Shown here piece by piece: positions 1 through 64,000 of a DNA stretch of 64,000 bases; within the stretch, counting starts at the first letter, position 1; the number at the start of each line of letters is the position of its first letter. Source of the DNA: Synechococcus sp. CCY 0621. GTDB lineage: Bacteria; Cyanobacteriota; Cyanobacteriia; PCC-6307; Cyanobiaceae. Below the pieces are notes generated by a model, which made no database searches, had not been told where the DNA came from, and was given only the letters and a program-made list of their open reading frames with translations. The position numbers and the translations under genes are program-made. Location: positions 62,001-126,000 of the forward strand of contig NZ_JAFKRH010000015.1 in the NCBI RefSeq assembly GCF_019038465.1. Direction: 5' to 3'.

Positions 1-963
1 GCCGCCGCCGAAGACACTGAGGCGGTGCTGGACGCCTGGCTGCCAGAAGCCCTGGCCGCGTGGGGGGATGGGCTGATCCGCGCCGGCCACCGGGTGGTCC
101 ATGGTGGCGAGCGCTTCACCGCCCCCATCCGGCTGGATGCGGCGGTGCTGGAGGTGCTGGAGGGACTGGTGCCCCTGGCTCCCTTGCACAACGGTCCGGC
201 CCTGCGGGTGATGCGCTGGCTGAGCGGCTGGAAGCCCGCGATCGAGCAGTGGGCCTGCTTCGACACGGCCTTCCACAGCACCCTGCCGCCGGAGGCCCGC
301 ACCTACGCGATCCCGGCCCGCTGGCGCAGCGAGGGCCTGCGCCGCTTCGGTTTCCACGGCCTCAACCATCAGCACGTGGCCGAAACCGTGGCCCGCCGCG
401 CTCAAGCCGAGGGCCGCCCCGATGCCCCCGGCGGCGAAGCCCTGCGGCTGATCAGCTGCCACCTCGGCGCCGGCTGCTCCCTCTGCGCCATCCGGGGCGG
501 GCGCAGCATCGCCACCACGATGGGCTACACCCCAATGGAGGGCCTGGTGATGGCCACCCGCAGCGGTTCGGTGGATCCGGGGCTGTTGCTGCACCGGCTG
601 CGCCGGGGGGCCACGGTGGAGGGGCTCGCCCAGGACCTGCAGCAGGAGAGCGGCCTGCTGGGCCTCTCGGAGCTGAGTCCGAGCATGAAGGACCTGCGCC
701 TGGCCGCCGCCGACGGTCATGGCGGGGCCCAGCTCGCCATCGCGGTGTTCCGCCACCAGCTGCTGCAGGGGATCGGGGCCATGGCCGCCAGCCTGGGGGG
801 GGTCGACGTGGTGGCCCTCACCGGCGGCATCGGTCAACACGATGGCGCGCTGAAGCAGGAGCTGGAGCAGGCGCTCACCTGGCTGGGGCCCTTCGAGCTG
901 GTGCAGGTCGCGGCCGATGAGGAGGGTGTGATCGCCCGCCACTGCGCTGCGGCGGACGCCTGA
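1..963 (+). CDS. ackA: Acetate kinase, 5' end missing
   Basis: Interconverts acetate and ATP with acetyl phosphate and ADP, as part of fermentative or overflow carbon metabolism in the cytosol. The frame is open from base 1, so the start lies outside the window; about 320 of roughly 400 residues are present. The ACK signature FGFHGLNHQHV lies around nt 350-382 and the second signature, beginning HLGAGCSL and running through TRSGSVDPG, lies around nt 463-580. The C-terminal ALTGGIG motif is also present. The stop is at 961-963, five bases from the convergent sdhB stop. No phosphotransacetylase gene is seen in the window. A propionate kinase would look similar, but acetate kinase is the usual cyanobacterial member. 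Confidence 0.93.
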   Translation, partial: AAAEDTEAVLDAWLPEALAAWGDGLIRAGHRVVHGGERFTAPIRLDAAVLEVLEGLVPLAPLHNGPALRVMRWLSGWKPAIEQWACFDTAFHSTLPPEARTYAIPARWRSEGLRRFGFHGLNHQHVAETVARRAQAEGRPDAPGGEALRLISCHLGAGCSLCAIRGGRSIATTMGYTPMEGLVMATRSGSVDPGLLLHRLRRGATVEGLAQDLQQESGLLGLSELSPSMKDLRLAAADGHGGAQLAIAVFRHQLLQGIGAMAASLGGVDVVALTGGIGQHDGALKQELEQALTWLGPFELVQVAADEEGVIARHCAAADA

Positions 964-967
964 CGCT

Positions 968-1711
968 TCAGTTCCGCCGCCAGGATTCGCGGTGCATCCA
1001 GCTGATCCAGACAGCGGAGATCTGCTTGGGGCAGGTGGCTTCGCATTCCAGGTGGCTGCTGCAGCTGCCGAAGCCTTCGCTGACCATCTGCGCCTGCATC
1101 ACCCGGGCCCGGTGCTGCCGCTCCGGCTGGCCCTGGGGCAACTGGCCCAGGTGCGCCAGCTTGGCCGCGACGAACAGGCTGGCGGAGGCGTTGCGGCAGC
1201 TGGCCACGCAGGCACCGCAGCCGATACAGGCCGCCGTGTCAAAGGCCTGGGCCGCCTGCTCGCGCCCGATCAACAGGGCGTTCGCTTCCGGCGCACTGCC
1301 GGTGTTGATCGAGCAATACCCACCGGCGGCGATGATCCGGTCCAAGGCGGAGCGGTCGACGGCCAGATCCTGCAGGATGGGAAAGGCACGGGCGCGGAAG
1401 GGTTCCAGGGTCAGCACCTCGCCGTCACGGAACTGGCGCAGATAGAGCTGGCAGACGCTGGTGGCCCGCTGGGGCCCCTGGGCCTGGCCATTGACAAGGA
1501 ACCCACAGGAGCCGCAGATGCCTTCACGGCAGTCGTGCTCAAACCCCACGGGACGCACTCCGGCGGCAATCAGCCGTTCGTTGAGCAGGTCAAGGGCCTC
1601 CAGCAGGGAGAGGTCTGTGGAGACCGCGTCCAGGCGATGGACCTCAAAAGCCCCGCTGTCCTGGGAACCTGCCTGACGCCAGATCCTCAGGGTGAGCGAA
1701 ACGGCGGTCAT
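968..1711 (-). CDS. sdhB: Succinate dehydrogenase/fumarate reductase iron-sulfur subunit
   Basis: Electron-transfer subunit of respiratory complex II, passing electrons from the FAD subunit to the quinone pool. The 247-residue protein has the plant-type [2Fe-2S] cysteines C61, C66, C69 and C87. It also has the ferredoxin-type CxxCxxC at C162/C165/C168 with C172, and a C-terminal cluster at C217, C223 and C227, giving the expected three-cluster set. It is transcribed on the same strand as sdhA and sdhC but is separated from them by an oppositely oriented GGDEF-EAL gene of about 1.8 kb. It therefore probably has its own promoter in the 198-bp divergent region 1712-1909. Family assignment is firm; direction of the reaction in vivo cannot be told from sequence. 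Confidence 0.93.
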   Translation of the reverse strand: MTAVSLTLRIWRQAGSQDSGAFEVHRLDAVSTDLSLLEALDLLNERLIAAGVRPVGFEHDCREGICGSCGFLVNGQAQGPQRATSVCQLYLRQFRDGEVLTLEPFRARAFPILQDLAVDRSALDRIIAAGGYCSINTGSAPEANALLIGREQAAQAFDTAACIGCGACVASCRNASASLFVAAKLAHLGQLPQGQPERQHRARVMQAQMVSEGFGSCSSHLECEATCPKQISAVWISWMHRESWRRN

Positions 1712-1909
1712 CGGTACAGCTTTGGCATGGGTGTCACCGTTGACAGGAACCGGAAGTCGCCAGGCTCGATTCGGATTCTGCCGGTCCTGAGGCGGGGATG
1801 TTGTCGTTCCGCGTCATGCACGCGCGATCACGAAGGAAAAGATGCAAGACTCAGAAAATTTTCAGTATTGCTTAGTCAACCCCATGCCCCTCCGGGTCCC
1901 TGCCGCCGC

Positions 1910-3673
1910 GTGAACGACCAACGCAAGCTGGTGGTGGAGCTGCGCCGGTCGATGGGGCGGCTGGAGGCAGCGCTGGGCACCATCAGCGATGCCCTCGTGA
2001 TCACCTGCTCCGAGGGGCGGGTGCTCTGGTGCAACGCCAGTTACGCGCAGCTGGTGGAACGGACTCCCCCGGCGCTCCTGGGGGAATCGATCTACGACCA
2101 ACTCCCCCGCGACTGCGACGGCGCCCCCCTGCTGAACCCGGAGCAGGTGCTGGCCGGCGGCGACCAGGGGGGGCAATTCACCAAGGTGCTGCATCACAAC
2201 GAGCTGCGCGCCATCGAAGTTGAATGGAAGCCCATCCACAGTGAGCGGCGGCGGCCCCTGATCTTCTGCTTACGGGACGTCAGTGCCCGGTTCTCCTATG
2301 AGCAGCTGCGGGTGGAGGTCGACCGGATCGAGCGGCGGCGCCAGCAGACTGAGAATCTGAACCGGGCCCTGGAGCTGGAACGCCTGGCCCTGGCCACCAA
2401 GGTGATGGAGTGCCCGGTCACGGGCCTGCCCAACCGCCGCGGCCTCCACGTCAGCATCCGTGCCGCCCTCAAGACCCAGCGGGAGAATGGCGGCCGGATC
2501 AGCATTCTGTTCTGCGATCTCAACTCCTTCAAAGAGATCAATGACCTTCATGGACATCAGATCGGCGACGACCTGCTGATTGAGATTGGCCGGCGTCTGC
2601 AGCGATCCTTGCGATTCGGAGATATTCTGTCACGCCTCGGTGGCGACGAATTTGTGGTGCTCACAATGGGCATTTTCGATGAGGGCGATGCCCTCCAGTT
2701 AGCCATGCGCCTCAATGACGCCGTAAGCCAGACATGGTCGGTCGAAGATCATACGATCCGCCCATCCATGAGCATCGGCATCACGATCTCAGACGACCCA
2801 GAAATCTCCGTCAATGAGCTGATCCGGCGGGCAGATCTTGCCATGTACGAGGCCAAGACCAACGGCGATCAGCACATCTCTTTCTATCATTCGTCCATCG
2901 ACAAGAAGGTAAGGAGGAACATCCATCTGCGACATCAACTCGAAGGCGCTCTCCAGCACAAGTCGATGTTTCTGGCTTATCAGCCGATTGTTGAGCTGGG
3001 AAATCGGATGGTCGTGGGCATGGAAGCCTTACTGCGCCTTGGGGCCATCGCAGCGCCGATTGCTACCCCGTCGGAATTCATCCCCCTTGCCGAACGCACC
3101 GCCCTGATTCTGCCGATCGGCCGCTGGGTGATCAGCCAGGCTCTCGAGCGGCTTCGTCAACTTCGCTCCGAGGGTTCGGACGTCACCATGGCGATCAATG
3201 TGAGTCCCTTGCAATTGAAGGAAACAGGCCTCAGCGACTTCTTCCTCAGCCAGGCGGAACGCTCCGGTGTGGATCCCTCCTGGACGGTGATCGAGGTGAC
3301 CGAAAGTATCCTGATTGAACATCCCGACCTGGCCACATCCGAGCTGAGCCGATTACGGGAGGCCGGCGTCAAGGTGCATCTCGATGACTTCGGCACGGGG
3401 TACTCCAGCATGTCCTGGTTGGCACGATTGCCCATTGACACGATCAAAGTGGACCGAAGTTTCATCTCTGATTTTCTCCACGATCACCGCAAGGCCGTGG
3501 TCTTGGAAGCGATGATTCGCCTCTCCCGCGACCTCGGTCTGGGCCTGATCGCCGAAGGCATCGAAACCGTCGAGCAACATGCCGGCCTGCTCGCCATGGG
3601 TTGCGTCCGGGGTCAGGGCTATCTCTTCGGCCGTCCCGAACCCCTCAGCCGTAGCTGCGCGGTCCCGGCGTGA
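1910..3673 (+). CDS. PAS-GGDEF-EAL cyclic-di-GMP turnover protein
   Basis: Predicted bifunctional diguanylate cyclase/phosphodiesterase of about 587 residues. An N-terminal PAS-like domain (about residues 20-135) is followed by a short coiled coil, a GGDEF domain with an intact GGDEF at about 244-248, and an EAL domain. In the EAL domain, EALLR at about 372, DDFGTGYSS at about 492 and EGIET at about 549 are all intact. Both catalytic activities are thus possible. No membrane segment is seen, so it is probably cytosolic. GTG at 1910 is chosen because the PAS-like sequence begins just after it; the frame stays open upstream across antisense sdhB, so the start is uncertain. Its 3' end overlaps the convergent sdhA end by 29 bp. 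The GGDEF part reads as somewhat less GC-rich than the flanking sdh genes, which hints at later insertion. Confidence 0.9.
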
Positions 3674-5570
3674 TGGATCGAAAGACAAGCGGCTCGCTAT
3701 GGCGGACGGGAGTGGCTCCGGGCCGGTGCTCCCAGGCCGCAATGTGGGCGAAGCGTTCGTCATCCCGCTGGGCTTCCCCAGCCGGGGTCTGATGGTCCTC
3801 GCGGAAATGGGCGCCGCAGGATTCCTCCCGTGCCAGGGCATCCCGCAGCATCAGATCCGCCAGTCCGAAGAAATCCTCCAGCCGCAGAGCCTTGGTGAGC
3901 TCAGCATCGAGAAGGCCATCCTCCTGGGGAATGCAGACCTCTCGCAGGAATTCCAGCCGTAGCGCCTCCAGTTCACCCAGCGACGATGTGAGGCGATCCG
4001 GCCGGCGGCTGATGCCGCAGGCGTCGATCATCAGGTGGCCGAGGCTCCTGTGGAAGACATCGACGGGTTGGGAGCCGCCCGTGCGGCGCAGGGCTTCGAG
4101 GCGTGCCTCCACCGACGCCAGCGCCTCGCGGCAGGCTGGGTGGTCGGCCGGCAACGCTCCAGCAGCCTGGCCCGCCAGCCAGCCCGTCACCGTCGCCGGG
4201 GCGATGAAGTAACCATCCGCCAGCGCCTGCATCAGGGCACTGGCCCCCAGCCGGTTGGCGCCATGCTCAGAGAAGTTGGCCTCCCCGAGCACGAACAGCC
4301 CCGGCACAGTGCTCATCAGGTGGTAGTCGACCCACAGCCCGCCCATCGTGTAATGCGGTGCGGGATAGATCCGCATCGGCGTTGTTCTGGGGTCGTCACC
4401 GGTGATTCGCTCGTACATCTGCAGCAGGTTTCCGTAGCGCGCCTCGATCGCTTCGGCACCGTCCCGGGTGATGGCCTCGGCCAGGTCGAGATACACCGAA
4501 CGCCCCCCGGGCCCGACGCCCCGGCCCTCCAGGCACAGCTGCCGGGCCCGCCGAGAAGCAAGATCCCGCGGCACCAGGTTGCCGTAGCTGGGGTATTGCC
4601 GCTCCAGGAAGTAGTCCCGCTCCGCTTCCGGAATCGCCGCCGGCGGCCGGTCGTCGCCCGTCCGCAGCGGCAGCCAGATCCGCCCGTCGTTGCGCAGGCT
4701 TTCGCTCATCAAGGTGAGCTTGCTCTGGTGGACATCGCCGCTGGGGATGCAGGTGGGGTGGATCTGGGTGAAGCAGGGGTTGGCGAAACAGGCACCGCGC
4801 CGATGGGCCTGCCAGATCGCCGTGGCATTCGACTTCAGGGCATTGGTGGAGAGAAAGAAGACGTTCGAATAGCCGCCGGTGGCCAGCAGCACAGCATCGG
4901 CAGTGAGCACCTCCAGGGCGCCGCTGATCTGGTGCCGGCAGACCACCCCCCTGGCCACACCTTCGTGGACGATCAGATCGAGCATGTCGCGGCGGCAGAG
5001 CAGCTCGACTCGCCCAGCCGCAACCTGCCGCAGCATCGCCTGGTAGGCGCCATAGAGCAGCTGCTGGCCCGTCTGGCCCCGGGCGTAGAAGGTGCGGCTC
5101 ACCAGGGCCCCGCCGAAGCTGCGGTTGGCCAGGGTGCCGCCGTACTCCCGCGCGAAGGGCACCCCCTGGGCCACGCACTGGTCGATGATCGCGCCGCTGA
5201 TTTCGGCCAGCCGATGGCAGCCGGCTTCCCGGGCGCGGAAATCACCGCCCTTCACCGTGTCGCGGAACAGGCGCTCAATGCTGTCGCCGTCGTTGGCGTA
5301 ATTGCGGGCCGCGTTGATGCCCCCCTGGGCCGCCACCGAGTGGGCCCGGCGCGGGCTGTCGTGGTAGGTCAGCACCTGAACCCGGTAGCCCTGTTCGGCC
5401 AGGCTGGCGGCCGCCGAGGCCCCCGCCAGGCCGCTGCCCACCACCAGGATCCGCAGCCCCTGCTTGCGGTTGGGGCTGATCAGCGGCAGGATCTCCCGGC
5501 AACGCTGCCAGGCCGTGGCCACGGGGCCCTCGGGCAGGCGGGGATCGAGCAGGTGGGGCGTAGGGCTCAT
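3645..5570 (-). CDS. sdhA: Succinate dehydrogenase/fumarate reductase flavoprotein subunit
   Basis: FAD-binding catalytic subunit of complex II, oxidising succinate to fumarate. The 641-residue protein begins with a Rossmann motif ([12 protein letters not shown], about residues 38-50). It has the [11 protein letters not shown] segment containing the FAD-linking histidine region, and the active-site stretches QIHPTCIP and [10 protein letters not shown]. The start is the ATG at 5570, whose first bases overlap the sdhC stop as ATGA, indicating translational coupling. The length and layout resemble the Bacillus-type or epsilon-type SdhA more than the shorter E. coli form; that is judged from the length and the single sdhC partner. 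The 3' end overlaps the convergent GGDEF-EAL gene by 29 bp. Confidence 0.94.
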
Positions 5571-6214
5571 CGGGCTGCCAGCAGCGGGAGCGAGGGTCGC
5601 AGCACCAGGGCGAGCGGGAGCAGTGCGAAGCCCGCCCCCAGGAGCAGGGCCAGCCCCCGCCCCCCCAGGCGCAGGGCTGCCGCATTGGCGGGCTCCAGCA
5701 ACCCCAGCCGGCGCACGGCGCTTTCGGCGCCATGCAGCAGGTGCAGACCCGCCGCGGCCCCGGCGACCGCATAGAGGGCCAGGCACCAGGGCGCCTGCAA
5801 CACGGCCAGGACCGCAGCGAGTTCAGCGCCGGCTGGCGGCCGGTGCCAGCGCAGCTGCGCCAGGTGGACGACAAGGAACAGCAGCAACAGTGATCCACTC
5901 CAGGGGATCAGCCGAGCCGCCAGGGCCGCCAGGGGCTCCCATGGGCCCTGGCGACGGCTGCGCAGGGGGCCGGAGGCCGGTCCCCGGGCCTGGCGATTGG
6001 CGTGGGCCCGCTGCAGCGACAGCAGGGGGTGGCCCAGGCCGGCCGCCAGCAGGGCAACCTCAAGCCAGGGCAGCCAGGCCTGCTGGTGCAGGGCTGTGGC
6101 GAAGCGTTCGAAGCCCATCGGATCGAGCAGAGCCATCCCCACGCCACCCAGGTGGACGGCCAGGAACAGCACCAGCCCAAGCCCCGTGACGGCGATCCAG
6201 AATCCGATGATCAT
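5567..6214 (-). CDS. sdhC: Succinate dehydrogenase cytochrome b membrane subunit
   Basis: Membrane anchor and haem subunit of complex II. The 215-residue protein has about five hydrophobic segments with histidines placed as expected for haem ligands of the b558 type: H21 in AVHLGG, the histidine in LGHPLL, another in VVHLAQL, and HLLHGAES near the fourth helix. It is the first gene of the sdhCA pair and overlaps sdhA by four bases. A single large cytochrome b subunit, rather than separate SdhC and SdhD, fits Bacillus-like complex II. It is divergent from the glycosyltransferase gene, with 60 bp between start codons. Confidence 0.85.
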
Positions 6215-6250
6215 TCAGCTGAAGGTGAACTCCCCTGGAGGCAAGGTGGC

Positions 6251-6266
6251 AGGAGGCAACAGGAGG
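6251..6266 (+). promoter_or_regulatory. Duplicated AGGAGG ribosome-binding sequence
   Basis: AGGAGG occurs twice, at 6251-6256 and 6261-6266. The second lies eight bases before ATG 6275, which fixes that ATG as the start of the glycosyltransferase rather than the downstream ATG at 6299. Strong Shine-Dalgarno sequences are unusual among the genes of this window. Confidence 0.6.
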
Positions 6267-6274
6267 ATCGGGCG

Positions 6275-7291
6275 ATGGCGACTGGATGGACGGCATCCAT
6301 GAAGGAGTCCAGCCAGTCCCCTCTCGTCAGCATCATCGTACCCAACTACAACCATGCCGCCTTTCTCAGCGAACGTCTGCGATCCATTCTCAGCCAGACA
6401 TTTCAGAATTTCGAGCTGATCGTCCTGGATGACGCCTCCACGGATGATTCCCTGGCGGTGATCCGGGAGCAACTGCAGGACCACCCTCACCAGGTGTTCT
6501 GTAACGCGACCAACTCAGGCCAGCCCTGCTCGCAATGGCTGAGTGGAATCAAGAAGGCTTCAGGGCGCTACATCTGGATCGCGGAGTCGGATGACAGCTG
6601 TTCGCCGAAGTTTCTCGAGCGAATGGTGTCCCATCTGGAACAAGGCAACGTACTGGCCTACTGCCGCACCACTTCCATCGACGCCGCAGGCGCACCACTC
6701 GCCGACCAAAGCTTCTGGCCAGATGCCGTTGACCCCGACCGTTGGCAGCACTCCTTCAGGATCCAGGCTGAGGACCTATGCCGTGACTTCATGGATCGGG
6801 GCAACGTCATCGCCAATGCCAGTGGCGTGGTCTTTCGCAAACCTGATGAGGCGATTCTTCAAGCACTGGGACCGCTGACAGCCCGCCGGCGCTGCACCGG
6901 TGACTGGCTCTTCTGGACACACTATCTGATGCGAATGGGTGGATCGGTGAGCTTCGACTCTGAAGCGCTGTCCTGTTTTCGTTGCCACGACCAGAGCACC
7001 CGCAGCATCGACAGTCGCCGCCGGGAAAGGCTCCGCTTCGGCGAGTACTCCTCCGCCATCGCCTCGGTTCTGAAGATCACAAGGCCATGGCCCCGCTGCC
7101 ATTGGCATGCCGTGGCCACCAGTGGTGGCTGGGACTGGATTCTGTATGAATACCTCTGGCGCTACAACCCATCACGAGCCGAAAAGCTCTGCCTTTCAAT
7201 CATCCATGGCCCCCTGCGCCTGGGGATCTACGCACGGCTGCTGCAGTCCCAGATTCTGCGGCGGCGTTACTGGAGCTGGCCCACCAGCTGA
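6275..7291 (+). CDS. Family 2 glycosyltransferase
   Basis: Predicted GT-A fold inverting glycosyltransferase of 338 residues that transfers a sugar from a nucleotide donor, probably in surface polysaccharide synthesis. The N-terminal segment VSIIVPNYNHAAFL, followed by LDDAST and an ESDDS metal-binding-type motif near residues 104-108, is typical of GT2 enzymes. No membrane helix is evident. ATG 6275 is preceded by a strong AGGAGG. It lies 73 bp upstream of a GT4 gene on the same strand, and the two may act on the same glycan. The base composition is a little lower in GC than the sdh genes. Acceptor and donor cannot be inferred. Confidence 0.85.
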   Translation: MATGWTASMKESSQSPLVSIIVPNYNHAAFLSERLRSILSQTFQNFELIVLDDASTDDSLAVIREQLQDHPHQVFCNATNSGQPCSQWLSGIKKASGRYIWIAESDDSCSPKFLERMVSHLEQGNVLAYCRTTSIDAAGAPLADQSFWPDAVDPDRWQHSFRIQAEDLCRDFMDRGNVIANASGVVFRKPDEAILQALGPLTARRRCTGDWLFWTHYLMRMGGSVSFDSEALSCFRCHDQSTRSIDSRRRERLRFGEYSSAIASVLKITRPWPRCHWHAVATSGGWDWILYEYLWRYNPSRAEKLCLSIIHGPLRLGIYARLLQSQILRRRYWSWPTS

Positions 7292-7364
7292 ACCGAGCAC
7301 GGTGGTGCCGGGATAGGGGCCCGATGCCGTTGGTATCGTTAGATTTGGAACAGTTGGACAGTCG

Positions 7365-8651
7365 TTGAGAGTCGCCTTTGCCCATTACAGCCAGGAAGGT
7401 GACATCAGCGGCGTCACCACCTGGGTTCTCGGCCTCGCCAGACGATTGTCAGCCGATGGTGTGACTGTCGCCATCCATTTCGTGGTCACGCCTGCGGAAC
7501 CACGCCCTGATCCGTGTATTGAGCCACAGCTGTTTGAGGACTTACGCCGTCAGGGCATCGACGTGTTCTCCACGCCGCGCCGCGCCAGCCTCAAAGAGGA
7601 TGTCCAGGACACCCTGTCCTTTCTCAACGACTGGCAACCAACGGTGTTCCTGCCCCAATGCAAACCGGCCCACTACGCGGCGGCCGCCCAGGCCGGCAAG
7701 CGGGGGCTGCCCTGGGCGCTCACCCTGCATTCGGATGATCCGGATTATTGGGCGACGGTCAGGGCCTTCGGTGGATCCCGTCAGGGAAGCTCCCTGGTCT
7801 GCGTATCCCGCCACATCCGCGACGAACTCAACCGCAGGCGCATCGATCGACCCGCCAGCGTCATTCCCTACGGGGTCTCCGTTCCGCTGACGCCGGCGGA
7901 GTTCTGCACGGAACCCTTTCGTGTGGTGTTCAGCGGCCGGATCTGGGAGCACCAGAAACGCGCCTCATTGGTGATTCAGACACTGATCAGAGCCTGCCGA
8001 TCCAGCGGCTCCATTCGCGCCACCCTGATCGGCGACGGCTACGCCCGGGCCGCCTGTGAACAGCAGGTGGCCGAGGCTGGCCTTGGCGGGGCGATCAGCT
8101 TCACCGGGCCCCTGCCGCCCAGCCAGGTGCAGGCCAGGTTGCTCGAGGCCCAGGCCATCCTGTTGATGTCCGACTTTGAGGGGTTGCCGATCGCCCTGCT
8201 GGAGGCGATGGCGGCCGGGGTGGTGCCAGTGGTGCGTCGCATTCCCAGCGGCATTCCCGAGCTTGTGGATCATGAGCGCACGGGATTGCTGGTGTCGGAG
8301 GATCCGGCCGAAGCGGCCGGGGCCCTGCAGCGGCTGGCCGATGATCCCGAACTCTGGCGGCGTTGCTCAACGGCGGCCAGGGATCTCGTCGCCCAGCACT
8401 ACAGCGCCGACAGCAGTTACCGGCAGTGGCGCCAGTTGCTGGGAGACCTGGATCGTCGGTTCAGCGAGGCCCCGTCCAATCCCTATCCGCTCGACAGCCA
8501 CCGGATCGACAGCCTGCAGCGGATCGCACCTTCCTTTTCACAGGAGTACAAGCAACCGATGGCCGGGACCACCACGCTGCGTCAGGCCCTGCGCACCGCC
8601 ATCGCCCGGGCCAAGCATCGGATCAAGCGCCTGCTGAGCAGCCACCCCTGA
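7365..8651 (+). CDS. Family 4 glycosyltransferase
   Basis: Predicted retaining GT-B glycosyltransferase of 428 residues. The N-terminal domain opens with RVAFAHYSQEGDISGV, and the C-terminal GT1-type domain contains VVFSGRIWEHQKR, then SDFEGLPIALLEAMAAG with its EGxPxxLLEAMA donor-binding motif. The start is a TTG at 7365; conserved sequence begins immediately after it and no in-frame ATG lies nearby. The last ~60 residues are basic and low in similarity to the catalytic core. It probably works with the GT2 gene upstream in capsule, O-antigen or cell-wall glycan synthesis. The substrate is unknown. Confidence 0.85.
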   Translation: MRVAFAHYSQEGDISGVTTWVLGLARRLSADGVTVAIHFVVTPAEPRPDPCIEPQLFEDLRRQGIDVFSTPRRASLKEDVQDTLSFLNDWQPTVFLPQCKPAHYAAAAQAGKRGLPWALTLHSDDPDYWATVRAFGGSRQGSSLVCVSRHIRDELNRRRIDRPASVIPYGVSVPLTPAEFCTEPFRVVFSGRIWEHQKRASLVIQTLIRACRSSGSIRATLIGDGYARAACEQQVAEAGLGGAISFTGPLPPSQVQARLLEAQAILLMSDFEGLPIALLEAMAAGVVPVVRRIPSGIPELVDHERTGLLVSEDPAEAAGALQRLADDPELWRRCSTAARDLVAQHYSADSSYRQWRQLLGDLDRRFSEAPSNPYPLDSHRIDSLQRIAPSFSQEYKQPMAGTTTLRQALRTAIARAKHRIKRLLSSHP

Positions 8652-8699
8652 GCCGAGCCCCCGCCATGGGAGGGTGCCAGGGACCCCCGGCTCACCGCC

Positions 8700-9947
8700 G
8701 TGCGCCTGTCGCGCCCCTCCACCCTCTTCTGCGCCTTCCTGACGCTGCTCAACGACCGGCTGGGTGAGAGCATCGTGTTCCCGCTGCTGCCGTTCCTGCT
8801 GGCGGACTTCACGGCGGACGGCCGCACCCTCGGTCTGCTGGCCGGCAGCTACGCCATCGCCCAGTTCGCCTTCACCCCCCTGATCGGCGCCCTCAGTGAC
8901 CGCTACGGACGCCGGCCCGTGATCACGGCCTGCGTGGCCGGTTCGGTGCTGGGCCTGGGCCTGTTCGCCTTCACCGTGATCCTGCCCTGGGGCCGCCTCT
9001 GGCCGGCGGCCGCCGCCAGCGGCCTGCCCCTGGCCCTGCTGTTCGCCGCCCGGCTGATCGACGGAGTCAGCGGCGGCACCGCCGCCACGGCGGCCGCCGT
9101 GCTGGCGGACATCTCGACACCGGAGCGGCGGGCCCGGGCCTTCGGCCTGATCGGCGTGGCCTTCGGGCTGGGGTTCATCCTCGGCCCGGCCCTCGGCGGC
9201 CTGCTGGGCCGCATCAACGTGAGCCTGCCGCTGCTGCTGGCCGTGGGCTTCGCGCTGCTGAACCTGGTGGTGGTGGTGACCCTGCTGCCGGAAACCCATC
9301 CGCCCGAGGCCCGTCTGCCCCTGCCCAGGCACTGGGAGCTGCAGCCCTTCGGCCAGTTGCAGCGGGTGTTCGCCAATCCCCGGGTGCGGCGCCTCTGCGC
9401 CGCCTTCTTCCTTTTCTTCCTGGGGTTCAGCGGTTTCACCGCCCTGCTGGTGCTCTATTTCAAGCAGGTGTTCGGCTGGGGTCCGGGCCTCTCGGCTGGC
9501 GCCTTCCTGGTGGTCGGCGTGGTGGCCACGGTGGTGCAGGGCGGACTGATCGGTCCGCTGGTGCAGCGGCTGGGGGAGTGGCGTCTCACCCAGATCGGCC
9601 TGGGCTGCGTCATGGCGGGCTTCCTGCTGGTGCCCCTGGCGGAGCGGCAGAACGCGGTACCCGTGGTGTTCACCGCCGTGGCGATCCTGGCCCTGGGCAC
9701 CGGTCTGGTGACCCCCAGCCTGCGCAGCCTGGTATCGCGGCGCCTGGCCGACAGCGGCCAGGGTGCCGCCCTGGGCAGCCTGCAGGGATTGCAGAGCCTG
9801 GCCAGCTTCCTGGGGCCACCCCTGGCGGGACTGGCCTACGAGACCATCGGCCGCCGCAGCCCCTTCTGGCTGGGGATTCTGCTGATGGCTGTCGTGGTAT
9901 GGCTTGTGGCGGCTGGATCCCAGCGTCAAGTGGAGGCGACACCCTGA
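8700..9947 (+). CDS. MFS transporter, TetA-like
   Basis: Predicted 12-helix major facilitator superfamily exporter of 415 residues. Motif A is seen as GALSDRYGRRP between helices 2 and 3 (about residues 64-74). A second basic loop, STPERRARAFG, and the motif C-like GFILGPALGG are typical of the DHA1/TetA branch. The start is GTG 8700. The upstream gap is only 48 bp, so it may be co-transcribed with the glycosyltransferase. Substrate cannot be predicted; drug or metabolite efflux is the family's usual role. Confidence 0.85.
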   Translation: MRLSRPSTLFCAFLTLLNDRLGESIVFPLLPFLLADFTADGRTLGLLAGSYAIAQFAFTPLIGALSDRYGRRPVITACVAGSVLGLGLFAFTVILPWGRLWPAAAASGLPLALLFAARLIDGVSGGTAATAAAVLADISTPERRARAFGLIGVAFGLGFILGPALGGLLGRINVSLPLLLAVGFALLNLVVVVTLLPETHPPEARLPLPRHWELQPFGQLQRVFANPRVRRLCAAFFLFFLGFSGFTALLVLYFKQVFGWGPGLSAGAFLVVGVVATVVQGGLIGPLVQRLGEWRLTQIGLGCVMAGFLLVPLAERQNAVPVVFTAVAILALGTGLVTPSLRSLVSRRLADSGQGAALGSLQGLQSLASFLGPPLAGLAYETIGRRSPFWLGILLMAVVVWLVAAGSQRQVEATP

Positions 9948-10002
9948 CGGCGGGATCGCCATTGCTACGTTGCCTTTTCTCAAGCTCGCGGAGCCCCGCC
10001 GT

Positions 10003-12144
10003 ATGTCGTCGCAGCCGGTCGTCGCTCCCGATCTCTACATCAACCGCGAGCTGAGCTGGATCGACTTCAACCATCGGGTGCTCTCGTCGGCTCTCGACGA
10101 GCACACACCGCTGCTGGAACAGGCCAAATTCAGCGCCATTTTCAGCAACAACCTCGATGAGTTCTTCATGGTGCGGGTGGCTTCGCTGAAGTCCCAGCTG
10201 GAGGCTGGTGTCACCAGCCGCAGCGACGACGGCCTGACACCCCAGGAGCAGCTGGAAGCGATCCACACCAAGCTTCGTCCCCTGCTGGAGATGCAGCAGC
10301 AGCACTACCGCCACTCCCTCAAGACCCACCTGGCCGAGTACGGCGTCCAGCTGCTCGACTACCTGAGGCTCAACGAGGCCCAGAAAACCTGGGCCGACGA
10401 CTACTTCCGCAAGGCGATCTTTCCGGTGCTGACGCCCCTGGCCGTCGATCCAGCCCACCCGTTCCCGTTCCTGAGCAACCTGAGCCTCAACGTGGCAGCC
10501 CTGATCCGCGACCCGGACACCGGCCGGCAGCAGTTCGCCCGGGTGAAGGTGCCCCAGAAGATCCTGCCCCGGTTCGTGCCGATTCCCACGGAGCTGAGTG
10601 GCATCGTGCCCACGCCCGGCTTCACGGCGGTGCCCCTGGAGCAGCTGGTGGCCTTCAACCTGCGCTGGCTGTTCCCCGGCATGACCATCGAGGGGCACTA
10701 CTTCTTCCGGATCACCCGCGACGCTGACCTGGAGCTGCGGGACCTGGAGGCCGACGACCTGATGGAGGCCCTTCAGGAGGGCCTGCGCAAGCGCCGGGTC
10801 GGCGGCGAGGTGGTGCGGGTGGAGGTGGCCGACGAGATGCCCGAGGAGGTGGTGCAGCTGCTGATGGAGGGCACTGACGTCGAACCGCAGGACGTCTATC
10901 GCACCAACGGCCCCCTCGGCCTTGACGATCTGATGAGCCTGATGGCGATCCCCCTCAGCCAGCTGCGGGACGCGCCCCACAAGGGACGCACGGCGCCGGC
11001 CCTGGTGCGGGCCCAGCGCAGCCAGCTGGAGGACGGCTCGATCAAGCAGGAGGAGTTCGAGAGCATCTTCTCGGTGCTGCGCCGCGGCGATGTGCTGCTG
11101 CACCATCCCTTCGACCTCTTCTCCACCTCGGTGGAGGAGTTCCTCAGCCAGGCTGCCGCTGATGCCTCAGTTCTGGCCATCAAGATGACCCTCTACCGCA
11201 CGTCGAAGGACTCGCCGGTGGTGGCCTCCCTGATCCGGGCTGCCGAGAACGGCAAGCAGGTGATGGCCCTGGTGGAGCTCAAGGCCCGCTTCGACGAGGA
11301 CAACAACATCCAGTGGGCCCGGCAGCTGGAGCGCTCCGGGGTGCACGTGGTGTACGGGGTGCTGGGGCTCAAGACCCACACCAAAGTGCTGCTGGTGGTG
11401 CGGCGCGAGAAGGGAGCCCTGCGCAGCTATGTGCACATCGGCACCGGCAACTACAACTCCAAGACCTCTTCGCTCTATACCGACGTCGGCCTGCTCACGG
11501 CCCGGGAAGATTTCGGCCAGGACCTGGTGGAGCTGTTCAACTACCTCACGGGGTTCTCCAAGCAACAGAGTTTCCGCAAGTTGCTGGTGGCCCCCGTCAC
11601 CCTGCGCAAGGGGATGGAGGGGTTGATCCGCCGGGAGATCGACCATGCCAGAGAAGGTCGCGGAGGACACATCCGGGCCAAGATGAATGCCCTCGTCGAC
11701 CCGGCGATCATTGCCCTGCTGTACGAAGCCTCCACGGCCGGCGTGCGGATCGAGCTGATCATCCGCGGCATGTGCTGCCTGCGCCCGGGGGTCGAAGGGG
11801 TCAGCGAAGGCATCAGCGTGGTGAGCGTGATCGGTCGCTTCCTGGAGCATTCGCGGCTGTTCTGGTTCGGCAACGGTGGCCGGCCCGAGATGTTCTTCGG
11901 CAGCGCCGACTGGATGCCCCGCAACCTGGACCGACGTGTCGAGGCGGTGGCGCCGATCGAGGATCCACGCCTGCAGAAACAGATCGAGGCTTTGCTTGAC
12001 CTTTACCTGGCCGATACGGGCGCCTGGCACATGCACAGCGATGGACACTTCTCGCAGCGTCAGCACTCCGGCGAGGCAAAACTGACGCAAATGATGCTCA
12101 TGGAGCGCTGGCGCGGCGGCCTCACGACCGAAGCCAAAGCGTAG
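10003..12144 (+). CDS. ppk1: Polyphosphate kinase 1
   Basis: Reversibly transfers the gamma phosphate of ATP to inorganic polyphosphate. The 713-residue protein starts at ATG 10003 (MSSQPVVAPDLYINREL), the usual beginning of the N domain. INRELSWIDFNHRV and SNNLDEFFMVRV are characteristic. The catalytic autophosphorylated histidine is in LKTHTKVLL (about residue 459), and the second conserved histidine region is HSRLFWFGNGG. The length matches the family. A group 2 sigma factor gene follows 114 bp downstream on the same strand. Polyphosphate is a phosphorus and stress store in cyanobacteria. Confidence 0.96.
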   Translation: MSSQPVVAPDLYINRELSWIDFNHRVLSSALDEHTPLLEQAKFSAIFSNNLDEFFMVRVASLKSQLEAGVTSRSDDGLTPQEQLEAIHTKLRPLLEMQQQHYRHSLKTHLAEYGVQLLDYLRLNEAQKTWADDYFRKAIFPVLTPLAVDPAHPFPFLSNLSLNVAALIRDPDTGRQQFARVKVPQKILPRFVPIPTELSGIVPTPGFTAVPLEQLVAFNLRWLFPGMTIEGHYFFRITRDADLELRDLEADDLMEALQEGLRKRRVGGEVVRVEVADEMPEEVVQLLMEGTDVEPQDVYRTNGPLGLDDLMSLMAIPLSQLRDAPHKGRTAPALVRAQRSQLEDGSIKQEEFESIFSVLRRGDVLLHHPFDLFSTSVEEFLSQAAADASVLAIKMTLYRTSKDSPVVASLIRAAENGKQVMALVELKARFDEDNNIQWARQLERSGVHVVYGVLGLKTHTKVLLVVRREKGALRSYVHIGTGNYNSKTSSLYTDVGLLTAREDFGQDLVELFNYLTGFSKQQSFRKLLVAPVTLRKGMEGLIRREIDHAREGRGGHIRAKMNALVDPAIIALLYEASTAGVRIELIIRGMCCLRPGVEGVSEGISVVSVIGRFLEHSRLFWFGNGGRPEMFFGSADWMPRNLDRRVEAVAPIEDPRLQKQIEALLDLYLADTGAWHMHSDGHFSQRQHSGEAKLTQMMLMERWRGGLTTEAKA

Positions 12145-12182
12145 CCATCACGACATAAGCAACATTTTTCAGACAACCTACA

Positions 12183-12188
12183 TACAAT
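12183..12188 (+). promoter_or_regulatory. Possible -10 hexamer upstream of the sigma factor
   Basis: TACAAT (five of six to TATAAT) lies in an unusually AT-rich stretch (12150-12190) between ppk1 and the sigma-factor gene, about 70 bp before the start codon. No good -35 element is seen at the usual distance, so this is only a candidate. Confidence 0.25.
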
Positions 12189-12258
12189 CTTCCGGCTGAT
12201 ACTGGTTTCATCCTTCCTGCGGTGCTACATTCCGGCCAAATTCATTCGGGAGCCTGGG

Positions 12259-13269
12259 GTGATGGGGACACCTCTGCATTCCGCCCTCTCTCTGCTGAAA
12301 AGCAGTGCAGACGGGGCTTCGTCCAGCAGGACGAAGTCCAGCGGCGGTTCAGTCAGTTCCAAGACAACAGCCCGCCAGGGAGGGCGCCTGAGCGCCGATT
12401 CCATTGGTTGGTATCTCAGCACAATTGGCCGTGTGCCGCTTCTCACACCGGCTGAAGAAATCGAGCTCGCCCACCATGTCCAGGCCGGCAAGAAGCTGCT
12501 GGCCCTCGTCGATGGGGAGCTCACGGCCCGTCAGAAGCGACAGCTGCGCATGGGCCAGCGGGCCCGCGACCGCATGATGGCCGCCAACCTCAGGTTGGTG
12601 GTGAGTGTGGCCAAGAAGTATCAGAACCAGGGCCTGGAATTGCTCGACCTGGTTCAGGAAGGGGCGATCGGCCTTGAGCGGGCCGTCGACAAATTCGACC
12701 CTGCCATGGGCTACAAGTTCTCCACCTACGCCTACTGGTGGATTCGCCAGGGCATGACCCGGGCCATCGATAACAGCGCCCGCACCATCCGTCTGCCGAT
12801 TCACATCAGCGAGAAGCTCTCGAAGATGCGGCGCATCACCCGCGAACTATCCCATCGGTTGGGGCGCCAGCCCAACCGCCTCGAGTTGGCCCACGCCATG
12901 GGCATGCAGCCCGAAGAACTCGAGGAACTGATGACCCAGAGCGCCCCCTGCGCCTCCCTTGATGCCCATGCCCGGGGCGAGGAAGATCGCAGCACCCTGG
13001 GGGAACTGATTGCCGACCCGGCCAGCAACGAGCACTTCGATTCGATGGATCGCCATCTTCAGAAGGAGCACCTCGGTGCCTGGCTCTCCCAGCTCAACGA
13101 GCGGGAACAGAAGATCCTCAGGCTGCGCTTCGGCCTGGAGGGCGCCGAACCCCTCACCCTCGCGGAGATCGGCCGTCAGATCAACGTCTCCCGTGAACGG
13201 GTGCGGCAGCTGGAAGCCAAGGCGATCATGAAGCTGCGCTTGATGAGCAATCTCCACCAGGCCGCCTGA
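12259..13269 (+). CDS. RNA polymerase sigma factor, group 2 sigma-70
   Basis: Non-essential primary-like sigma factor that redirects RNA polymerase, typically under stress or nutrient shift in cyanobacteria. The protein of about 335 residues lacks region 1.1. It has region 1.2 starting at DSIGWYLSTIGRVPLL, region 2 with RLVVSVAKKYQNQG and YAYWWIRQGMTRAI, region 3, and region 4 with the helix-turn-helix INVSRERVRQLEAKA near the C-terminus. GTG 12259 and ATG 12262 are adjacent possible starts. It sits between ppk1 and a lipid-kinase-like gene. Which of SigB-SigE it matches cannot be decided without alignment. Confidence 0.92.
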   Translation: MMGTPLHSALSLLKSSADGASSSRTKSSGGSVSSKTTARQGGRLSADSIGWYLSTIGRVPLLTPAEEIELAHHVQAGKKLLALVDGELTARQKRQLRMGQRARDRMMAANLRLVVSVAKKYQNQGLELLDLVQEGAIGLERAVDKFDPAMGYKFSTYAYWWIRQGMTRAIDNSARTIRLPIHISEKLSKMRRITRELSHRLGRQPNRLELAHAMGMQPEELEELMTQSAPCASLDAHARGEEDRSTLGELIADPASNEHFDSMDRHLQKEHLGAWLSQLNEREQKILRLRFGLEGAEPLTLAEIGRQINVSRERVRQLEAKAIMKLRLMSNLHQAA

Positions 13270-13289
13270 CCCCACCTTCCCCGCTGGCG

Positions 13290-13967
13290 TTGGTCCTTCC
13301 GCCACAACAGGGCGGGGTTGCCCAGCTCATCGGCGTGCTGGTGGTGGCTGGCTGGCTGGCCCTGCTCAGCGGTGCTGCCCTGCTGCTGCGCCGCCGCTGG
13401 CCCGAGCAACGGGAATGGAGCCGCAAGCTGGTGCACATCGGTGCCGGGCCGGTCGTGCTGATCGCCTGGGCTTTCGGCGTGGACAAGCTGATCGCGGTGC
13501 CTGCCGCCGGCGCCATCACCCTGTTGGCGGCCCTCAATCACCGGGTGCGGGTGCTGCCGGCGATCGAGGACGTGGAACGGCGCAGCTACGGCACGATCGC
13601 CTACGGCGCCTCCATCACCCTGCTGCTGTGGCTCTGGTGGCCCGCCCATCCCGCCACGGTGGCAGCCGGCGTTCTGGTGATGGCGTTCGGTGACGGCCTG
13701 GCCGGTCTGCTGGGGCCGTTGATTGCTTCGCCCTCCTGGAACGTGTTCGGGGAGCGGCGGTCCCTGGCGGGCACCGGCGCGATGGCCCTGGCCAGCCTCA
13801 CCGTGCTGCTGGCCCTGGGGCAGCTGGGCAGCGACCCCTCGCCCGCAGTGGCGGAGATTGCCCTGATCGCTCTGGTGGCCACGGGGCTGGAGCAATGGGC
13901 CCTGCTGGGGATTGATAACTTCAGCGTGCCGATGGCGGTGGCCGGCCTGTGGCAGGTGCTGAGCTGA
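13290..13967 (+). CDS. Phytol/dolichol kinase-like membrane protein
   Basis: Integral membrane protein of about 225 residues with six or seven hydrophobic segments, resembling the CTP-dependent phytol kinase (VTE5), dolichol kinase and CdsA group. The motif SRKLVHIGAG (about residues 44-53) and AFGDGLAGLLG (about 132-142), with its conserved aspartate, are typical. Phytol recycling into tocopherol or chlorophyll is the role known for plant VTE5. Here that is inference, and a different polyprenol or diacylglycerol substrate is possible. TTG 13290 is the start given by the open frame; a later GTG is possible. Its stop overlaps the next start as TGATG. Confidence 0.75.
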   Translation: MVLPPQQGGVAQLIGVLVVAGWLALLSGAALLLRRRWPEQREWSRKLVHIGAGPVVLIAWAFGVDKLIAVPAAGAITLLAALNHRVRVLPAIEDVERRSYGTIAYGASITLLLWLWWPAHPATVAAGVLVMAFGDGLAGLLGPLIASPSWNVFGERRSLAGTGAMALASLTVLLALGQLGSDPSPAVAEIALIALVATGLEQWALLGIDNFSVPMAVAGLWQVLS

Positions 13968-15430
13968 TGGGACCGATCGAGCGGATCCTCATCGGCCTGG
14001 CCCTGGTGGCGGTCCTGCTGGGCCTGCGGCTGGCCACCCGTCGCTTCCGCCTGCCGGCGCCACCCCTGCTCCTGCCCCTGGTGGCGGTGCTGCTCTGGTG
14101 CGTCCTCGGCAACATCACCCGACCGGCCGGGGTGCAATGGCTCGGCGCCGTGGACGAACTGGCCACCGCCTACGCCCTGATCGCCCTTCTTGCCTGGCTG
14201 GCCCTGGAGTGCCCGGAAGCCCTGGGCTGGTGGCGGCCCACCGCCAAGATCCTGCGCGACCTGCTCAGCCTGGGTCTGTCGGCGCTGGCCACGGTGCTGG
14301 TGCTGCAGCGCCTGGCCAACCTCAATCTGGTGGGACTGGTGACCACCTCGGCGGTGCTTACCGCCGTCATCGGCCTGGCGGCGCAGGAATCGCTCAAGGA
14401 TCTGTTCGCCGGCATCGAACTGCAGCTGGACCCGCCCTTCCGGGAGGGGGACTGGATCAGCGTCGGCGAGGAGAACGGCGTGGTGGAGTCGCTGCATCTG
14501 ATGAGCACCCGCCTGCGCCGCAAGGATGGCTCCACCGTGAACCTGCCCAACAACACGGTGGCGGACAACCCGATGCGGCGGTTCAGCCAACACGAACCGG
14601 TGGGGAACCGCTTCGCGATCGCCCTGGGCTATGAAATCCCCCCGGCCCGGGCCCGCCAGCTGCTGCTGCGGGTGATGGCCGACAACCCCCTGGTGCTGGT
14701 CGATCCGGCACCGGAGGTGCTGATCATCTCCTATGAGGACTCCCTCATCCGCTACGAACTGCAGGCCTCCCAGCAGGGCCCCTCGGAGGGCGATCGGATG
14801 CGGCTGCGCAGCGAACTGCTGGAGCAGATCTGGTACGCCCTGGAGCGGCAGGGCTGGGAGCTGCCCTATCCGGTGCGGGAGCTCAAGCGCCGCCAGAGCC
14901 AGCGGGATCCGGCCCACCCCACCGGCGTGGATGCTTCCCTGACGGCGGAACTGCTGCGGCGCAGCTGGCTGTTCGCCCAACTGGATCCCGAGCAGGTGCA
15001 TCGGCTCGCCCCGGAGGTGCGCTGCCTGCGCTTCGGCTCAGGCGAAACGATCGTGGGAGAGGGGGAAGAGGGTGAGGCCCTGTTCCAGGTGGTGGACGGT
15101 GAGGTGGAGGTGTTCAAGGCCGATGGCTCCCCGCTGGGGCGGTCGGTGGCGGTGCTGGGCCGTGATCAGATCTTCGGGGAGATGACCGTGTGCACGGGCG
15201 AACCCCGCACGGCCACGGTGCGGGCTCGCGGCGAATGCGTGCTGTTGGAGGTGGAGCGGGACGACTTCATGCCCCTGGTGGAGGACGACGCCGGCGTGCT
15301 GGATGCCCTGGCGGCGATCGTGGGCCAACGGCGCTCGGAACTGGAGAAGCTCTCCTCGCCGGATGCGGCCCGACGCCAGACCTCAATCCTGGAGCGCATG
15401 CGGGACCTGTTCGGCATTCAGGTCGACTGA
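13967..15430 (+). CDS. MscS-like channel with cyclic-nucleotide-binding domain
   Basis: A 487-residue protein of the bacterial cyclic-nucleotide-gated channel type within the MscS superfamily. Three to four N-terminal membrane helices (about 5-110) lead into an MscS pore helix and beta domain (about 120-270), with GLAAQESLKDLFAGIEL and LPNNTVADNPMRR. A cNMP-binding domain (about 345-440) carries the phosphate-binding-cassette pattern FGEMTVCTGEPRTATV. The ATG at 13967 overlaps the preceding stop (TGATG), so the two genes are probably translated together. Known members respond to cAMP rather than strongly to membrane tension. A convergent hypothetical gene follows after 29 bp. Confidence 0.88.
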   Translation: MGPIERILIGLALVAVLLGLRLATRRFRLPAPPLLLPLVAVLLWCVLGNITRPAGVQWLGAVDELATAYALIALLAWLALECPEALGWWRPTAKILRDLLSLGLSALATVLVLQRLANLNLVGLVTTSAVLTAVIGLAAQESLKDLFAGIELQLDPPFREGDWISVGEENGVVESLHLMSTRLRRKDGSTVNLPNNTVADNPMRRFSQHEPVGNRFAIALGYEIPPARARQLLLRVMADNPLVLVDPAPEVLIISYEDSLIRYELQASQQGPSEGDRMRLRSELLEQIWYALERQGWELPYPVRELKRRQSQRDPAHPTGVDASLTAELLRRSWLFAQLDPEQVHRLAPEVRCLRFGSGETIVGEGEEGEALFQVVDGEVEVFKADGSPLGRSVAVLGRDQIFGEMTVCTGEPRTATVRARGECVLLEVERDDFMPLVEDDAGVLDALAAIVGQRRSELEKLSSPDAARRQTSILERMRDLFGIQVD

Positions 15431-15463
15431 GCCGGCCGCAGGCCCTGGAGAGCTGCGGCTCAG
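15427..15463. terminator. Hairpin between convergent genes
   Basis: CTGAGCCG at 15427-15434 pairs with CGGCTCAG at 15456-15463. An alternative inner stem pairs GCCGCAG (15435-15441) with CTGCGGC (15453-15459). It spans the stops of the channel gene and the convergent hypothetical gene. There is no T-tract, so termination function is tentative. Confidence 0.35.
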
Positions 15464-15828
15464 GCCCGCAGGAGCTGTTCGCAGCGAAATTCCCAGTCGC
15501 GCTGGGTGCCGATCCCCGCCACCAGCATCCGCCCGGCCGGCTCCTCCCGCAGGCGCAGCTGCCACTGGCGGATCACATCGGCCCGCTCCATCCAGACGTC
15601 GAGCACCAGCCGCTGGATGGCCTCGCCGTCCCAGCTGCGGCCCCGGGCGGTGTCGAGGGCCCAGCCCAGCAGATCATCCAGCTGGAACGGGCGGAAGCCG
15701 CCATAGATCGGGCCGGAGACAGTGCTGCCAGAGGTGGGGCTTTCGCAGACGGGGCCGGCGGAATTCTGTTCGAGGTAAAACAACTGCAAGGGATCCGACA
15801 ACCCGCAGAACTGCAGGAGATAGGACAT
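15460..15828 (-). CDS. Conserved hypothetical protein, 122 aa
   Basis: Not assigned to a named family. The 122-residue soluble protein begins MSYLLQFCGLSDPLQLFYL. It is rich in tryptophan and arginine in its second half, which looks helical with amphipathic character. No signal peptide or membrane helix is seen. ATG 15828 is preferred over an upstream in-frame ATG because the conserved-looking sequence begins there. The gene lies 125 bp downstream of the DAHP synthase region on the opposite side of the bases 15829-15953, in the same orientation as that gene. Its stop lies in the hairpin shared with the convergent channel gene. Confidence 0.65.
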   Translation of the reverse strand: MSYLLQFCGLSDPLQLFYLEQNSAGPVCESPTSGSTVSGPIYGGFRPFQLDDLLGWALDTARGRSWDGEAIQRLVLDVWMERADVIRQWQLRLREEPAGRMLVAGIGTQRDWEFRCEQLLRA

Positions 15829-15953
15829 CAGCGAACCTCGTTGATCTTGCCGATCCAAACGTACCCAGGGTGCACCAGTCAGCTGTTCATCAAGAACAGT
15901 CTGTTGCAGACGATCGAATCAGCACTCACAGCATTGGAGTGCTGATTTGCCCC

Positions 15954-17027
15954 TCAGGCCAGGGCAAGGGTTCGGGCCTGGGCCTGCTGGACGGCCTCGG
16001 CGAGTTCAACCAGCAGGCCCAGGGTGGTGTCCAGATCGATGCAGGCATCGGTGATGCTCTGGCCATAGGTGAGGGAGGAAAGATCGGCCGAGATCTTCTG
16101 GTTTCCTTCCACCAGATGGCTCTCCACCATCACCCCCATCACATGGACAGAACCCTGGCGCACCTGGTCTGCCACCTGCCGCAGGACCTCCCCCTGGCGG
16201 CGGTAGTCCTTGTTGGAGTTGCCGTGGCTGCAATCCACCATCAGCCGGGCCGGCAGACCGTCCTTGGCCAGCAGGGCCGCCGCGGCCTCGACCGCCTCAG
16301 CGTGGTAATTCGTACCGCTCTTGCCCCCCCGCAGCACCAGGTGGCCATCCGGGTTGCCGGTGGTGGAGACGATCGCGGCCTGGCCCTCCTTGTTGATGCC
16401 CAGGAAATGGTGCGGCCGGGCGGCCGCCTCCATGGCATTGATGGCGGTGGCGGCGCTGCCGTCGGTGCCGTTCTTGAAGCCGATCGGCATCGACAGTCCC
16501 GAGGCCATCTCACGGTGGGTCTGGCTTTCGGTGGTGCGGGCGCCGATGGCGGTCCAGCTGATCAGATCGGCGAGGTACTGGGGCACCACCGGATCGAGCA
16601 CCTCGGTGGCCGCCGGCAGACCCATCTCCGCCAGGTGCAGCAGCAGTGAGCGGGCACGGCGCAGGCCCGTGTTGATGTCGTAGCTGCCGTCGAGGTGGGG
16701 ATCATTGATCATTCCCTTCCAGCCCACGGTGGTGCGGGGCTTCTCGAAGTAGACCCGCATCACGATCTCCAGCTCGCTCCGGTGCCGGCGCTGGGCCTGG
16801 GCGATGGCCTCGGCGTACTCACGGGCGGCGGCCACGTCGTGGACCGAACAGGGGCCGACAATCACCAGCACCCGCTGGTCACCGGCATGCAGGATGGCCT
16901 TGATGCGTTCGCGCGCCTGCTGCACGGTGCGAGCGGCCTGCTCGGACAGGGGCAACTCCGCATGCAGCACCGCCGGCGGCACCAGCGGCCGGGTTTCCAC
17001 CACGTGGAGATCGGAGGTGGGGATCAT
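15954..17027 (-). CDS. aroG: 3-deoxy-7-phosphoheptulonate synthase (DAHP synthase, class I)
   Basis: Condenses phosphoenolpyruvate and erythrose 4-phosphate to DAHP, the first step of the shikimate pathway. The 357-residue protein has GPCSVHD, the class I signature FEKPRTTVGWKGMINDP, DGSYDINTGLRRAR, GFKNGTDG and DCSHGNSNKDYRRQ, and the length is normal. ATG 17027 (MIPTSDLHVVETRPL) is chosen as the usual cyanobacterial N-terminus; an in-frame ATG at 17087 is also possible. The frame remains open far upstream because it runs antisense to acnB, but that extension is not coding. It is divergent from acnB across 192 bp. Which feedback isozyme it is cannot be told; the aroG symbol is by convention. 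Confidence 0.93.
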   Translation of the reverse strand: MIPTSDLHVVETRPLVPPAVLHAELPLSEQAARTVQQARERIKAILHAGDQRVLVIVGPCSVHDVAAAREYAEAIAQAQRRHRSELEIVMRVYFEKPRTTVGWKGMINDPHLDGSYDINTGLRRARSLLLHLAEMGLPAATEVLDPVVPQYLADLISWTAIGARTTESQTHREMASGLSMPIGFKNGTDGSAATAINAMEAAARPHHFLGINKEGQAAIVSTTGNPDGHLVLRGGKSGTNYHAEAVEAAAALLAKDGLPARLMVDCSHGNSNKDYRRQGEVLRQVADQVRQGSVHVMGVMVESHLVEGNQKISADLSSLTYGQSITDACIDLDTTLGLLVELAEAVQQAQARTLALA

Positions 17028-17219
17028 GCGCGGCGGACGGCGGGGATTGGTCAGACCCACCAGCCTACGAACTGACGTTCCAGACATCCTCCGCAACCCT
17101 GGCGCCAACGTTGCAGCGCCGACTTCTGCAGCCGTCGTCACCAGTGGGCGGCCCCGCGGGGAAGAAGAATGGGGGTCATGCCCATGCCATCCGGGGGTAC
17201 GACCCGGACCCACGCCCCC

Positions 17220-19841
17220 ATGTCCCTCTCGCCCGCCGACCTGCTGCCCACCTACCGCGAGGCCGCCGCCGCCCGCGAAGCCCTCGGCGTGCCGCCCCTG
17301 CCGCTCACCGCCCCCCAGGCCCAGGCCCTCACCCAGCTGCTGGAGCAGCCGCCCGCCGGCGAGGAGGCCTTCCTGCTGCACCTGCTGAGCGAACGCATCC
17401 CGCCTGGGGTGGATGAGGCTGCCTACGTGAAGGCCGGCTGGCTCAGCGCCGTGGCCCAGGGCAGCACAACCAGCCCCCTGGTGAGCCCCCTGGAGGCCAC
17501 CCGGCTGCTGGCCACGATGATCGGCGGCTACAACGTTGGCGCCCTGATCGCGCTGCTCTCCTGCCCGGAGGCCGCCATCGCCGCCCAGGCCGCCCGGGGG
17601 CTGAGCCGCACCCTGCTGGTGTACGACGCCTTCCACGACGTGCTGGAGCTGGCCGAGACCAACCCCCTGGCCCGCCAGGTGGTGGACAGCTGGGCGGCGG
17701 CGGAATGGTTCCACGCCCGGCCGCCCCTGCCGGAGGCGATCACCGTCACGGTGTTCAAGGTGACGGGCGAGACCAACACCGACGACCTCTCGCCGGCGAC
17801 CCACGCCACCACCCGCCCCGACATCCCCCTGCACGCCCAGGCGATGCTGGAGACGCGGATGCCCGAAGGACTGGCCCTGATCGCCGAACTGAAGGCCAAG
17901 GGCCACCCGCTCGCCTACGTGGGCGATGTGGTGGGCACGGGCAGTTCCCGCAAATCGGCGATCAACTCGGTGCTCTGGCACATCGGCACCGACATCCCCC
18001 ACGTGCCCAACAAGCGCAGCGGCGGGGTGGTGCTGGGCAGCAAGATCGCACCGATCTTCTTCAACACCGCCGAGGATTCCGGCGCCCTGCCGATCGAGTG
18101 CGACGTGAGCGCCCTCAGCAGCGGCGACGTGATCACGATCCGGCCCCACGCTGGCACGATCGAGCGGGCCGCCGGCGAGCCGGGCGTCGGGGAGGTGCTG
18201 GCCCGCTTCGAGCTCAAGCCCAGCACCATCGCCGACGAGGTGCGGGCCGGGGGCCGCATCCCCCTGCTGATCGGCCGCTCGCTCACCGACAAGGTGCGGC
18301 TGCAGCTGGGCCTGCCCCCGTCGGAGGCCTTCATCAGGCCGGTAGCCCCCAGCGACACCGGCAAGGGCTTCACCCTGGCCCAGAAGATGGTGGGCAAGGC
18401 CTGCGGCCTGGCGGGTGTGCGCCCCGGCACGAGCTGCGAACCGCTGATGACCAGCGTCGGCAGCCAGGACACCACCGGGCCGATGACCCGCGACGAGATG
18501 AAGGAGCTGGCCTGCCTGGGCTTCTCCGCCGATCTGGTGATGCAGAGCTTCTGCCACACCGCCGCCTACCCAAAGCCGGTCGACCTCAAGACCCACGCCG
18601 AGCTGCCCGACTTCATCAGCTCCCGGGGCGGCGTCGCCCTGCGGCCCGGCGACGGCATCATCCACAGCTGGCTCAACCGCATGCTGCTGCCGGACACGGT
18701 TGGCACCGGCGGTGACAGCCACACCCGCTTCCCGCTCGGCATCTCCTTCCCGGCCGGCTCCGGCCTGGTGGCCTTCGCGGCCGCCATCGGCGCCATGCCG
18801 CTCGACATGCCCGAGTCGGTGCTGGTGCGCTTCTCCGGCTCGCTGCAGCCCGGCGTCACCCTGCGGGACGTGGTCAACGCCATTCCCTACGTGGCCATCC
18901 AGCAGGGCCTGCTGACGGTGGAGAAGGCCGGCAAGAAGAACATCTTCAGCGGCCGGATCATGGAAATCGAGGGGCTGCCGGATCTGAAGCTGGAGCAGGC
19001 GTTTGAGTTGACGGATGCGACCGCCGAGCGCTCCTGTGCCGGCAGCACGATCAAGCTCAGCGTCGAGACGGTGAGCGAATACCTGCGCAGCAATGTGGCG
19101 CTGCTCAAGAACATGATCGCCCGGGGCTACAGCGATGCCCGCACCATGGCGCGACGGATCCGGGCCATGGAGGCCTGGCTGGCCGATCCGGTGCTGATGG
19201 AGGCCGATGCCGACGCCGAGTACGCGGCGGTGATCGACATCAACCTGGACGAGCTGAGCGAACCGATCCTGGCCTGCCCCAACGACCCGGACAACGTCAA
19301 GCTGCTGAGTGAGGTGGCTGGCGACCGGATCGATGAGGTGTTCATCGGCTCCTGCATGACCAACATCGGCCACTACCGCGCCGCCGCCACGGTGATGGAC
19401 GGGGCCGGGACCAGCGCCGCCCGGCTGTGGGTGTGTCCACCCACCCGCATGGACGACGAGGTGCTGCGGGCCGAGGGCTACACCGCCAAGTTCGAAACCG
19501 CCGGCGCCCGCATGGAGCTGCCCGGCTGCTCGCTGTGCATGGGCAACCAGGCCCGGGTGGAGGACAACACCACCGTGTTCTCCACCAGCACCCGCAACTT
19601 CAACAACCGACTCGGCAACGGCGCCCAGGTGTACCTGGGCAGCGCCGAACTGGCAGCGGTGTGCGCCCTGCTGGGGCGCATTCCCAGCCCGGCCGAATAC
19701 CTGGAGATCGCGGCGGCCAAGATCGATCCCCTCTCCGACCAGCTCTACCGGTACCTCAACTTCGACCAGATCGATGGCTTCGAGGATTCCGGGCGGGTGG
19801 TGAGCGTGGAGGAGGAGCAGAAGGTGCTGGCGGAGGTGTAG
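17220..19841 (+). CDS. acnB: Aconitate hydratase B
   Basis: Interconverts citrate and isocitrate in the TCA cycle using a [4Fe-4S] cluster. The 873-residue protein has the AcnB domain order: an N-terminal HEAT-like helical domain, then the swivel domain with [19 protein letters not shown], then the catalytic domains. Cluster cysteines are seen in [12 protein letters not shown] and in [25 protein letters not shown] and [14 protein letters not shown] are family hallmarks. The ATG at 17220 ([19 protein letters not shown]) is the normal AcnB start. The stop is 12 bp from the convergent nuclease-like gene. Cyanobacteria generally carry this form alone. Confidence 0.97.
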
Positions 19842-19853
19842 GGGGCGACAGGG

Positions 19854-20345
19854 TCAGGGCTGCCTCGATCGGGGTCCCAGCGATGGCCTCCAGAGCCCAA
19901 GTTGCATGGCGCGGGCTCTCAACTCCGCCTCTCTGTAGATCTCCTGGTTGCACGGGCTCGCGGCCAGGGGATCCAGCGCCGCCAAGCCGACTTGCACCAG
20001 GCTCAGGTTGATCGGCACCGTCGAACCAACGGGAATGATCTCCGCCAGCTCGACACCGTCAGCGGCCTTGCTGCGCGTCGACAGCGTCACCCAGGCGCCG
20101 GGTTGGAGTAGGGCCTCCAGGGCTGCCTTGGCGGCGAGGGCAGAACTGCCCTGCTGGAGTTCCGGGGCCCGGATGCAGGCCAGCCGCACCTTGAACGGGT
20201 CGCCGTAGGGGGTGACGACGATCGTGTGGCCATCCAGCACCTTCACCACCCGGACGTCGTCAGCGGGGGGCGGGGGAATGGCGAGAACCGGAGCCCCTGT
20301 CATCGTAAGGAGCAGGGCGGACAGACCAACCAACGGGTGATTCAC
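19854..20345 (-). CDS. Exported staphylococcal-nuclease-like protein, active site degenerate
   Basis: A 163-residue protein with an N-terminal hydrophobic segment (about 5-22, probable signal peptide) followed by a TNase/SNase-like OB fold. By motif comparison with staphylococcal nuclease, the first calcium ligand is changed (DGHT at 38-41 instead of DGDT). The segment VRLACIRAPE keeps Arg54 and Glu62 but has Arg59 where the second aspartate belongs. The usual YGR arginine is replaced (ADGVELAEI). It is therefore probably not an active nuclease, although the fold and the C-terminal YREAELRARAMQLGLW are well kept. The start is GTG 20345; an overlapping ATG at 20353 is out of frame. It lies downstream of a PliG-like exported protein on the same strand. 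Confidence 0.75.
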   Translation of the reverse strand: MNHPLVGLSALLLTMTGAPVLAIPPPPADDVRVVKVLDGHTIVVTPYGDPFKVRLACIRAPELQQGSSALAAKAALEALLQPGAWVTLSTRSKAADGVELAEIIPVGSTVPINLSLVQVGLAALDPLAASPCNQEIYREAELRARAMQLGLWRPSLGPRSRQP

Positions 20346-20374
20346 GGTGCCATCCCTCCCCACAGCCTGCGACC

Positions 20375-21052
20375 TCAGCCTCCCACCACCAGGGCGTCGA
20401 CAATCTCGTAGCGCTCGACGTTCTCCCGAAGCAGCAGCACCGACACATCTCCGCGCCGCTGCACCGAGAGCTTCTCGGGCTGGTTGGACGCGACGGCCTT
20501 GCCCTTCACGAACAGGAACTGGCGTTTCTGGCCCTCGGGGTTCATCACCAACACCGTGGCGCTGTTGCCGGACCCACAGGGCACATCCGCGGAGGCGTGG
20601 TACGGCGTGCCTGGGATCAGCGCGTCGCGGGACGCGGGCACGGGGGCCAGGGGAGCACCACTGATACCCACTTTCAAGCTGAAGGTGCTCGTTTCGGTGC
20701 GGCGCGTCGCCGGACGCATCAGATACACCCTCACCCTGACGTCCCCATCGCTTGGCAAGGGCCCACGGAAGCGGTTTCCTGAGCTGCTGCCGATGAACAG
20801 GGCGGTGTCGGTCCCGGCCGCCATCACATTGAAGTAGCTCTGCGCGTTGGAACACTTGAGTTCCACGGTCAGGGCCTGACCGGCGCCGGCCCGCAGCTTG
20901 TAGTCGACGGTCAGGTCGCCCTTGAGCAGGGTGGAATCAGCTCCAGCTCGAAACGTGACCCTTTGACTCTCGATCGCGGTCGCCATTCCAACCCCAGCTG
21001 GGAGGCTGATGGCCAGAAGGCCAACGACTGCTAAGGCGAGTGGCGTACGCAT
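20375..21052 (-). CDS. Exported PliG-like protein
   Basis: A 225-residue protein with a signal peptide (about 1-25, ending near MATA). Its domain resembles the periplasmic family that includes the g-type lysozyme inhibitor PliG. The pattern DYKLRAGAGQ, YFNVMAAG, FIGSSSGNRF, DVRVRVYLMRPATRR is the basis for this. Two cysteines in the mature part could form a disulfide. The C-terminal ~70 residues are beta-rich and not recognised. ATG 21052 is preferred over an upstream in-frame ATG at 21082 because it directly precedes the signal peptide. Function as a lysozyme inhibitor is inference; many such proteins are annotated only as hypothetical. It lies 29 bp upstream of the nuclease-like gene and is probably co-transcribed with it. 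Confidence 0.6.
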   Translation of the reverse strand: MRTPLALAVVGLLAISLPAGVGMATAIESQRVTFRAGADSTLLKGDLTVDYKLRAGAGQALTVELKCSNAQSYFNVMAAGTDTALFIGSSSGNRFRGPLPSDGDVRVRVYLMRPATRRTETSTFSLKVGISGAPLAPVPASRDALIPGTPYHASADVPCGSGNSATVLVMNPEGQKRQFLFVKGKAVASNQPEKLSVQRRGDVSVLLLRENVERYEIVDALVVGG

Positions 21053-21268
21053 CGGTCCTTTGCTCGGGGCCAAAGCAAACACTACCGCGCTTGCCCTGGC
21101 GAGCGTATCTGATTATCTATGGAAACACGGGATGGGCTAATTCAAAATTGTAAAGAATAGTCGATTGGGCTCTCGAGGTAACCCTGCTATTCACCTCCCG
21201 TAGAGACTCGACAATATGCAGGCAACATCTTTTCGATCGGCTGCCTGGGCATGCCGTGAGGATGGCAG

Positions 21269-22054
21269 TTACCCGACCAAGGTATGCCATCTAGACGTGT
21301 AAGCCCTACAAGTCCGCATTAGCATCTCTTGATACTGAGAGTCGATGTTAATTCCAAACACATTTTCTCGCTCGACTCGCGGAGGGTTGATGTTGTCAAC
21401 AAAGACTGGCTCGATAAGAAGATAGTCGAATCCTAGTTCGTGTGTAAAGCCTTTCTCCTTAACTGGAAGAGACCTCATCATTTCTATTGTTTTGAATGCA
21501 GCGTCTTCGGAATTTGGTTTTGCTCCAAACTCGGACCAGAGCTTCTGATCACCAGAGGAAAGGCGTGGCAACACATCACGTTCAAAGTCTACCCCCAGAA
21601 TCTGGCACTTGCGCTTCACAGAATCTGGGATGTTGACGTACTGAATTCCGGTACCCACAAGAACATGTCCCAATACAATTGCTTCAGGCTTCCTGGCTTG
21701 CAGGAGATTAGCGAAATCAGATAGATCACTTTGCCTATTTCTCCTGTTCTTGCCATGTGCCGTTATAACTGACTTGTTTTCCATGCACAATCGCGCTCGA
21801 TCGAGAGTAGGCGCGTCATCACTGCCATCTACTTCATAGATCATGAGATCGACTTTATGAGTTAATCCCGAAACCTCTACATTAAGTTGATACTGAACTC
21901 TGGAGTTTTCAATGTCATCAGCAAGGGAAGGGCACTGCTGCAGTAAGTCCAAAATGAAATGATTGCAAATTATATCTGAATGACGAGCAGATCTGTGGTC
22001 ATGATACTTGTCCATGAGAATTCGCTCAACAACCCTATCCGCTGGAGTAATCAT
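21269..22054 (-). CDS. Probable type II restriction endonuclease, PD-(D/E)xK type
   Basis: A 261-residue protein not recognised as a named enzyme. It shows a plausible PD-(D/E)xK nuclease core: Asp69 in HKVDLMIYE and Glu92-x-Lys94 in MENKSV, separated by a loop. Its start overlaps the 3' end of the methyltransferase gene as ATGA, the classic coupling of a restriction-modification pair. Base composition is near 45% GC by counting sample lines, against about 70% in the flanking genes, so it was probably acquired horizontally. It could instead be another DNA-cleaving defence protein, but the context strongly favours restriction. Confidence 0.7.
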   Translation of the reverse strand: MITPADRVVERILMDKYHDHRSARHSDIICNHFILDLLQQCPSLADDIENSRVQYQLNVEVSGLTHKVDLMIYEVDGSDDAPTLDRARLCMENKSVITAHGKNRRNRQSDLSDFANLLQARKPEAIVLGHVLVGTGIQYVNIPDSVKRKCQILGVDFERDVLPRLSSGDQKLWSEFGAKPNSEDAAFKTIEMMRSLPVKEKGFTHELGFDYLLIEPVFVDNINPPRVERENVFGINIDSQYQEMLMRTCRAYTSRWHTLVG

Positions 22055-23474
22055 GCTACTTTTAGCACATCGACACTCATTAGCTGCTTCACTTGGAGAG
22101 AGCTTAGATTTCTATCGTTCTCTGTTGGCAGAATTTGAGCCAATTCTGCGGGTATCGGAAGCCGTTTAAGCACTGAACTCTGAATTCTAAAAAAGCCATT
22201 GGCAGCCCGCTGGGCATTGGCAGATATCCAAGCCTTCACTGGATCTGAATTTAGATACTCTGCTATACGATATATTTGACCAGGGTGCGTGGGAACTATA
22301 TAGTAAACTGAATGTCTCGGCACCACTAACCCGTCTTTGTCTATCAAAACACAGGGTTGTCAGAAATATCTTTACAAAGAATCTTTGGACGTAGTAGTTC
22401 AGCCATCTGCGGAGCATCATGAAAAGCATGCCATGGCTTGCGCTGTGTACAAGAGCGCAGAGCGAGCTTCGATTTAATTTCAGGCCGCTTGAGGTAGTCG
22501 CCCAGCTCACCAATCTCCTCAAGACATTTTAGTCGGGACTCTGCCGAATAAGGAATCAGCATGACCGATGATGTCTTGACTTTAGATGATGTTGGCTGCA
22601 ATTGACGGCCCGAGATGGTCGGCCAAGCATGTTGTTCAAGATACTCTGGCAAGTCTTCTGCATTTTTCACGAAGACACCATCAGCCCCTGTGGCGATGCC
22701 ACAACTAATTCTGCGGCATATACTTTCCAAACAAAGGGAGCCAGCTACTTCGGGCGGTTTATCATTCGAAAAAAGATGCCGCCAACTCCCGCCACTCTTT
22801 GGTAGCAACACAGGGAAACTAGCACCATTGCGAGTCTGAATCTGCGTATGTTCGCCTACATTAGAAATTCTTAGCCTGGAGATAGTGGGGTAGGTAGTTC
22901 GCCCAGGAAACACGTCCTCTTCAAGAAGGGTAATATCGGTTACATCATGCGATGCAAGTAGTTTTCGAACCTCAGACCCTGCCTGGACATATGTGTACTT
23001 CTCCGGTGTGATGAAAACAAGCGTTGCCCCTTTCCGGCCAAGCGAGACTGCTCTTTCAAAAAAAAGCATATATAAATCAAATCGACCAACGGCGCACTTG
23101 TAACGTGACCGAAATCGCCGCTTTTCTTCCTCTTTAAGAGCCAAAATCGAAACATATGGTGGATTTCCAATGATGAAGTCAAACAATCCTTCAAATTCGT
23201 CAAGCAGAAAGTCACCAGTGACGATTTCAACTTGTGGGACAGCCAAAAACTTCTGCCTTGCAATATCAGCTCTTTGCTTGTCAAGTTCAATGCCTACGAT
23301 TTGGGGAACTTCGGCATGGTGACGTTTGCACCACCTCAGTATTCCCTCGATAAAGGCACCAAGACCACAACCGGGATCAAGAACCCTGTCTGTAGCCTTC
23401 GGCCTGTTGTTCTTAAAGAGCATATCCACCATCTGATCAACGGTGGACTGTTGTGTGGGCACGAAGCCGCGCAT
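22051..23474 (-). pseudogene. N6-adenine DNA methyltransferase (TaqI-like), frameshifted
   Basis: Gamma-type adenine methyltransferase of a restriction-modification pair. The first reading frame (22344-23474, 376 residues) has the AdoMet motif DPGCGLGAF (33-41) and the catalytic NPPY (104-107). It ends at a TGA just after the run TTTT. The continuation (22051-22347, about 98 residues) is in the -1 frame and carries the expected C-terminal family segment with PRHSVYYIVP, AEYLNSDPVKAW and QRAANGFFRIQSSVLKRLP. One extra T, or a -1 slip on TTTT, would join them smoothly (NPV-F-L-IDKDG). It may be a real lesion, a sequencing error or a slippage site. The target recognition part is mostly in the first piece, so residual activity is possible. 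The sequence is AT-rich like its partner. Confidence 0.8.
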
Positions 23475-23837
23475 GCTACGCCCTCTGATGGGGAGATCTT
23501 AGCCGGAACGACAGGTCAGTTCGATCTGCGCAGCGAGGGTGCCTCCAAATCAAACGGAGGAGTTGGAGAATCCCTTGGTTTAATTTGCCCCAACACTTCT
23601 TGGGAGGAATCATCTAAGTGTAGATCTTTCAGCCTTGGGAAGCATAAAAGCGAGCTGCTCTGAGGGCAACGCCGCCAAAGCCTTGACATGGTCTGGGTTC
23701 ACCACTTTGCACTACTTAATCCCGTCGACTTAGGCAGAACCCTCGAAACACCCTGCTGCCGTGGTGGCCCAACCTGGCCATCCGTAAACACCCCATCCAA
23801 GGACTGGCTGAACCCCGGGCGCCCGCGGACTTGCCGA
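23475..23837. other. Intergenic, nothing recognised
   Basis: These 363 bp lie between the methyltransferase start and the HEPN gene. They mark the return from AT-rich to GC-rich sequence (around 23700-23800). No convincing gene, tRNA or repeat was found. The promoter of the restriction-modification operon should lie in the first part, but no clear hexamers stand out. Confidence 0.5.
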
Positions 23838-24209
23838 TCAACCGAGTCCCGCCACAGCCCGCTCACATCGTTCCAGTTCGACCTCCAGCAGGGCCAGAAG
23901 CTCCGATCGCTCGGCCGGCAGTGGGAAGGGGCCTGCCTCGTAGCGGGCCTCCACGGCGAATTCCTGCAGCGCCGCCAGGCGGGGCTCCAGAACCTGTCCC
24001 GCCACAGCGGCCAGGTCGCTCAGCTCATGCACCCGTGGTGGCCGGCGATCGCTCAGCACGATCCAGGCCTTGAGCAGCTTCTCCACCACCTGCTGGGCGG
24101 TGAAGCCCCAGTCCTCCTCCGGATACGCAGGATCGAGCCCGATCCGCAAGGTCCTCAGATGGCGGCCCACGATCGCCAGCAGCAGGGCCGCGTCCTCAGC
24201 CGGCGACAT
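23838..24209 (-). CDS. HEPN domain protein
   Basis: A small all-helical HEPN protein of 123 residues. FTAQQVVEKLLKAWI (about 36-50) and RPPRVHELSDL (about 56-66) match the HEPN family. The latter contains an Rx4H arrangement (Arg56, His61) of the kind used by HEPN ribonucleases. It lacks the RX4HXY tyrosine seen in HepT toxins. ATG 24209 is chosen; it overlaps the 3' end of the nucleotidyltransferase gene by 14 bp, so the two are translationally coupled. Such pairs act as toxin-antitoxin modules in some bacteria; in others their role is unknown. Confidence 0.8.
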   Translation of the reverse strand: MSPAEDAALLLAIVGRHLRTLRIGLDPAYPEEDWGFTAQQVVEKLLKAWIVLSDRRPPRVHELSDLAAVAGQVLEPRLAALQEFAVEARYEAGPFPLPAERSELLALLEVELERCERAVAGLG

Positions 24210-24621
24210 AGAGCACCTTCCCCTCGCGGGCCACATCGCCGAACACGTGCCAGCGGGAGCCACTCAACCGTTCCGCGTCGGCGGCCCCGGCCACCACCAG
24301 GTCGACCCTGACGCCGAGGGGCCCGAGGGCCCCTCGAAAGCGCTGCCAGCAGGCGGCCTTCTCGGCGGGGGTGAGCTGGGCACGGCCCACGATCACCGCC
24401 AGATCAAGATCGGAATCGGGGCGCGCCTCGCCCCGGGCCCGCGAGCCGAACGCCAGCACCGCCTTCACCTCGGCGTCGGCACAAAGCCGTGCCAGGGCAA
24501 GGCGACAGGCCTCCGGATCCAGCCCGGGGCCGAGATCCGGCAGCGCCGCCAGCCCCCGGGGCTCACGCCAGGGAATCGCGGGCGGTACGAACGGCTGTGC
24601 GGAGGCGGAGACCATGGCCAA
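24196..24621 (-). CDS. MNT-type nucleotidyltransferase
   Basis: A minimal nucleotidyltransferase of 141 residues with the polymerase-beta-like motif LAFGSRARGEARPDSDLDL (about 57-74). It includes the GS pair and the metal-binding Asp71 and Asp73. Minimal nucleotidyltransferases of this kind pair with HEPN proteins; in the studied MntA-HepT system the enzyme AMPylates the HEPN toxin. Here it is the first gene and overlaps the HEPN gene. The N-terminal ~25 residues are proline-rich and look non-conserved, so the true start may be later. Confidence 0.82.
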   Translation of the reverse strand: MAMVSASAQPFVPPAIPWREPRGLAALPDLGPGLDPEACRLALARLCADAEVKAVLAFGSRARGEARPDSDLDLAVIVGRAQLTPAEKAACWQRFRGALGPLGVRVDLVVAGAADAERLSGSRWHVFGDVAREGKVLYVAG

Positions 24622-24686
24622 ACGCTACCGCCGCTGAACGCAAGGGCCTATCGGCGCGACCACGCCAAGCCAGGCCTGCCGTCCTT

Positions 24687-25778
24687 CTATTCGCCGCCCT
24701 GAACGGCCAGCAGCTTGCGCTGCTGCTTCCAGCGCAGCACCTGCCAGACCAGGAACACCATCAGCAGGGGCAGCACCGCCACCAACACCACGAACCGGAA
24801 GGTGTTGTCGACGATCTCACCGCCGGCGGTGGCGGCCAGGACCTGCTCCACCAGATAGAGACCGTAAAGACCCAGCAGCAGCCAGCCCTCGAGGCGGCTG
24901 ATCGTCCCGTTGCTCCAGAAGATCGGCAGGCAGGCCAGGGTGGTGGCCACCATGATCGGCAGGTCGCGGCTCACCATCACCGGATCCACCGCCAGCCCCT
25001 TGCCGCCGGACACCACGGCGCAGAGGCCCAGGATCACCACCTGGTTGAGCAGGTTGCTGCCCACCACGTTGCCGATGGCCAGGTCGGCCTTGCCCCGGTA
25101 GGCGGCCACCACGGAGGTGACCAGCTCGGGCATGGAAGTGCCGGCCGCCACGATCGTCAGGCCGATCACCGTCTGGCTCACCCCCAGGGCCACGGCAGCC
25201 GTGGTGGCCCCCCGCACCAGCAGCTGGGAGCCGATCACCAGCAGCGCCAGACCGGCGGCCAGCTTGAAGGCGGCCACCAGCGGGGTGGCACGTTCCGCCT
25301 CGTTGTCCTCGTCGTCCTCGGAATCTTCCGAGGCGGTGCGGATTTCCCAGACGAGATTGGCCACCATCGCGAACAGAAGGGCCACTCCCGCCTGCCAGGT
25401 GAGCCGGCCCCCCGAGGCCATGCCCCACACGGCCATCGAGATGCCCAGCAGCAGGGGCACGTCCCGGCGCACCAGACGACTCTTGACGCGCAGAGGAACG
25501 ATGGCCGCGCTGGCACCCAGCACCACGAGGATGTTGAAGATGTTGCTGCCCACCACATTGCTGACGGCCAGGTCGGCATCGCCATTGAATGAAGAGATCA
25601 GGCTCACGAACAGTTCCGGGGTGCTGGTGCCCAGGGACACCACCGTCAGGCCGATCACCAGCTGGGGGATCCCCAGCAGCAGCGACAGGGCGACGGAACC
25701 GGCCACGAACAGCTCCCCACCGCCGAACAGCACCAGGATGCCGAGGATGATCTCGACGAAACTGGGCAGGGTGGGCAT
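24687..25778 (-). CDS. Na+/Ca2+ exchanger family protein (CaCA, YrbG-like)
   Basis: Inner-membrane cation/calcium antiporter of 363 residues with about ten helices. The two alpha-repeats carry the paired signature motifs: SLGTSTPELFVS (about 47-58) followed by SNVVGSNIFNI, and AAGTSMPELVTS followed by GNVVGSNLLNQ. The two halves are separated by an acidic cytosolic loop (SEDSEDDEDNEAE). It probably exports calcium or sodium. Its start codon lies only 20 bp from the divergent radical SAM start, so the regulatory sites of one must lie within the other's coding region, or the true starts lie further in. Confidence 0.9.
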   Translation of the reverse strand: MPTLPSFVEIILGILVLFGGGELFVAGSVALSLLLGIPQLVIGLTVVSLGTSTPELFVSLISSFNGDADLAVSNVVGSNIFNILVVLGASAAIVPLRVKSRLVRRDVPLLLGISMAVWGMASGGRLTWQAGVALLFAMVANLVWEIRTASEDSEDDEDNEAERATPLVAAFKLAAGLALLVIGSQLLVRGATTAAVALGVSQTVIGLTIVAAGTSMPELVTSVVAAYRGKADLAIGNVVGSNLLNQVVILGLCAVVSGGKGLAVDPVMVSRDLPIMVATTLACLPIFWSNGTISRLEGWLLLGLYGLYLVEQVLAATAGGEIVDNTFRFVVLVAVLPLLMVFLVWQVLRWKQQRKLLAVQGGE

Positions 25779-25798
25779 GGCGGCTTGTCGGAAAGCGC

Positions 25799-27541
25799 AT
25801 GAGTTTAGGGAGACGCCAGCCCGTCCCTGGAAGTGACACGCTGGATCTCCCCTTCCCGCCGCCCCCTCTGAATCAGGAAACCCTGCTGTTCGAGCCGGCC
25901 CAACCGGTCGCCGATGCCCTGCGCACCGTGCTGGCCTTCCCCAGCAGCTATTCGGTGGGGATCACCAGCCTGGGCTACCAGGTGGTGTGGGCCAGCCTGG
26001 CGCGCCGCAGCGACCTCGACGTGCGTCGGCTGTTCACCGACCAGGGGGACCCCCCACACCGCCACTGCGATCTGTTCGGTCTGTCGCTCAGCTGGGAGCT
26101 GGACGGCCCCGTCCTGCTCGACCTGCTGGAGCGCCAGGGGATTCCCCTGTGGAGTCACCAGCGGGGGGAGGACGACCCGATTGTGTTCGGCGGCGGCCCG
26201 GTGCTCACCGCCAACCCCGAACCGCTGGCCCCCTTCTTCGACGTGGTGCTGCTTGGCGACGGCGAGCTGCTGTTGCCCGCCTTCATCGACGCCCTCCAGG
26301 CCAGCCGCACCCTGTCCCGGTCCGAACGCCTGCGGCAACTGGCCCGGGTTCCCGGGGTCTACGTGCCGGCGCTGTATGCCCCCCGCTACGACAGTGAGGG
26401 AGCCTTGCTGGCGGTGGAGCCCACCGTCGCCGACCTGCCGGCGACCGTCGCCAAGCAGACCTGGCGCGGCAACACCCTGAGCCATTCCACGGTGATCACA
26501 CCGGAGGCGGCCTGGCCGTCGATCCACATGGTGGAGGTGGCCCGCAGCTGCCCGGAGCTGTGCCGCTTCTGCCTGGCCAGCTACCTGACCCTGCCGTTCC
26601 GCACCGCCTCCCTCGACGACGGGCTGATCCCGGCGGTGGAGACGGGACTGGCGGTGACGCAGCGGCTGGGCCTGCTGGGGGCCTCGGTGACCCAGCACCC
26701 CCAGTTCGCCGACCTGCTCAGCTGGTTGGATCAGGACCGTTTCGAGGGCACGCGGGTCAGCGTCAGCTCGGTGCGGGCCGCCACCGTGACCCCGCAGCTG
26801 GGGCGGATCCTGGCCCGGCGGGGGAGCAAGTCACTCACGATCGCGATTGAAAGCGGCAGCGAACGCCTGCGCCGGGTGGTGAACAAGAAGCTGAGCGGCG
26901 AGGAAATCTTCGCCGCGGCCCGCTACGCCAAAGAGGGTGGCCTCAGCGGCCTGAAGCTCTATGGCATGGCCGGGCTGCCCAGCGAAGACGACGCCGACAT
27001 CGAGGCCACCGCCGACCTGCTGCTGGCCCTGAAGAAAGCCACCCCGGGCCTGCGGCTCAGCCTGGGGGTGAGCACCTTCGTGCCCAAGGCCCACACCCCC
27101 TTCCAGTGGCAGGGGGTGCGCCCGGAGGCCGAAAAGCGCCTGCAACGGCTGGCGCGGCGCCTGCAGCCGAAGGGCATCGAGCTGCGACCGGAGAGCTATG
27201 GCTGGAGCGTCATCCAGGCCCTGCTCTCCCGCAGTGACCGCCGCCTGGCACCGGTGATCGCCGCGGCGCGGGGCCAGCACGACAGCCAGGGCGGCTGGAA
27301 GAAGGCCTACCGGGCGGCCCGGGCCGGCGAGGTGGCCGCACCGGCGGATCTGCCATTTCCCCTGCCGCTGCCGCCCCCCTGGGAGGAGGTGGTCCATGCC
27401 ACCTGGAACGAGGAGCGGGTGCTGCCCTGGAGCCATCTGGAGGGGCCCCTACCCCCGGCCACCCTGCTCAGGCACCGGCAGGAGGCGCTGGCTGGCGATA
27501 GCAACGCAGACCCGCCAAAAGCACCCAGCCCGCCACATTGA
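25799..27541 (+). CDS. Radical SAM protein with B12-binding-like N-terminus
   Basis: A 580-residue radical SAM enzyme. The N-terminal ~200 residues look like a B12-binding-like Rossmann domain (FPSSYSVGITSLGYQ, VFGGGPVLTANPEP, LGDGELLLP). The radical SAM core begins with the cluster motif CPELCRFC (Cys251, Cys255, Cys258) and includes SLTIAIESGSERLR. The sequence belongs to the group of cyanobacterial radical SAM proteins found beside unrelated housekeeping genes, whose substrate is not known to me. The C-terminal ~100 residues are proline-rich. Its 3' end overlaps the convergent O-antigen-ligase-like gene by 74 bp. Confidence 0.82.
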   Translation: MSLGRRQPVPGSDTLDLPFPPPPLNQETLLFEPAQPVADALRTVLAFPSSYSVGITSLGYQVVWASLARRSDLDVRRLFTDQGDPPHRHCDLFGLSLSWELDGPVLLDLLERQGIPLWSHQRGEDDPIVFGGGPVLTANPEPLAPFFDVVLLGDGELLLPAFIDALQASRTLSRSERLRQLARVPGVYVPALYAPRYDSEGALLAVEPTVADLPATVAKQTWRGNTLSHSTVITPEAAWPSIHMVEVARSCPELCRFCLASYLTLPFRTASLDDGLIPAVETGLAVTQRLGLLGASVTQHPQFADLLSWLDQDRFEGTRVSVSSVRAATVTPQLGRILARRGSKSLTIAIESGSERLRRVVNKKLSGEEIFAAARYAKEGGLSGLKLYGMAGLPSEDDADIEATADLLLALKKATPGLRLSLGVSTFVPKAHTPFQWQGVRPEAEKRLQRLARRLQPKGIELRPESYGWSVIQALLSRSDRRLAPVIAAARGQHDSQGGWKKAYRAARAGEVAAPADLPFPLPLPPPWEEVVHATWNEERVLPWSHLEGPLPPATLLRHRQEALAGDSNADPPKAPSPPH

Positions 27542-28805
27542 CGCGGCTGTCGTAGAGGGGAATGTCGGTGGCGTGGAGGGCCACCAGCACCAGGGTCGCC
27601 GCCCACCAGGCCCGATCGAACAGGCTGCCGCCGGCCATGCCCAGCCAGCCGGCCCGGCCCAGCAGCCACAGCACCAGCCCCACCACGAGCACGGCGACCG
27701 GAACCCCGTGGCTCAAGGCCAGATCGATCGGCAGGTTGTGGGGGTGGCCATGCCAGAAGCCGGTTCGCATCGGGTAAATGATGCTGAAGGCGGCCGCCCC
27801 CCAACCCAGCCAGGGCCGTTCGGCGATCAGCCCCACGGCCACCTGCCACTGGGCCAGGCGGGTGATCGCCAGCGGCCGCTGACCGCCGGAGTCCAGGTCG
27901 ATCAGCCGGCCCCAGATCGCCTCGGGCACCAGCTGGCGAGCCAGCTCCTGCGGGGCGGCCGGCACCCAGGGCAGGGTGGCCAGGCCGATCACCGCCAGCA
28001 CCACCAGCAGCACCGGCAGCAGCCACACCCAGCTGCCCGGCCCCGCCACCAGGGGCACCGCCAGCATCAGGGCCCCCCAGGCATTGCGGGAATCGGTGAG
28101 AAACACCGCCGCCACCAGGCTGGCGGCGATCACCAGCACCACCCCCCGGCGCCGCCAGCCCTGGCGGGCGTCCAGCAGGGCCGCCAGGGTGAAGGGCCAG
28201 GCCAGGACCATCCAGGCCCCGGCGATGTTGGCGTAATCGAACAGGCCCGCCAGCCGCTGCGGCGGATTGCCACCCGCCTTGATGTGCCAGATGATCAGGC
28301 CCCCCAGCCACTGGAACGGTCCGCTCCAGCCCCACCAGAGCTGGCCCAGGCCGGTGAGGATCACCGGCACCGTGCCGGCCACCAGGGCCAGGGCCACCCG
28401 GCGGCGGGCGGCGGGGGTGCCGAGATACACCTGGAAGCCCCAGAAGCCCCAGAAGAAGGGCAGCCAGTTGCCCATCCCCAGCCAGGCCAGTTCGTTGCTG
28501 GCGGCCCGGAAGCAGCCCAGCACCATCAGCACCGCCGTTGCCAGAAGCACACCATTGGCGCGGTCCTCCAGGACGGGGCGACGGCCGCGGCTGCCCAGGA
28601 TCAGGGCCAGCAGCAGGGCCAGGCCACCCAGAAAGGCACTGCTGGCCAGCAGGAACATCCCCAGCTGGAAACAGCGCCAGCCCAGGGGGGTGGCGGCGGC
28701 GGGCCGATGCGCCAGCAGGCGGTCATCGAGGGCGGAAAAACGGATCACCGGGGCGGCGGCGGCAACGGGGGACCGGCGGCGGGTCCCGGGGGAAGGCTCA
28801 ATCAA
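27468..28805 (-). CDS. O-antigen ligase-like polytopic membrane protein
   Basis: An integral membrane protein of up to 445 residues with ten or more hydrophobic segments and a large loop before HPHNLPIDLALSHG, the region typical of the Wzy/WaaL (O-antigen ligase) superfamily. The cyanobacterial IctB-type proteins belong to the same superfamily. The role could be glycan ligation or polymerisation, or it may be uncharacterised. The TTG at 28805 overlaps the end of purU by eight bases; a GTG about 50 bases further in is an alternative start. The 3' end overlaps the radical SAM gene by 74 bp. Confidence 0.72.
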   Translation of the reverse strand: MIEPSPGTRRRSPVAAAAPVIRFSALDDRLLAHRPAAATPLGWRCFQLGMFLLASSAFLGGLALLLALILGSRGRRPVLEDRANGVLLATAVLMVLGCFRAASNELAWLGMGNWLPFFWGFWGFQVYLGTPAARRRVALALVAGTVPVILTGLGQLWWGWSGPFQWLGGLIIWHIKAGGNPPQRLAGLFDYANIAGAWMVLAWPFTLAALLDARQGWRRRGVVLVIAASLVAAVFLTDSRNAWGALMLAVPLVAGPGSWVWLLPVLLVVLAVIGLATLPWVPAAPQELARQLVPEAIWGRLIDLDSGGQRPLAITRLAQWQVAVGLIAERPWLGWGAAAFSIIYPMRTGFWHGHPHNLPIDLALSHGVPVAVLVVGLVLWLLGRAGWLGMAGGSLFDRAWWAATLVLVALHATDIPLYDSRVNVAGWVLLAGLRCYRQPAPPAGA

Positions 28806-29652
28806 ACACAGCGGTTCGGCCGCGATAGACCATCACCTGTCGCCGCAGAAACAGGCGCACCGCCCGGGCCAGGGCCAGCCGTTCGGTGTCCCGACCTTTG
28901 CGGATCAGGTCCTCCACCTCGTCCCGGTGACCCACGTGCATGGTGGCCTGCTCGATGATCGGGCCCCCGTCCAGCTCCTCGGTGACGAAGTGGGCGGTGG
29001 CGCCGATCAGCTTGACGCCGCGCTCCCAGGCGCGGTGGTACGGCTGGGCCCCCTGGAAGGCGGGCAGGAAGGAGTGGTGGATGTTGATCACCTGGGAAAA
29101 GCGGGCCAGGAACGCCGGGCTGAGCACCTGCATGTATTTGGCCAGCACCACCAGCTCGATCCCCTCCTCCGCCAGCAGGTCCAGCTGGGCCTGCTCCACC
29201 TCCGCCCGGGAGGCCGCCGTGATCGGCAGATGCACGAAGCGGGCACCGAAATCAGCCGCCAGCGACGCCAGGTCCGGGTGGTTGGAGACCACCAGGGGAA
29301 CCAGCATCGGCAGTTCCCCGGAGCGGGTGCGCCAGAGCAGGTCCACCAGGCAGTGGTCCTGGCGGCTGGCGAAGATCGCCACCCGGGGCAGGGCATCGGA
29401 GAAATGCACCTGACCCTCACCGCCGAGGCGCCCCGCCAGGGCCGCCACCGCCGGCACGATCGCCTCGCGCGGCAGGCCGAAGCCCTCCAGGGCCCATTCG
29501 ATCCGGCTCAGGAACAGCCCCGCCCCCGCATCGGTGTGGTGATCGGCATGCACGATGTTGCCGCCGTTGGCGGCCACCCAGCCCGAGAGTTCGCTCACCA
29601 GCCCTGGCCGATCGGGGCAGATCAGCTGCAGGATCGCCGTGGGAGAACGCAT
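28798..29652 (-). CDS. purU: Formyltetrahydrofolate deformylase
   Basis: Hydrolyses 10-formyl-tetrahydrofolate to formate and tetrahydrofolate. The 284-residue protein has an N-terminal ACT domain (about 5-80, opening LQLICPDRPGLVSELSG) and a formyltransferase-fold domain. The latter carries the catalytic set in NIHHSFLPAF and the aspartate in GHRDEVEDL. In E. coli PurU supplies formate to PurT, and a purT gene is present about 10 kb away in this window. It is the upstream gene of a pair with the O-antigen-ligase-like gene (8-bp overlap). Confidence 0.94.
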   Translation of the reverse strand: MRSPTAILQLICPDRPGLVSELSGWVAANGGNIVHADHHTDAGAGLFLSRIEWALEGFGLPREAIVPAVAALAGRLGGEGQVHFSDALPRVAIFASRQDHCLVDLLWRTRSGELPMLVPLVVSNHPDLASLAADFGARFVHLPITAASRAEVEQAQLDLLAEEGIELVVLAKYMQVLSPAFLARFSQVINIHHSFLPAFQGAQPYHRAWERGVKLIGATAHFVTEELDGGPIIEQATMHVGHRDEVEDLIRKGRDTERLALARAVRLFLRRQVMVYRGRTAVFD

Positions 29653-29745
29653 CGATGATTCCGGAATGGAGCGTTGTCGGGACCGTCATGGTGGCGCAGT
29701 CGGGCCGGTAAAGTCACGGCGCCAGCCACGTCACAGCACCGTCCC

Positions 29746-30342
29746 ATGGCCGTCGCGTCGATCCCCGCCCCCATCTCCCTGATGGCAGGCCTGCGCCGCC
29801 TCGGCCTGCTCGCCGTGGCCTTGCTGCTCAGCCTTTCGCTGGTGGCCTGCTCGGGTGACCAGACCCGCAAGCCCCCGACGATCAGCCCCGCCGACATGAA
29901 CCTGATCGCCCGTCAGGCCGAAGGGTTCCTGGCCTCCAAGGAGCGCCTGCCCGAACTGGCCGATCTGGTCAACGACCGCAACTGGGTCTTCACCCGCAAC
30001 CTGATCCATGGTCCGATGCAGGATCTGGGTCGCCAGATGCTCTACATCAACCAGCGCCTGCTTCCAGCCGACAGGGCCGAGGCCGGCAAGCGGGCCACCA
30101 AGCTCAAGTCCTCCCTGGCCAAGCTTGATGAGGCCGCCCGTCTGCAGGACGGCGAGAACCTGCGCAAGGACTACATCAAGGTGGCCACCGGCTTCAGTGC
30201 CTATGCCGAGGTGATCCCGGCCGAGGCCGTCGCCATGGCCGAAGCCTTCGCCGCCGAGGCGAAGGTGTCCAATGCCGTGCCCCCGGCCCCCTCGGCCTCC
30301 ACCCCCGCTCCCCAGCCCGTCTCGGTGAGCGACGACGCCTGA
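29746..30342 (+). CDS. psbQ: Photosystem II PsbQ (CyanoQ) lipoprotein
   Basis: Lumenal lipoprotein that stabilises the oxygen-evolving side of photosystem II. The 198-residue protein has a signal peptide and lipobox LSLVAC (Cys35). A helical-bundle domain follows with LVNDRNWVFTRNLIHGPMQDLGRQM and KDYIKVATGFSAYAEVIP, characteristic of cyanobacterial PsbQ. The C-terminal ~30 residues are alanine/proline-rich. ATG 29746 is used; an internal ATG at 29782 is an alternative directly before the signal peptide. It is divergent from purU with about 93 bp between and is followed by the FAD oxidoreductase after 46 bp. Confidence 0.9.
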   Translation: MAVASIPAPISLMAGLRRLGLLAVALLLSLSLVACSGDQTRKPPTISPADMNLIARQAEGFLASKERLPELADLVNDRNWVFTRNLIHGPMQDLGRQMLYINQRLLPADRAEAGKRATKLKSSLAKLDEAARLQDGENLRKDYIKVATGFSAYAEVIPAEAVAMAEAFAAEAKVSNAVPPAPSASTPAPQPVSVSDDA

Positions 30343-30388
30343 GGCCAGGCCCCGGAACGATCCGCCAGCCGGCGGCGCCTCCACCACG

Positions 30389-31498
30389 GTGATCGTGGTG
30401 GGGGCCGGCATCGTGGGCCTGGCCTGCGCCTGGTGGCTCCAGGGCCGGGGCCACAAGGTGTTGCTGCTGGATCCGGTCCTTTCCGGTGATCCCCCGGGCG
30501 TTCGCGATGCCGGCGGCGAGTGGCGCAGCGGCAGCCGGGCCGCCCTCGGCGTGCTGATGGCCGACAGCTTCCACCGCGACCGGGGCCGGGCCTGGGACCT
30601 GCGTCAGCGCAGCCAGGAGCTCTGGGGCCAGTGGCGCCGCGAGCTGGCGCAACGGGGACATCCGATCCCCTACCGGGCAGGGGTGCTGCTGCTGGCCGCC
30701 GATGGCGCCGAGGCGGAACGCCTGGCGGCGCTGGGGGCGCGCAAACGGGCCCTGGGCCTGCCCATGGAACCCTGGGACCGGCGGCGGCTGGAGCCGCTCC
30801 AGCCCACCCTGCCCCAGCCGTCCCTGGCGGGGCTCCACTGCGGCCGCGATGGCCAGCTCGATCCCTGCACCGCCCTGGCCGCCCTGGCGGCGGACGGCCG
30901 GCAACGGGGCCTGAGCCTGCGGGGAGAGGCGGCCGTGGCCCTCCAGCCCGATCAGGGCGGCTGGCGGGTGGATCTGGCCGGCGGCGGAGCGGAGCGGGCG
31001 GCCTGGGTGGTGCTGGCGGCCGGGACCACCGCCGGCGCCTTGCTGGCAGGCGTTTCTGGCATCGCAGGCGATCGCTGGACGCTGGAGCCGGTGCTGGGCC
31101 AGGCCCTGGAGCTGGAACTCGAGGCCCCCCTGCCCACCCACTGGCCCGGGACGGTGGTGTGGCGCGGCGTCAATCTGGTGCCCCGTCCCGACCTGGAGGG
31201 CGGCCGGCGGCTGTGGCTGGGGGCGACCCTGGAACCGGGCGACAGGGCCGACCCGGCCCAGCTCGTCCAGCTGCGCCAGCTGGGCGGTGCGGCGCCGGAG
31301 TGGTTGCGGGAGGCACAGGTGGTGCGCCATTGGCAGGGCCTGCGGCCGCGGCCCGTGGGCCAGCCGGCCCCGCTGCTGGAGCATCCGGCACCGGGGCTGC
31401 TGCTGGCGGCGGGCCACTACCGCAACGGCGTGCTGCTGGCACCGGCCAGCGCCGCCTGGGTGGCCGACCGGATCGAGGCCGGCCGCCACGGCGCCTGA
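30389..31498 (+). CDS. FAD-dependent amino acid oxidase-family protein (ThiO-like)
   Basis: A 369-residue member of the DAO family of flavoproteins. The N-terminal nucleotide-binding motif VVGAGIVGLACAWWL is followed by the substrate-binding region and a C-terminal RPRPVGQPAPLLE...GHYRNGVLLAPA pattern, which is typical of glycine oxidase ThiO and related enzymes. ThiO makes the iminoacetate used in thiazole synthesis; assignment to thiamine synthesis here is inference. GTG 30389 is the start because the FAD motif begins at once. A strong terminator lies just after the stop. Confidence 0.8.
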   Translation: MIVVGAGIVGLACAWWLQGRGHKVLLLDPVLSGDPPGVRDAGGEWRSGSRAALGVLMADSFHRDRGRAWDLRQRSQELWGQWRRELAQRGHPIPYRAGVLLLAADGAEAERLAALGARKRALGLPMEPWDRRRLEPLQPTLPQPSLAGLHCGRDGQLDPCTALAALAADGRQRGLSLRGEAAVALQPDQGGWRVDLAGGGAERAAWVVLAAGTTAGALLAGVSGIAGDRWTLEPVLGQALELELEAPLPTHWPGTVVWRGVNLVPRPDLEGGRRLWLGATLEPGDRADPAQLVQLRQLGGAAPEWLREAQVVRHWQGLRPRPVGQPAPLLEHPAPGLLLAAGHYRNGVLLAPASAAWVADRIEAGRHGA

Positions 31499-31517
31499 AA
31501 GACACAGCAGCCCATGA

Positions 31518-31540
31518 AAAAGCCCCCCGAGGGGGGCTTG
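31518..31540 (-). terminator. Rho-independent terminator of dnaK
   Basis: On the minus strand a GC-rich perfect stem (AAGCCCCCC at 31520-31528 pairing with GGGGGGCTT at 31531-31539, two-base apical gap so a smaller effective stem) is followed by TTTTT. It lies 34 bp after the dnaK stop. On the plus strand the same hairpin lies 20 bp after the oxidoreductase stop, so it may serve both directions. Confidence 0.8.
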
Positions 31541-31573
31541 GTGCAGATGGATCCGGGCCGGGCGGCCCAGGGA

Positions 31574-33478
<1,905 letters not shown>

Positions 33479-33654
33479 GGATGACCGACTCCTGTTGTGA
33501 ATGAATTTCTGGCTTCCGCCATCTTCCGCATCCGGGGTTGACCCAGGCGAGGGGTGGTTCCCGAACCGGTGCCGTACCGGGACGGGGCCGGCGGCCTGTC
33601 GGAGCCTGGGATCCGGCGGATCTACGGTCGGGCGGCAGCTGCCCGCGCGAGCCC

Positions 33655-34569
33655 ATGGCGACCCCCCCGACAGCACCGACGATCGGTGGCGGCACCGCCC
33701 TGGTGGGGGTGCTGGGGGATCCGGTGCGCCATTCCCTTTCGCCGGCGATGCACAACGCCGCCATCGCCGAGCTGGGCCTCGACTGGGCCTACCTGGCCCT
33801 GCCGGTGGCGGCCTCCGACCTCGCCGTGGTGCTGCGGGCCCTGGCGGCGATCGACTGCCGCGGCCTGAACGTCACCCTGCCCCACAAGCAGGCCGCCGCC
33901 GAACTGGCGGACGCGCTGACACCGCTGGCCCAGCGGCTGGGGGTCGTGAACACCCTGGTGCGTCGCGAAGGCGGCGGCTGGCTCGGCACCAACACCGATG
34001 TGGAGGGTTTTCTGGCGCCGCTGCGGCCCCTGGCCGCCCGTGAAGCGCTGGTGCTGGGCTGCGGTGGCAGTGCCCGGGCGGTGGTGGCGGGCCTGGTGGA
34101 CCTGGGCCTGGACTGCATCCGGGTGGCGGGCCGCGACGCCGCGCGCCTGGAGCCGTTCATCCGCTCCTGCGCCGACTGGGCCCCCGGCCTGGTGCCCCTG
34201 GTCTGGGAACCGGACAGCACCGGCTCAGCGGACCCCCTGGGCGCGGCGTTGGCGAGCGCCGATCTGGTCGTCAACACCACCCCGGTGGGGATGGCCTCCA
34301 CGGGCGATCCCGCCGCCGCGGAGCGCTCGCCCCTGCGCGCCGACCAGATCGCGGCCCTGTCACCGGCGACCACGGTCTACGACCTCATCTACACACCCAG
34401 ACCCACGGCCCTGTTGCGCCTGGCCCGCCAGCAGGGCTGCCGCAGCATCGACGGCCTGGAGATGCTGGTGCAGCAAGGGGCCGCCTCCCTGCGGCTCTGG
34501 AGCGGACGGCAGGAGATGCCGGTCGTCGCCATGCGGGCCGCCGCTCTGGCCCGGCTGGAGGCCCCCTAG
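33655..34569 (+). CDS. aroE: Shikimate dehydrogenase
   Basis: NADPH-dependent reduction of 3-dehydroshikimate to shikimate. The 304-residue protein has the substrate motif [13 protein letters not shown] (about 25-37), the catalytic lysine in NVTLPHKQ (about 72-79), NTDVEGF (about 112-118) and a glycine-rich NADP motif [13 protein letters not shown] 33655 fits the family start. It sits divergent from dnaK and is followed by a Tic20-like gene after 36 bp. The first pathway enzyme, DAHP synthase, is encoded elsewhere in this window. Confidence 0.95.
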
Positions 34570-34605
34570 CCTGCGTTCACTGTCCTGCCTTTGCCCAGAG
34601 CCCCC

Positions 34606-35073
34606 ATGGAAGGTCCTCCGATCTGGCAGCGGCTGCTGGGAGCCCTGGCCTACCTGCTGCCCCTGAGCGACGCCCTGCGCTTTGGCCAGGCCCTGTTCGA
34701 CATGTTCCCGCTGCTGCAGTGGGTCGCCGTGCCGGCCCTGCCCCTGGTGGTGCTGGAGCAGGCCATCCCCTTCGGCGGGCTGGTGCTGTTCCTGCTCCTG
34801 TTCCTGCTGGTGGTACGCAACCCCAGGGTGCCCTACCCGATCCGCTTCAACGTGCTGCAGGCGATCCTGATCGACATCGTGCTGGTGCTGCTCACCCTCG
34901 CCTTCGACACACTGCTGGCCCCCCTCGGCGCCGGCTTCGCCATCCGCACCCTCTCCAACACGATCTTCCTCGGCACCCTGCTGCTGGTGCTGTTCTCGGT
35001 GATCCAGAGCCTGCGGGGCAAGGAAGCCGACATCCCCACCGTCTCCGAAGCCGTGCGGATGCAGCTGTTCTGA
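34606..35073 (+). CDS. Tic20 family membrane protein
   Basis: A 155-residue four-helix membrane protein resembling the cyanobacterial relatives of the chloroplast import component Tic20. It begins IWQRLLGALAYLLPLSDALRFG and has VRNPRVPYPIRFNVLQAILIDI, both typical of the group. The function in cyanobacteria is not established. ATG 34606 is chosen over the earlier TTG. It lies between aroE and rpsF on the same strand. Confidence 0.85.
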   Translation: MEGPPIWQRLLGALAYLLPLSDALRFGQALFDMFPLLQWVAVPALPLVVLEQAIPFGGLVLFLLLFLLVVRNPRVPYPIRFNVLQAILIDIVLVLLTLAFDTLLAPLGAGFAIRTLSNTIFLGTLLLVLFSVIQSLRGKEADIPTVSEAVRMQLF

Positions 35074-35164
35074 ACGTTCCTGGAGGAGCGGCGACGACGC
35101 TGCGATAGGTTCCTAGATCCGTCGCTGAAGGGCTCCGTGCCCATCAGCCCCTCCACAGGCGACC

Positions 35165-35527
35165 ATGACGCAGCCCTATTACGAGACCATGTACATCCTC
35201 CGGCCGGACATTCCGGAAGAGGAAGTCGAAACCCACGTCGCCAAGTACCGCGACCTCGTGATCGAGGCCGGCGCCGAAGTTCTCGACACGCAGATGCGCG
35301 GCAAGCGCCGGCTGGCCTACCCGATCGCCAAGCACCGGGAAGGCATCTACGTGCAGCTCAACCACAGCGGCGACGGCCAGCAGGTGGCCGTACTCGAGCG
35401 GGCCATGCGGCTTTCTGAAGACGTGATCCGCTACCTGACCGTGATCCAGGACGGCCCCATGCCTCCCCCCCGCAGCGTCCCCGGCGCCGCCGTCGAGGTG
35501 GCCCCCACCGAACCGGCGGCGGTCTGA
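35165..35527 (+). CDS. rpsF: 30S ribosomal protein S6
   Basis: Small-subunit ribosomal protein of 120 residues beginning [20 protein letters not shown], with the S6 pattern [18 protein letters not shown] in the middle. The C-terminal ~25 residues are proline/alanine/glutamate-rich, a common extension in cyanobacteria. ATG 35165 is clear. It lies 91 bp after the Tic20-like gene and upstream of a coiled-coil hypothetical gene. Confidence 0.96.
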
Positions 35528-35584
35528 TCCCGGTTGTTCATCCCTGAGCACTGGGCCTAAAGTCCGCCCAATGGGTGCTAGGCG

Positions 35585-36319
35585 ATGACAGCTTCGGACA
35601 AGGAGGACGCCTATCCGGAGGGAACCCTCCCATCCCGTGTGGTGCCGGCCCAGCCGGCCTACACCCCTTCTGGTTGGCCCGCCAATCAGGCACCGCCGGC
35701 TCCGAGCGTGCTGACCCCCGGCCAGCCGGTGGCCCCTCTGGCGCCGCCACAGCCGGCCAGCTTCAGCTTTGGCGAGGTGCCTGCCGCCGGCGCCGACACG
35801 GCGGCCATCCCCCGCGAGCCGATCGACGCCGAGCCGATCCTGCTGGACCCAATCGCGCCACCGGCTGCGGCCAAGGCCCCCCAGGCGGCAGCGGCGGGCT
35901 CGAGCCTCGCCATCACCACCACCGGCCCGGATGCCCACCAGCTCGAAATGGAGCTGGCAGCCGCCCGCGATGAGCTCAAGGCGCTGCACGAAATGCTCGA
36001 AGACCTTCCCGAGATCTTCGAGCGCAAGTTTCAGCAGCGCCTGGCCACAGTGATGGAGCACCAGAAGCATCTGCTCGACGACAACCAGGCCCTGCGGGAG
36101 CGGCTGTACAGCCTCAATCCGGCTGCCGCCGACGGTCCACCGCCTGGCTCAGGCCGCCCCCAGCCCCTGCTGCTGTCCACGGTGGTCAGGAAGGAAGGCT
36201 GGGGTCAGGCCCTGAAGCGGGCCCTGCGGCTGGGCGGCCCGGACGCCAATGGGCGTACGGGCGAGGGGACACACCAGAAGATCAGTCGCCACGACGACGG
36301 GCGGCCCATAACCGCGTAG
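35585..36319 (+). CDS. Hypothetical protein with proline-rich N-half and coiled coil
   Basis: Not recognised as a named family. The 244-residue protein has a low-complexity proline/alanine-rich first half (about 1-115). A predicted coiled coil follows (about 118-178), containing [20 protein letters not shown] and [19 protein letters not shown]. The C-terminal segment is basic and glycine-rich. No signal peptide or membrane segment is seen. Its 3' end overlaps the convergent argG end by 38 bp. The position between rpsF and argG suggests a conserved picocyanobacterial gene, but that is inference. Confidence 0.7.
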
Positions 36320-37538
36320 GCATCCCCCAGACGTAGATGAAGCCCTCGGCGGCGCGGTGATCGAACAGATCCTCGGCGCCATAGGTGGCCATGTCGGGCA
36401 CATAGAGGCTGTCGCTGGCGCTGGAGCGCCCCACCACGGTGGCGCTGCCCTTCTGGAGCCGGATCCGCACCAGGCCGTTCACCGTGGCCTGGGTGCGGTC
36501 GAGGAAGCCGTCAAGGGCGTCCTTGAGGGGGCCGAACCAGAGGCCCTGATACACCAGATCCGCCCAGCTCATCTCGATCTGGCGCTTGTAGCGGAGCACG
36601 TCGGCGGCCAGGGTGAGGCTCTCCAGCTCCTGGTGGGCGCGGATCAGCAGCAGCAGGCCAGGGGTTTCGTAGATCTCCCGGCTCTTGATGCCCACCACCC
36701 GGTTCTCGATCATGTCGAGGCGGCCGAAGCCATGGGTCCCCGCCAGGGCATTGGCCCGCCGGATCAGGGCCACCGGGTCGAGACGCTCACCGTCGATCGC
36801 CACCGGATTGCCCTGCTCGAAGGCGATCTCCACCACCTGCCCCTCGGTCGGGGCATCCGCCACCGAGCGGGTCATGGCAAAGACCTCCTCCGGCGGCTCC
36901 ACCATCGGGTCCTCCAGGGGGCCAGCCTCGATGCTGCGGCCCAGCAGGTTGAGGTCGATCGAATAGGGGGATTTCTTGCTCACCGGCGCCGGAATGTCAA
37001 AGCGCTCGCCGTAGGCGATCGTCTCTTCCCGGCTCATGCCCCATTCCCGCGCCGGAGCCAGCACCTTGAGGTCGGGGGCCAGGGCACCGATCGCGACATC
37101 GAAGCGCACCTGATCGTTGCCTTTGCCGGTGCAGCCGTGGGCCACCGCATCGGCACCCACCTCGCGGGCCACCTCGACGAGGCGACGGGCGATCAGGGGG
37201 CGGGCCAGGGCCGTTGACAGGGGATAGCGGCCCTCATAGAGGGCATTGGCCCGGATGGCGGGGAAGGCGAACTCGCGGATGAAGGGATCGATCAGGTCGT
37301 CGACCAGGGAGCGGCTGGCGCCGGCCGCCAGGGCCTTGAGCCGGATCGGCTCGAGTTCATCGCCCTGGCCCAGGTCGGCGGCGAAGGTGATCACCTCCTT
37401 CACCCCCCACTCCCGCATCAGGTAGGGGATGCAGACGCTGGTGTCGACACCACCGGAATAGGCGAGCACGACCCGCTCGGCACGCGGCGTTCCTGTCTGC
37501 GGTGCACCACCCGCCACCTGCTGCCCCAACTCCGCCAT
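36282..37538 (-). CDS. argG: Argininosuccinate synthase
   Basis: Joins citrulline and aspartate with ATP to give argininosuccinate in arginine synthesis. The 418-residue protein has the ATP motif [11 protein letters not shown] (about 27-37), [12 protein letters not shown] and the middle pattern [17 protein letters not shown]. The length is slightly longer than the usual ~400 owing to short extensions at both ends. Its ATG overlaps the stop of the small membrane protein gene upstream (TGATG read on the minus strand), indicating coupling. It is convergent with the coiled-coil gene, overlapping by 38 bp. Confidence 0.97.
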
Positions 37539-37795
37539 CAGTGACGCTCCTGCTCAGTGGCGACCGATTCTGTCGCCTGGGGCCATTCTCCCCCCTGGTC
37601 CGCCGCCGGCAGGCGCCAGCGAAGCAGAACCACCAGGGCCAGCAGCAGGGGCGGCCCGAGCACCAGGGCCGCCACCACCGCCGGCACGATCGGCAGGGGC
37701 TGGGGCCAGCGGATGGCGGCCGCGGCCAGCAGGGTGCTGAGGATGAGGGCCGCCGACCAGAGACGGCCCACTTCCAGAATCTTGGCGGTGTTCAT
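37538..37795 (-). CDS. Small two-helix membrane protein
   Basis: An 85-residue protein with two hydrophobic helices (about 12-28 and 34-58) joined by a short proline-containing turn, and a hydrophilic C-tail. No family is recognised. Its stop overlaps the argG start by one base, so it is almost certainly in one operon with argG. The divergent DUF3134 gene starts 51 bp away. Coding status is supported by the coupled start-stop arrangement and the clean hydrophobic pattern. Confidence 0.65.
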
Positions 37796-37846
37796 GGGCG
37801 GCGCGGTAGGGTGATGAGTCGGTCCTTGACGACCCAGCCTGACGGC

Positions 37847-38098
37847 ATGAGCATTCTCGACACGATCAACCCCTCCCTGACCCGCTACCGGCGCAACGAG
37901 CCGGCGCCGGTGCTGCCATTGCGGGATGAGCCCGATCTGCTGAGCCTGCTGGAGGCCAGCGGCCGCCTGGTGGCCGATGAGGAAACGGCCAGCACCGATG
38001 TGAGCACGGTGGAAGAGGAGGAGCTGTCGGCGCTGATGGGCGAGAAAGAGGATTACAGCCCGGCCGACGAGCCCTCGGAGGAAGACTGGGAGGACTGA
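37847..38098 (+). CDS. DUF3134 family protein
   Basis: An acidic 83-residue protein of a cyanobacterial family of unknown function. It begins [20 protein letters not shown] and includes [20 protein letters not shown], followed by a highly acidic tail ending SEEDWED. ATG 37847 gives the family's normal length. It lies 34 bp upstream of mraY on the same strand and is divergent from the argG operon. Confidence 0.85.
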
Positions 38099-38132
38099 CG
38101 GTCCGATCCGTCACCACCCTGCAGCCCCTCCG

Positions 38133-39209
38133 ATGGCTTCCCGCGACGGCCGCACGCCTGCGGCCCTGCTCGGCCTGATCCTGCTGGCCGCCTGCCTGGC
38201 CAGCGACGCCCTGGTGGCCAATTCCATGCTGACCCTGCCGCTGGTGGTGGCGGCCCTGGTCAGCGCTGGTGTGGCGGCCCTCGGGGTGCCCCGCCTGCGC
38301 GCCCTGAAACTGGGCCAGGTGATCCGCCATGAGGGCCCCCAGGCCCACCACAGCAAGGCGGGCACGCCGACGATGGGGGGGCTGCTGGTGGTGCCCGTGG
38401 GGGTGCTGGTGGGGGGGCTGATCAGCCCGCAGGATCCCCGTCTGCTGGCGGTGGCGGCCGTCACCCTGGCCTACATGGCCATCGGTGCCGTCGACGACTG
38501 GCGCAGCCTCACCCGCCGCACCAACACGGGCTTGAGCCCCCGGGGCAAGCTGCTGCTGCAGGCCCTGGCTGCGGTGGGCTTCCTGCTCTGGGCCCACCAG
38601 GGCGGCTGGCTGGGGGGCGGCGTGCCCGGCGACCTGGGTCTGCCCTTCGGCCGGGTGCTCACCCTCGGACTGCTGATCTGGCCGCTGGCCCTGTTCGTCT
38701 TCCTGGCCGAAAGCAATGCCACCAACCTCACCGACGGGCTCGATGGCCTGGCCGCCGGCTGCGGCGCCATCGTGTTCACCGGCATGGGACTGCAGCTGAT
38801 GCTGCGGGGGCATGGGGGGGATCCGGTGCTGGCCGCCTTCTGCACGGCGATGGCGGGCTGCTGGCTCGGTTTCCTCAGCCAGAACCGCCACCCCGCCCGG
38901 GTGTTCATGGGCGACACGGGCTCCCTGGCCATGGGGGCCGCCCTCTCCTCGGTGGCCCTGCTGACCGACAGCCTCTGGCCCCTGCTGCTGATGGGGGGGG
39001 TGTTCCTGGCCGAATCCCTCTCGGTGATCCTGCAGGTGGGCGTGTTCAAGGCCACCAAGGGCGCCGACGGCCAGGGGCGACGCCTGTTCCGCATGGCCCC
39101 GCTGCACCACCATTTCGAACTGGGGGGACTGCCGGAGCAGCGCGTGGTGCTCGGTCTGTGGGGCGCCAGCCTGATACTGGTGCTGGTGGGGTTGGTGCTG
39201 CTGCCCTGA
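38133..39209 (+). CDS. mraY: Phospho-N-acetylmuramoyl-pentapeptide transferase
   Basis: Makes lipid I by transferring phospho-MurNAc-pentapeptide to undecaprenyl phosphate, the first membrane step of peptidoglycan synthesis. The 358-residue protein has about ten helices. Signature motifs are [21 protein letters not shown] with its aspartate pair, [27 protein letters not shown] and [12 protein letters not shown] 38133 gives a normal length. It follows the DUF3134 gene and precedes a small hypothetical gene. Confidence 0.96.
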
Positions 39210-39270
39210 GCAGCCGCTCCCTGTCGTCGATCGCGGCGACCCCGCCCATCGCTCCGTCGCACCCGGGCCC

Positions 39271-39519
39271 ATGGCGTTTTTCACCTGGAAGGAAACGGGC
39301 CTCACCGCCGACTGCGCCAGCCTGGAGGCCATGGCGGCACGGTTTGAGGAGGCGGCGGCCCTGATGCGCCGCATGGCCGGCGAGGGCTTCAAGGTGGAGC
39401 GCCATCCGGATGGTCAGCGCATCACCCACCCCGATCCCGCCGTGTTCGGGGCCTATGGATTCGTGAGCGAGGAATCGGCCGAAAGCCAGCTCACGCTGCT
39501 GGACGAGCCCAGCGCCTGA
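39271..39519 (+). CDS. Conserved small hypothetical protein, 82 aa
   Basis: An 82-residue soluble protein beginning MAFFTWKETGLTADCASLEA. A helical first half contains FEEAAALMRRM and a second half contains FKVERHPDGQRITHPDPAVF. No function recognised. It lies 61 bp after mraY with an ATG start and clean coding frame. The pattern suggests a small conserved cyanobacterial family, which I cannot name. Confidence 0.65.
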   Translation: MAFFTWKETGLTADCASLEAMAARFEEAAALMRRMAGEGFKVERHPDGQRITHPDPAVFGAYGFVSEESAESQLTLLDEPSA

Positions 39520-39550
39520 GCGCCGTCAGTTGGGTGGGGGGCCTGGACGC

Positions 39551-39742
39551 TCAGCGGCGCAGGTAGCCCACCAGCCAGACCACCACGAAAGCCAGGGACG
39601 AGACGCCCAGGTAGATCAGCGTCCACTTCTGGAAGCCGGCCACATCCCAGCCGAAGGGCAGCACCCCGTTGGCCGCATCGCCGACGGTGCTGAAGGCGAA
39701 AGGGCCAGCGCCGGTGGGCAGGGGGAGGAGGGCCAGAAGCAT
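39551..39742 (-). CDS. Small single-helix membrane protein, 63 aa
   Basis: A 63-residue protein. The N-terminal part is hydrophobic, a middle part reads FGWDVAGFQKW, and one strong transmembrane helix near the C-terminus (about 40-60, LIYLGVSSLAFVVVWLVGYL) is followed by two arginines. No family is recognised. Small one-helix proteins of this kind are often photosystem or cytochrome accessory subunits in cyanobacteria, but nothing here proves that. It is convergent with the gene after mraY and divergent from purT with 61 bp between. Confidence 0.6.
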   Translation of the reverse strand: MLLALLPLPTGAGPFAFSTVGDAANGVLPFGWDVAGFQKWTLIYLGVSSLAFVVVWLVGYLRR

Positions 39743-39803
39743 CGCGGCACGTTAGGGGAAAGGGCGCTCGCCGCGTCAGGATCGCCCGATCCGCTCCCCC
39801 TCC

Positions 39804-41009
39804 ATGGCACCAGGCCCCTCCCCCTTCCCGCGGACGGTGATGCTGCTGGGCAGCGGCGAACTCGGCAAGGAGGTGGCCATCGCCGCCCAGCGGCTCGGCT
39901 GCCGCGTGATCGCCGTCGACCGCTACGCCGAGGCCCCCGCGATGGCGGTGGCGCAGGTGAGCGAGGTGGTGGCCATGGCCGACCCTGACGCCCTCAAGGC
40001 GGTGGTGCGGCGCCATCGCCCCGACGTGGTGATCCCGGAGATCGAAGCCCTGGCGGTGGACGCCCTGGCGGAACTGGAGGCGGAAGGCCTCACGGTGATT
40101 CCCACCGCACGGGCCACGGCGGTGACCATGAACCGTGACCGCATCCGTGACCTGGCCGCCAGGGATCTGGGGCTGCGCACCGCCCGTTTCGCCTATGCCG
40201 AAAGCGCCGCGGAACTGGCGGCGGCGGCGGCCCCCCTGGGCTGGCCCGTGGTGGTGAAACCGGTGATGAGTTCCTCCGGCAAGGGGCAGAGCGTGGTGCA
40301 CGGCCCCGAGGCGATCGAAGCCGCCTGGGAGGCGGCCATGGCCGGGGCCCGGGGGGAGGGGGCGCGGGTGATCGTGGAGGAGTTCCTGCGTTTCAGCCTC
40401 GAGATCACCCTGCTGACGGTGCGCCAATGGCAGGGGCCCACGCTGTTCTGCCCGCCGATCGGCCACATCCAGGAGCGGGGCGATTACCAGTGCAGCTGGC
40501 AGCCTGCCCGGCTGGGGGAGACCCAGCTGGCGGCGGCCCAGGCGATGGCCAAGGCCGTCACCGACAACCTGGGCGGCGCCGGCCTGTTTGGGGTGGAGTT
40601 CTTCCTCTGCGGCGAGCCCGGCGCCGAGGAGGTGGTGTTCTCCGAGCTCTCGCCCCGGCCCCACGACACGGGCCTGGTGACGCTGGTGGGCCAGAACCTG
40701 AACGAATTCGAGCTGCACCTGCGGGCGGTGCTGGGGCTGCCGATCCCCGAGATCCGCAGCCTCGGAGCGGCGGCCTCCCGGGTGATCCTGGCCGGAGCGG
40801 ACGTCCCCCAGGGAGCCGGAGCCCCCACCTACCTGGGGCTGGAGCAGGCCCTGGCGGTGCCGGACACCCAGGTGCTCATTTTCGGCAAACCCGACATCCG
40901 GCCCTGGCGGCGGATGGGGGTGGCCCTGGCCCGTGGCACCGATGAGGCGGACGCCCGCGGACGCGCTGATGGGGCCGCCGCGTTCGTGGAGGTGCAGACC
41001 AGCCGATAA
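39804..41009 (+). CDS. purT: Formate-dependent phosphoribosylglycinamide formyltransferase
   Basis: Forms formyl-GAR from GAR, formate and ATP in purine synthesis. The 401-residue ATP-grasp protein has TVMLLGSGELGKEVAIAAQR at the N-terminus, VVKPVMSSSGKGQSVV for ATP binding, FGVEFFL, SELSPRPHDTGLVT and a C-terminal KPDIRPWRRMGVALA. Length is normal. The formate source could be PurU encoded about 10 kb upstream. It is followed by the LCP-family gene after 63 bp. Confidence 0.95.
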   Translation: MAPGPSPFPRTVMLLGSGELGKEVAIAAQRLGCRVIAVDRYAEAPAMAVAQVSEVVAMADPDALKAVVRRHRPDVVIPEIEALAVDALAELEAEGLTVIPTARATAVTMNRDRIRDLAARDLGLRTARFAYAESAAELAAAAAPLGWPVVVKPVMSSSGKGQSVVHGPEAIEAAWEAAMAGARGEGARVIVEEFLRFSLEITLLTVRQWQGPTLFCPPIGHIQERGDYQCSWQPARLGETQLAAAQAMAKAVTDNLGGAGLFGVEFFLCGEPGAEEVVFSELSPRPHDTGLVTLVGQNLNEFELHLRAVLGLPIPEIRSLGAAASRVILAGADVPQGAGAPTYLGLEQALAVPDTQVLIFGKPDIRPWRRMGVALARGTDEADARGRADGAAAFVEVQTSR

Positions 41010-41072
41010 ACCGTCGCCACCACTGGTTTTTCAGCACTTTGAGACTTAAGGTGCGGCCCTGCGGGTAGCACA

Positions 41073-42074
41073 ATGACTCAGGCCCATTCACCCTCGAGGC
41101 TTTCTCGCTCCCGGAAGGCACGCCAGAGGCGAGAACTGGGGGCCGTGGCACTCCCTGAGAAAACCAGTACCAGGCAGGATCCGAAGCACCGCCCTCCGGC
41201 CCAGCACCGCTCCCGGCGCCGTCCCCTGATCACCTTCGGGCTCGGTATCGCGGTGGGTGCGCTCCTGGCCGGTCCCCTGCCAGCCCGCATCGCCCCGTTT
41301 CTGGCCGGCCTGATTCCAACCTCCCGCGGCATCGGGGCGGTTCTGAATCCACTCACGATCGAAAACCGTCAGATTCTGGTGCTCGGACGCGACGTTGTCG
41401 GCGAGAACACCGACGTGATGTTCACCGTGCGGCTCGACGGCGACATCACCCACATCACCCAGGTGCCGCGGGACACCTTCATCGAGTCCCCCCAGCTGGG
41501 GGTGGTGAAGGCCAATTCCCTGTTCGCCCTCGGTGGTATTCAGACCACCAAGGACGAGGTGGGCAGCCTGCTGTCGGCTCCCATCGACCGCTACTTGAAG
41601 GTGAACCTGGACGCGGTCAGCAAGCTGGCCGAGGCCCTCGGTGGCGTCGAAGTGGACGTGCCCAAGCGGATGTACTACGTCGACAACGCCCAGGGGCTCT
41701 ACATCGATCTCTACCCTGGGAAACAACTGCTGCAGGGCAAGAGCCTTGAGGGTTTCCTGCGCTTCCGCCACGACGAACAGGGCGACCTGGGCCGCATGGA
41801 GCGCCAGCGGCTGGTGATGGCCCAGGTGTTCCGCAAGCTGGCGGAACCAGCCACGATCGCCAAGCTGCCGGCCCTGCTGGAGATCGCCGGCAATGACATG
41901 GTCACCGACCTGTCGCCGATCGAGATGACCCAGCTGATGTCCGCCCTCGGCAGAACCAAGCTGAGCACCCAGCGGGTGCCAGGCCGGCTCTACTGGCACA
42001 ACGACCTCAGCTACTGGATGCCCAACAGCAACCAGGTCCACCCCAGCGGCAGCGGCGAGGTCCCCTTGCCCTGA
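41073..42074 (+). CDS. LytR-CpsA-Psr (LCP) family protein
   Basis: Membrane-anchored enzyme family that attaches glycopolymers to the cell wall. The 333-residue protein has a basic cytosolic N-terminal ~50 residues, one membrane helix (about 52-78), and the extracytoplasmic LCP domain. That domain includes NTDVMFTVRLDG, ITQVPRDTFIE, KANSLFALGG, LDAVSKLAEALGGVEVDVP and LRFRHDEQGDLGRMERQRLV. The arginines and aspartates that bind the lipid phosphate are present. Partner glycopolymer is unknown; glycosyltransferase genes lie elsewhere in the window. It is convergent with the TerB-like gene, four bases away. Confidence 0.88.
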   Translation: MTQAHSPSRLSRSRKARQRRELGAVALPEKTSTRQDPKHRPPAQHRSRRRPLITFGLGIAVGALLAGPLPARIAPFLAGLIPTSRGIGAVLNPLTIENRQILVLGRDVVGENTDVMFTVRLDGDITHITQVPRDTFIESPQLGVVKANSLFALGGIQTTKDEVGSLLSAPIDRYLKVNLDAVSKLAEALGGVEVDVPKRMYYVDNAQGLYIDLYPGKQLLQGKSLEGFLRFRHDEQGDLGRMERQRLVMAQVFRKLAEPATIAKLPALLEIAGNDMVTDLSPIEMTQLMSALGRTKLSTQRVPGRLYWHNDLSYWMPNSNQVHPSGSGEVPLP

Positions 42075-42078
42075 GGAT

Positions 42079-42588
42079 TCAGGCGGGGCCCCGGCCGTCG
42101 TCGGGGCTGCGCCAGCCGGCGGTGAGTTCGGCCAGCAGCTGGGCCAGACCCTCCTTCCTGGGCAGGTCGGCTTCGGCGGCCCACTCGATCTCCTCGATCT
42201 TGCCGTCTCCGAGGGCGAGCAGCTCCACCAGATGGCGGTAGGCCACCCGTTCCTGGGCGTTGATGCTGGGCTCCGCCGGTGAGCGCCGCCCCACCCGCAC
42301 CATCATGTAGCTGAGCTTCAGGGCCAGCTGGCGGGCATCGCTGCCGCTGAGCTGGGCCACCAGAGCATCGAGGCCGGCAACGGGCAGCCGCTCGGCCAGA
42401 AAGGCCTCCAGCTGGGCTTCACCGAGGCCACTGGGGCTGTCACCGTGCAGATGGGTGGCCACCTGTTCGGCGAGCAACTCCCGCTCGGCGGTGGAACATT
42501 CGCCGTCGGCCCAGGCGACGGTGCAGACGATGCGCAGCAGGGCCGCTTGCTCCTGGGAGAGGACCGCGGCGGGGGTGAGTTCAGCCAT
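42079..42588 (-). CDS. TerB-like helical protein
   Basis: A 169-residue soluble protein resembling the TerB/tellurite-resistance-associated helical fold. LLRIVCTVAWADGECSTAERELLAE (about 17-41) is the typical acidic metal-binding-like segment, followed by helices to the end. It starts three bases after the uvrA stop and is therefore probably co-transcribed with uvrA. A link to DNA repair is suggested only by this position. It need not be involved in tellurite resistance. Confidence 0.7.
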   Translation of the reverse strand: MAELTPAAVLSQEQAALLRIVCTVAWADGECSTAERELLAEQVATHLHGDSPSGLGEAQLEAFLAERLPVAGLDALVAQLSGSDARQLALKLSYMMVRVGRRSPAEPSINAQERVAYRHLVELLALGDGKIEEIEWAAEADLPRKEGLAQLLAELTAGWRSPDDGRGPA

Positions 42589-42591
42589 GGG

Positions 42592-45597
<3,006 letters not shown>

Positions 45598-45648
45598 AAA
45601 GGATGATCGGCAGCCGATGAGTCTACGGGGGTCAGCCCTGGGACAGGC

Positions 45649-46584
45649 TCAGGCCAGGGCCGGCAGCGGGGCGGCTTTGGCGCAGAGCTCCTGGCTCACA
45701 TCCCAGAGGCGCCGGCACTGGTCGGCGTCGAGGGCGGCCGGGGCGATGCGCACTTCGGTGGGCCAGCCCCGCATGCCGCCCCACTGGTCGGGGCCGTAGT
45801 GGCCACCGGGTTTGGCCCCAGGGGCAGTGGCGGCGAACAGCTGGGGCAGGGCCCCCATGGCGGCGCTCTGGAAGAGGGGATCCATCAGCCGGTAGGCAAG
45901 GGGCTCGAGGCGGGAGCCGGTGGCGGCGATGGAGGCGGGCTGGAGGTTGGTGCGGGCGACGCCGGGGTGGGCGGCAAGGGAGAGGACCGGGCTGCCCTGC
46001 TCAGCCAGGCGGCGCTGCAGCTCCAGGGCGAACATCACGTTGGCCAGCTTGCTCTGGCCGTAGGCGCCCCAGCGGTCGTAGCGGCGCTCACCCTGGAGGT
46101 CGTCGAAGGCGATGCGGCCGAAGTACTGGGCCCCGGAGGTGACGGTGACCACCCGGGCGCCGGGCCTGTCACGCAGCAGGGGCAGCAGGGCGAGGCTGAG
46201 GGCGAAGTGGCCCAGGTGGTTGGTGCCGAACTGGAGTTCGAAACCCTGGCGGGTGAGGCGGCGGGGCGGCGCCATCACGCCGGCGTTGTTGATCAGCAGA
46301 TCGAGTCGCCCATAGCGCTCAGAGACGGTCGCAGCGACGGCCGCCACGCTGGCCAGGTCGGCCAGGTCGAGGTGCAGCACGTCGAGGGCGCCGGTGGAGG
46401 ACGCTGCGGTGAGCAGCTCCTCACGGGCCTGCTCCGCCTTCGCCAGCGAACGGCAGGCCAGCAGCACGGTGGCGCCCCTGGCGGCCAGGGCCCGGGCCGT
46501 TTCCAGGCCGAGTCCGCTGTTGGCGCCGGTGACCAGGGCGATCCGTCCGGACTGGTCAGGGATGTCGGCGGCAGTCCAGCGCAT
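45649..46584 (-). CDS. Short-chain dehydrogenase/reductase
   Basis: A 311-residue classical SDR oxidoreductase. The N-terminal cofactor motif TGANSGLGLETARAL (about 19-33), NNAGVM (about 99-104), the catalytic serine in VTSGAQ and the YxxxK pair in YGQSKLANV (about 174-182) are all present. The pattern resembles the retinol-dehydrogenase/protochlorophyllide-reductase-like SDR group, but it is not obviously a Por. It lies 59 bp after the DUF4334 gene and could belong to the same unit as it and the AraC regulator. Substrate unknown. Confidence 0.88.
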   Translation of the reverse strand: MRWTAADIPDQSGRIALVTGANSGLGLETARALAARGATVLLACRSLAKAEQAREELLTAASSTGALDVLHLDLADLASVAAVAATVSERYGRLDLLINNAGVMAPPRRLTRQGFELQFGTNHLGHFALSLALLPLLRDRPGARVVTVTSGAQYFGRIAFDDLQGERRYDRWGAYGQSKLANVMFALELQRRLAEQGSPVLSLAAHPGVARTNLQPASIAATGSRLEPLAYRLMDPLFQSAAMGALPQLFAATAPGAKPGGHYGPDQWGGMRGWPTEVRIAPAALDADQCRRLWDVSQELCAKAAPLPALA

Positions 46585-46643
46585 GGTGATCAGCAGAAGG
46601 GCAGAACGTTGCGGAGAAAGCCATCACCCGGAGCGGGCCTCCC

Positions 46644-47240
46644 TCAGGAAATCGTAACGGAATGTGACGGATCCGGTCCTTCGCGGCGCAGCAGGAAGAA
46701 GAACGGCGTCTCCATGCCCTTGAAGTCCATCACCCCCAGCACGCTGTCATCGTCCAGCCGGCGGAAGACGTCGTTGATGGGGAGATGGTCGTAAACCATG
46801 GTGGCGCTGACCACGCCGCGGTAGCTGGTCATCCGCAGCCGGGCGCTGGAGTCGGCGGTGCTGAGCAGGGGCATCAGCAACTGGAAGAGGCGGCCGGCCA
46901 GGGCTGATTTGGGGACGGGGAAACGGTCGCTCAGCCGCAGCCCGGGCCCCAGCGCCTTCGGCTCCAGGCAGGTCAGGCCGCCGCCGAGGGTGGTGAACAC
47001 CAGGGGGTACACCGCCTCCGCACTGTCGAAGCGCTTGCCATGCCAGTGGAAGGCCTCCAGGGCGCCGTCGAGGGGATGGCCGGTGGGGACGCTCTCCCCC
47101 GTCCACGCCCCAAGCATGAACGGAATCTCCACGGGCGGGAGCCCGTCGAAGCGGGCGAAGGCCTCGGCAGTGGTGGCAATGGGAAGGGGAGAACCCACGG
47201 CGGGGTCGCGCGTCAGAGATCCATTGTCCGTCGCTGGCAC
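46644..47240 (-). CDS. GXWXG/DUF4334 domain protein
   Basis: A 198-residue protein with an N-terminal GXWXG domain (FMLGAWTGESVPTGHPLDG, about 41-59) and a C-terminal DUF4334 domain (YRGVVSATMVYDHLPINDVF, VLGVMDFKGMETPFFFLL). Proteins of this family have no established function. Its start overlaps the 3' end of the AraC-family gene by 28 bp on the same strand, which suggests a regulator-target unit. No signal peptide is seen. Confidence 0.82.
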   Translation of the reverse strand: MPATDNGSLTRDPAVGSPLPIATTAEAFARFDGLPPVEIPFMLGAWTGESVPTGHPLDGALEAFHWHGKRFDSAEAVYPLVFTTLGGGLTCLEPKALGPGLRLSDRFPVPKSALAGRLFQLLMPLLSTADSSARLRMTSYRGVVSATMVYDHLPINDVFRRLDDDSVLGVMDFKGMETPFFFLLRREGPDPSHSVTIS

Positions 47241-48262
47241 GTGCGGCGTGGGGATTCGCCCCAGCAGTGGCCATCGTCCGCCACGGTGGCGCCGCAGGCC
47301 AGCAGTCCGGCGGCCCGCATCAGTTCGGCGACGCTTTGGTGGTCGTGGTCGGCCGCCTGGAGGAGCTGCCGCAAGCGGCCAAGGCGCAGGCGCTTCGCCT
47401 CCGCCATCGGTGTGCGACCCAGCTCCTCCCGGAAGCCGTACTGAAGGGTCCGAACGGAGATCCCCATGGCCAGACCCAGCTCCTCAAGGCTGAAGCGGCG
47501 GCAGAGGTGGCCCTCCATCCAGCGACAGGCGGTGAGGCGTTCCCGGAGCCGACCAGGATCGGGAAGATGGCCCCACTGCTACAACGCCTCCTCCAGGTCC
47601 GCGGCAGCATGCTCGGAACCTTGGGGTTTCCAGGCCGCGGCCATGGCCAGCTGCAGACCAGCCGCGATCAGCCGGCGCTGGACAGGCCCCTGGTCGAGTA
47701 GGGGGGAGCGAGGGGACGCACCCTGCAGGCAGGCCCCGGGGATCAGGATCGAGAGGCCGGTGATGGCGTCGCTGGTGACCCCCCGCATGGCATCGCCGGG
47801 CCTGAACAGCAGGGCCATACCCGGTTCCGCCACCCGCTCGACCCCGTTGACCCATTCCTGCGTCAGCCCCTGGAGCGGCAGCCAGAGCACCCCGTGGTCC
47901 GCCTGTTCCCGCTGCAGTTCCACCCGCCCATGGCCGTGGAGCAGCAGCACCTCAAATTCCGCAACAGCCCCCCAACGGATATGGGCCCTTAAGGGGGGTG
48001 AACCCGGCAACAGACGGCTGCGGTGATGGCTGAGCCTGCCGGCGATGAGGCTGTCCCAGGCGCCGAAATCATCGCTGCGCAGAACCGTGCGCAGGCCCGG
48101 CGCCTCCAGCAACGGCAGCGGCGTGAGGACGGCCAGGGCACGGGTGCGTCTGGTTCCGTTGTAAAGCGGCAGGACAACCGCCACTGCACGGGCGGTGCGC
48201 AAGATCCTGGCTCCTAGCCAGAATTCGCCAGGTGAACGCCGTTGCGATCGATGACCCTCCAC
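47213..48262 (-). pseudogene. AraC-family transcriptional regulator split by an in-frame amber codon
   Basis: An N-terminal sensor-like domain (228 codons from 48262) ends at TAG 47581-47579. Reading on in the same frame gives 20 codons (CAG TGG GGC ... TGG) and then a normal AraC C-terminal region (from ATG 47518) with the helix-turn-helix FSLEELGLAMGISVRTLQYGF and FREELGRTPMAEAKRLRLGR. The domain pieces fit a single protein, so one base change at the TAG (for example from CAG) broke it. The start is uncertain because the frame runs into the divergent gadB region; it probably lies some 20-40 codons inside. A second helix near the end is present but the last ~20 residues look divergent. Unless read through, the DNA-binding half is made separately or not at all. 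Confidence 0.82.
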
Positions 48263-49648
48263 GAAAAGCCGGCGACCGGATACTCCCTGGAGGACGACAT
48301 CTACTCCTCTTCCGATCTATCGGTCACCCTGCCGAAGAGCCATTTTCCCAGCAAGGAGCACAATCCCCGCGCCGTCTTCGCCGCCATCCGCGACGAGTTG
48401 ATGCTGGATGGCAATTCCCGCCAGAACCTGGCCACGTTCTGCCAGACCTGGGTCGAGGACGAAGTGCGCGCCCTGATGGATCTGTGCATCGACAAGAACA
48501 TCGAGGACAAGGACGAATATCCCCAGACCGCTGAGATCGAAGCCCGCTGCGCCCGGATGGTGGCCGACCTGTGGCACGCTCCCGCGATCGAGGGGGCCAT
48601 CGGCTGCTCCACCACCGGCTCCAGCGAGGCGGCGATGCTCGGGGGTCTGGCGATGAAGCGCCGCTGGGAGGCTCGGCGCCATGGGCAGGGGAAACCCATC
48701 GACCGGCCCAACCTGGTGACCGGGCCGGTGCAGATCTGCTGGCACAAGTTCTGCAGCTACTGGGACATCGAGCACCGTGAAATCCCGATGCAGCCGGATC
48801 ATCTGCTGCTGACCCCCGAGGCGGCCCTCGAGCTCTGCGACGAGAACACCATCGGCGTGGTGCCCACCCTGGGGGTCACCTTCACCGGTCAGTACGAACC
48901 GGTGCAGGCGCTGGCGGCCGCCCTTGATGGCCTGGAGGCCCGCACCGGCCTCGACATTCCCATCCATGTGGACGCCGCCAGCGGCGGCTTCCTGGCGCCA
49001 TTCTGCGCCCCCGATCTGGTGTGGGATTTCCGCCTGCCGCGGGTGCGCTCGATCAATGCCTCCGGCCACAAGTTCGGCCTGGCGCCCCTGGGGGTGGGCT
49101 GGGTGCTGTGGCGCCAGACCACCGATCTGCCCGAGGAGATGGTGTTCTGGGTGAATTACCTGGGCGGCAACATGCGTGACCTCACCCTCAACTTTTCCCG
49201 GCCGGGGGGCCAGGTGATCTGCCAGTACTACAACTTTCTGCGCCTGGGCCGGGAGGGCTATCGCAAGGTGCATGCCGCCTGTTACGCCACGGCCCAGTAC
49301 CTGGCTCGGGAGATCGCCAGGCTGGGACCGTTCGAGATGCTCTACAGCGGCGATGATCAATCGGGCATTCCCGCCCTGTGCTGGAAGATCCGGGAGGGAA
49401 GCGAGGTGAACTTCAACCTCTATGCCCTCGCCGACCGGCTGCGGGTGCGGGGTTGGCAGGTGCCGGCCTACACCCTTCCCGCCCACTGCCAGGACATCAC
49501 GGTGCAACGCATCCTGGTGCGCCATGGCGTCAGCCGGGACCTGGCCAATCTGCTGCTGGAGAACATCCGCCAGTCGCTCGATGGCTTCGCGAGCCACCCC
49601 GGGCACAGCGCCCTCAACGGCCCGCAGCTCTCGGGGTTTCACCACTGA
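48251..49648 (+). CDS. gadB: Glutamate decarboxylase
   Basis: PLP-dependent decarboxylation of glutamate to GABA, part of a GABA shunt or acid tolerance. The 465-residue protein has the N-terminal [19 protein letters not shown] region, [34 protein letters not shown] and the PLP lysine in SGHKFGL (Lys274). The length matches GadB. ATG 48251 is used; a TTG three codons earlier is possible. It is divergent from the broken AraC-family gene, which could have regulated it. It overlaps the convergent debranching-enzyme gene by 35 bp. Confidence 0.94.
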
Positions 49649-51608
49649 TTGCCGTCCAGGCCGCCAGCACCTGGGCCACCGACCAGGCCTGGGCGATGCA
49701 GCCGCGCGGGGCATGGGGGGCGTCGCCGTCGAAGATCTCGCTGAGGCTGCCCAGTCCCGCCGCACCCAGGTGATCGGCCATGGGCTCCAGGAACGACAGC
49801 GCCAGGGCCGCATCGCCGTGCAGCCGGAAATGGGCCAGGGCGAAGGGCCCCAGCCACCAGGCCCACACCGTGCCCTGGTGGTAGGCCCGATCCCGCCGCT
49901 GGGCGTCACCGCCGTAGTGGCCGCGGTAGTCGGGATCGGCCGGATCCAGGCTGCGCAGCCCGTGGCGCGTCAGCAGCCGCCGGCCGCAGAGTGCCAGCAC
50001 GCTGGCGGCCTGGGCCGGGCTGAGCAGGGGCTCCGGCAGCGACAGGGCGAGCAGCTGGTTGGGCCGCAGCCGCCCATCAGAGCAGCCGGAGGGGCCATCG
50101 ATGACATCGAAGCAGCAGCCCATCCGGGGGTTCCAGAAACGCTGGAAGCCCGCCGCGGCCCGGTCCGCCAGGGCCTGCCAGCGGCCCGGATCAGCCCCGG
50201 TGACCCGCGAGAAGCCGGCCATGGAGCGCAGGGCGTTGATCCACAGGGCATTCACCTCCACCGCCTTGCCGTGGCGGGGGGTGATGGCCCGGTCGCTGGG
50301 TTTGGCATCCATCCAGGTGAGCTGGGTTTCCCCCTCCCCGGCGGCCAGCAGTCCATCGGCCGGATCCATGCGGATCCCGAACCAGGTGCCGGCGACGTGG
50401 TGCTCCACGATCCCCTCCAGCTGGGGAAAGAGGTCCCGCACCAGGGCGTCGCTGCCACTGGCCTGCCGGTGCTCCGCCAGCGCCTGGAAGAACCAGAGCG
50501 TGGCGTCCACCGTGTTGTACGCGCGCTGATCCAGGGGTTGGTCGGCCCGGTCGGGGAAACTGTTGGGGATCAGCCCGTGGCTGCTATGGGCTGCGTAGGT
50601 GCGCAAGATGCGCTCGGCCCGCTCGCAGCGGCCCGTCGCCAGGGTGAGCCCCGCCAGGCTGATCATCGTGTCGCGACCCCAGTCGTTGAACCAGGGGTAG
50701 CCGGCGATCAGCGAGGCGCCCTCCGGGGCGCGTTCGACCACGAAGGCATCGGCCGCCAGCACCAGCTGGCGAATCCAGGCGGGTGCGGCCGGCGCCAGGG
50801 CGGGCTGGGCGGCGACCCAGGAGCGCAGCAGCCCGTCCTCGTGGTCGCGGCGCTCAGCCAGCGCCCGGTCACCGTCGGTGCAGGCGTCCCGGCGGGTGCT
50901 GGCCACGACGGTGACGCCCGGGTGTGGATCGCCAAGGGTGACGGTGAGGGTGGCCGCCCTCAGGTGCTCGGCCGTGCTCGCCAGCCCCCGCTCGGCCTCC
51001 GCCACCAGGGGCACGCCTTCCACCCAGAGCGGGGGCTCCTCCAGGCACCAGTGGCCCCGGTCGCTGAGCAACACGAACGGCGCCGCCGCCAGCGGACGCA
51101 CCTCCACCCCCCTGGCCAGGGACGCCAGGGTCAGCCAGGGACGCTCGCCGCCGTGGGGCGAGCGGTGCTGCACCCAGGCCGTCAGGCTGAGTTGGATCGG
51201 GCCACCGCGCACCAGCCGGTAGCTCACATGGGTGGTGTTGGCCCCCTGGGCCATCCAGATTCGCTTCTCCAGCAGGGTCTCCCCCCAGGCGAAGCGCCAG
51301 CGGGGCACGGTGCCCTCCAGGGCAAAGGACACGATCCGCAGGGGTCCGCAGCCGTCCGGATCCCCATCCACCGACTCCTGCAGCTGGCTCAGCAGCAGGG
51401 TGCGCTCCACCGGCGGCGCCAGGGCCGCGATCAGCAGGCCGTGGTAGCTGCGGCTCGGCGCCCCTGACACCGTGCCCATGGCGTAACCGCCGAGGCCGTT
51501 GGTGACCAGCCACTCCCGCTCGGCGGCCAGGCGGGGATCGCCGCAGATCTCGCTGCCGAAACGCACCACGGCCACCCGCGGCGACATGGGCGTTGAGGTT
51601 GGTGTCAT
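49614..51608 (-). CDS. Amylo-alpha-1,6-glucosidase (glycogen debranching enzyme-like)
   Basis: A 664-residue protein of the glycogen-debranching family. The N-terminal GDE_N-like domain opens with [18 protein letters not shown] (about 34-50) and the C-terminal (alpha/alpha)6 domain contains [27 protein letters not shown] and [18 protein letters not shown] also support the family. It would hydrolyse alpha-1,6 branches of glycogen. ATG 51608 is used; an ATG seven codons later is possible. It is divergent from the P-type ATPase gene with 58 bp between starts and overlaps gadB's 3' end by 35 bp. Confidence 0.88.
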
Positions 51609-51666
51609 TGGCTCTCCGGTGGGGGCGGACGGCTCAGCTTGGGAAAGAACGCAACGACGCAAGCCG

Positions 51667-54063
<2,397 letters not shown>

Positions 54064-54283
54064 AGTCACCAAACGAATGATCCAAAAAACGCAATCAATA
54101 CATCTTGGCCATCTTCAAAGCACTCCGCAATCGACAGCAGCTGAGATCCCGCCATCGAGTGGGTTCCGTCGGCTGCTCCTGGCCCTGGCAGGATGCCTGG
54201 GCTTCGGCTGGAATGGGAAACCGCGCTTTCCGTGCTAGGAAGGATTTTAGCTGGTTAAATTCTGCTGATACTCAGCGCCAGCC

Positions 54284-54301
54284 ATGGATACCCAAGCTTG
54301 A
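54284..54301 (+). other. Five-codon ORF overlapping a TTG start
   Basis: ATG GAT ACC CAA GCT TGA ends one base beyond the start of the next gene: the TTG at 54298-54300 overlaps this TGA. This arrangement could help ribosomes reinitiate on the weak TTG. It may also be chance. Confidence 0.3.
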
Positions 54302-55896
54302 ACGTTCTGCTCGTCTACCCAGAGTTTCCGAAAACATTCTGGAGCTACGAAAAGATCCTTGAATTAGTGAACCGAAAGGTTCTGCTGCCACCACTCGGCC
54401 TGATCACTGTCGCCGCCATTCTGCCCCAGGACTGGAACTTCAAGCTGGCGGACGTCAATATCAGGCCAGTCTCGGAGCAGGAGTGGCAGTGGGCTGATCT
54501 CGTGATCATGTCGGCAATGATCGTCCAGAAGGACGACATCATTCGCCAGATCAATCTGGCCAGGCACCACGGCAAGCCGGTGGCTGTCGGGGGACCCTAC
54601 CCAAGCTCCACCCCGGAAGAACTCGTGGCCGCTGGGGCCGATTACCTGATCCTCGATGAAGGGGAGATCACCCTGCCGCTATTCGTCGAGGCCTGGAATC
54701 GGGGCGACAAAGGCGGCCGTTTCAGCTCCGAGGGCGTGAAACCGGATGTCACCGCCACACCCATCCCCCGCTACGACCTGCTCGAGCTCAGTGCTTACGA
54801 CTCGATGAGCGTGCAATTTTCGCGCGGCTGTCCCTTCCAATGCGAATTCTGCGACATCATCGTGCTTTATGGCCGCAAACCCCGCACCAAGACGCCGGAG
54901 CAACTGATCTGCGAACTCAACCGCCTCTACGCCATCGGCTGGCGTGGTGGCGTGTTCATGGTGGATGACAACTTCATCGGCAACAAGCGCAACGTCAAGA
55001 TCATGCTCACGGCCCTTGAGCAATGGCAGAGGGACCGTGGGTATCCGTTCCGCTTCGATACGGAGGCCTCCCTTGATCTGGCTGATGACCAGGAGCTCAT
55101 TGATCAGATGCTGGCCTGCAACTTTGCGGCCGTCTTCATGGGCATCGAGACACCGGACACGGACAGCCTGGCCGCCACGATGAAGTTCCAGAACACGCGC
55201 TCACCCCTGCTCGAATCCGTCGACAAGGTGACTCGCTCAGGCCTGCGGGTGATCGCGGGATTCATCATCGGCTTCGATGGCGAAAAGGAGGGCGCTGGCC
55301 AGCGGATCGTCGCCTTCTCGGAAGCTGCGGGGATCCCCACGACCACTTTCGCCATGCTGCAGGCGCTGCCCCATACGGCCCTTTGGCACAGGCTGGAGAA
55401 GGAAGGGCGCCTGATCGACAAGGTCGGCAACATCAACCAGACCACCCTGATGAACTTCGTGCCGACCCGGCCGGTGGAAGGCATTGCCCAGGAGTATGTG
55501 GAGGCGTTCTGCCAGCTCTACGAACCCCACAGGTATCTCGATCGGATCCATCGCTACTTCCTGAAACTCGGCCCCCCCAGGGTGAAGAGCACCTTCAAGC
55601 TTCCCGAGCTGGCGGTGCTCCGGGCACTGCTGATCGTCTGCTGGCGCCAGGGTCTCAAACGCTCCACCCGTTGGGCCTTCTGGCACCACCTGTTCCACAT
55701 TCTCTGGGCCAACCCCAAGGTGGCGGAGCAATACCTCGCTGTCTGCGCCCACAACGAGCATTTCATGGAGTATCGAGACATCGTGCGGCTGCAGATCGAA
55801 ACGCAATTGGCCGCCTATGGCCATGAACAGGAGCTGACTCGCCAGGCGCTGTTGGAGCGTCCACTGATGGAGATCGCCACGGGCACATCGCCGTAA
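54298..55896 (+). CDS. B12-binding radical SAM protein, DUF4070 family
   Basis: A 532-residue radical SAM enzyme. The N-terminal B12-binding domain (about 1-150) opens NVLLVYPEFPKTFWSYEK, which fits the start of this family, so the TTG at 54298 is well supported despite its rarity. The SAM core has CPFQCEFC (Cys178, Cys182, Cys185), and AVFMGIETPDTDSL follows. A C-terminal DUF4070-like helical region ends the protein. The family includes hopanoid methylases (HpnP/HpnR-like), but many members have no known substrate and no hopanoid gene is visible in this window. The preceding 234 bp are relatively AT-rich and hold no gene. Confidence 0.85.
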   Translation: MNVLLVYPEFPKTFWSYEKILELVNRKVLLPPLGLITVAAILPQDWNFKLADVNIRPVSEQEWQWADLVIMSAMIVQKDDIIRQINLARHHGKPVAVGGPYPSSTPEELVAAGADYLILDEGEITLPLFVEAWNRGDKGGRFSSEGVKPDVTATPIPRYDLLELSAYDSMSVQFSRGCPFQCEFCDIIVLYGRKPRTKTPEQLICELNRLYAIGWRGGVFMVDDNFIGNKRNVKIMLTALEQWQRDRGYPFRFDTEASLDLADDQELIDQMLACNFAAVFMGIETPDTDSLAATMKFQNTRSPLLESVDKVTRSGLRVIAGFIIGFDGEKEGAGQRIVAFSEAAGIPTTTFAMLQALPHTALWHRLEKEGRLIDKVGNINQTTLMNFVPTRPVEGIAQEYVEAFCQLYEPHRYLDRIHRYFLKLGPPRVKSTFKLPELAVLRALLIVCWRQGLKRSTRWAFWHHLFHILWANPKVAEQYLAVCAHNEHFMEYRDIVRLQIETQLAAYGHEQELTRQALLERPLMEIATGTSP

Positions 55897-55956
55897 GGAT
55901 CTGAACGGTGGCATGCCCTGAGGGGCCCATGGAGGAGTGGCTCAGGGGTGGGGGGC

Positions 55957-57675
55957 TCAAGCCGCCCGGTTCACTTTGTTGGGATCGTTCATGCCCTCAA
56001 CGCCCAGCAGACTGGCGGCGTAGCTGTGGGCCTCGCCGGAATCGCCGCCGGCCAGTTCCGCCAGTTCCACTTGGCGCTCGTGAGTGTCCCGCAGGTGGGA
56101 CACCCGGGTGTGGGTGAGGCCGGCCTCGACGCTCTTGCTCACCCGGAAGTGGTGCTGGGCCGCCGCCGCCACCAGGGGCTGGTGGGTGATGCAGAACACC
56201 TGGCGCTGCTCGGCGAGGCGCCGCAGCAGCTGGGCCATGGCGCCGCTGACGCGGCCGCTCACACCCGCATCGATCTCATCGAAGAGCAACGTGACGTGGG
56301 GGTCGGCCGCGGCCAGGCAGGTTTTCAGCGCCAGCAGGAAGCGGCTCATTTCACCGCCGGAGGCCACCTCCGCCAGGGGTGCCGGCGGCTGGCCCGGATT
56401 GGCGGAGAACAGGAACTGCACCGCATCGGCCCCCTCCTCGCCGGGCTCGGCAGCGGCCAGGGCCACGGTGAAGCGCACATTGGCCAGTCCCATCGGCCGC
56501 AGGGCCGCCATCAGCTGGTCCTCGAGGTCGCGGGCGGCGGTGGTGCGGGCACGGGTGAGCACGGCATTGGCCCGATCACGCCCCTGGCGGGCGGCGGCTT
56601 CGGCGGCCTCCAGGCCCGCCAGGGCGGCCGCGGCGTCCGCGCCGGCCAGCTGCTCGCGCAGCTCGTCGCGCCGGGCAATCAGTTCGGGCAGGGTCTGGCC
56701 GTGGCGGCGCTCCAGGGCCTTGAGCTGGGCCATGCGTTCCTGCAACAGGGCCAGGCTCTCCGGGTCGCTCTCCAGCAGGGAGCCGTAGCGGTCGAGGTCG
56801 CGGGCCAGATCCTGCAGCCCGGCCAGGGCGTCGGCGCAGGCTCCGTGCAGGGCCACCACGCCGGCGTCGAGGGCGGCCATGGTCTGCAGCTCCTGGTCGC
56901 AGGCCGCCAGATGGTCCAGCACCGACGGAGCGGCCTCGGCCCCCTCCACCAGCCGGCCGATCAGGGCCATCACGCCCTCCTGCAGCCGCACGGCGTGGGC
57001 CAGCCGGTCCTGTTCGCCCTGGAGCCGCTGGCGCTCGGCAGGATCCTCCAGCGCCGCGGCCTCCAGCTCCGCCAGCAGTTCCTCCTGGCGGTCCCGCTCC
57101 AGGGCGAAGCGCTCCCGGTCGGCGCGGGCCCGCGCCAGGGCGTCGGCCTCCCCTTTCCATTGCAGCCAGGCGGAGCGGGTGGCTTCGAGGGCCTCGGCCA
57201 GGCCCTCACCGGCGAAGCGATCCAGCCAGCGGCGCTGCTGGCCGGGGCGGCCCAGCTGCTGGGTCTGGCCCTGCACGGTGAGATCGAGCAGCAGAGGGCG
57301 CAGCTCCAGCACCTGGCTGCGGCTCACCACCACCCCGTTGAGGCGATGGCGGCTGGTGAGCCGGTCGTCCTGAAGGCGCCAGTCCCGGCTGAGCAGCAGC
57401 TCGCCCTCCTCGGCCTCCAGCTCCTGGCGCTCCAGCCAGTCGCGCACCGGGGGAGAGAGGCTGAAGCTGGCCTCGATGCGGCCCCGCTCGGCGCCGCGCC
57501 GCAGCAGCCGGGCCCCCTGGCTGCCCTGGGCACCGCCGAGCAGGGCATCGAGGGCATCGAGCAGGATCGACTTGCCGGCGCCGGTCTCGCCGGTGAGCAC
57601 GGTGAACCCGGTGGAGAACGCCAGCTCCAGCCGCTCGATCAGGGCGATGTTCTCGAGGCGCAGACCCGTGAGCAC
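55957..57675 (-). CDS. recN: DNA repair protein RecN
   Basis: SMC-like ATPase of recombinational double-strand break repair. The 572-residue protein has the N-terminal Walker A LTGETGAGKSILLDAL (about 28-43), a central coiled coil of alanine/glutamate/arginine-rich sequence, the signature VASGGEMSRFLLALK and Walker B LLFDEIDAGVSG. It is convergent with the DUF4070 gene (60 bp between stops) and divergent from the ABC1 kinase gene. Length is typical. Confidence 0.95.
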   Translation of the reverse strand: MLTGLRLENIALIERLELAFSTGFTVLTGETGAGKSILLDALDALLGGAQGSQGARLLRRGAERGRIEASFSLSPPVRDWLERQELEAEEGELLLSRDWRLQDDRLTSRHRLNGVVVSRSQVLELRPLLLDLTVQGQTQQLGRPGQQRRWLDRFAGEGLAEALEATRSAWLQWKGEADALARARADRERFALERDRQEELLAELEAAALEDPAERQRLQGEQDRLAHAVRLQEGVMALIGRLVEGAEAAPSVLDHLAACDQELQTMAALDAGVVALHGACADALAGLQDLARDLDRYGSLLESDPESLALLQERMAQLKALERRHGQTLPELIARRDELREQLAGADAAAALAGLEAAEAAARQGRDRANAVLTRARTTAARDLEDQLMAALRPMGLANVRFTVALAAAEPGEEGADAVQFLFSANPGQPPAPLAEVASGGEMSRFLLALKTCLAAADPHVTLLFDEIDAGVSGRVSGAMAQLLRRLAEQRQVFCITHQPLVAAAAQHHFRVSKSVEAGLTHTRVSHLRDTHERQVELAELAGGDSGEAHSYAASLLGVEGMNDPNKVNRAA

Positions 57676-57780
57676 CCAGGCCTCCGGCGAGCGATCGGTA
57701 CGTGGCCCGACCGTAGCGGCTGTGACTTTCGTTTAGAAGGGGGGTTCCGCCTGCCGGCGCCGCGGCGGTGCCCCCCAGCC

Positions 57781-59721
57781 ATGGTTTCCTCCCCCCCAGC
57801 CCCCGCCGCGACCCCCGAGCGCCTGACCGCCGAGGTCGAGATGGGTGATTTCCTGGAGGCGGCGGGCCTGCTCAGCTACGACCCGGCCGCCATCACCCGC
57901 ATCTACGCCGGCCACCCGATGCGCCTGGTGCGGCGGGTCTGGCAGACGCTCGTGCCGATCGGTCTCTATCTGCTGGGGGTGGGCGTCGACAAGGTCACCG
58001 GCCAGCTGGCCAACCCCGGCCGGGCGCGGCAGCGGGCCCGGGAGTGCGCCGAACTGCTGGTGGCCCTCGGCCCCGCCTTCATCAAGGCCGGCCAGGCCCT
58101 CTCCACCCGTCCGGACATCATTCCGCCGGTGCTGCTGGAGGAGCTGGCCCAGCTGCAGGACCAGCTGCCGGGCTTCGACAGTTCCCTGGCCATGGCCTGC
58201 ATCGAGGAGGACCTGCAGGCGCCGGTTGAAACGATCTTCGCTTCGCTGGAGAAGGAACCGATTTCTGCCGCCTCCCTCGGCCAGGTGCACCGGGGCGTGC
58301 TGATGAGCGGCGAGCGGGTGGCGGTGAAGGTGCAGCGGCCGGGACTACGGGAGCAGATCACCCTCGACCTCTACATCGTCCGCAACATCGCCGCCTGGCT
58401 GAACCGGAATGTCGGCCTGATCAAGAGCGATCTGGTGGGTCTGATCGATGAACTCGGCAAGCGGGTCTTCGAGGAGATGGACTACATCAACGAGGCCAGC
58501 AACGCCGAAACCTTCGCCCGCCTGCACAGCCACAATCCCCGCATCGCCGTCCCTGCCATCTACCGCCAGGCCACCAGTCGCCGGGTGCTGACGATGGAGT
58601 GGATCGACGGCGTCAAGCTCACCAACCTGGACGCGGTGCGCGCCCTCGGGGTCGACCCCGACCACATGGTGGAGGTGGGGGTGAACTGCAGCCTGCAGCA
58701 GTTGCTGGAGCATGGGTTCTTCCACGCCGATCCCCACCCCGGCAACCTGCTGGCCCTTCCGGACGGGCGCCTCGCCTACCTGGATTTCGGCATGATGAGT
58801 GAGGTGTCGCGGGAGGCGCGCACCGGCTTGATCCAGGCGGTGGTGCACCTGGTGAACCGCAATTTCGGGGCCCTCTCGAAGGACTTCGTGCAGCTCGGCT
58901 TCCTGGGCGAGGCGGTGGATCTCGAACCGATCGTGCCGGCTTTCGAATCCGTGTTCGGCCAGGCCCTGGAGATGGGCGTCAGCCGCATGGATTTCAAGGC
59001 GGTCACCGACGACCTCTCCGGGGTGATGTACCGCTTCCCCTTCCAGGTTCCTCCCTATTACGCCCTGATCATCCGCTCGCTGGTGACCCTGGAAGGCATC
59101 GCCCTGAGTGTCGACCCGGACTTCAAGATCCTCGGCGCCGCCTACCCCTACTTCGCCCGCCGGCTGATGGAGGATCCCGACCCAGAGCTGCGCCGCAGCC
59201 TGCGGGAGATGCTCTACGACGGCGACGAGTTCCGCTGGCAGCGGCTGGAGAGCCTGGTGGCCAGCGCCTCGCTCCAGGAGCAGCTCGACCTCGACGGCCT
59301 GCTCGACCAGGTGCTCGATTTCCTCTTCTCCCCCACCGGTGGCCTGCTGCGCCAGCAGCTCGTCGACGCGTTGGTGCTGCAGATGGATGCCCTGGCCTGG
59401 AACACCACCCTGCGGCTCGGCCGGCGGCTGCCGAGCCGCTTCCTGCCGCCGGGGCTGCGGGCCCTGCCCCCCGCCCCGGCGTCAACACCGCTGCTGGATC
59501 TCGAACCGATCCAGGAGCTGCTGGCGATCCTGCGCGACCTGCCGGGCTTTGAGCCATCCCTGTTGCTGAAGCGCCTGCCGCGGGTGCTGGGGGAACCGGA
59601 TCTGCGCCGCATGGGGCTGCAGGTGGCCAAGGGTCTGGCCGAGCGGGGCGTGGTGCATCTTCTGCGGGATGTGCTGGTGACACCGGCGGTGCGCCAGGCC
59701 GCCGGTGTCACCGGTGCCTGA
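57781..59721 (+). CDS. ABC1/UbiB (AarF) kinase-like protein
   Basis: A 646-residue atypical kinase of the UbiB family, which supports quinone or isoprenoid lipid metabolism. The KxGQ motif is seen in FIKAGQALSTRPDIIP (about 101-116), the alanine-rich loop in SAASLGQVHRG, HADPHPGNLL (about 319-328) and the metal-binding LDFGMMSEVS. The C-terminal ~150 residues contain amphipathic and hydrophobic helices. ATG 57781 is clear. It is followed by the DUF1400 gene after 36 bp. Confidence 0.92.
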   Translation: MVSSPPAPAATPERLTAEVEMGDFLEAAGLLSYDPAAITRIYAGHPMRLVRRVWQTLVPIGLYLLGVGVDKVTGQLANPGRARQRARECAELLVALGPAFIKAGQALSTRPDIIPPVLLEELAQLQDQLPGFDSSLAMACIEEDLQAPVETIFASLEKEPISAASLGQVHRGVLMSGERVAVKVQRPGLREQITLDLYIVRNIAAWLNRNVGLIKSDLVGLIDELGKRVFEEMDYINEASNAETFARLHSHNPRIAVPAIYRQATSRRVLTMEWIDGVKLTNLDAVRALGVDPDHMVEVGVNCSLQQLLEHGFFHADPHPGNLLALPDGRLAYLDFGMMSEVSREARTGLIQAVVHLVNRNFGALSKDFVQLGFLGEAVDLEPIVPAFESVFGQALEMGVSRMDFKAVTDDLSGVMYRFPFQVPPYYALIIRSLVTLEGIALSVDPDFKILGAAYPYFARRLMEDPDPELRRSLREMLYDGDEFRWQRLESLVASASLQEQLDLDGLLDQVLDFLFSPTGGLLRQQLVDALVLQMDALAWNTTLRLGRRLPSRFLPPGLRALPPAPASTPLLDLEPIQELLAILRDLPGFEPSLLLKRLPRVLGEPDLRRMGLQVAKGLAERGVVHLLRDVLVTPAVRQAAGVTGA

Positions 59722-59757
59722 GATCCGTAGAGTCGGCTCAATCCAAGGGAGACATCT

Positions 59758-60369
59758 GTGAACAAGCGGCGAAGGCTTGTAGCCGCTGTCCTGGGTCTGG
59801 GGCTGTGCTGGTCGACGCCCGCGGCCTTCGCCACCGAGAACCTGGTGTTCACCAGCGGTGCCTTCCGCCGCTCCATTCCCGTGGCGGATCTGGAGCATCT
59901 GGCCACCACCGGTGAAGCCCGGGGCCTTCTGGCTGATGTGCTGCGCCTCGGCCGCCAGAACCCCAAGGACGTCAGCAAGCTGCTGAACGAGTCGGTGCAG
60001 CTGCCGATCGTGCTGATGAGCCGCCTGCTCAACACCCGCATCGGTGAGGCGATCCTGGCCCGCCTGGCCCGGATCCTGTTCCCCCTGAGGGCCCCGGAGG
60101 CCGGCGTGCCCGCCCTGCGCTCCGCCATGGTGCTGGGCACCTACGAGGGCAAGGGGTCGCTCTCGGCGATCAGCTTCCTGCGGGCCTACCCGACCCGGGA
60201 GCTGGAAGTCAGCATTCCGGCCCTGATGGCGCTGGCGTCCAAGGCCTCCTCGATCAGCGAGCTGGTGCGTTTCTTCTCCGAATCACCCCTCGACGGCCTG
60301 CGGGGCAACGAACCCCAGGCGGCCCCCAAGGCACCCGCCACCCCGGCGGCACCCACACCCGCCCCCTGA
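59758..60369 (+). CDS. DUF1400 exported protein
   Basis: A 203-residue exported protein of the cyanobacterial DUF1400 family. The signal peptide (about 1-24, ending AAFA) precedes FTSGAFRRSIPVADLEHLA and a helical domain. The C-tail is proline/alanine-rich. Members of this family are often fused to an alpha/beta hydrolase in other cyanobacteria; the hydrolase part is absent here, and the stand-alone form may be normal. GTG 59758 has GGGAG upstream. The role is unknown. thrC follows after 22 bp. Confidence 0.78.
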   Translation: MNKRRRLVAAVLGLGLCWSTPAAFATENLVFTSGAFRRSIPVADLEHLATTGEARGLLADVLRLGRQNPKDVSKLLNESVQLPIVLMSRLLNTRIGEAILARLARILFPLRAPEAGVPALRSAMVLGTYEGKGSLSAISFLRAYPTRELEVSIPALMALASKASSISELVRFFSESPLDGLRGNEPQAAPKAPATPAAPTPAP

Positions 60370-60391
60370 CGCCCCAGACCGGAGACCTACA

Positions 60392-61522
60392 TTGACGTCA
60401 GCCTCGCCGCTGTCCCCCGTGCCCCTGCTACGAGCCCTGCGACGCCTGGGCCGGCAGCCCACCATGCAGGACTGGCCAGGGCTGATCGAGGCCTACCGCT
60501 CCTGGTTGCCCGTCAGTGATGCCACGCCGGTGGTGACCCTGCGGGAGGGAGCAACGCCCCTGATTCCGGCGCCGGTGATCGCCGAACGGGTGGGACGGGG
60601 CGTGAAGGTGTTCCTCAAGTACGACGGCCTCAACCCCACCGGCTCCTTCAAGGACCGGGGCATGACGATGGCCATCAGCAAGGCGAAGGAGGCGGGCTCG
60701 GAGGCGGTGATCTGCGCCAGCACCGGCAACACCTCGGCGGCGGCGGCGGCCTATGCGCGCCGGGGCGGCATGCGGGCCTTCGTGTTGATCCCGGACGGCT
60801 ACGTGGCCCAGGGGAAGCTGGCCCAGGCCCTGCTCTACGGCGCCGAGGTGCTGGCGGTGCAGGGCAACTTCGACCGGGCCCTGGCGATCGTCCGGGACGT
60901 GGCCGACCGCTACCCGGTAACCCTGGTGAACTCGCTCAACCCCTACCGGCTGCAGGGGCAGAAGACGGCCGCCTTCGAGGTGATCGATGCCCTCGGCGAG
61001 GCCCCCGACTGGCTGTGCATCCCTGTGGGCAACGCCGGCAACATCAGCGCCTACTGGATGGGCTTCAAGGAGTACCGCCAGGCGGGCCACAGCACGGTCC
61101 TGCCGCGAATGATGGGCTTCCAGGCCGCCGGTGCGGCCCCGATGGTGCTTGGTCACACGGTGGAGCAGCCGGACACCATCGCCACGGCGATCCGCATCGG
61201 CAATCCGGTGAACAAGGAGAACGCCCTCAATGTACGCAAGGAAAGCAACGGCGATTTCATGGCCGTCACCGACGCCGAGATCATCGACGCCTACAAGCTG
61301 CTGGGCCAGGGGGAGGGGATCTTCTGCGAGCCAGCCAGCGCCGCCTCGGTGGCGGGCCTGCTGAAGCGCCGGGAGGAGGTGCCTGCCGGCGCCACGGTCG
61401 TGTGCGTGCTCACCGGCAACGGCCTCAAGGACCCGACGACGGCCATCGAGAACAACGACGCCACCTTCCACACGGGCATCGCCCCGGAAACCGAGACCGT
61501 GGCCAAGGTGATGGGCTTCTGA
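60392..61522 (+). CDS. thrC: Threonine synthase
   Basis: PLP-dependent conversion of O-phosphohomoserine to threonine. The 376-residue protein has LKYDGLNPTGSFKDRGM with the PLP lysine, CASTGNTSAAAAAYARRGG and VLTGNGLKDP. TTG 60392 has GGAG seven bases upstream; ATG 60464 (MQDWPGLIEAYRSWLP) is the alternative start and lies where the conserved sequence begins. It is the last gene before the origin-like region. The thrC-dnaN order is the one seen around position 1 of marine Synechococcus and Prochlorococcus genomes. Confidence 0.95.
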   Translation: MTSASPLSPVPLLRALRRLGRQPTMQDWPGLIEAYRSWLPVSDATPVVTLREGATPLIPAPVIAERVGRGVKVFLKYDGLNPTGSFKDRGMTMAISKAKEAGSEAVICASTGNTSAAAAAYARRGGMRAFVLIPDGYVAQGKLAQALLYGAEVLAVQGNFDRALAIVRDVADRYPVTLVNSLNPYRLQGQKTAAFEVIDALGEAPDWLCIPVGNAGNISAYWMGFKEYRQAGHSTVLPRMMGFQAAGAAPMVLGHTVEQPDTIATAIRIGNPVNKENALNVRKESNGDFMAVTDAEIIDAYKLLGQGEGIFCEPASAASVAGLLKRREEVPAGATVVCVLTGNGLKDPTTAIENNDATFHTGIAPETETVAKVMGF

Positions 61523-61910
61523 GCCAGCGCCCCTGGAGCGCCTGCCGCTGGCCCAACCGTCTGGGGAAATCCTGGGAGTTTCTCCCCTTTCGGACTGGAG
61601 AGTCCGGGGAGGGGATACCCCCTTGGTCGGTGGACGTATTCCCCAGGCCAGGGATTCGGGGGAAAACGGCTCAAAAGGGCTCACTTGTTCAGCCCTTTCC
61701 CCAGCCCTGACCCCGGCAAAAGACAGTGAGGCCAGGGAAAGACAACCTGTTTACCCGTTTTCCCCCGCCCCTACGACGACGGGCTGTTTGTCTTCTCTTC
61801 AAACCTTGATTGATCCGTTGAACAGTCGGGAGACCACCCGTTGCGCTTTGCCGCGCCCTGTGAAACCGTGGTGCCTCTAGATCGCCGTTCTGCCGTCGCC
61901 GGCACCCGCC
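61523..61910. other. Candidate replication origin region (oriC) between thrC and dnaN
   Basis: A 388-bp non-coding stretch. It holds several copies of a TTTTCCCC-type motif that differs by two bases from the cyanobacterial DnaA box TTTTCCACA: ATTTCCCCA on the minus strand at 61562-61570, TATTCCCCA at 61637-61645, TTTTCCCCC on the minus strand at 61658-61666, CTTTCCCCA at 61695-61703 and TTTTCCCCC at 61758-61766. AT-richer sequence lies at 61790-61830. Hairpins occur at 61574-61586 (GGGAG/CTCCC) and 61591-61606 (CGGACT/AGTCCG). The assignment rests on gene context and motifs; it was not tested by GC skew. Confidence 0.5.
61657..61767. repeat. 13-bp perfect inverted repeat in the origin-like region
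   Basis: CGGGGGAAAACGG at 61657-61669 is the exact reverse complement of CCGTTTTCCCCCG at 61755-61767. The arms contain the TTTTCCCC-type motif and are 85 bp apart. The repeat is read directly from the sequence; a protein-binding role is inference. Confidence 0.75.
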
Positions 61911-63059
61911 ATGAAGCTGGTCTGCTCCCAGGCTGAACTCAACGCCAGCCTCCAGCTGGTCAGCCGGGCGGTGGCGACGCGGCCCACCCACCCGGTGCTG
62001 GCCAACGTGCTGCTCACCGCCGATGCGGGCACCGGCCGCCTCAGCCTCACGGGCTTCGATCTCAGCCTCGGCATCCAGACGAGCCTGCCCGCCGCCGTCG
62101 AGACCAGCGGTGCCATCACCCTGCCGGCGAAGATGTTCGGCGAGATCGTGGCCCGCCTGGCCACCGACAGCCCCATCAGCCTCAGCTGCCCGGAAGGCGA
62201 GGAGCAGCTGGAGCTGACCAACCTTTCCGGCAGCTACCGGATGCGGGGGATGCCTGCCGACGACTACCCGGATCTGCCACTGGCCCAGAGCGGCACGCCG
62301 ATCCGCTTCCACGCCGAGTCCCTGGTGAAGGGGCTGCGGGCCACCCTGTTCGCCAGCAGCCCGGATGAGAACAAGCAACTGCTGACCGGCGTGCACCTGC
62401 GCCTGGATGGCGAGGGTCTGGAGTGCGCCGCCACCGATGGCCACCGGCTGGCCGTGCAGCGCCTCTCCCATGCGGTGGAGGCCGGTGGCGCCGAGGGTGC
62501 GGATTTTGCCGTCACGGTGCCGGCCCGCTCGCTGCGGGAGCTGGAGCGGATCCTCTCGGGTCGCGGCTCGCAGGAGCCCCTGAGCCTGTTCTGCGAGCGC
62601 GGCCAGGTGGTGGTGCTCTCCGCCGACCAGGTGCTCACCAGCCGCAGCCTCGATGGCACCTACCCCAACTACCGCCAGCTGATTCCCCCCGCGTTCCAGC
62701 GCCGGCTGGTGCTCGACCGGCGCGCCTTCATCGCCGCCCTGGAGCGGGTGGCCGTGCTGGCCGACCAGCACAACAACGTGGTCAAGATCAGCGCCGACCC
62801 TGCCGCCGGCACGGCCACGATCCGGGCCGACGCCCAGGACGTGGGCAGCGGCTCGGAATCGCTGGCGGCCACGATCGAGGGGGAGGCGATCGAGATAGCC
62901 TTCAACGTCCGCTACCTGCTCGATGGCCTCAAGGCCATGGCCTCCGACCAGGTTGTGCTGCAGTGCAATGCCGCCACCACCCCGGCCGTGCTGGCGCCGG
63001 TGGGGGCCGACGAGGCCTTCACCTACCTGGTGATGCCGGTCCAGATCCGCACCAGCTGA
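61911..63059 (+). CDS. dnaN: DNA polymerase III sliding clamp (beta subunit)
   Basis: Ring-shaped clamp that tethers the replicative polymerase. The 382-residue protein begins MKLVCSQAELNASLQLVSRA and has the three repeated clamp domains. PVLANVLLTADAG is in domain I, and RMRGMPADDYPDLP and CAATDGHRLAV are in domains I-II. The C-terminal end AFTYLVMPVQIRTS is typical. ATG 61911 is clear. It lies four bases before the next gene and next to the origin-like region. Confidence 0.97.
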   Translation: MKLVCSQAELNASLQLVSRAVATRPTHPVLANVLLTADAGTGRLSLTGFDLSLGIQTSLPAAVETSGAITLPAKMFGEIVARLATDSPISLSCPEGEEQLELTNLSGSYRMRGMPADDYPDLPLAQSGTPIRFHAESLVKGLRATLFASSPDENKQLLTGVHLRLDGEGLECAATDGHRLAVQRLSHAVEAGGAEGADFAVTVPARSLRELERILSGRGSQEPLSLFCERGQVVVLSADQVLTSRSLDGTYPNYRQLIPPAFQRRLVLDRRAFIAALERVAVLADQHNNVVKISADPAAGTATIRADAQDVGSGSESLAATIEGEAIEIAFNVRYLLDGLKAMASDQVVLQCNAATTPAVLAPVGADEAFTYLVMPVQIRTS

Positions 63060-63063
63060 GCGC

Positions 63064-63942
63064 GTGAGTCTTCCCGAGCAGCTGCTGCTGAGCGATCTGT
63101 TGCGGCGGCAGGTGCGTTGTGATCAGGGCCTTGAGCGCGGCGCGGGGGTGCTGGCCTGGATGCATCCACCGGTGCATCGGCTGCTGGGCTGGGCCAGCCG
63201 GCCCTCGGCCTTCGCCCAGAAGCGGCTGGTCTGGCGGCTCGACCAGCTGCGGGGGCTGGGGGAGCAGGAGGTGTTCGTGAAGGGGGAGCCGGCGGAAACG
63301 GACGCGGCCACCCTCGAGCGGCTGCCGACCCTGATCGATGCGGCCCTCACAGGTGCCGATGATGTGCCCCTGGGGCTGGTGGCCGACGCTGCCGTGGAAC
63401 TGCGCAGTGGCCGCATCCTGCACTACCTGGTGGCCCGCAGCGATCCGCGGCTGCCGGGCTCCAGTCGCTGGCGCCTGAGCCCCGACCGGATCGTCGACCA
63501 GCAGCCCGGCCGGGTGTTCACCGCCCTGCGGGGGCTGGATGATCTGCCCGTGGCCCGCGCCAGCGTGCGCCAGAAGCTGCTGCGCCGATCCCAACGCTGG
63601 AAGGAGCAGGTGCAGCAGGTGGGCGGCCGCGTCGAGGAGCGGCTGGAGGGCTGGCTGGAGGAGCCTCCCTGGCCGGAGGCCTTGCGCGAGGAGATCCCCT
63701 GGCCCGAGCGTGAGCGGGACCCCGAGCCGGACCCCCGCGACCGCTACGACCGCGACCCCTATCCGGACCAGCGCTACACCGACGACCGCGACGAGCCGGA
63801 CCCGCTCGAGGATTGGCCCGAGGAGGAGGAACCGGAGGAGCTGCCCGAACCGCCCCGCCAGCCGCCGCCGGAGGAGCCGGCGCCCCGCCGTGATCGCTAC
63901 CGGGGCCGGGAGCCCCGCGAAGCCGACGACCCCTGGATCTGA
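63064..63942 (+). CDS. PRC-barrel-like protein with acidic, proline-rich tail
   Basis: A 292-residue protein. The first ~170 residues resemble two PRC-barrel-like repeats (MSLPEQLLLSDLLRRQVRC and VELRSGRILHYLVARSDPR), as in the gene after dnaN in Synechococcus and Prochlorococcus. The last ~75 residues are low-complexity, very rich in Asp, Glu, Arg and Pro (for example DPEPDPRDRYDRDP and EEPEELPEPPRQPPPEE) and probably disordered. GTG 63064 is four bases past the dnaN stop, so they are coupled. The function is not known. Confidence 0.75.
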   Translation: MSLPEQLLLSDLLRRQVRCDQGLERGAGVLAWMHPPVHRLLGWASRPSAFAQKRLVWRLDQLRGLGEQEVFVKGEPAETDAATLERLPTLIDAALTGADDVPLGLVADAAVELRSGRILHYLVARSDPRLPGSSRWRLSPDRIVDQQPGRVFTALRGLDDLPVARASVRQKLLRRSQRWKEQVQQVGGRVEERLEGWLEEPPWPEALREEIPWPERERDPEPDPRDRYDRDPYPDQRYTDDRDEPDPLEDWPEEEEPEELPEPPRQPPPEEPAPRRDRYRGREPREADDPWI

Positions 63943-64000
63943 TACTGGAGGGCCGTTGCCGCGCCCCCCGGTGGTTCCTGCCTCGACCCCGTCCTTCTCG
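63943..64000 (+). other. Start of a following gene, not resolved
   Basis: Only 58 bp remain after the PRC-barrel-like gene. In related genomes purL follows here, and a TTG at 63956 with GGAGGG just upstream opens a frame to the window edge. The spacing is short, and the conserved PurL start is not visible, so no gene is called. Confidence 0.25.

Follow-up and report, generated by a model that had tools for sequence, protein, structure and literature searches.

A one-base lesion in the TaqI-like methyltransferase gene of a predicted Type II restriction-modification system in a Cyanobium-like cyanobacterium

The window analysed here, a stretch of 64,000 nucleotides, contains on its minus strand a methyltransferase gene whose frame is broken and, overlapping its end, a putative restriction endonuclease gene whose frame is intact (Table 1). 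This raises the question of whether the break is real and, if so, how the host survives next to its own nuclease. The nearest named relatives, as judged by the methyltransferase gene, are Cyanobium sp. CH-040, a Cyanobium bin and Microcystis elabens FACHB-917, and the host is a Cyanobium-like cyanobacterium.

Table 1. Positions of the restriction-modification genes and associated features in the window
Feature	Position	Strand	Basis
Low-GC (0.48) restriction-modification island, about 2.6 kb, approximate bounds	21177-23807		Synteny with genome G004 and others
Predicted PD-(D/E)XK restriction endonuclease, 261 aa, frame intact	21269-22054	-	Gene order, alignment, model
ATGA, overlap of methyltransferase stop and endonuclease start; predicted translational coupling	22051-22054	-	Sequence; NTGA in relatives
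C-terminal remainder of the methyltransferase, -1 frame, 98 aa	22051-22347	-	TaqI_C, tblastn continuity, invariant residues
GATGTG upstream of the endonuclease start	22066-22071	-	Anti-Shine-Dalgarno duplex energies
Premature TGA, then TAG	22344-22346	-	Junction alignment of 15 relatives, which have TGG ATA (Trp-Ile)
N-terminal 376 codons of a TaqI/Eco57I-type N6-adenine DNA methyltransferase, ending at TGA	22344-23474	-	

The break in the methyltransferase gene

The 376-codon frame spans the catalytic domain, with the NPPY motif and a match to the Eco57I domain (PF07669, 2.9e-21 in Pfam), and the first part of the target-recognition domain. On the minus strand it ends with ...GAC AAC CCT GTG TTT TGA TAG, where the run TTTT occupies positions 22349-22346 and its fourth T is the first base of the TGA. 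What remains of the TaqI-like target-recognition domain is encoded in the -1 frame, and the relatives, which are unbroken here, bear out the preliminary description of a one-base frameshift that divides the gene. In all 15 relatives that span the junction, drawn from Cyanobium, Chloroflexota (Dehalococcoidia, Ardenticatenales), Actinomycetota, Myxococcota (Myxococcaceae), other Proteobacteria and archaea, the two matched segments are separated by a single codon in one frame, as against two bases in the window. Judged by this alignment, the split is not due to chance. The codon is TGG in 14 of the 15 relatives, TAC (Tyr) in one and TTG in none, so that the junction of the relatives reads TT(T/C)-TGG and that of the window TTT TG-ATA. 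Since the relatives carry TGG, the lost base is a G and not a T; as aligned, it is one G of the Trp377 codon, and the T run is incidental. The preliminary description had named one missing T, and had taken TTTTT in the reads as the sign of a sequencing error, which is the wrong base, the relevant string being TTTTGG. With the lesion, the junction sequence is TTTTGATAG, and if the lesion were an error the intact sequence would be TTTTGGATAG.

A -1 slip on TTTT, also suggested earlier as a repair, fails on the position of the codons: the TTT in the P-site covers the first three Ts, and a -1 shift would put the tRNA-Phe on GTT. With the zero-frame TTT in this position a +1 slip is possible, which leads into the wrong frame, and a -1 slip is not. 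The junction (CCT GTG TTT TGA) lacks an X XXY YYZ slippery heptamer, and because TAG directly follows the TGA, readthrough is no remedy either. Phase variation was considered and rejected, as the junction is, by eye, free of tandem repeats and long homopolymers and all relatives are in frame. According to the preliminary description, a C-terminal piece that normally stands alone would do away with the frameshift; the family alignment shows no such state, with a single frame in 15 of 15 relatives and a separate gene in none. A second intact copy of the methyltransferase is absent from the whole 3.23-Mb, 101-contig genome, in which the gene has one DNA match.

Both pieces can be placed in the family at the protein level. 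The N-terminal piece matches M.TaqI at 1.6e-15 (phmmer) and is 38-92% identical to the intact relatives. The C-terminal piece is 86% identical to the C-terminus of the intact copy at locus L030 and 39-78% identical to the same segment in other relatives; on its own it matches TaqI_C (PF12950) in Pfam at 2e-4, under the curated cut-off, which the domain passes in the intact relatives L028 (2.3e-7) and L043. In structural alignments, a model of the intact L028 protein (pLDDT 86) corresponds over its length to M.BseCI (Z 29.9 over 435 residues) and M.TaqI (Z 27.7 over 364 residues). By sequence and by this model, the family shares with these two enzymes, which combine Eco57I with TaqI_C, a catalytic domain followed by a C-terminal recognition domain. 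It differs from them in that the identity in the structural alignment is only about 22-23%, and in that the specificity domain of the window copy is not within the same chain, having been cut off by the frameshift.

The segment lost from the 376-residue product comprises 97 residues, 17 of which are invariant across 12 diverse family members (G382, P386, H388, S389, Y391, Y392, P395, L408, W416, L417, Q422, A424, R430, Q432, S433, L436 and P440). In the L028 model, the frame breaks after residue 376, where a strand of the recognition domain (376-379) begins. The truncated enzyme is probably inactive, because of the loss of these invariant positions and the break inside a strand, and the modelled position of the break would count against activity of the truncated and the split form alike. 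That the 376-residue enzyme is itself still active is hardly credible: its catalytic domain and NPPY motif are complete, but it has lost the end of the recognition domain and with it the residues that are invariant from the cyanobacterial relatives to archaea.

It is also very unlikely, although a shade less so, that the two pieces are both translated and reassemble into a working split adenine methyltransferase that counters an active endonuclease. A TTG start overlaps the TGA as TTGA at the junction, the C-terminal piece keeps a dN/dS of 0.12, and both two-polypeptide C5 methyltransferases and complementation between inactive fragments are known (PMC3404938). However, no Shine-Dalgarno sequence precedes the TTG, the break falls within a beta strand in the model, the enzyme is a single chain in all 15 relatives, so that a two-gene state like that of M.AquI is not conserved, and a precedent for an adenine enzyme was not found in PMC3404938. 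M.AquI, a natural two-subunit cyanobacterial methyltransferase, resembles the case only as considered here, with the methyltransferase in two polypeptides; it is a cytosine-5 enzyme, whereas the split in the window is a lesion confined to one genome.

The endonuclease and its dependence on upstream translation

The 261-aa product downstream is best read, from gene order, alignment and a structural model, as the cognate restriction endonuclease, and the pair as a Type II restriction-modification system by predicted function. D69 (strand 68-74) and E92 with K94 (strand 87-97) lie on neighbouring strands of the model (pLDDT 88) and are invariant in 10 sequences. PD-(D/E)XK nucleases lead the list of structural matches in VIA-align (BbvCI 8.5, NucC 8.2, BsoBI 7.2, SgrAI and EcoRI 6.9), which agrees with this fold though at middling Z values; the best E-value in Foldseek is 0.037. 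No meaningful sequence match that names the endonuclease family was found in Pfam (best 0.066), NCBIfam, PADLOC or the PDB sequences. The methyltransferase and the endonuclease occur in the same order in Cyanobium, Chloroflexota, Actinomycetota and Lysobacter (loci L028-L035, L038 and L039). At L032 (975-1889), a late frame change lengthens the endonuclease past its normal C-terminus to 304 aa. At L037 only a remnant of the endonuclease (6368-6540) follows the methyltransferase, and at L036, L040, L041 and L043 this endonuclease is absent downstream, with other ORFs adjoining the methyltransferase in the latter three. An exchange of partners at the methyltransferase is possible in these five loci.

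The overlap between the methyltransferase stop and the endonuclease start is kept as NTGA (ATGA, TTGA or GTGA) in other Cyanobium, Chloroflexota and actinobacterial loci. At the site of GATGTG in the window, L028, L029, L030 and L032 have a Shine-Dalgarno-like GAGGTG or GAGGTA, in which the GAGG precedes the endonuclease start by about 11 nt, and L031 has GAGATA. The best duplex with the anti-Shine-Dalgarno sequence has an energy of -1.2 kcal/mol in the window and of -6.9 to -10.8 kcal/mol in the four loci; L031, a close relative, likewise has a weak endonuclease Shine-Dalgarno (-2.7 kcal/mol). The weak site of L031 and the limited use of Shine-Dalgarno sequences in cyanobacteria both count against the silencing proposed below. 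So would a second promoter inside the methyltransferase gene, which is possible, although the sole minus-strand match near the endonuclease start, at 22029-22001, falls shortly after that start, within the endonuclease gene, and matches are about as numerous as chance would give.

Frameshifted translation stops 289 nt short of the endonuclease start. Ribosomes that halt there could no longer re-initiate by coupling, the untranslated stretch of mRNA would be open to transcriptional polarity, and the endonuclease appears to have no evident ribosome-binding site of its own. The lesion therefore offers a route by which both genes might be lost at once, since with the nuclease start overlapping the methyltransferase stop the same frameshift is expected to lower expression of the nuclease. 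In the PvuII system, a frameshift in pvuIIC lowered the expression of pvuIIR about fivefold via transcriptional polarity, and the C/R overlap itself was not translationally coupled (PMC2997769). The lack of coupling at that overlap counts against the reading given here. The two systems are alike in that the endonuclease gene overlaps the end of an upstream gene in which a frameshift lowers, or here would lower, endonuclease expression; they differ in that the upstream gene in PvuII is a regulator and its effect is one of transcriptional polarity and not of translational coupling. The lesion probably silences the endonuclease as well, as suggested by the sequence and by this analogy, and a silenced nuclease would explain the survival of the host. 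The preliminary description was right that the endonuclease frame is intact beside a broken methyltransferase, but its assertion that such a state is normally lethal overlooks the ATGA overlap.

Survival could also be explained if the endonuclease were active and the host sites were shielded by another methyltransferase of overlapping specificity. The genome encodes three more Eco57I-type enzymes, on contigs C21 (593 aa), C10 (1478 aa) and C11 (640 aa). Only the enzyme on C21 is matched in a search with the methyltransferase, at 29-35% identity over parts of its length, and there is no sign of shared targets, which makes such protection highly improbable.

Recent inactivation or sequencing error

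The explanation that we consider most likely, and rank above a sequencing error, is that an acquired restriction-modification system was recently switched off; its probability is, in our estimate, a little better than even. A horizontally acquired two-gene Type II system, consisting of a gene for a TaqI-like adenine methyltransferase and, after it, one for a PD-(D/E)XK endonuclease, would have lost one G from the Trp377 codon. The 376-residue product would be inactive for want of the end of its DNA-recognition domain, and the cell would survive because the endonuclease falls together with the methyltransferase.

The dN/dS values between the window and L030, all within the range of pairs of relatives, are 0.13 for the N-terminal part of the methyltransferase, 0.12 for the segment past the lesion and 0.06 in the endonuclease. 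As these substitution patterns indicate, the endonuclease is under strong purifying selection. Since the rest of the operon also appears to be under purifying selection, with no long decay, the lesion is either recent or an error. A flawless remainder is what a sequencing error would predict too, which counts against inactivation. An assembly error, already named in the preliminary description, was therefore kept among the explanations: TGG would be truly present, the methyltransferase intact and the system working. We regard this as a serious possibility, though one with less than even chances. In its favour, the endonuclease and both methyltransferase parts are intact under normal purifying selection, the operon has no other lesion, and the similar cases of MjaVI (shown) and MjaIV (inferred) have been ascribed to sequencing error (PMC3488263).

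Against an error stands the rarity of such events in this assembly. The frameshift rate was estimated on one contig of 269 kb, of which 198 kb could be aligned with G004, the closest relative found, whose identity around the island is 94-96%. A comparison of 163 ORFs from G004 (61,650 aa) with the contig gave four frame-split candidates, which upon inspection comprised one clean single-base indel, one possible second and others in divergent stretches. The clean case (G000:C15, about 216300, near 216.3 kb) affects a 453-aa protein, and neither of the two genes with a clean or possible indel has a Pfam match. A census of indels at the DNA level agrees, in that most non-triplet indels in called genes form compensating groups or lie near gene ends, and the contig contains no N characters. 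Clean single-base frameshifts thus number one or two per about 185 kb of coding sequence relative to G004, and indel errors occur at a low rate, no more than about one per 90 kb of coding sequence. Furthermore, the site is a GG pair and not a long homopolymer, and a contig of 230 bp kept in the assembly suggests an isolate draft rather than a bin.

Inactivation of this kind would be an ordinary event of a known and already catalogued type. Ershova et al. 2012 listed 74 full-length endonucleases beside corrupted methyltransferases; the MjaVI frameshifts among such cases were sequencing errors and the one in MjaIV was probably so (PMC3488263), which provides precedent for both a real lesion and an error. 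Those cases share with the window the full-length endonuclease, the corrupted adjacent methyltransferase and the intact orthologous systems elsewhere, and nothing in kind sets them apart; in the present case the lesion is pinned to one base, and operon polarity is proposed as the reason for survival. Should the lesion prove real, it would be a clear example of a single base in the antitoxin-like gene shutting down a restriction-modification system while the host stays alive, and would suggest that overlapping genes, with the methyltransferase placed before the endonuclease, make such an operon a fail-safe. Beyond this case the lesson is modest, as such cases have been catalogued and some turned out to be sequencing errors.

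Acquisition of the island and its surroundings

Genomes with endonucleases that are 91-93% identical to that of the window are only about 81-85% identical to it at acnB, while G004 is 96% identical at acnB and yet lacks the restriction-modification system. An endonuclease more alike than acnB, together with the absence of the system from G004, indicates that the system was horizontally acquired. No viral copies of the system were found, and a plasmid search gave no match to the endonuclease and only distant methyltransferases.

The same site holds unrelated DNA in seven relatives (G004, G025, G013, G041, G006, G018 and G008), where the alternative cargo includes a DUF2806 protein, a Schlafen/AlbA_2 protein, an HNH nuclease and others. 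A site with such variable cargo is possibly a defence hotspot. It is flanked by a gene for a putative secreted protein (20375-21082, minus strand) and by a HEPN-domain gene with an adjacent MNT-type nucleotidyltransferase gene (23838-24621, minus strand), which lie directly beside the island and are arranged as in HEPN/MNT toxin-antitoxin pairs. The metagenome-derived sequences L030, L031 and L032 all break off at position 1, within the methyltransferase gene, and in two of them the end falls on codon 152; strain variation may be the cause, or a repeat at which assembly halts.
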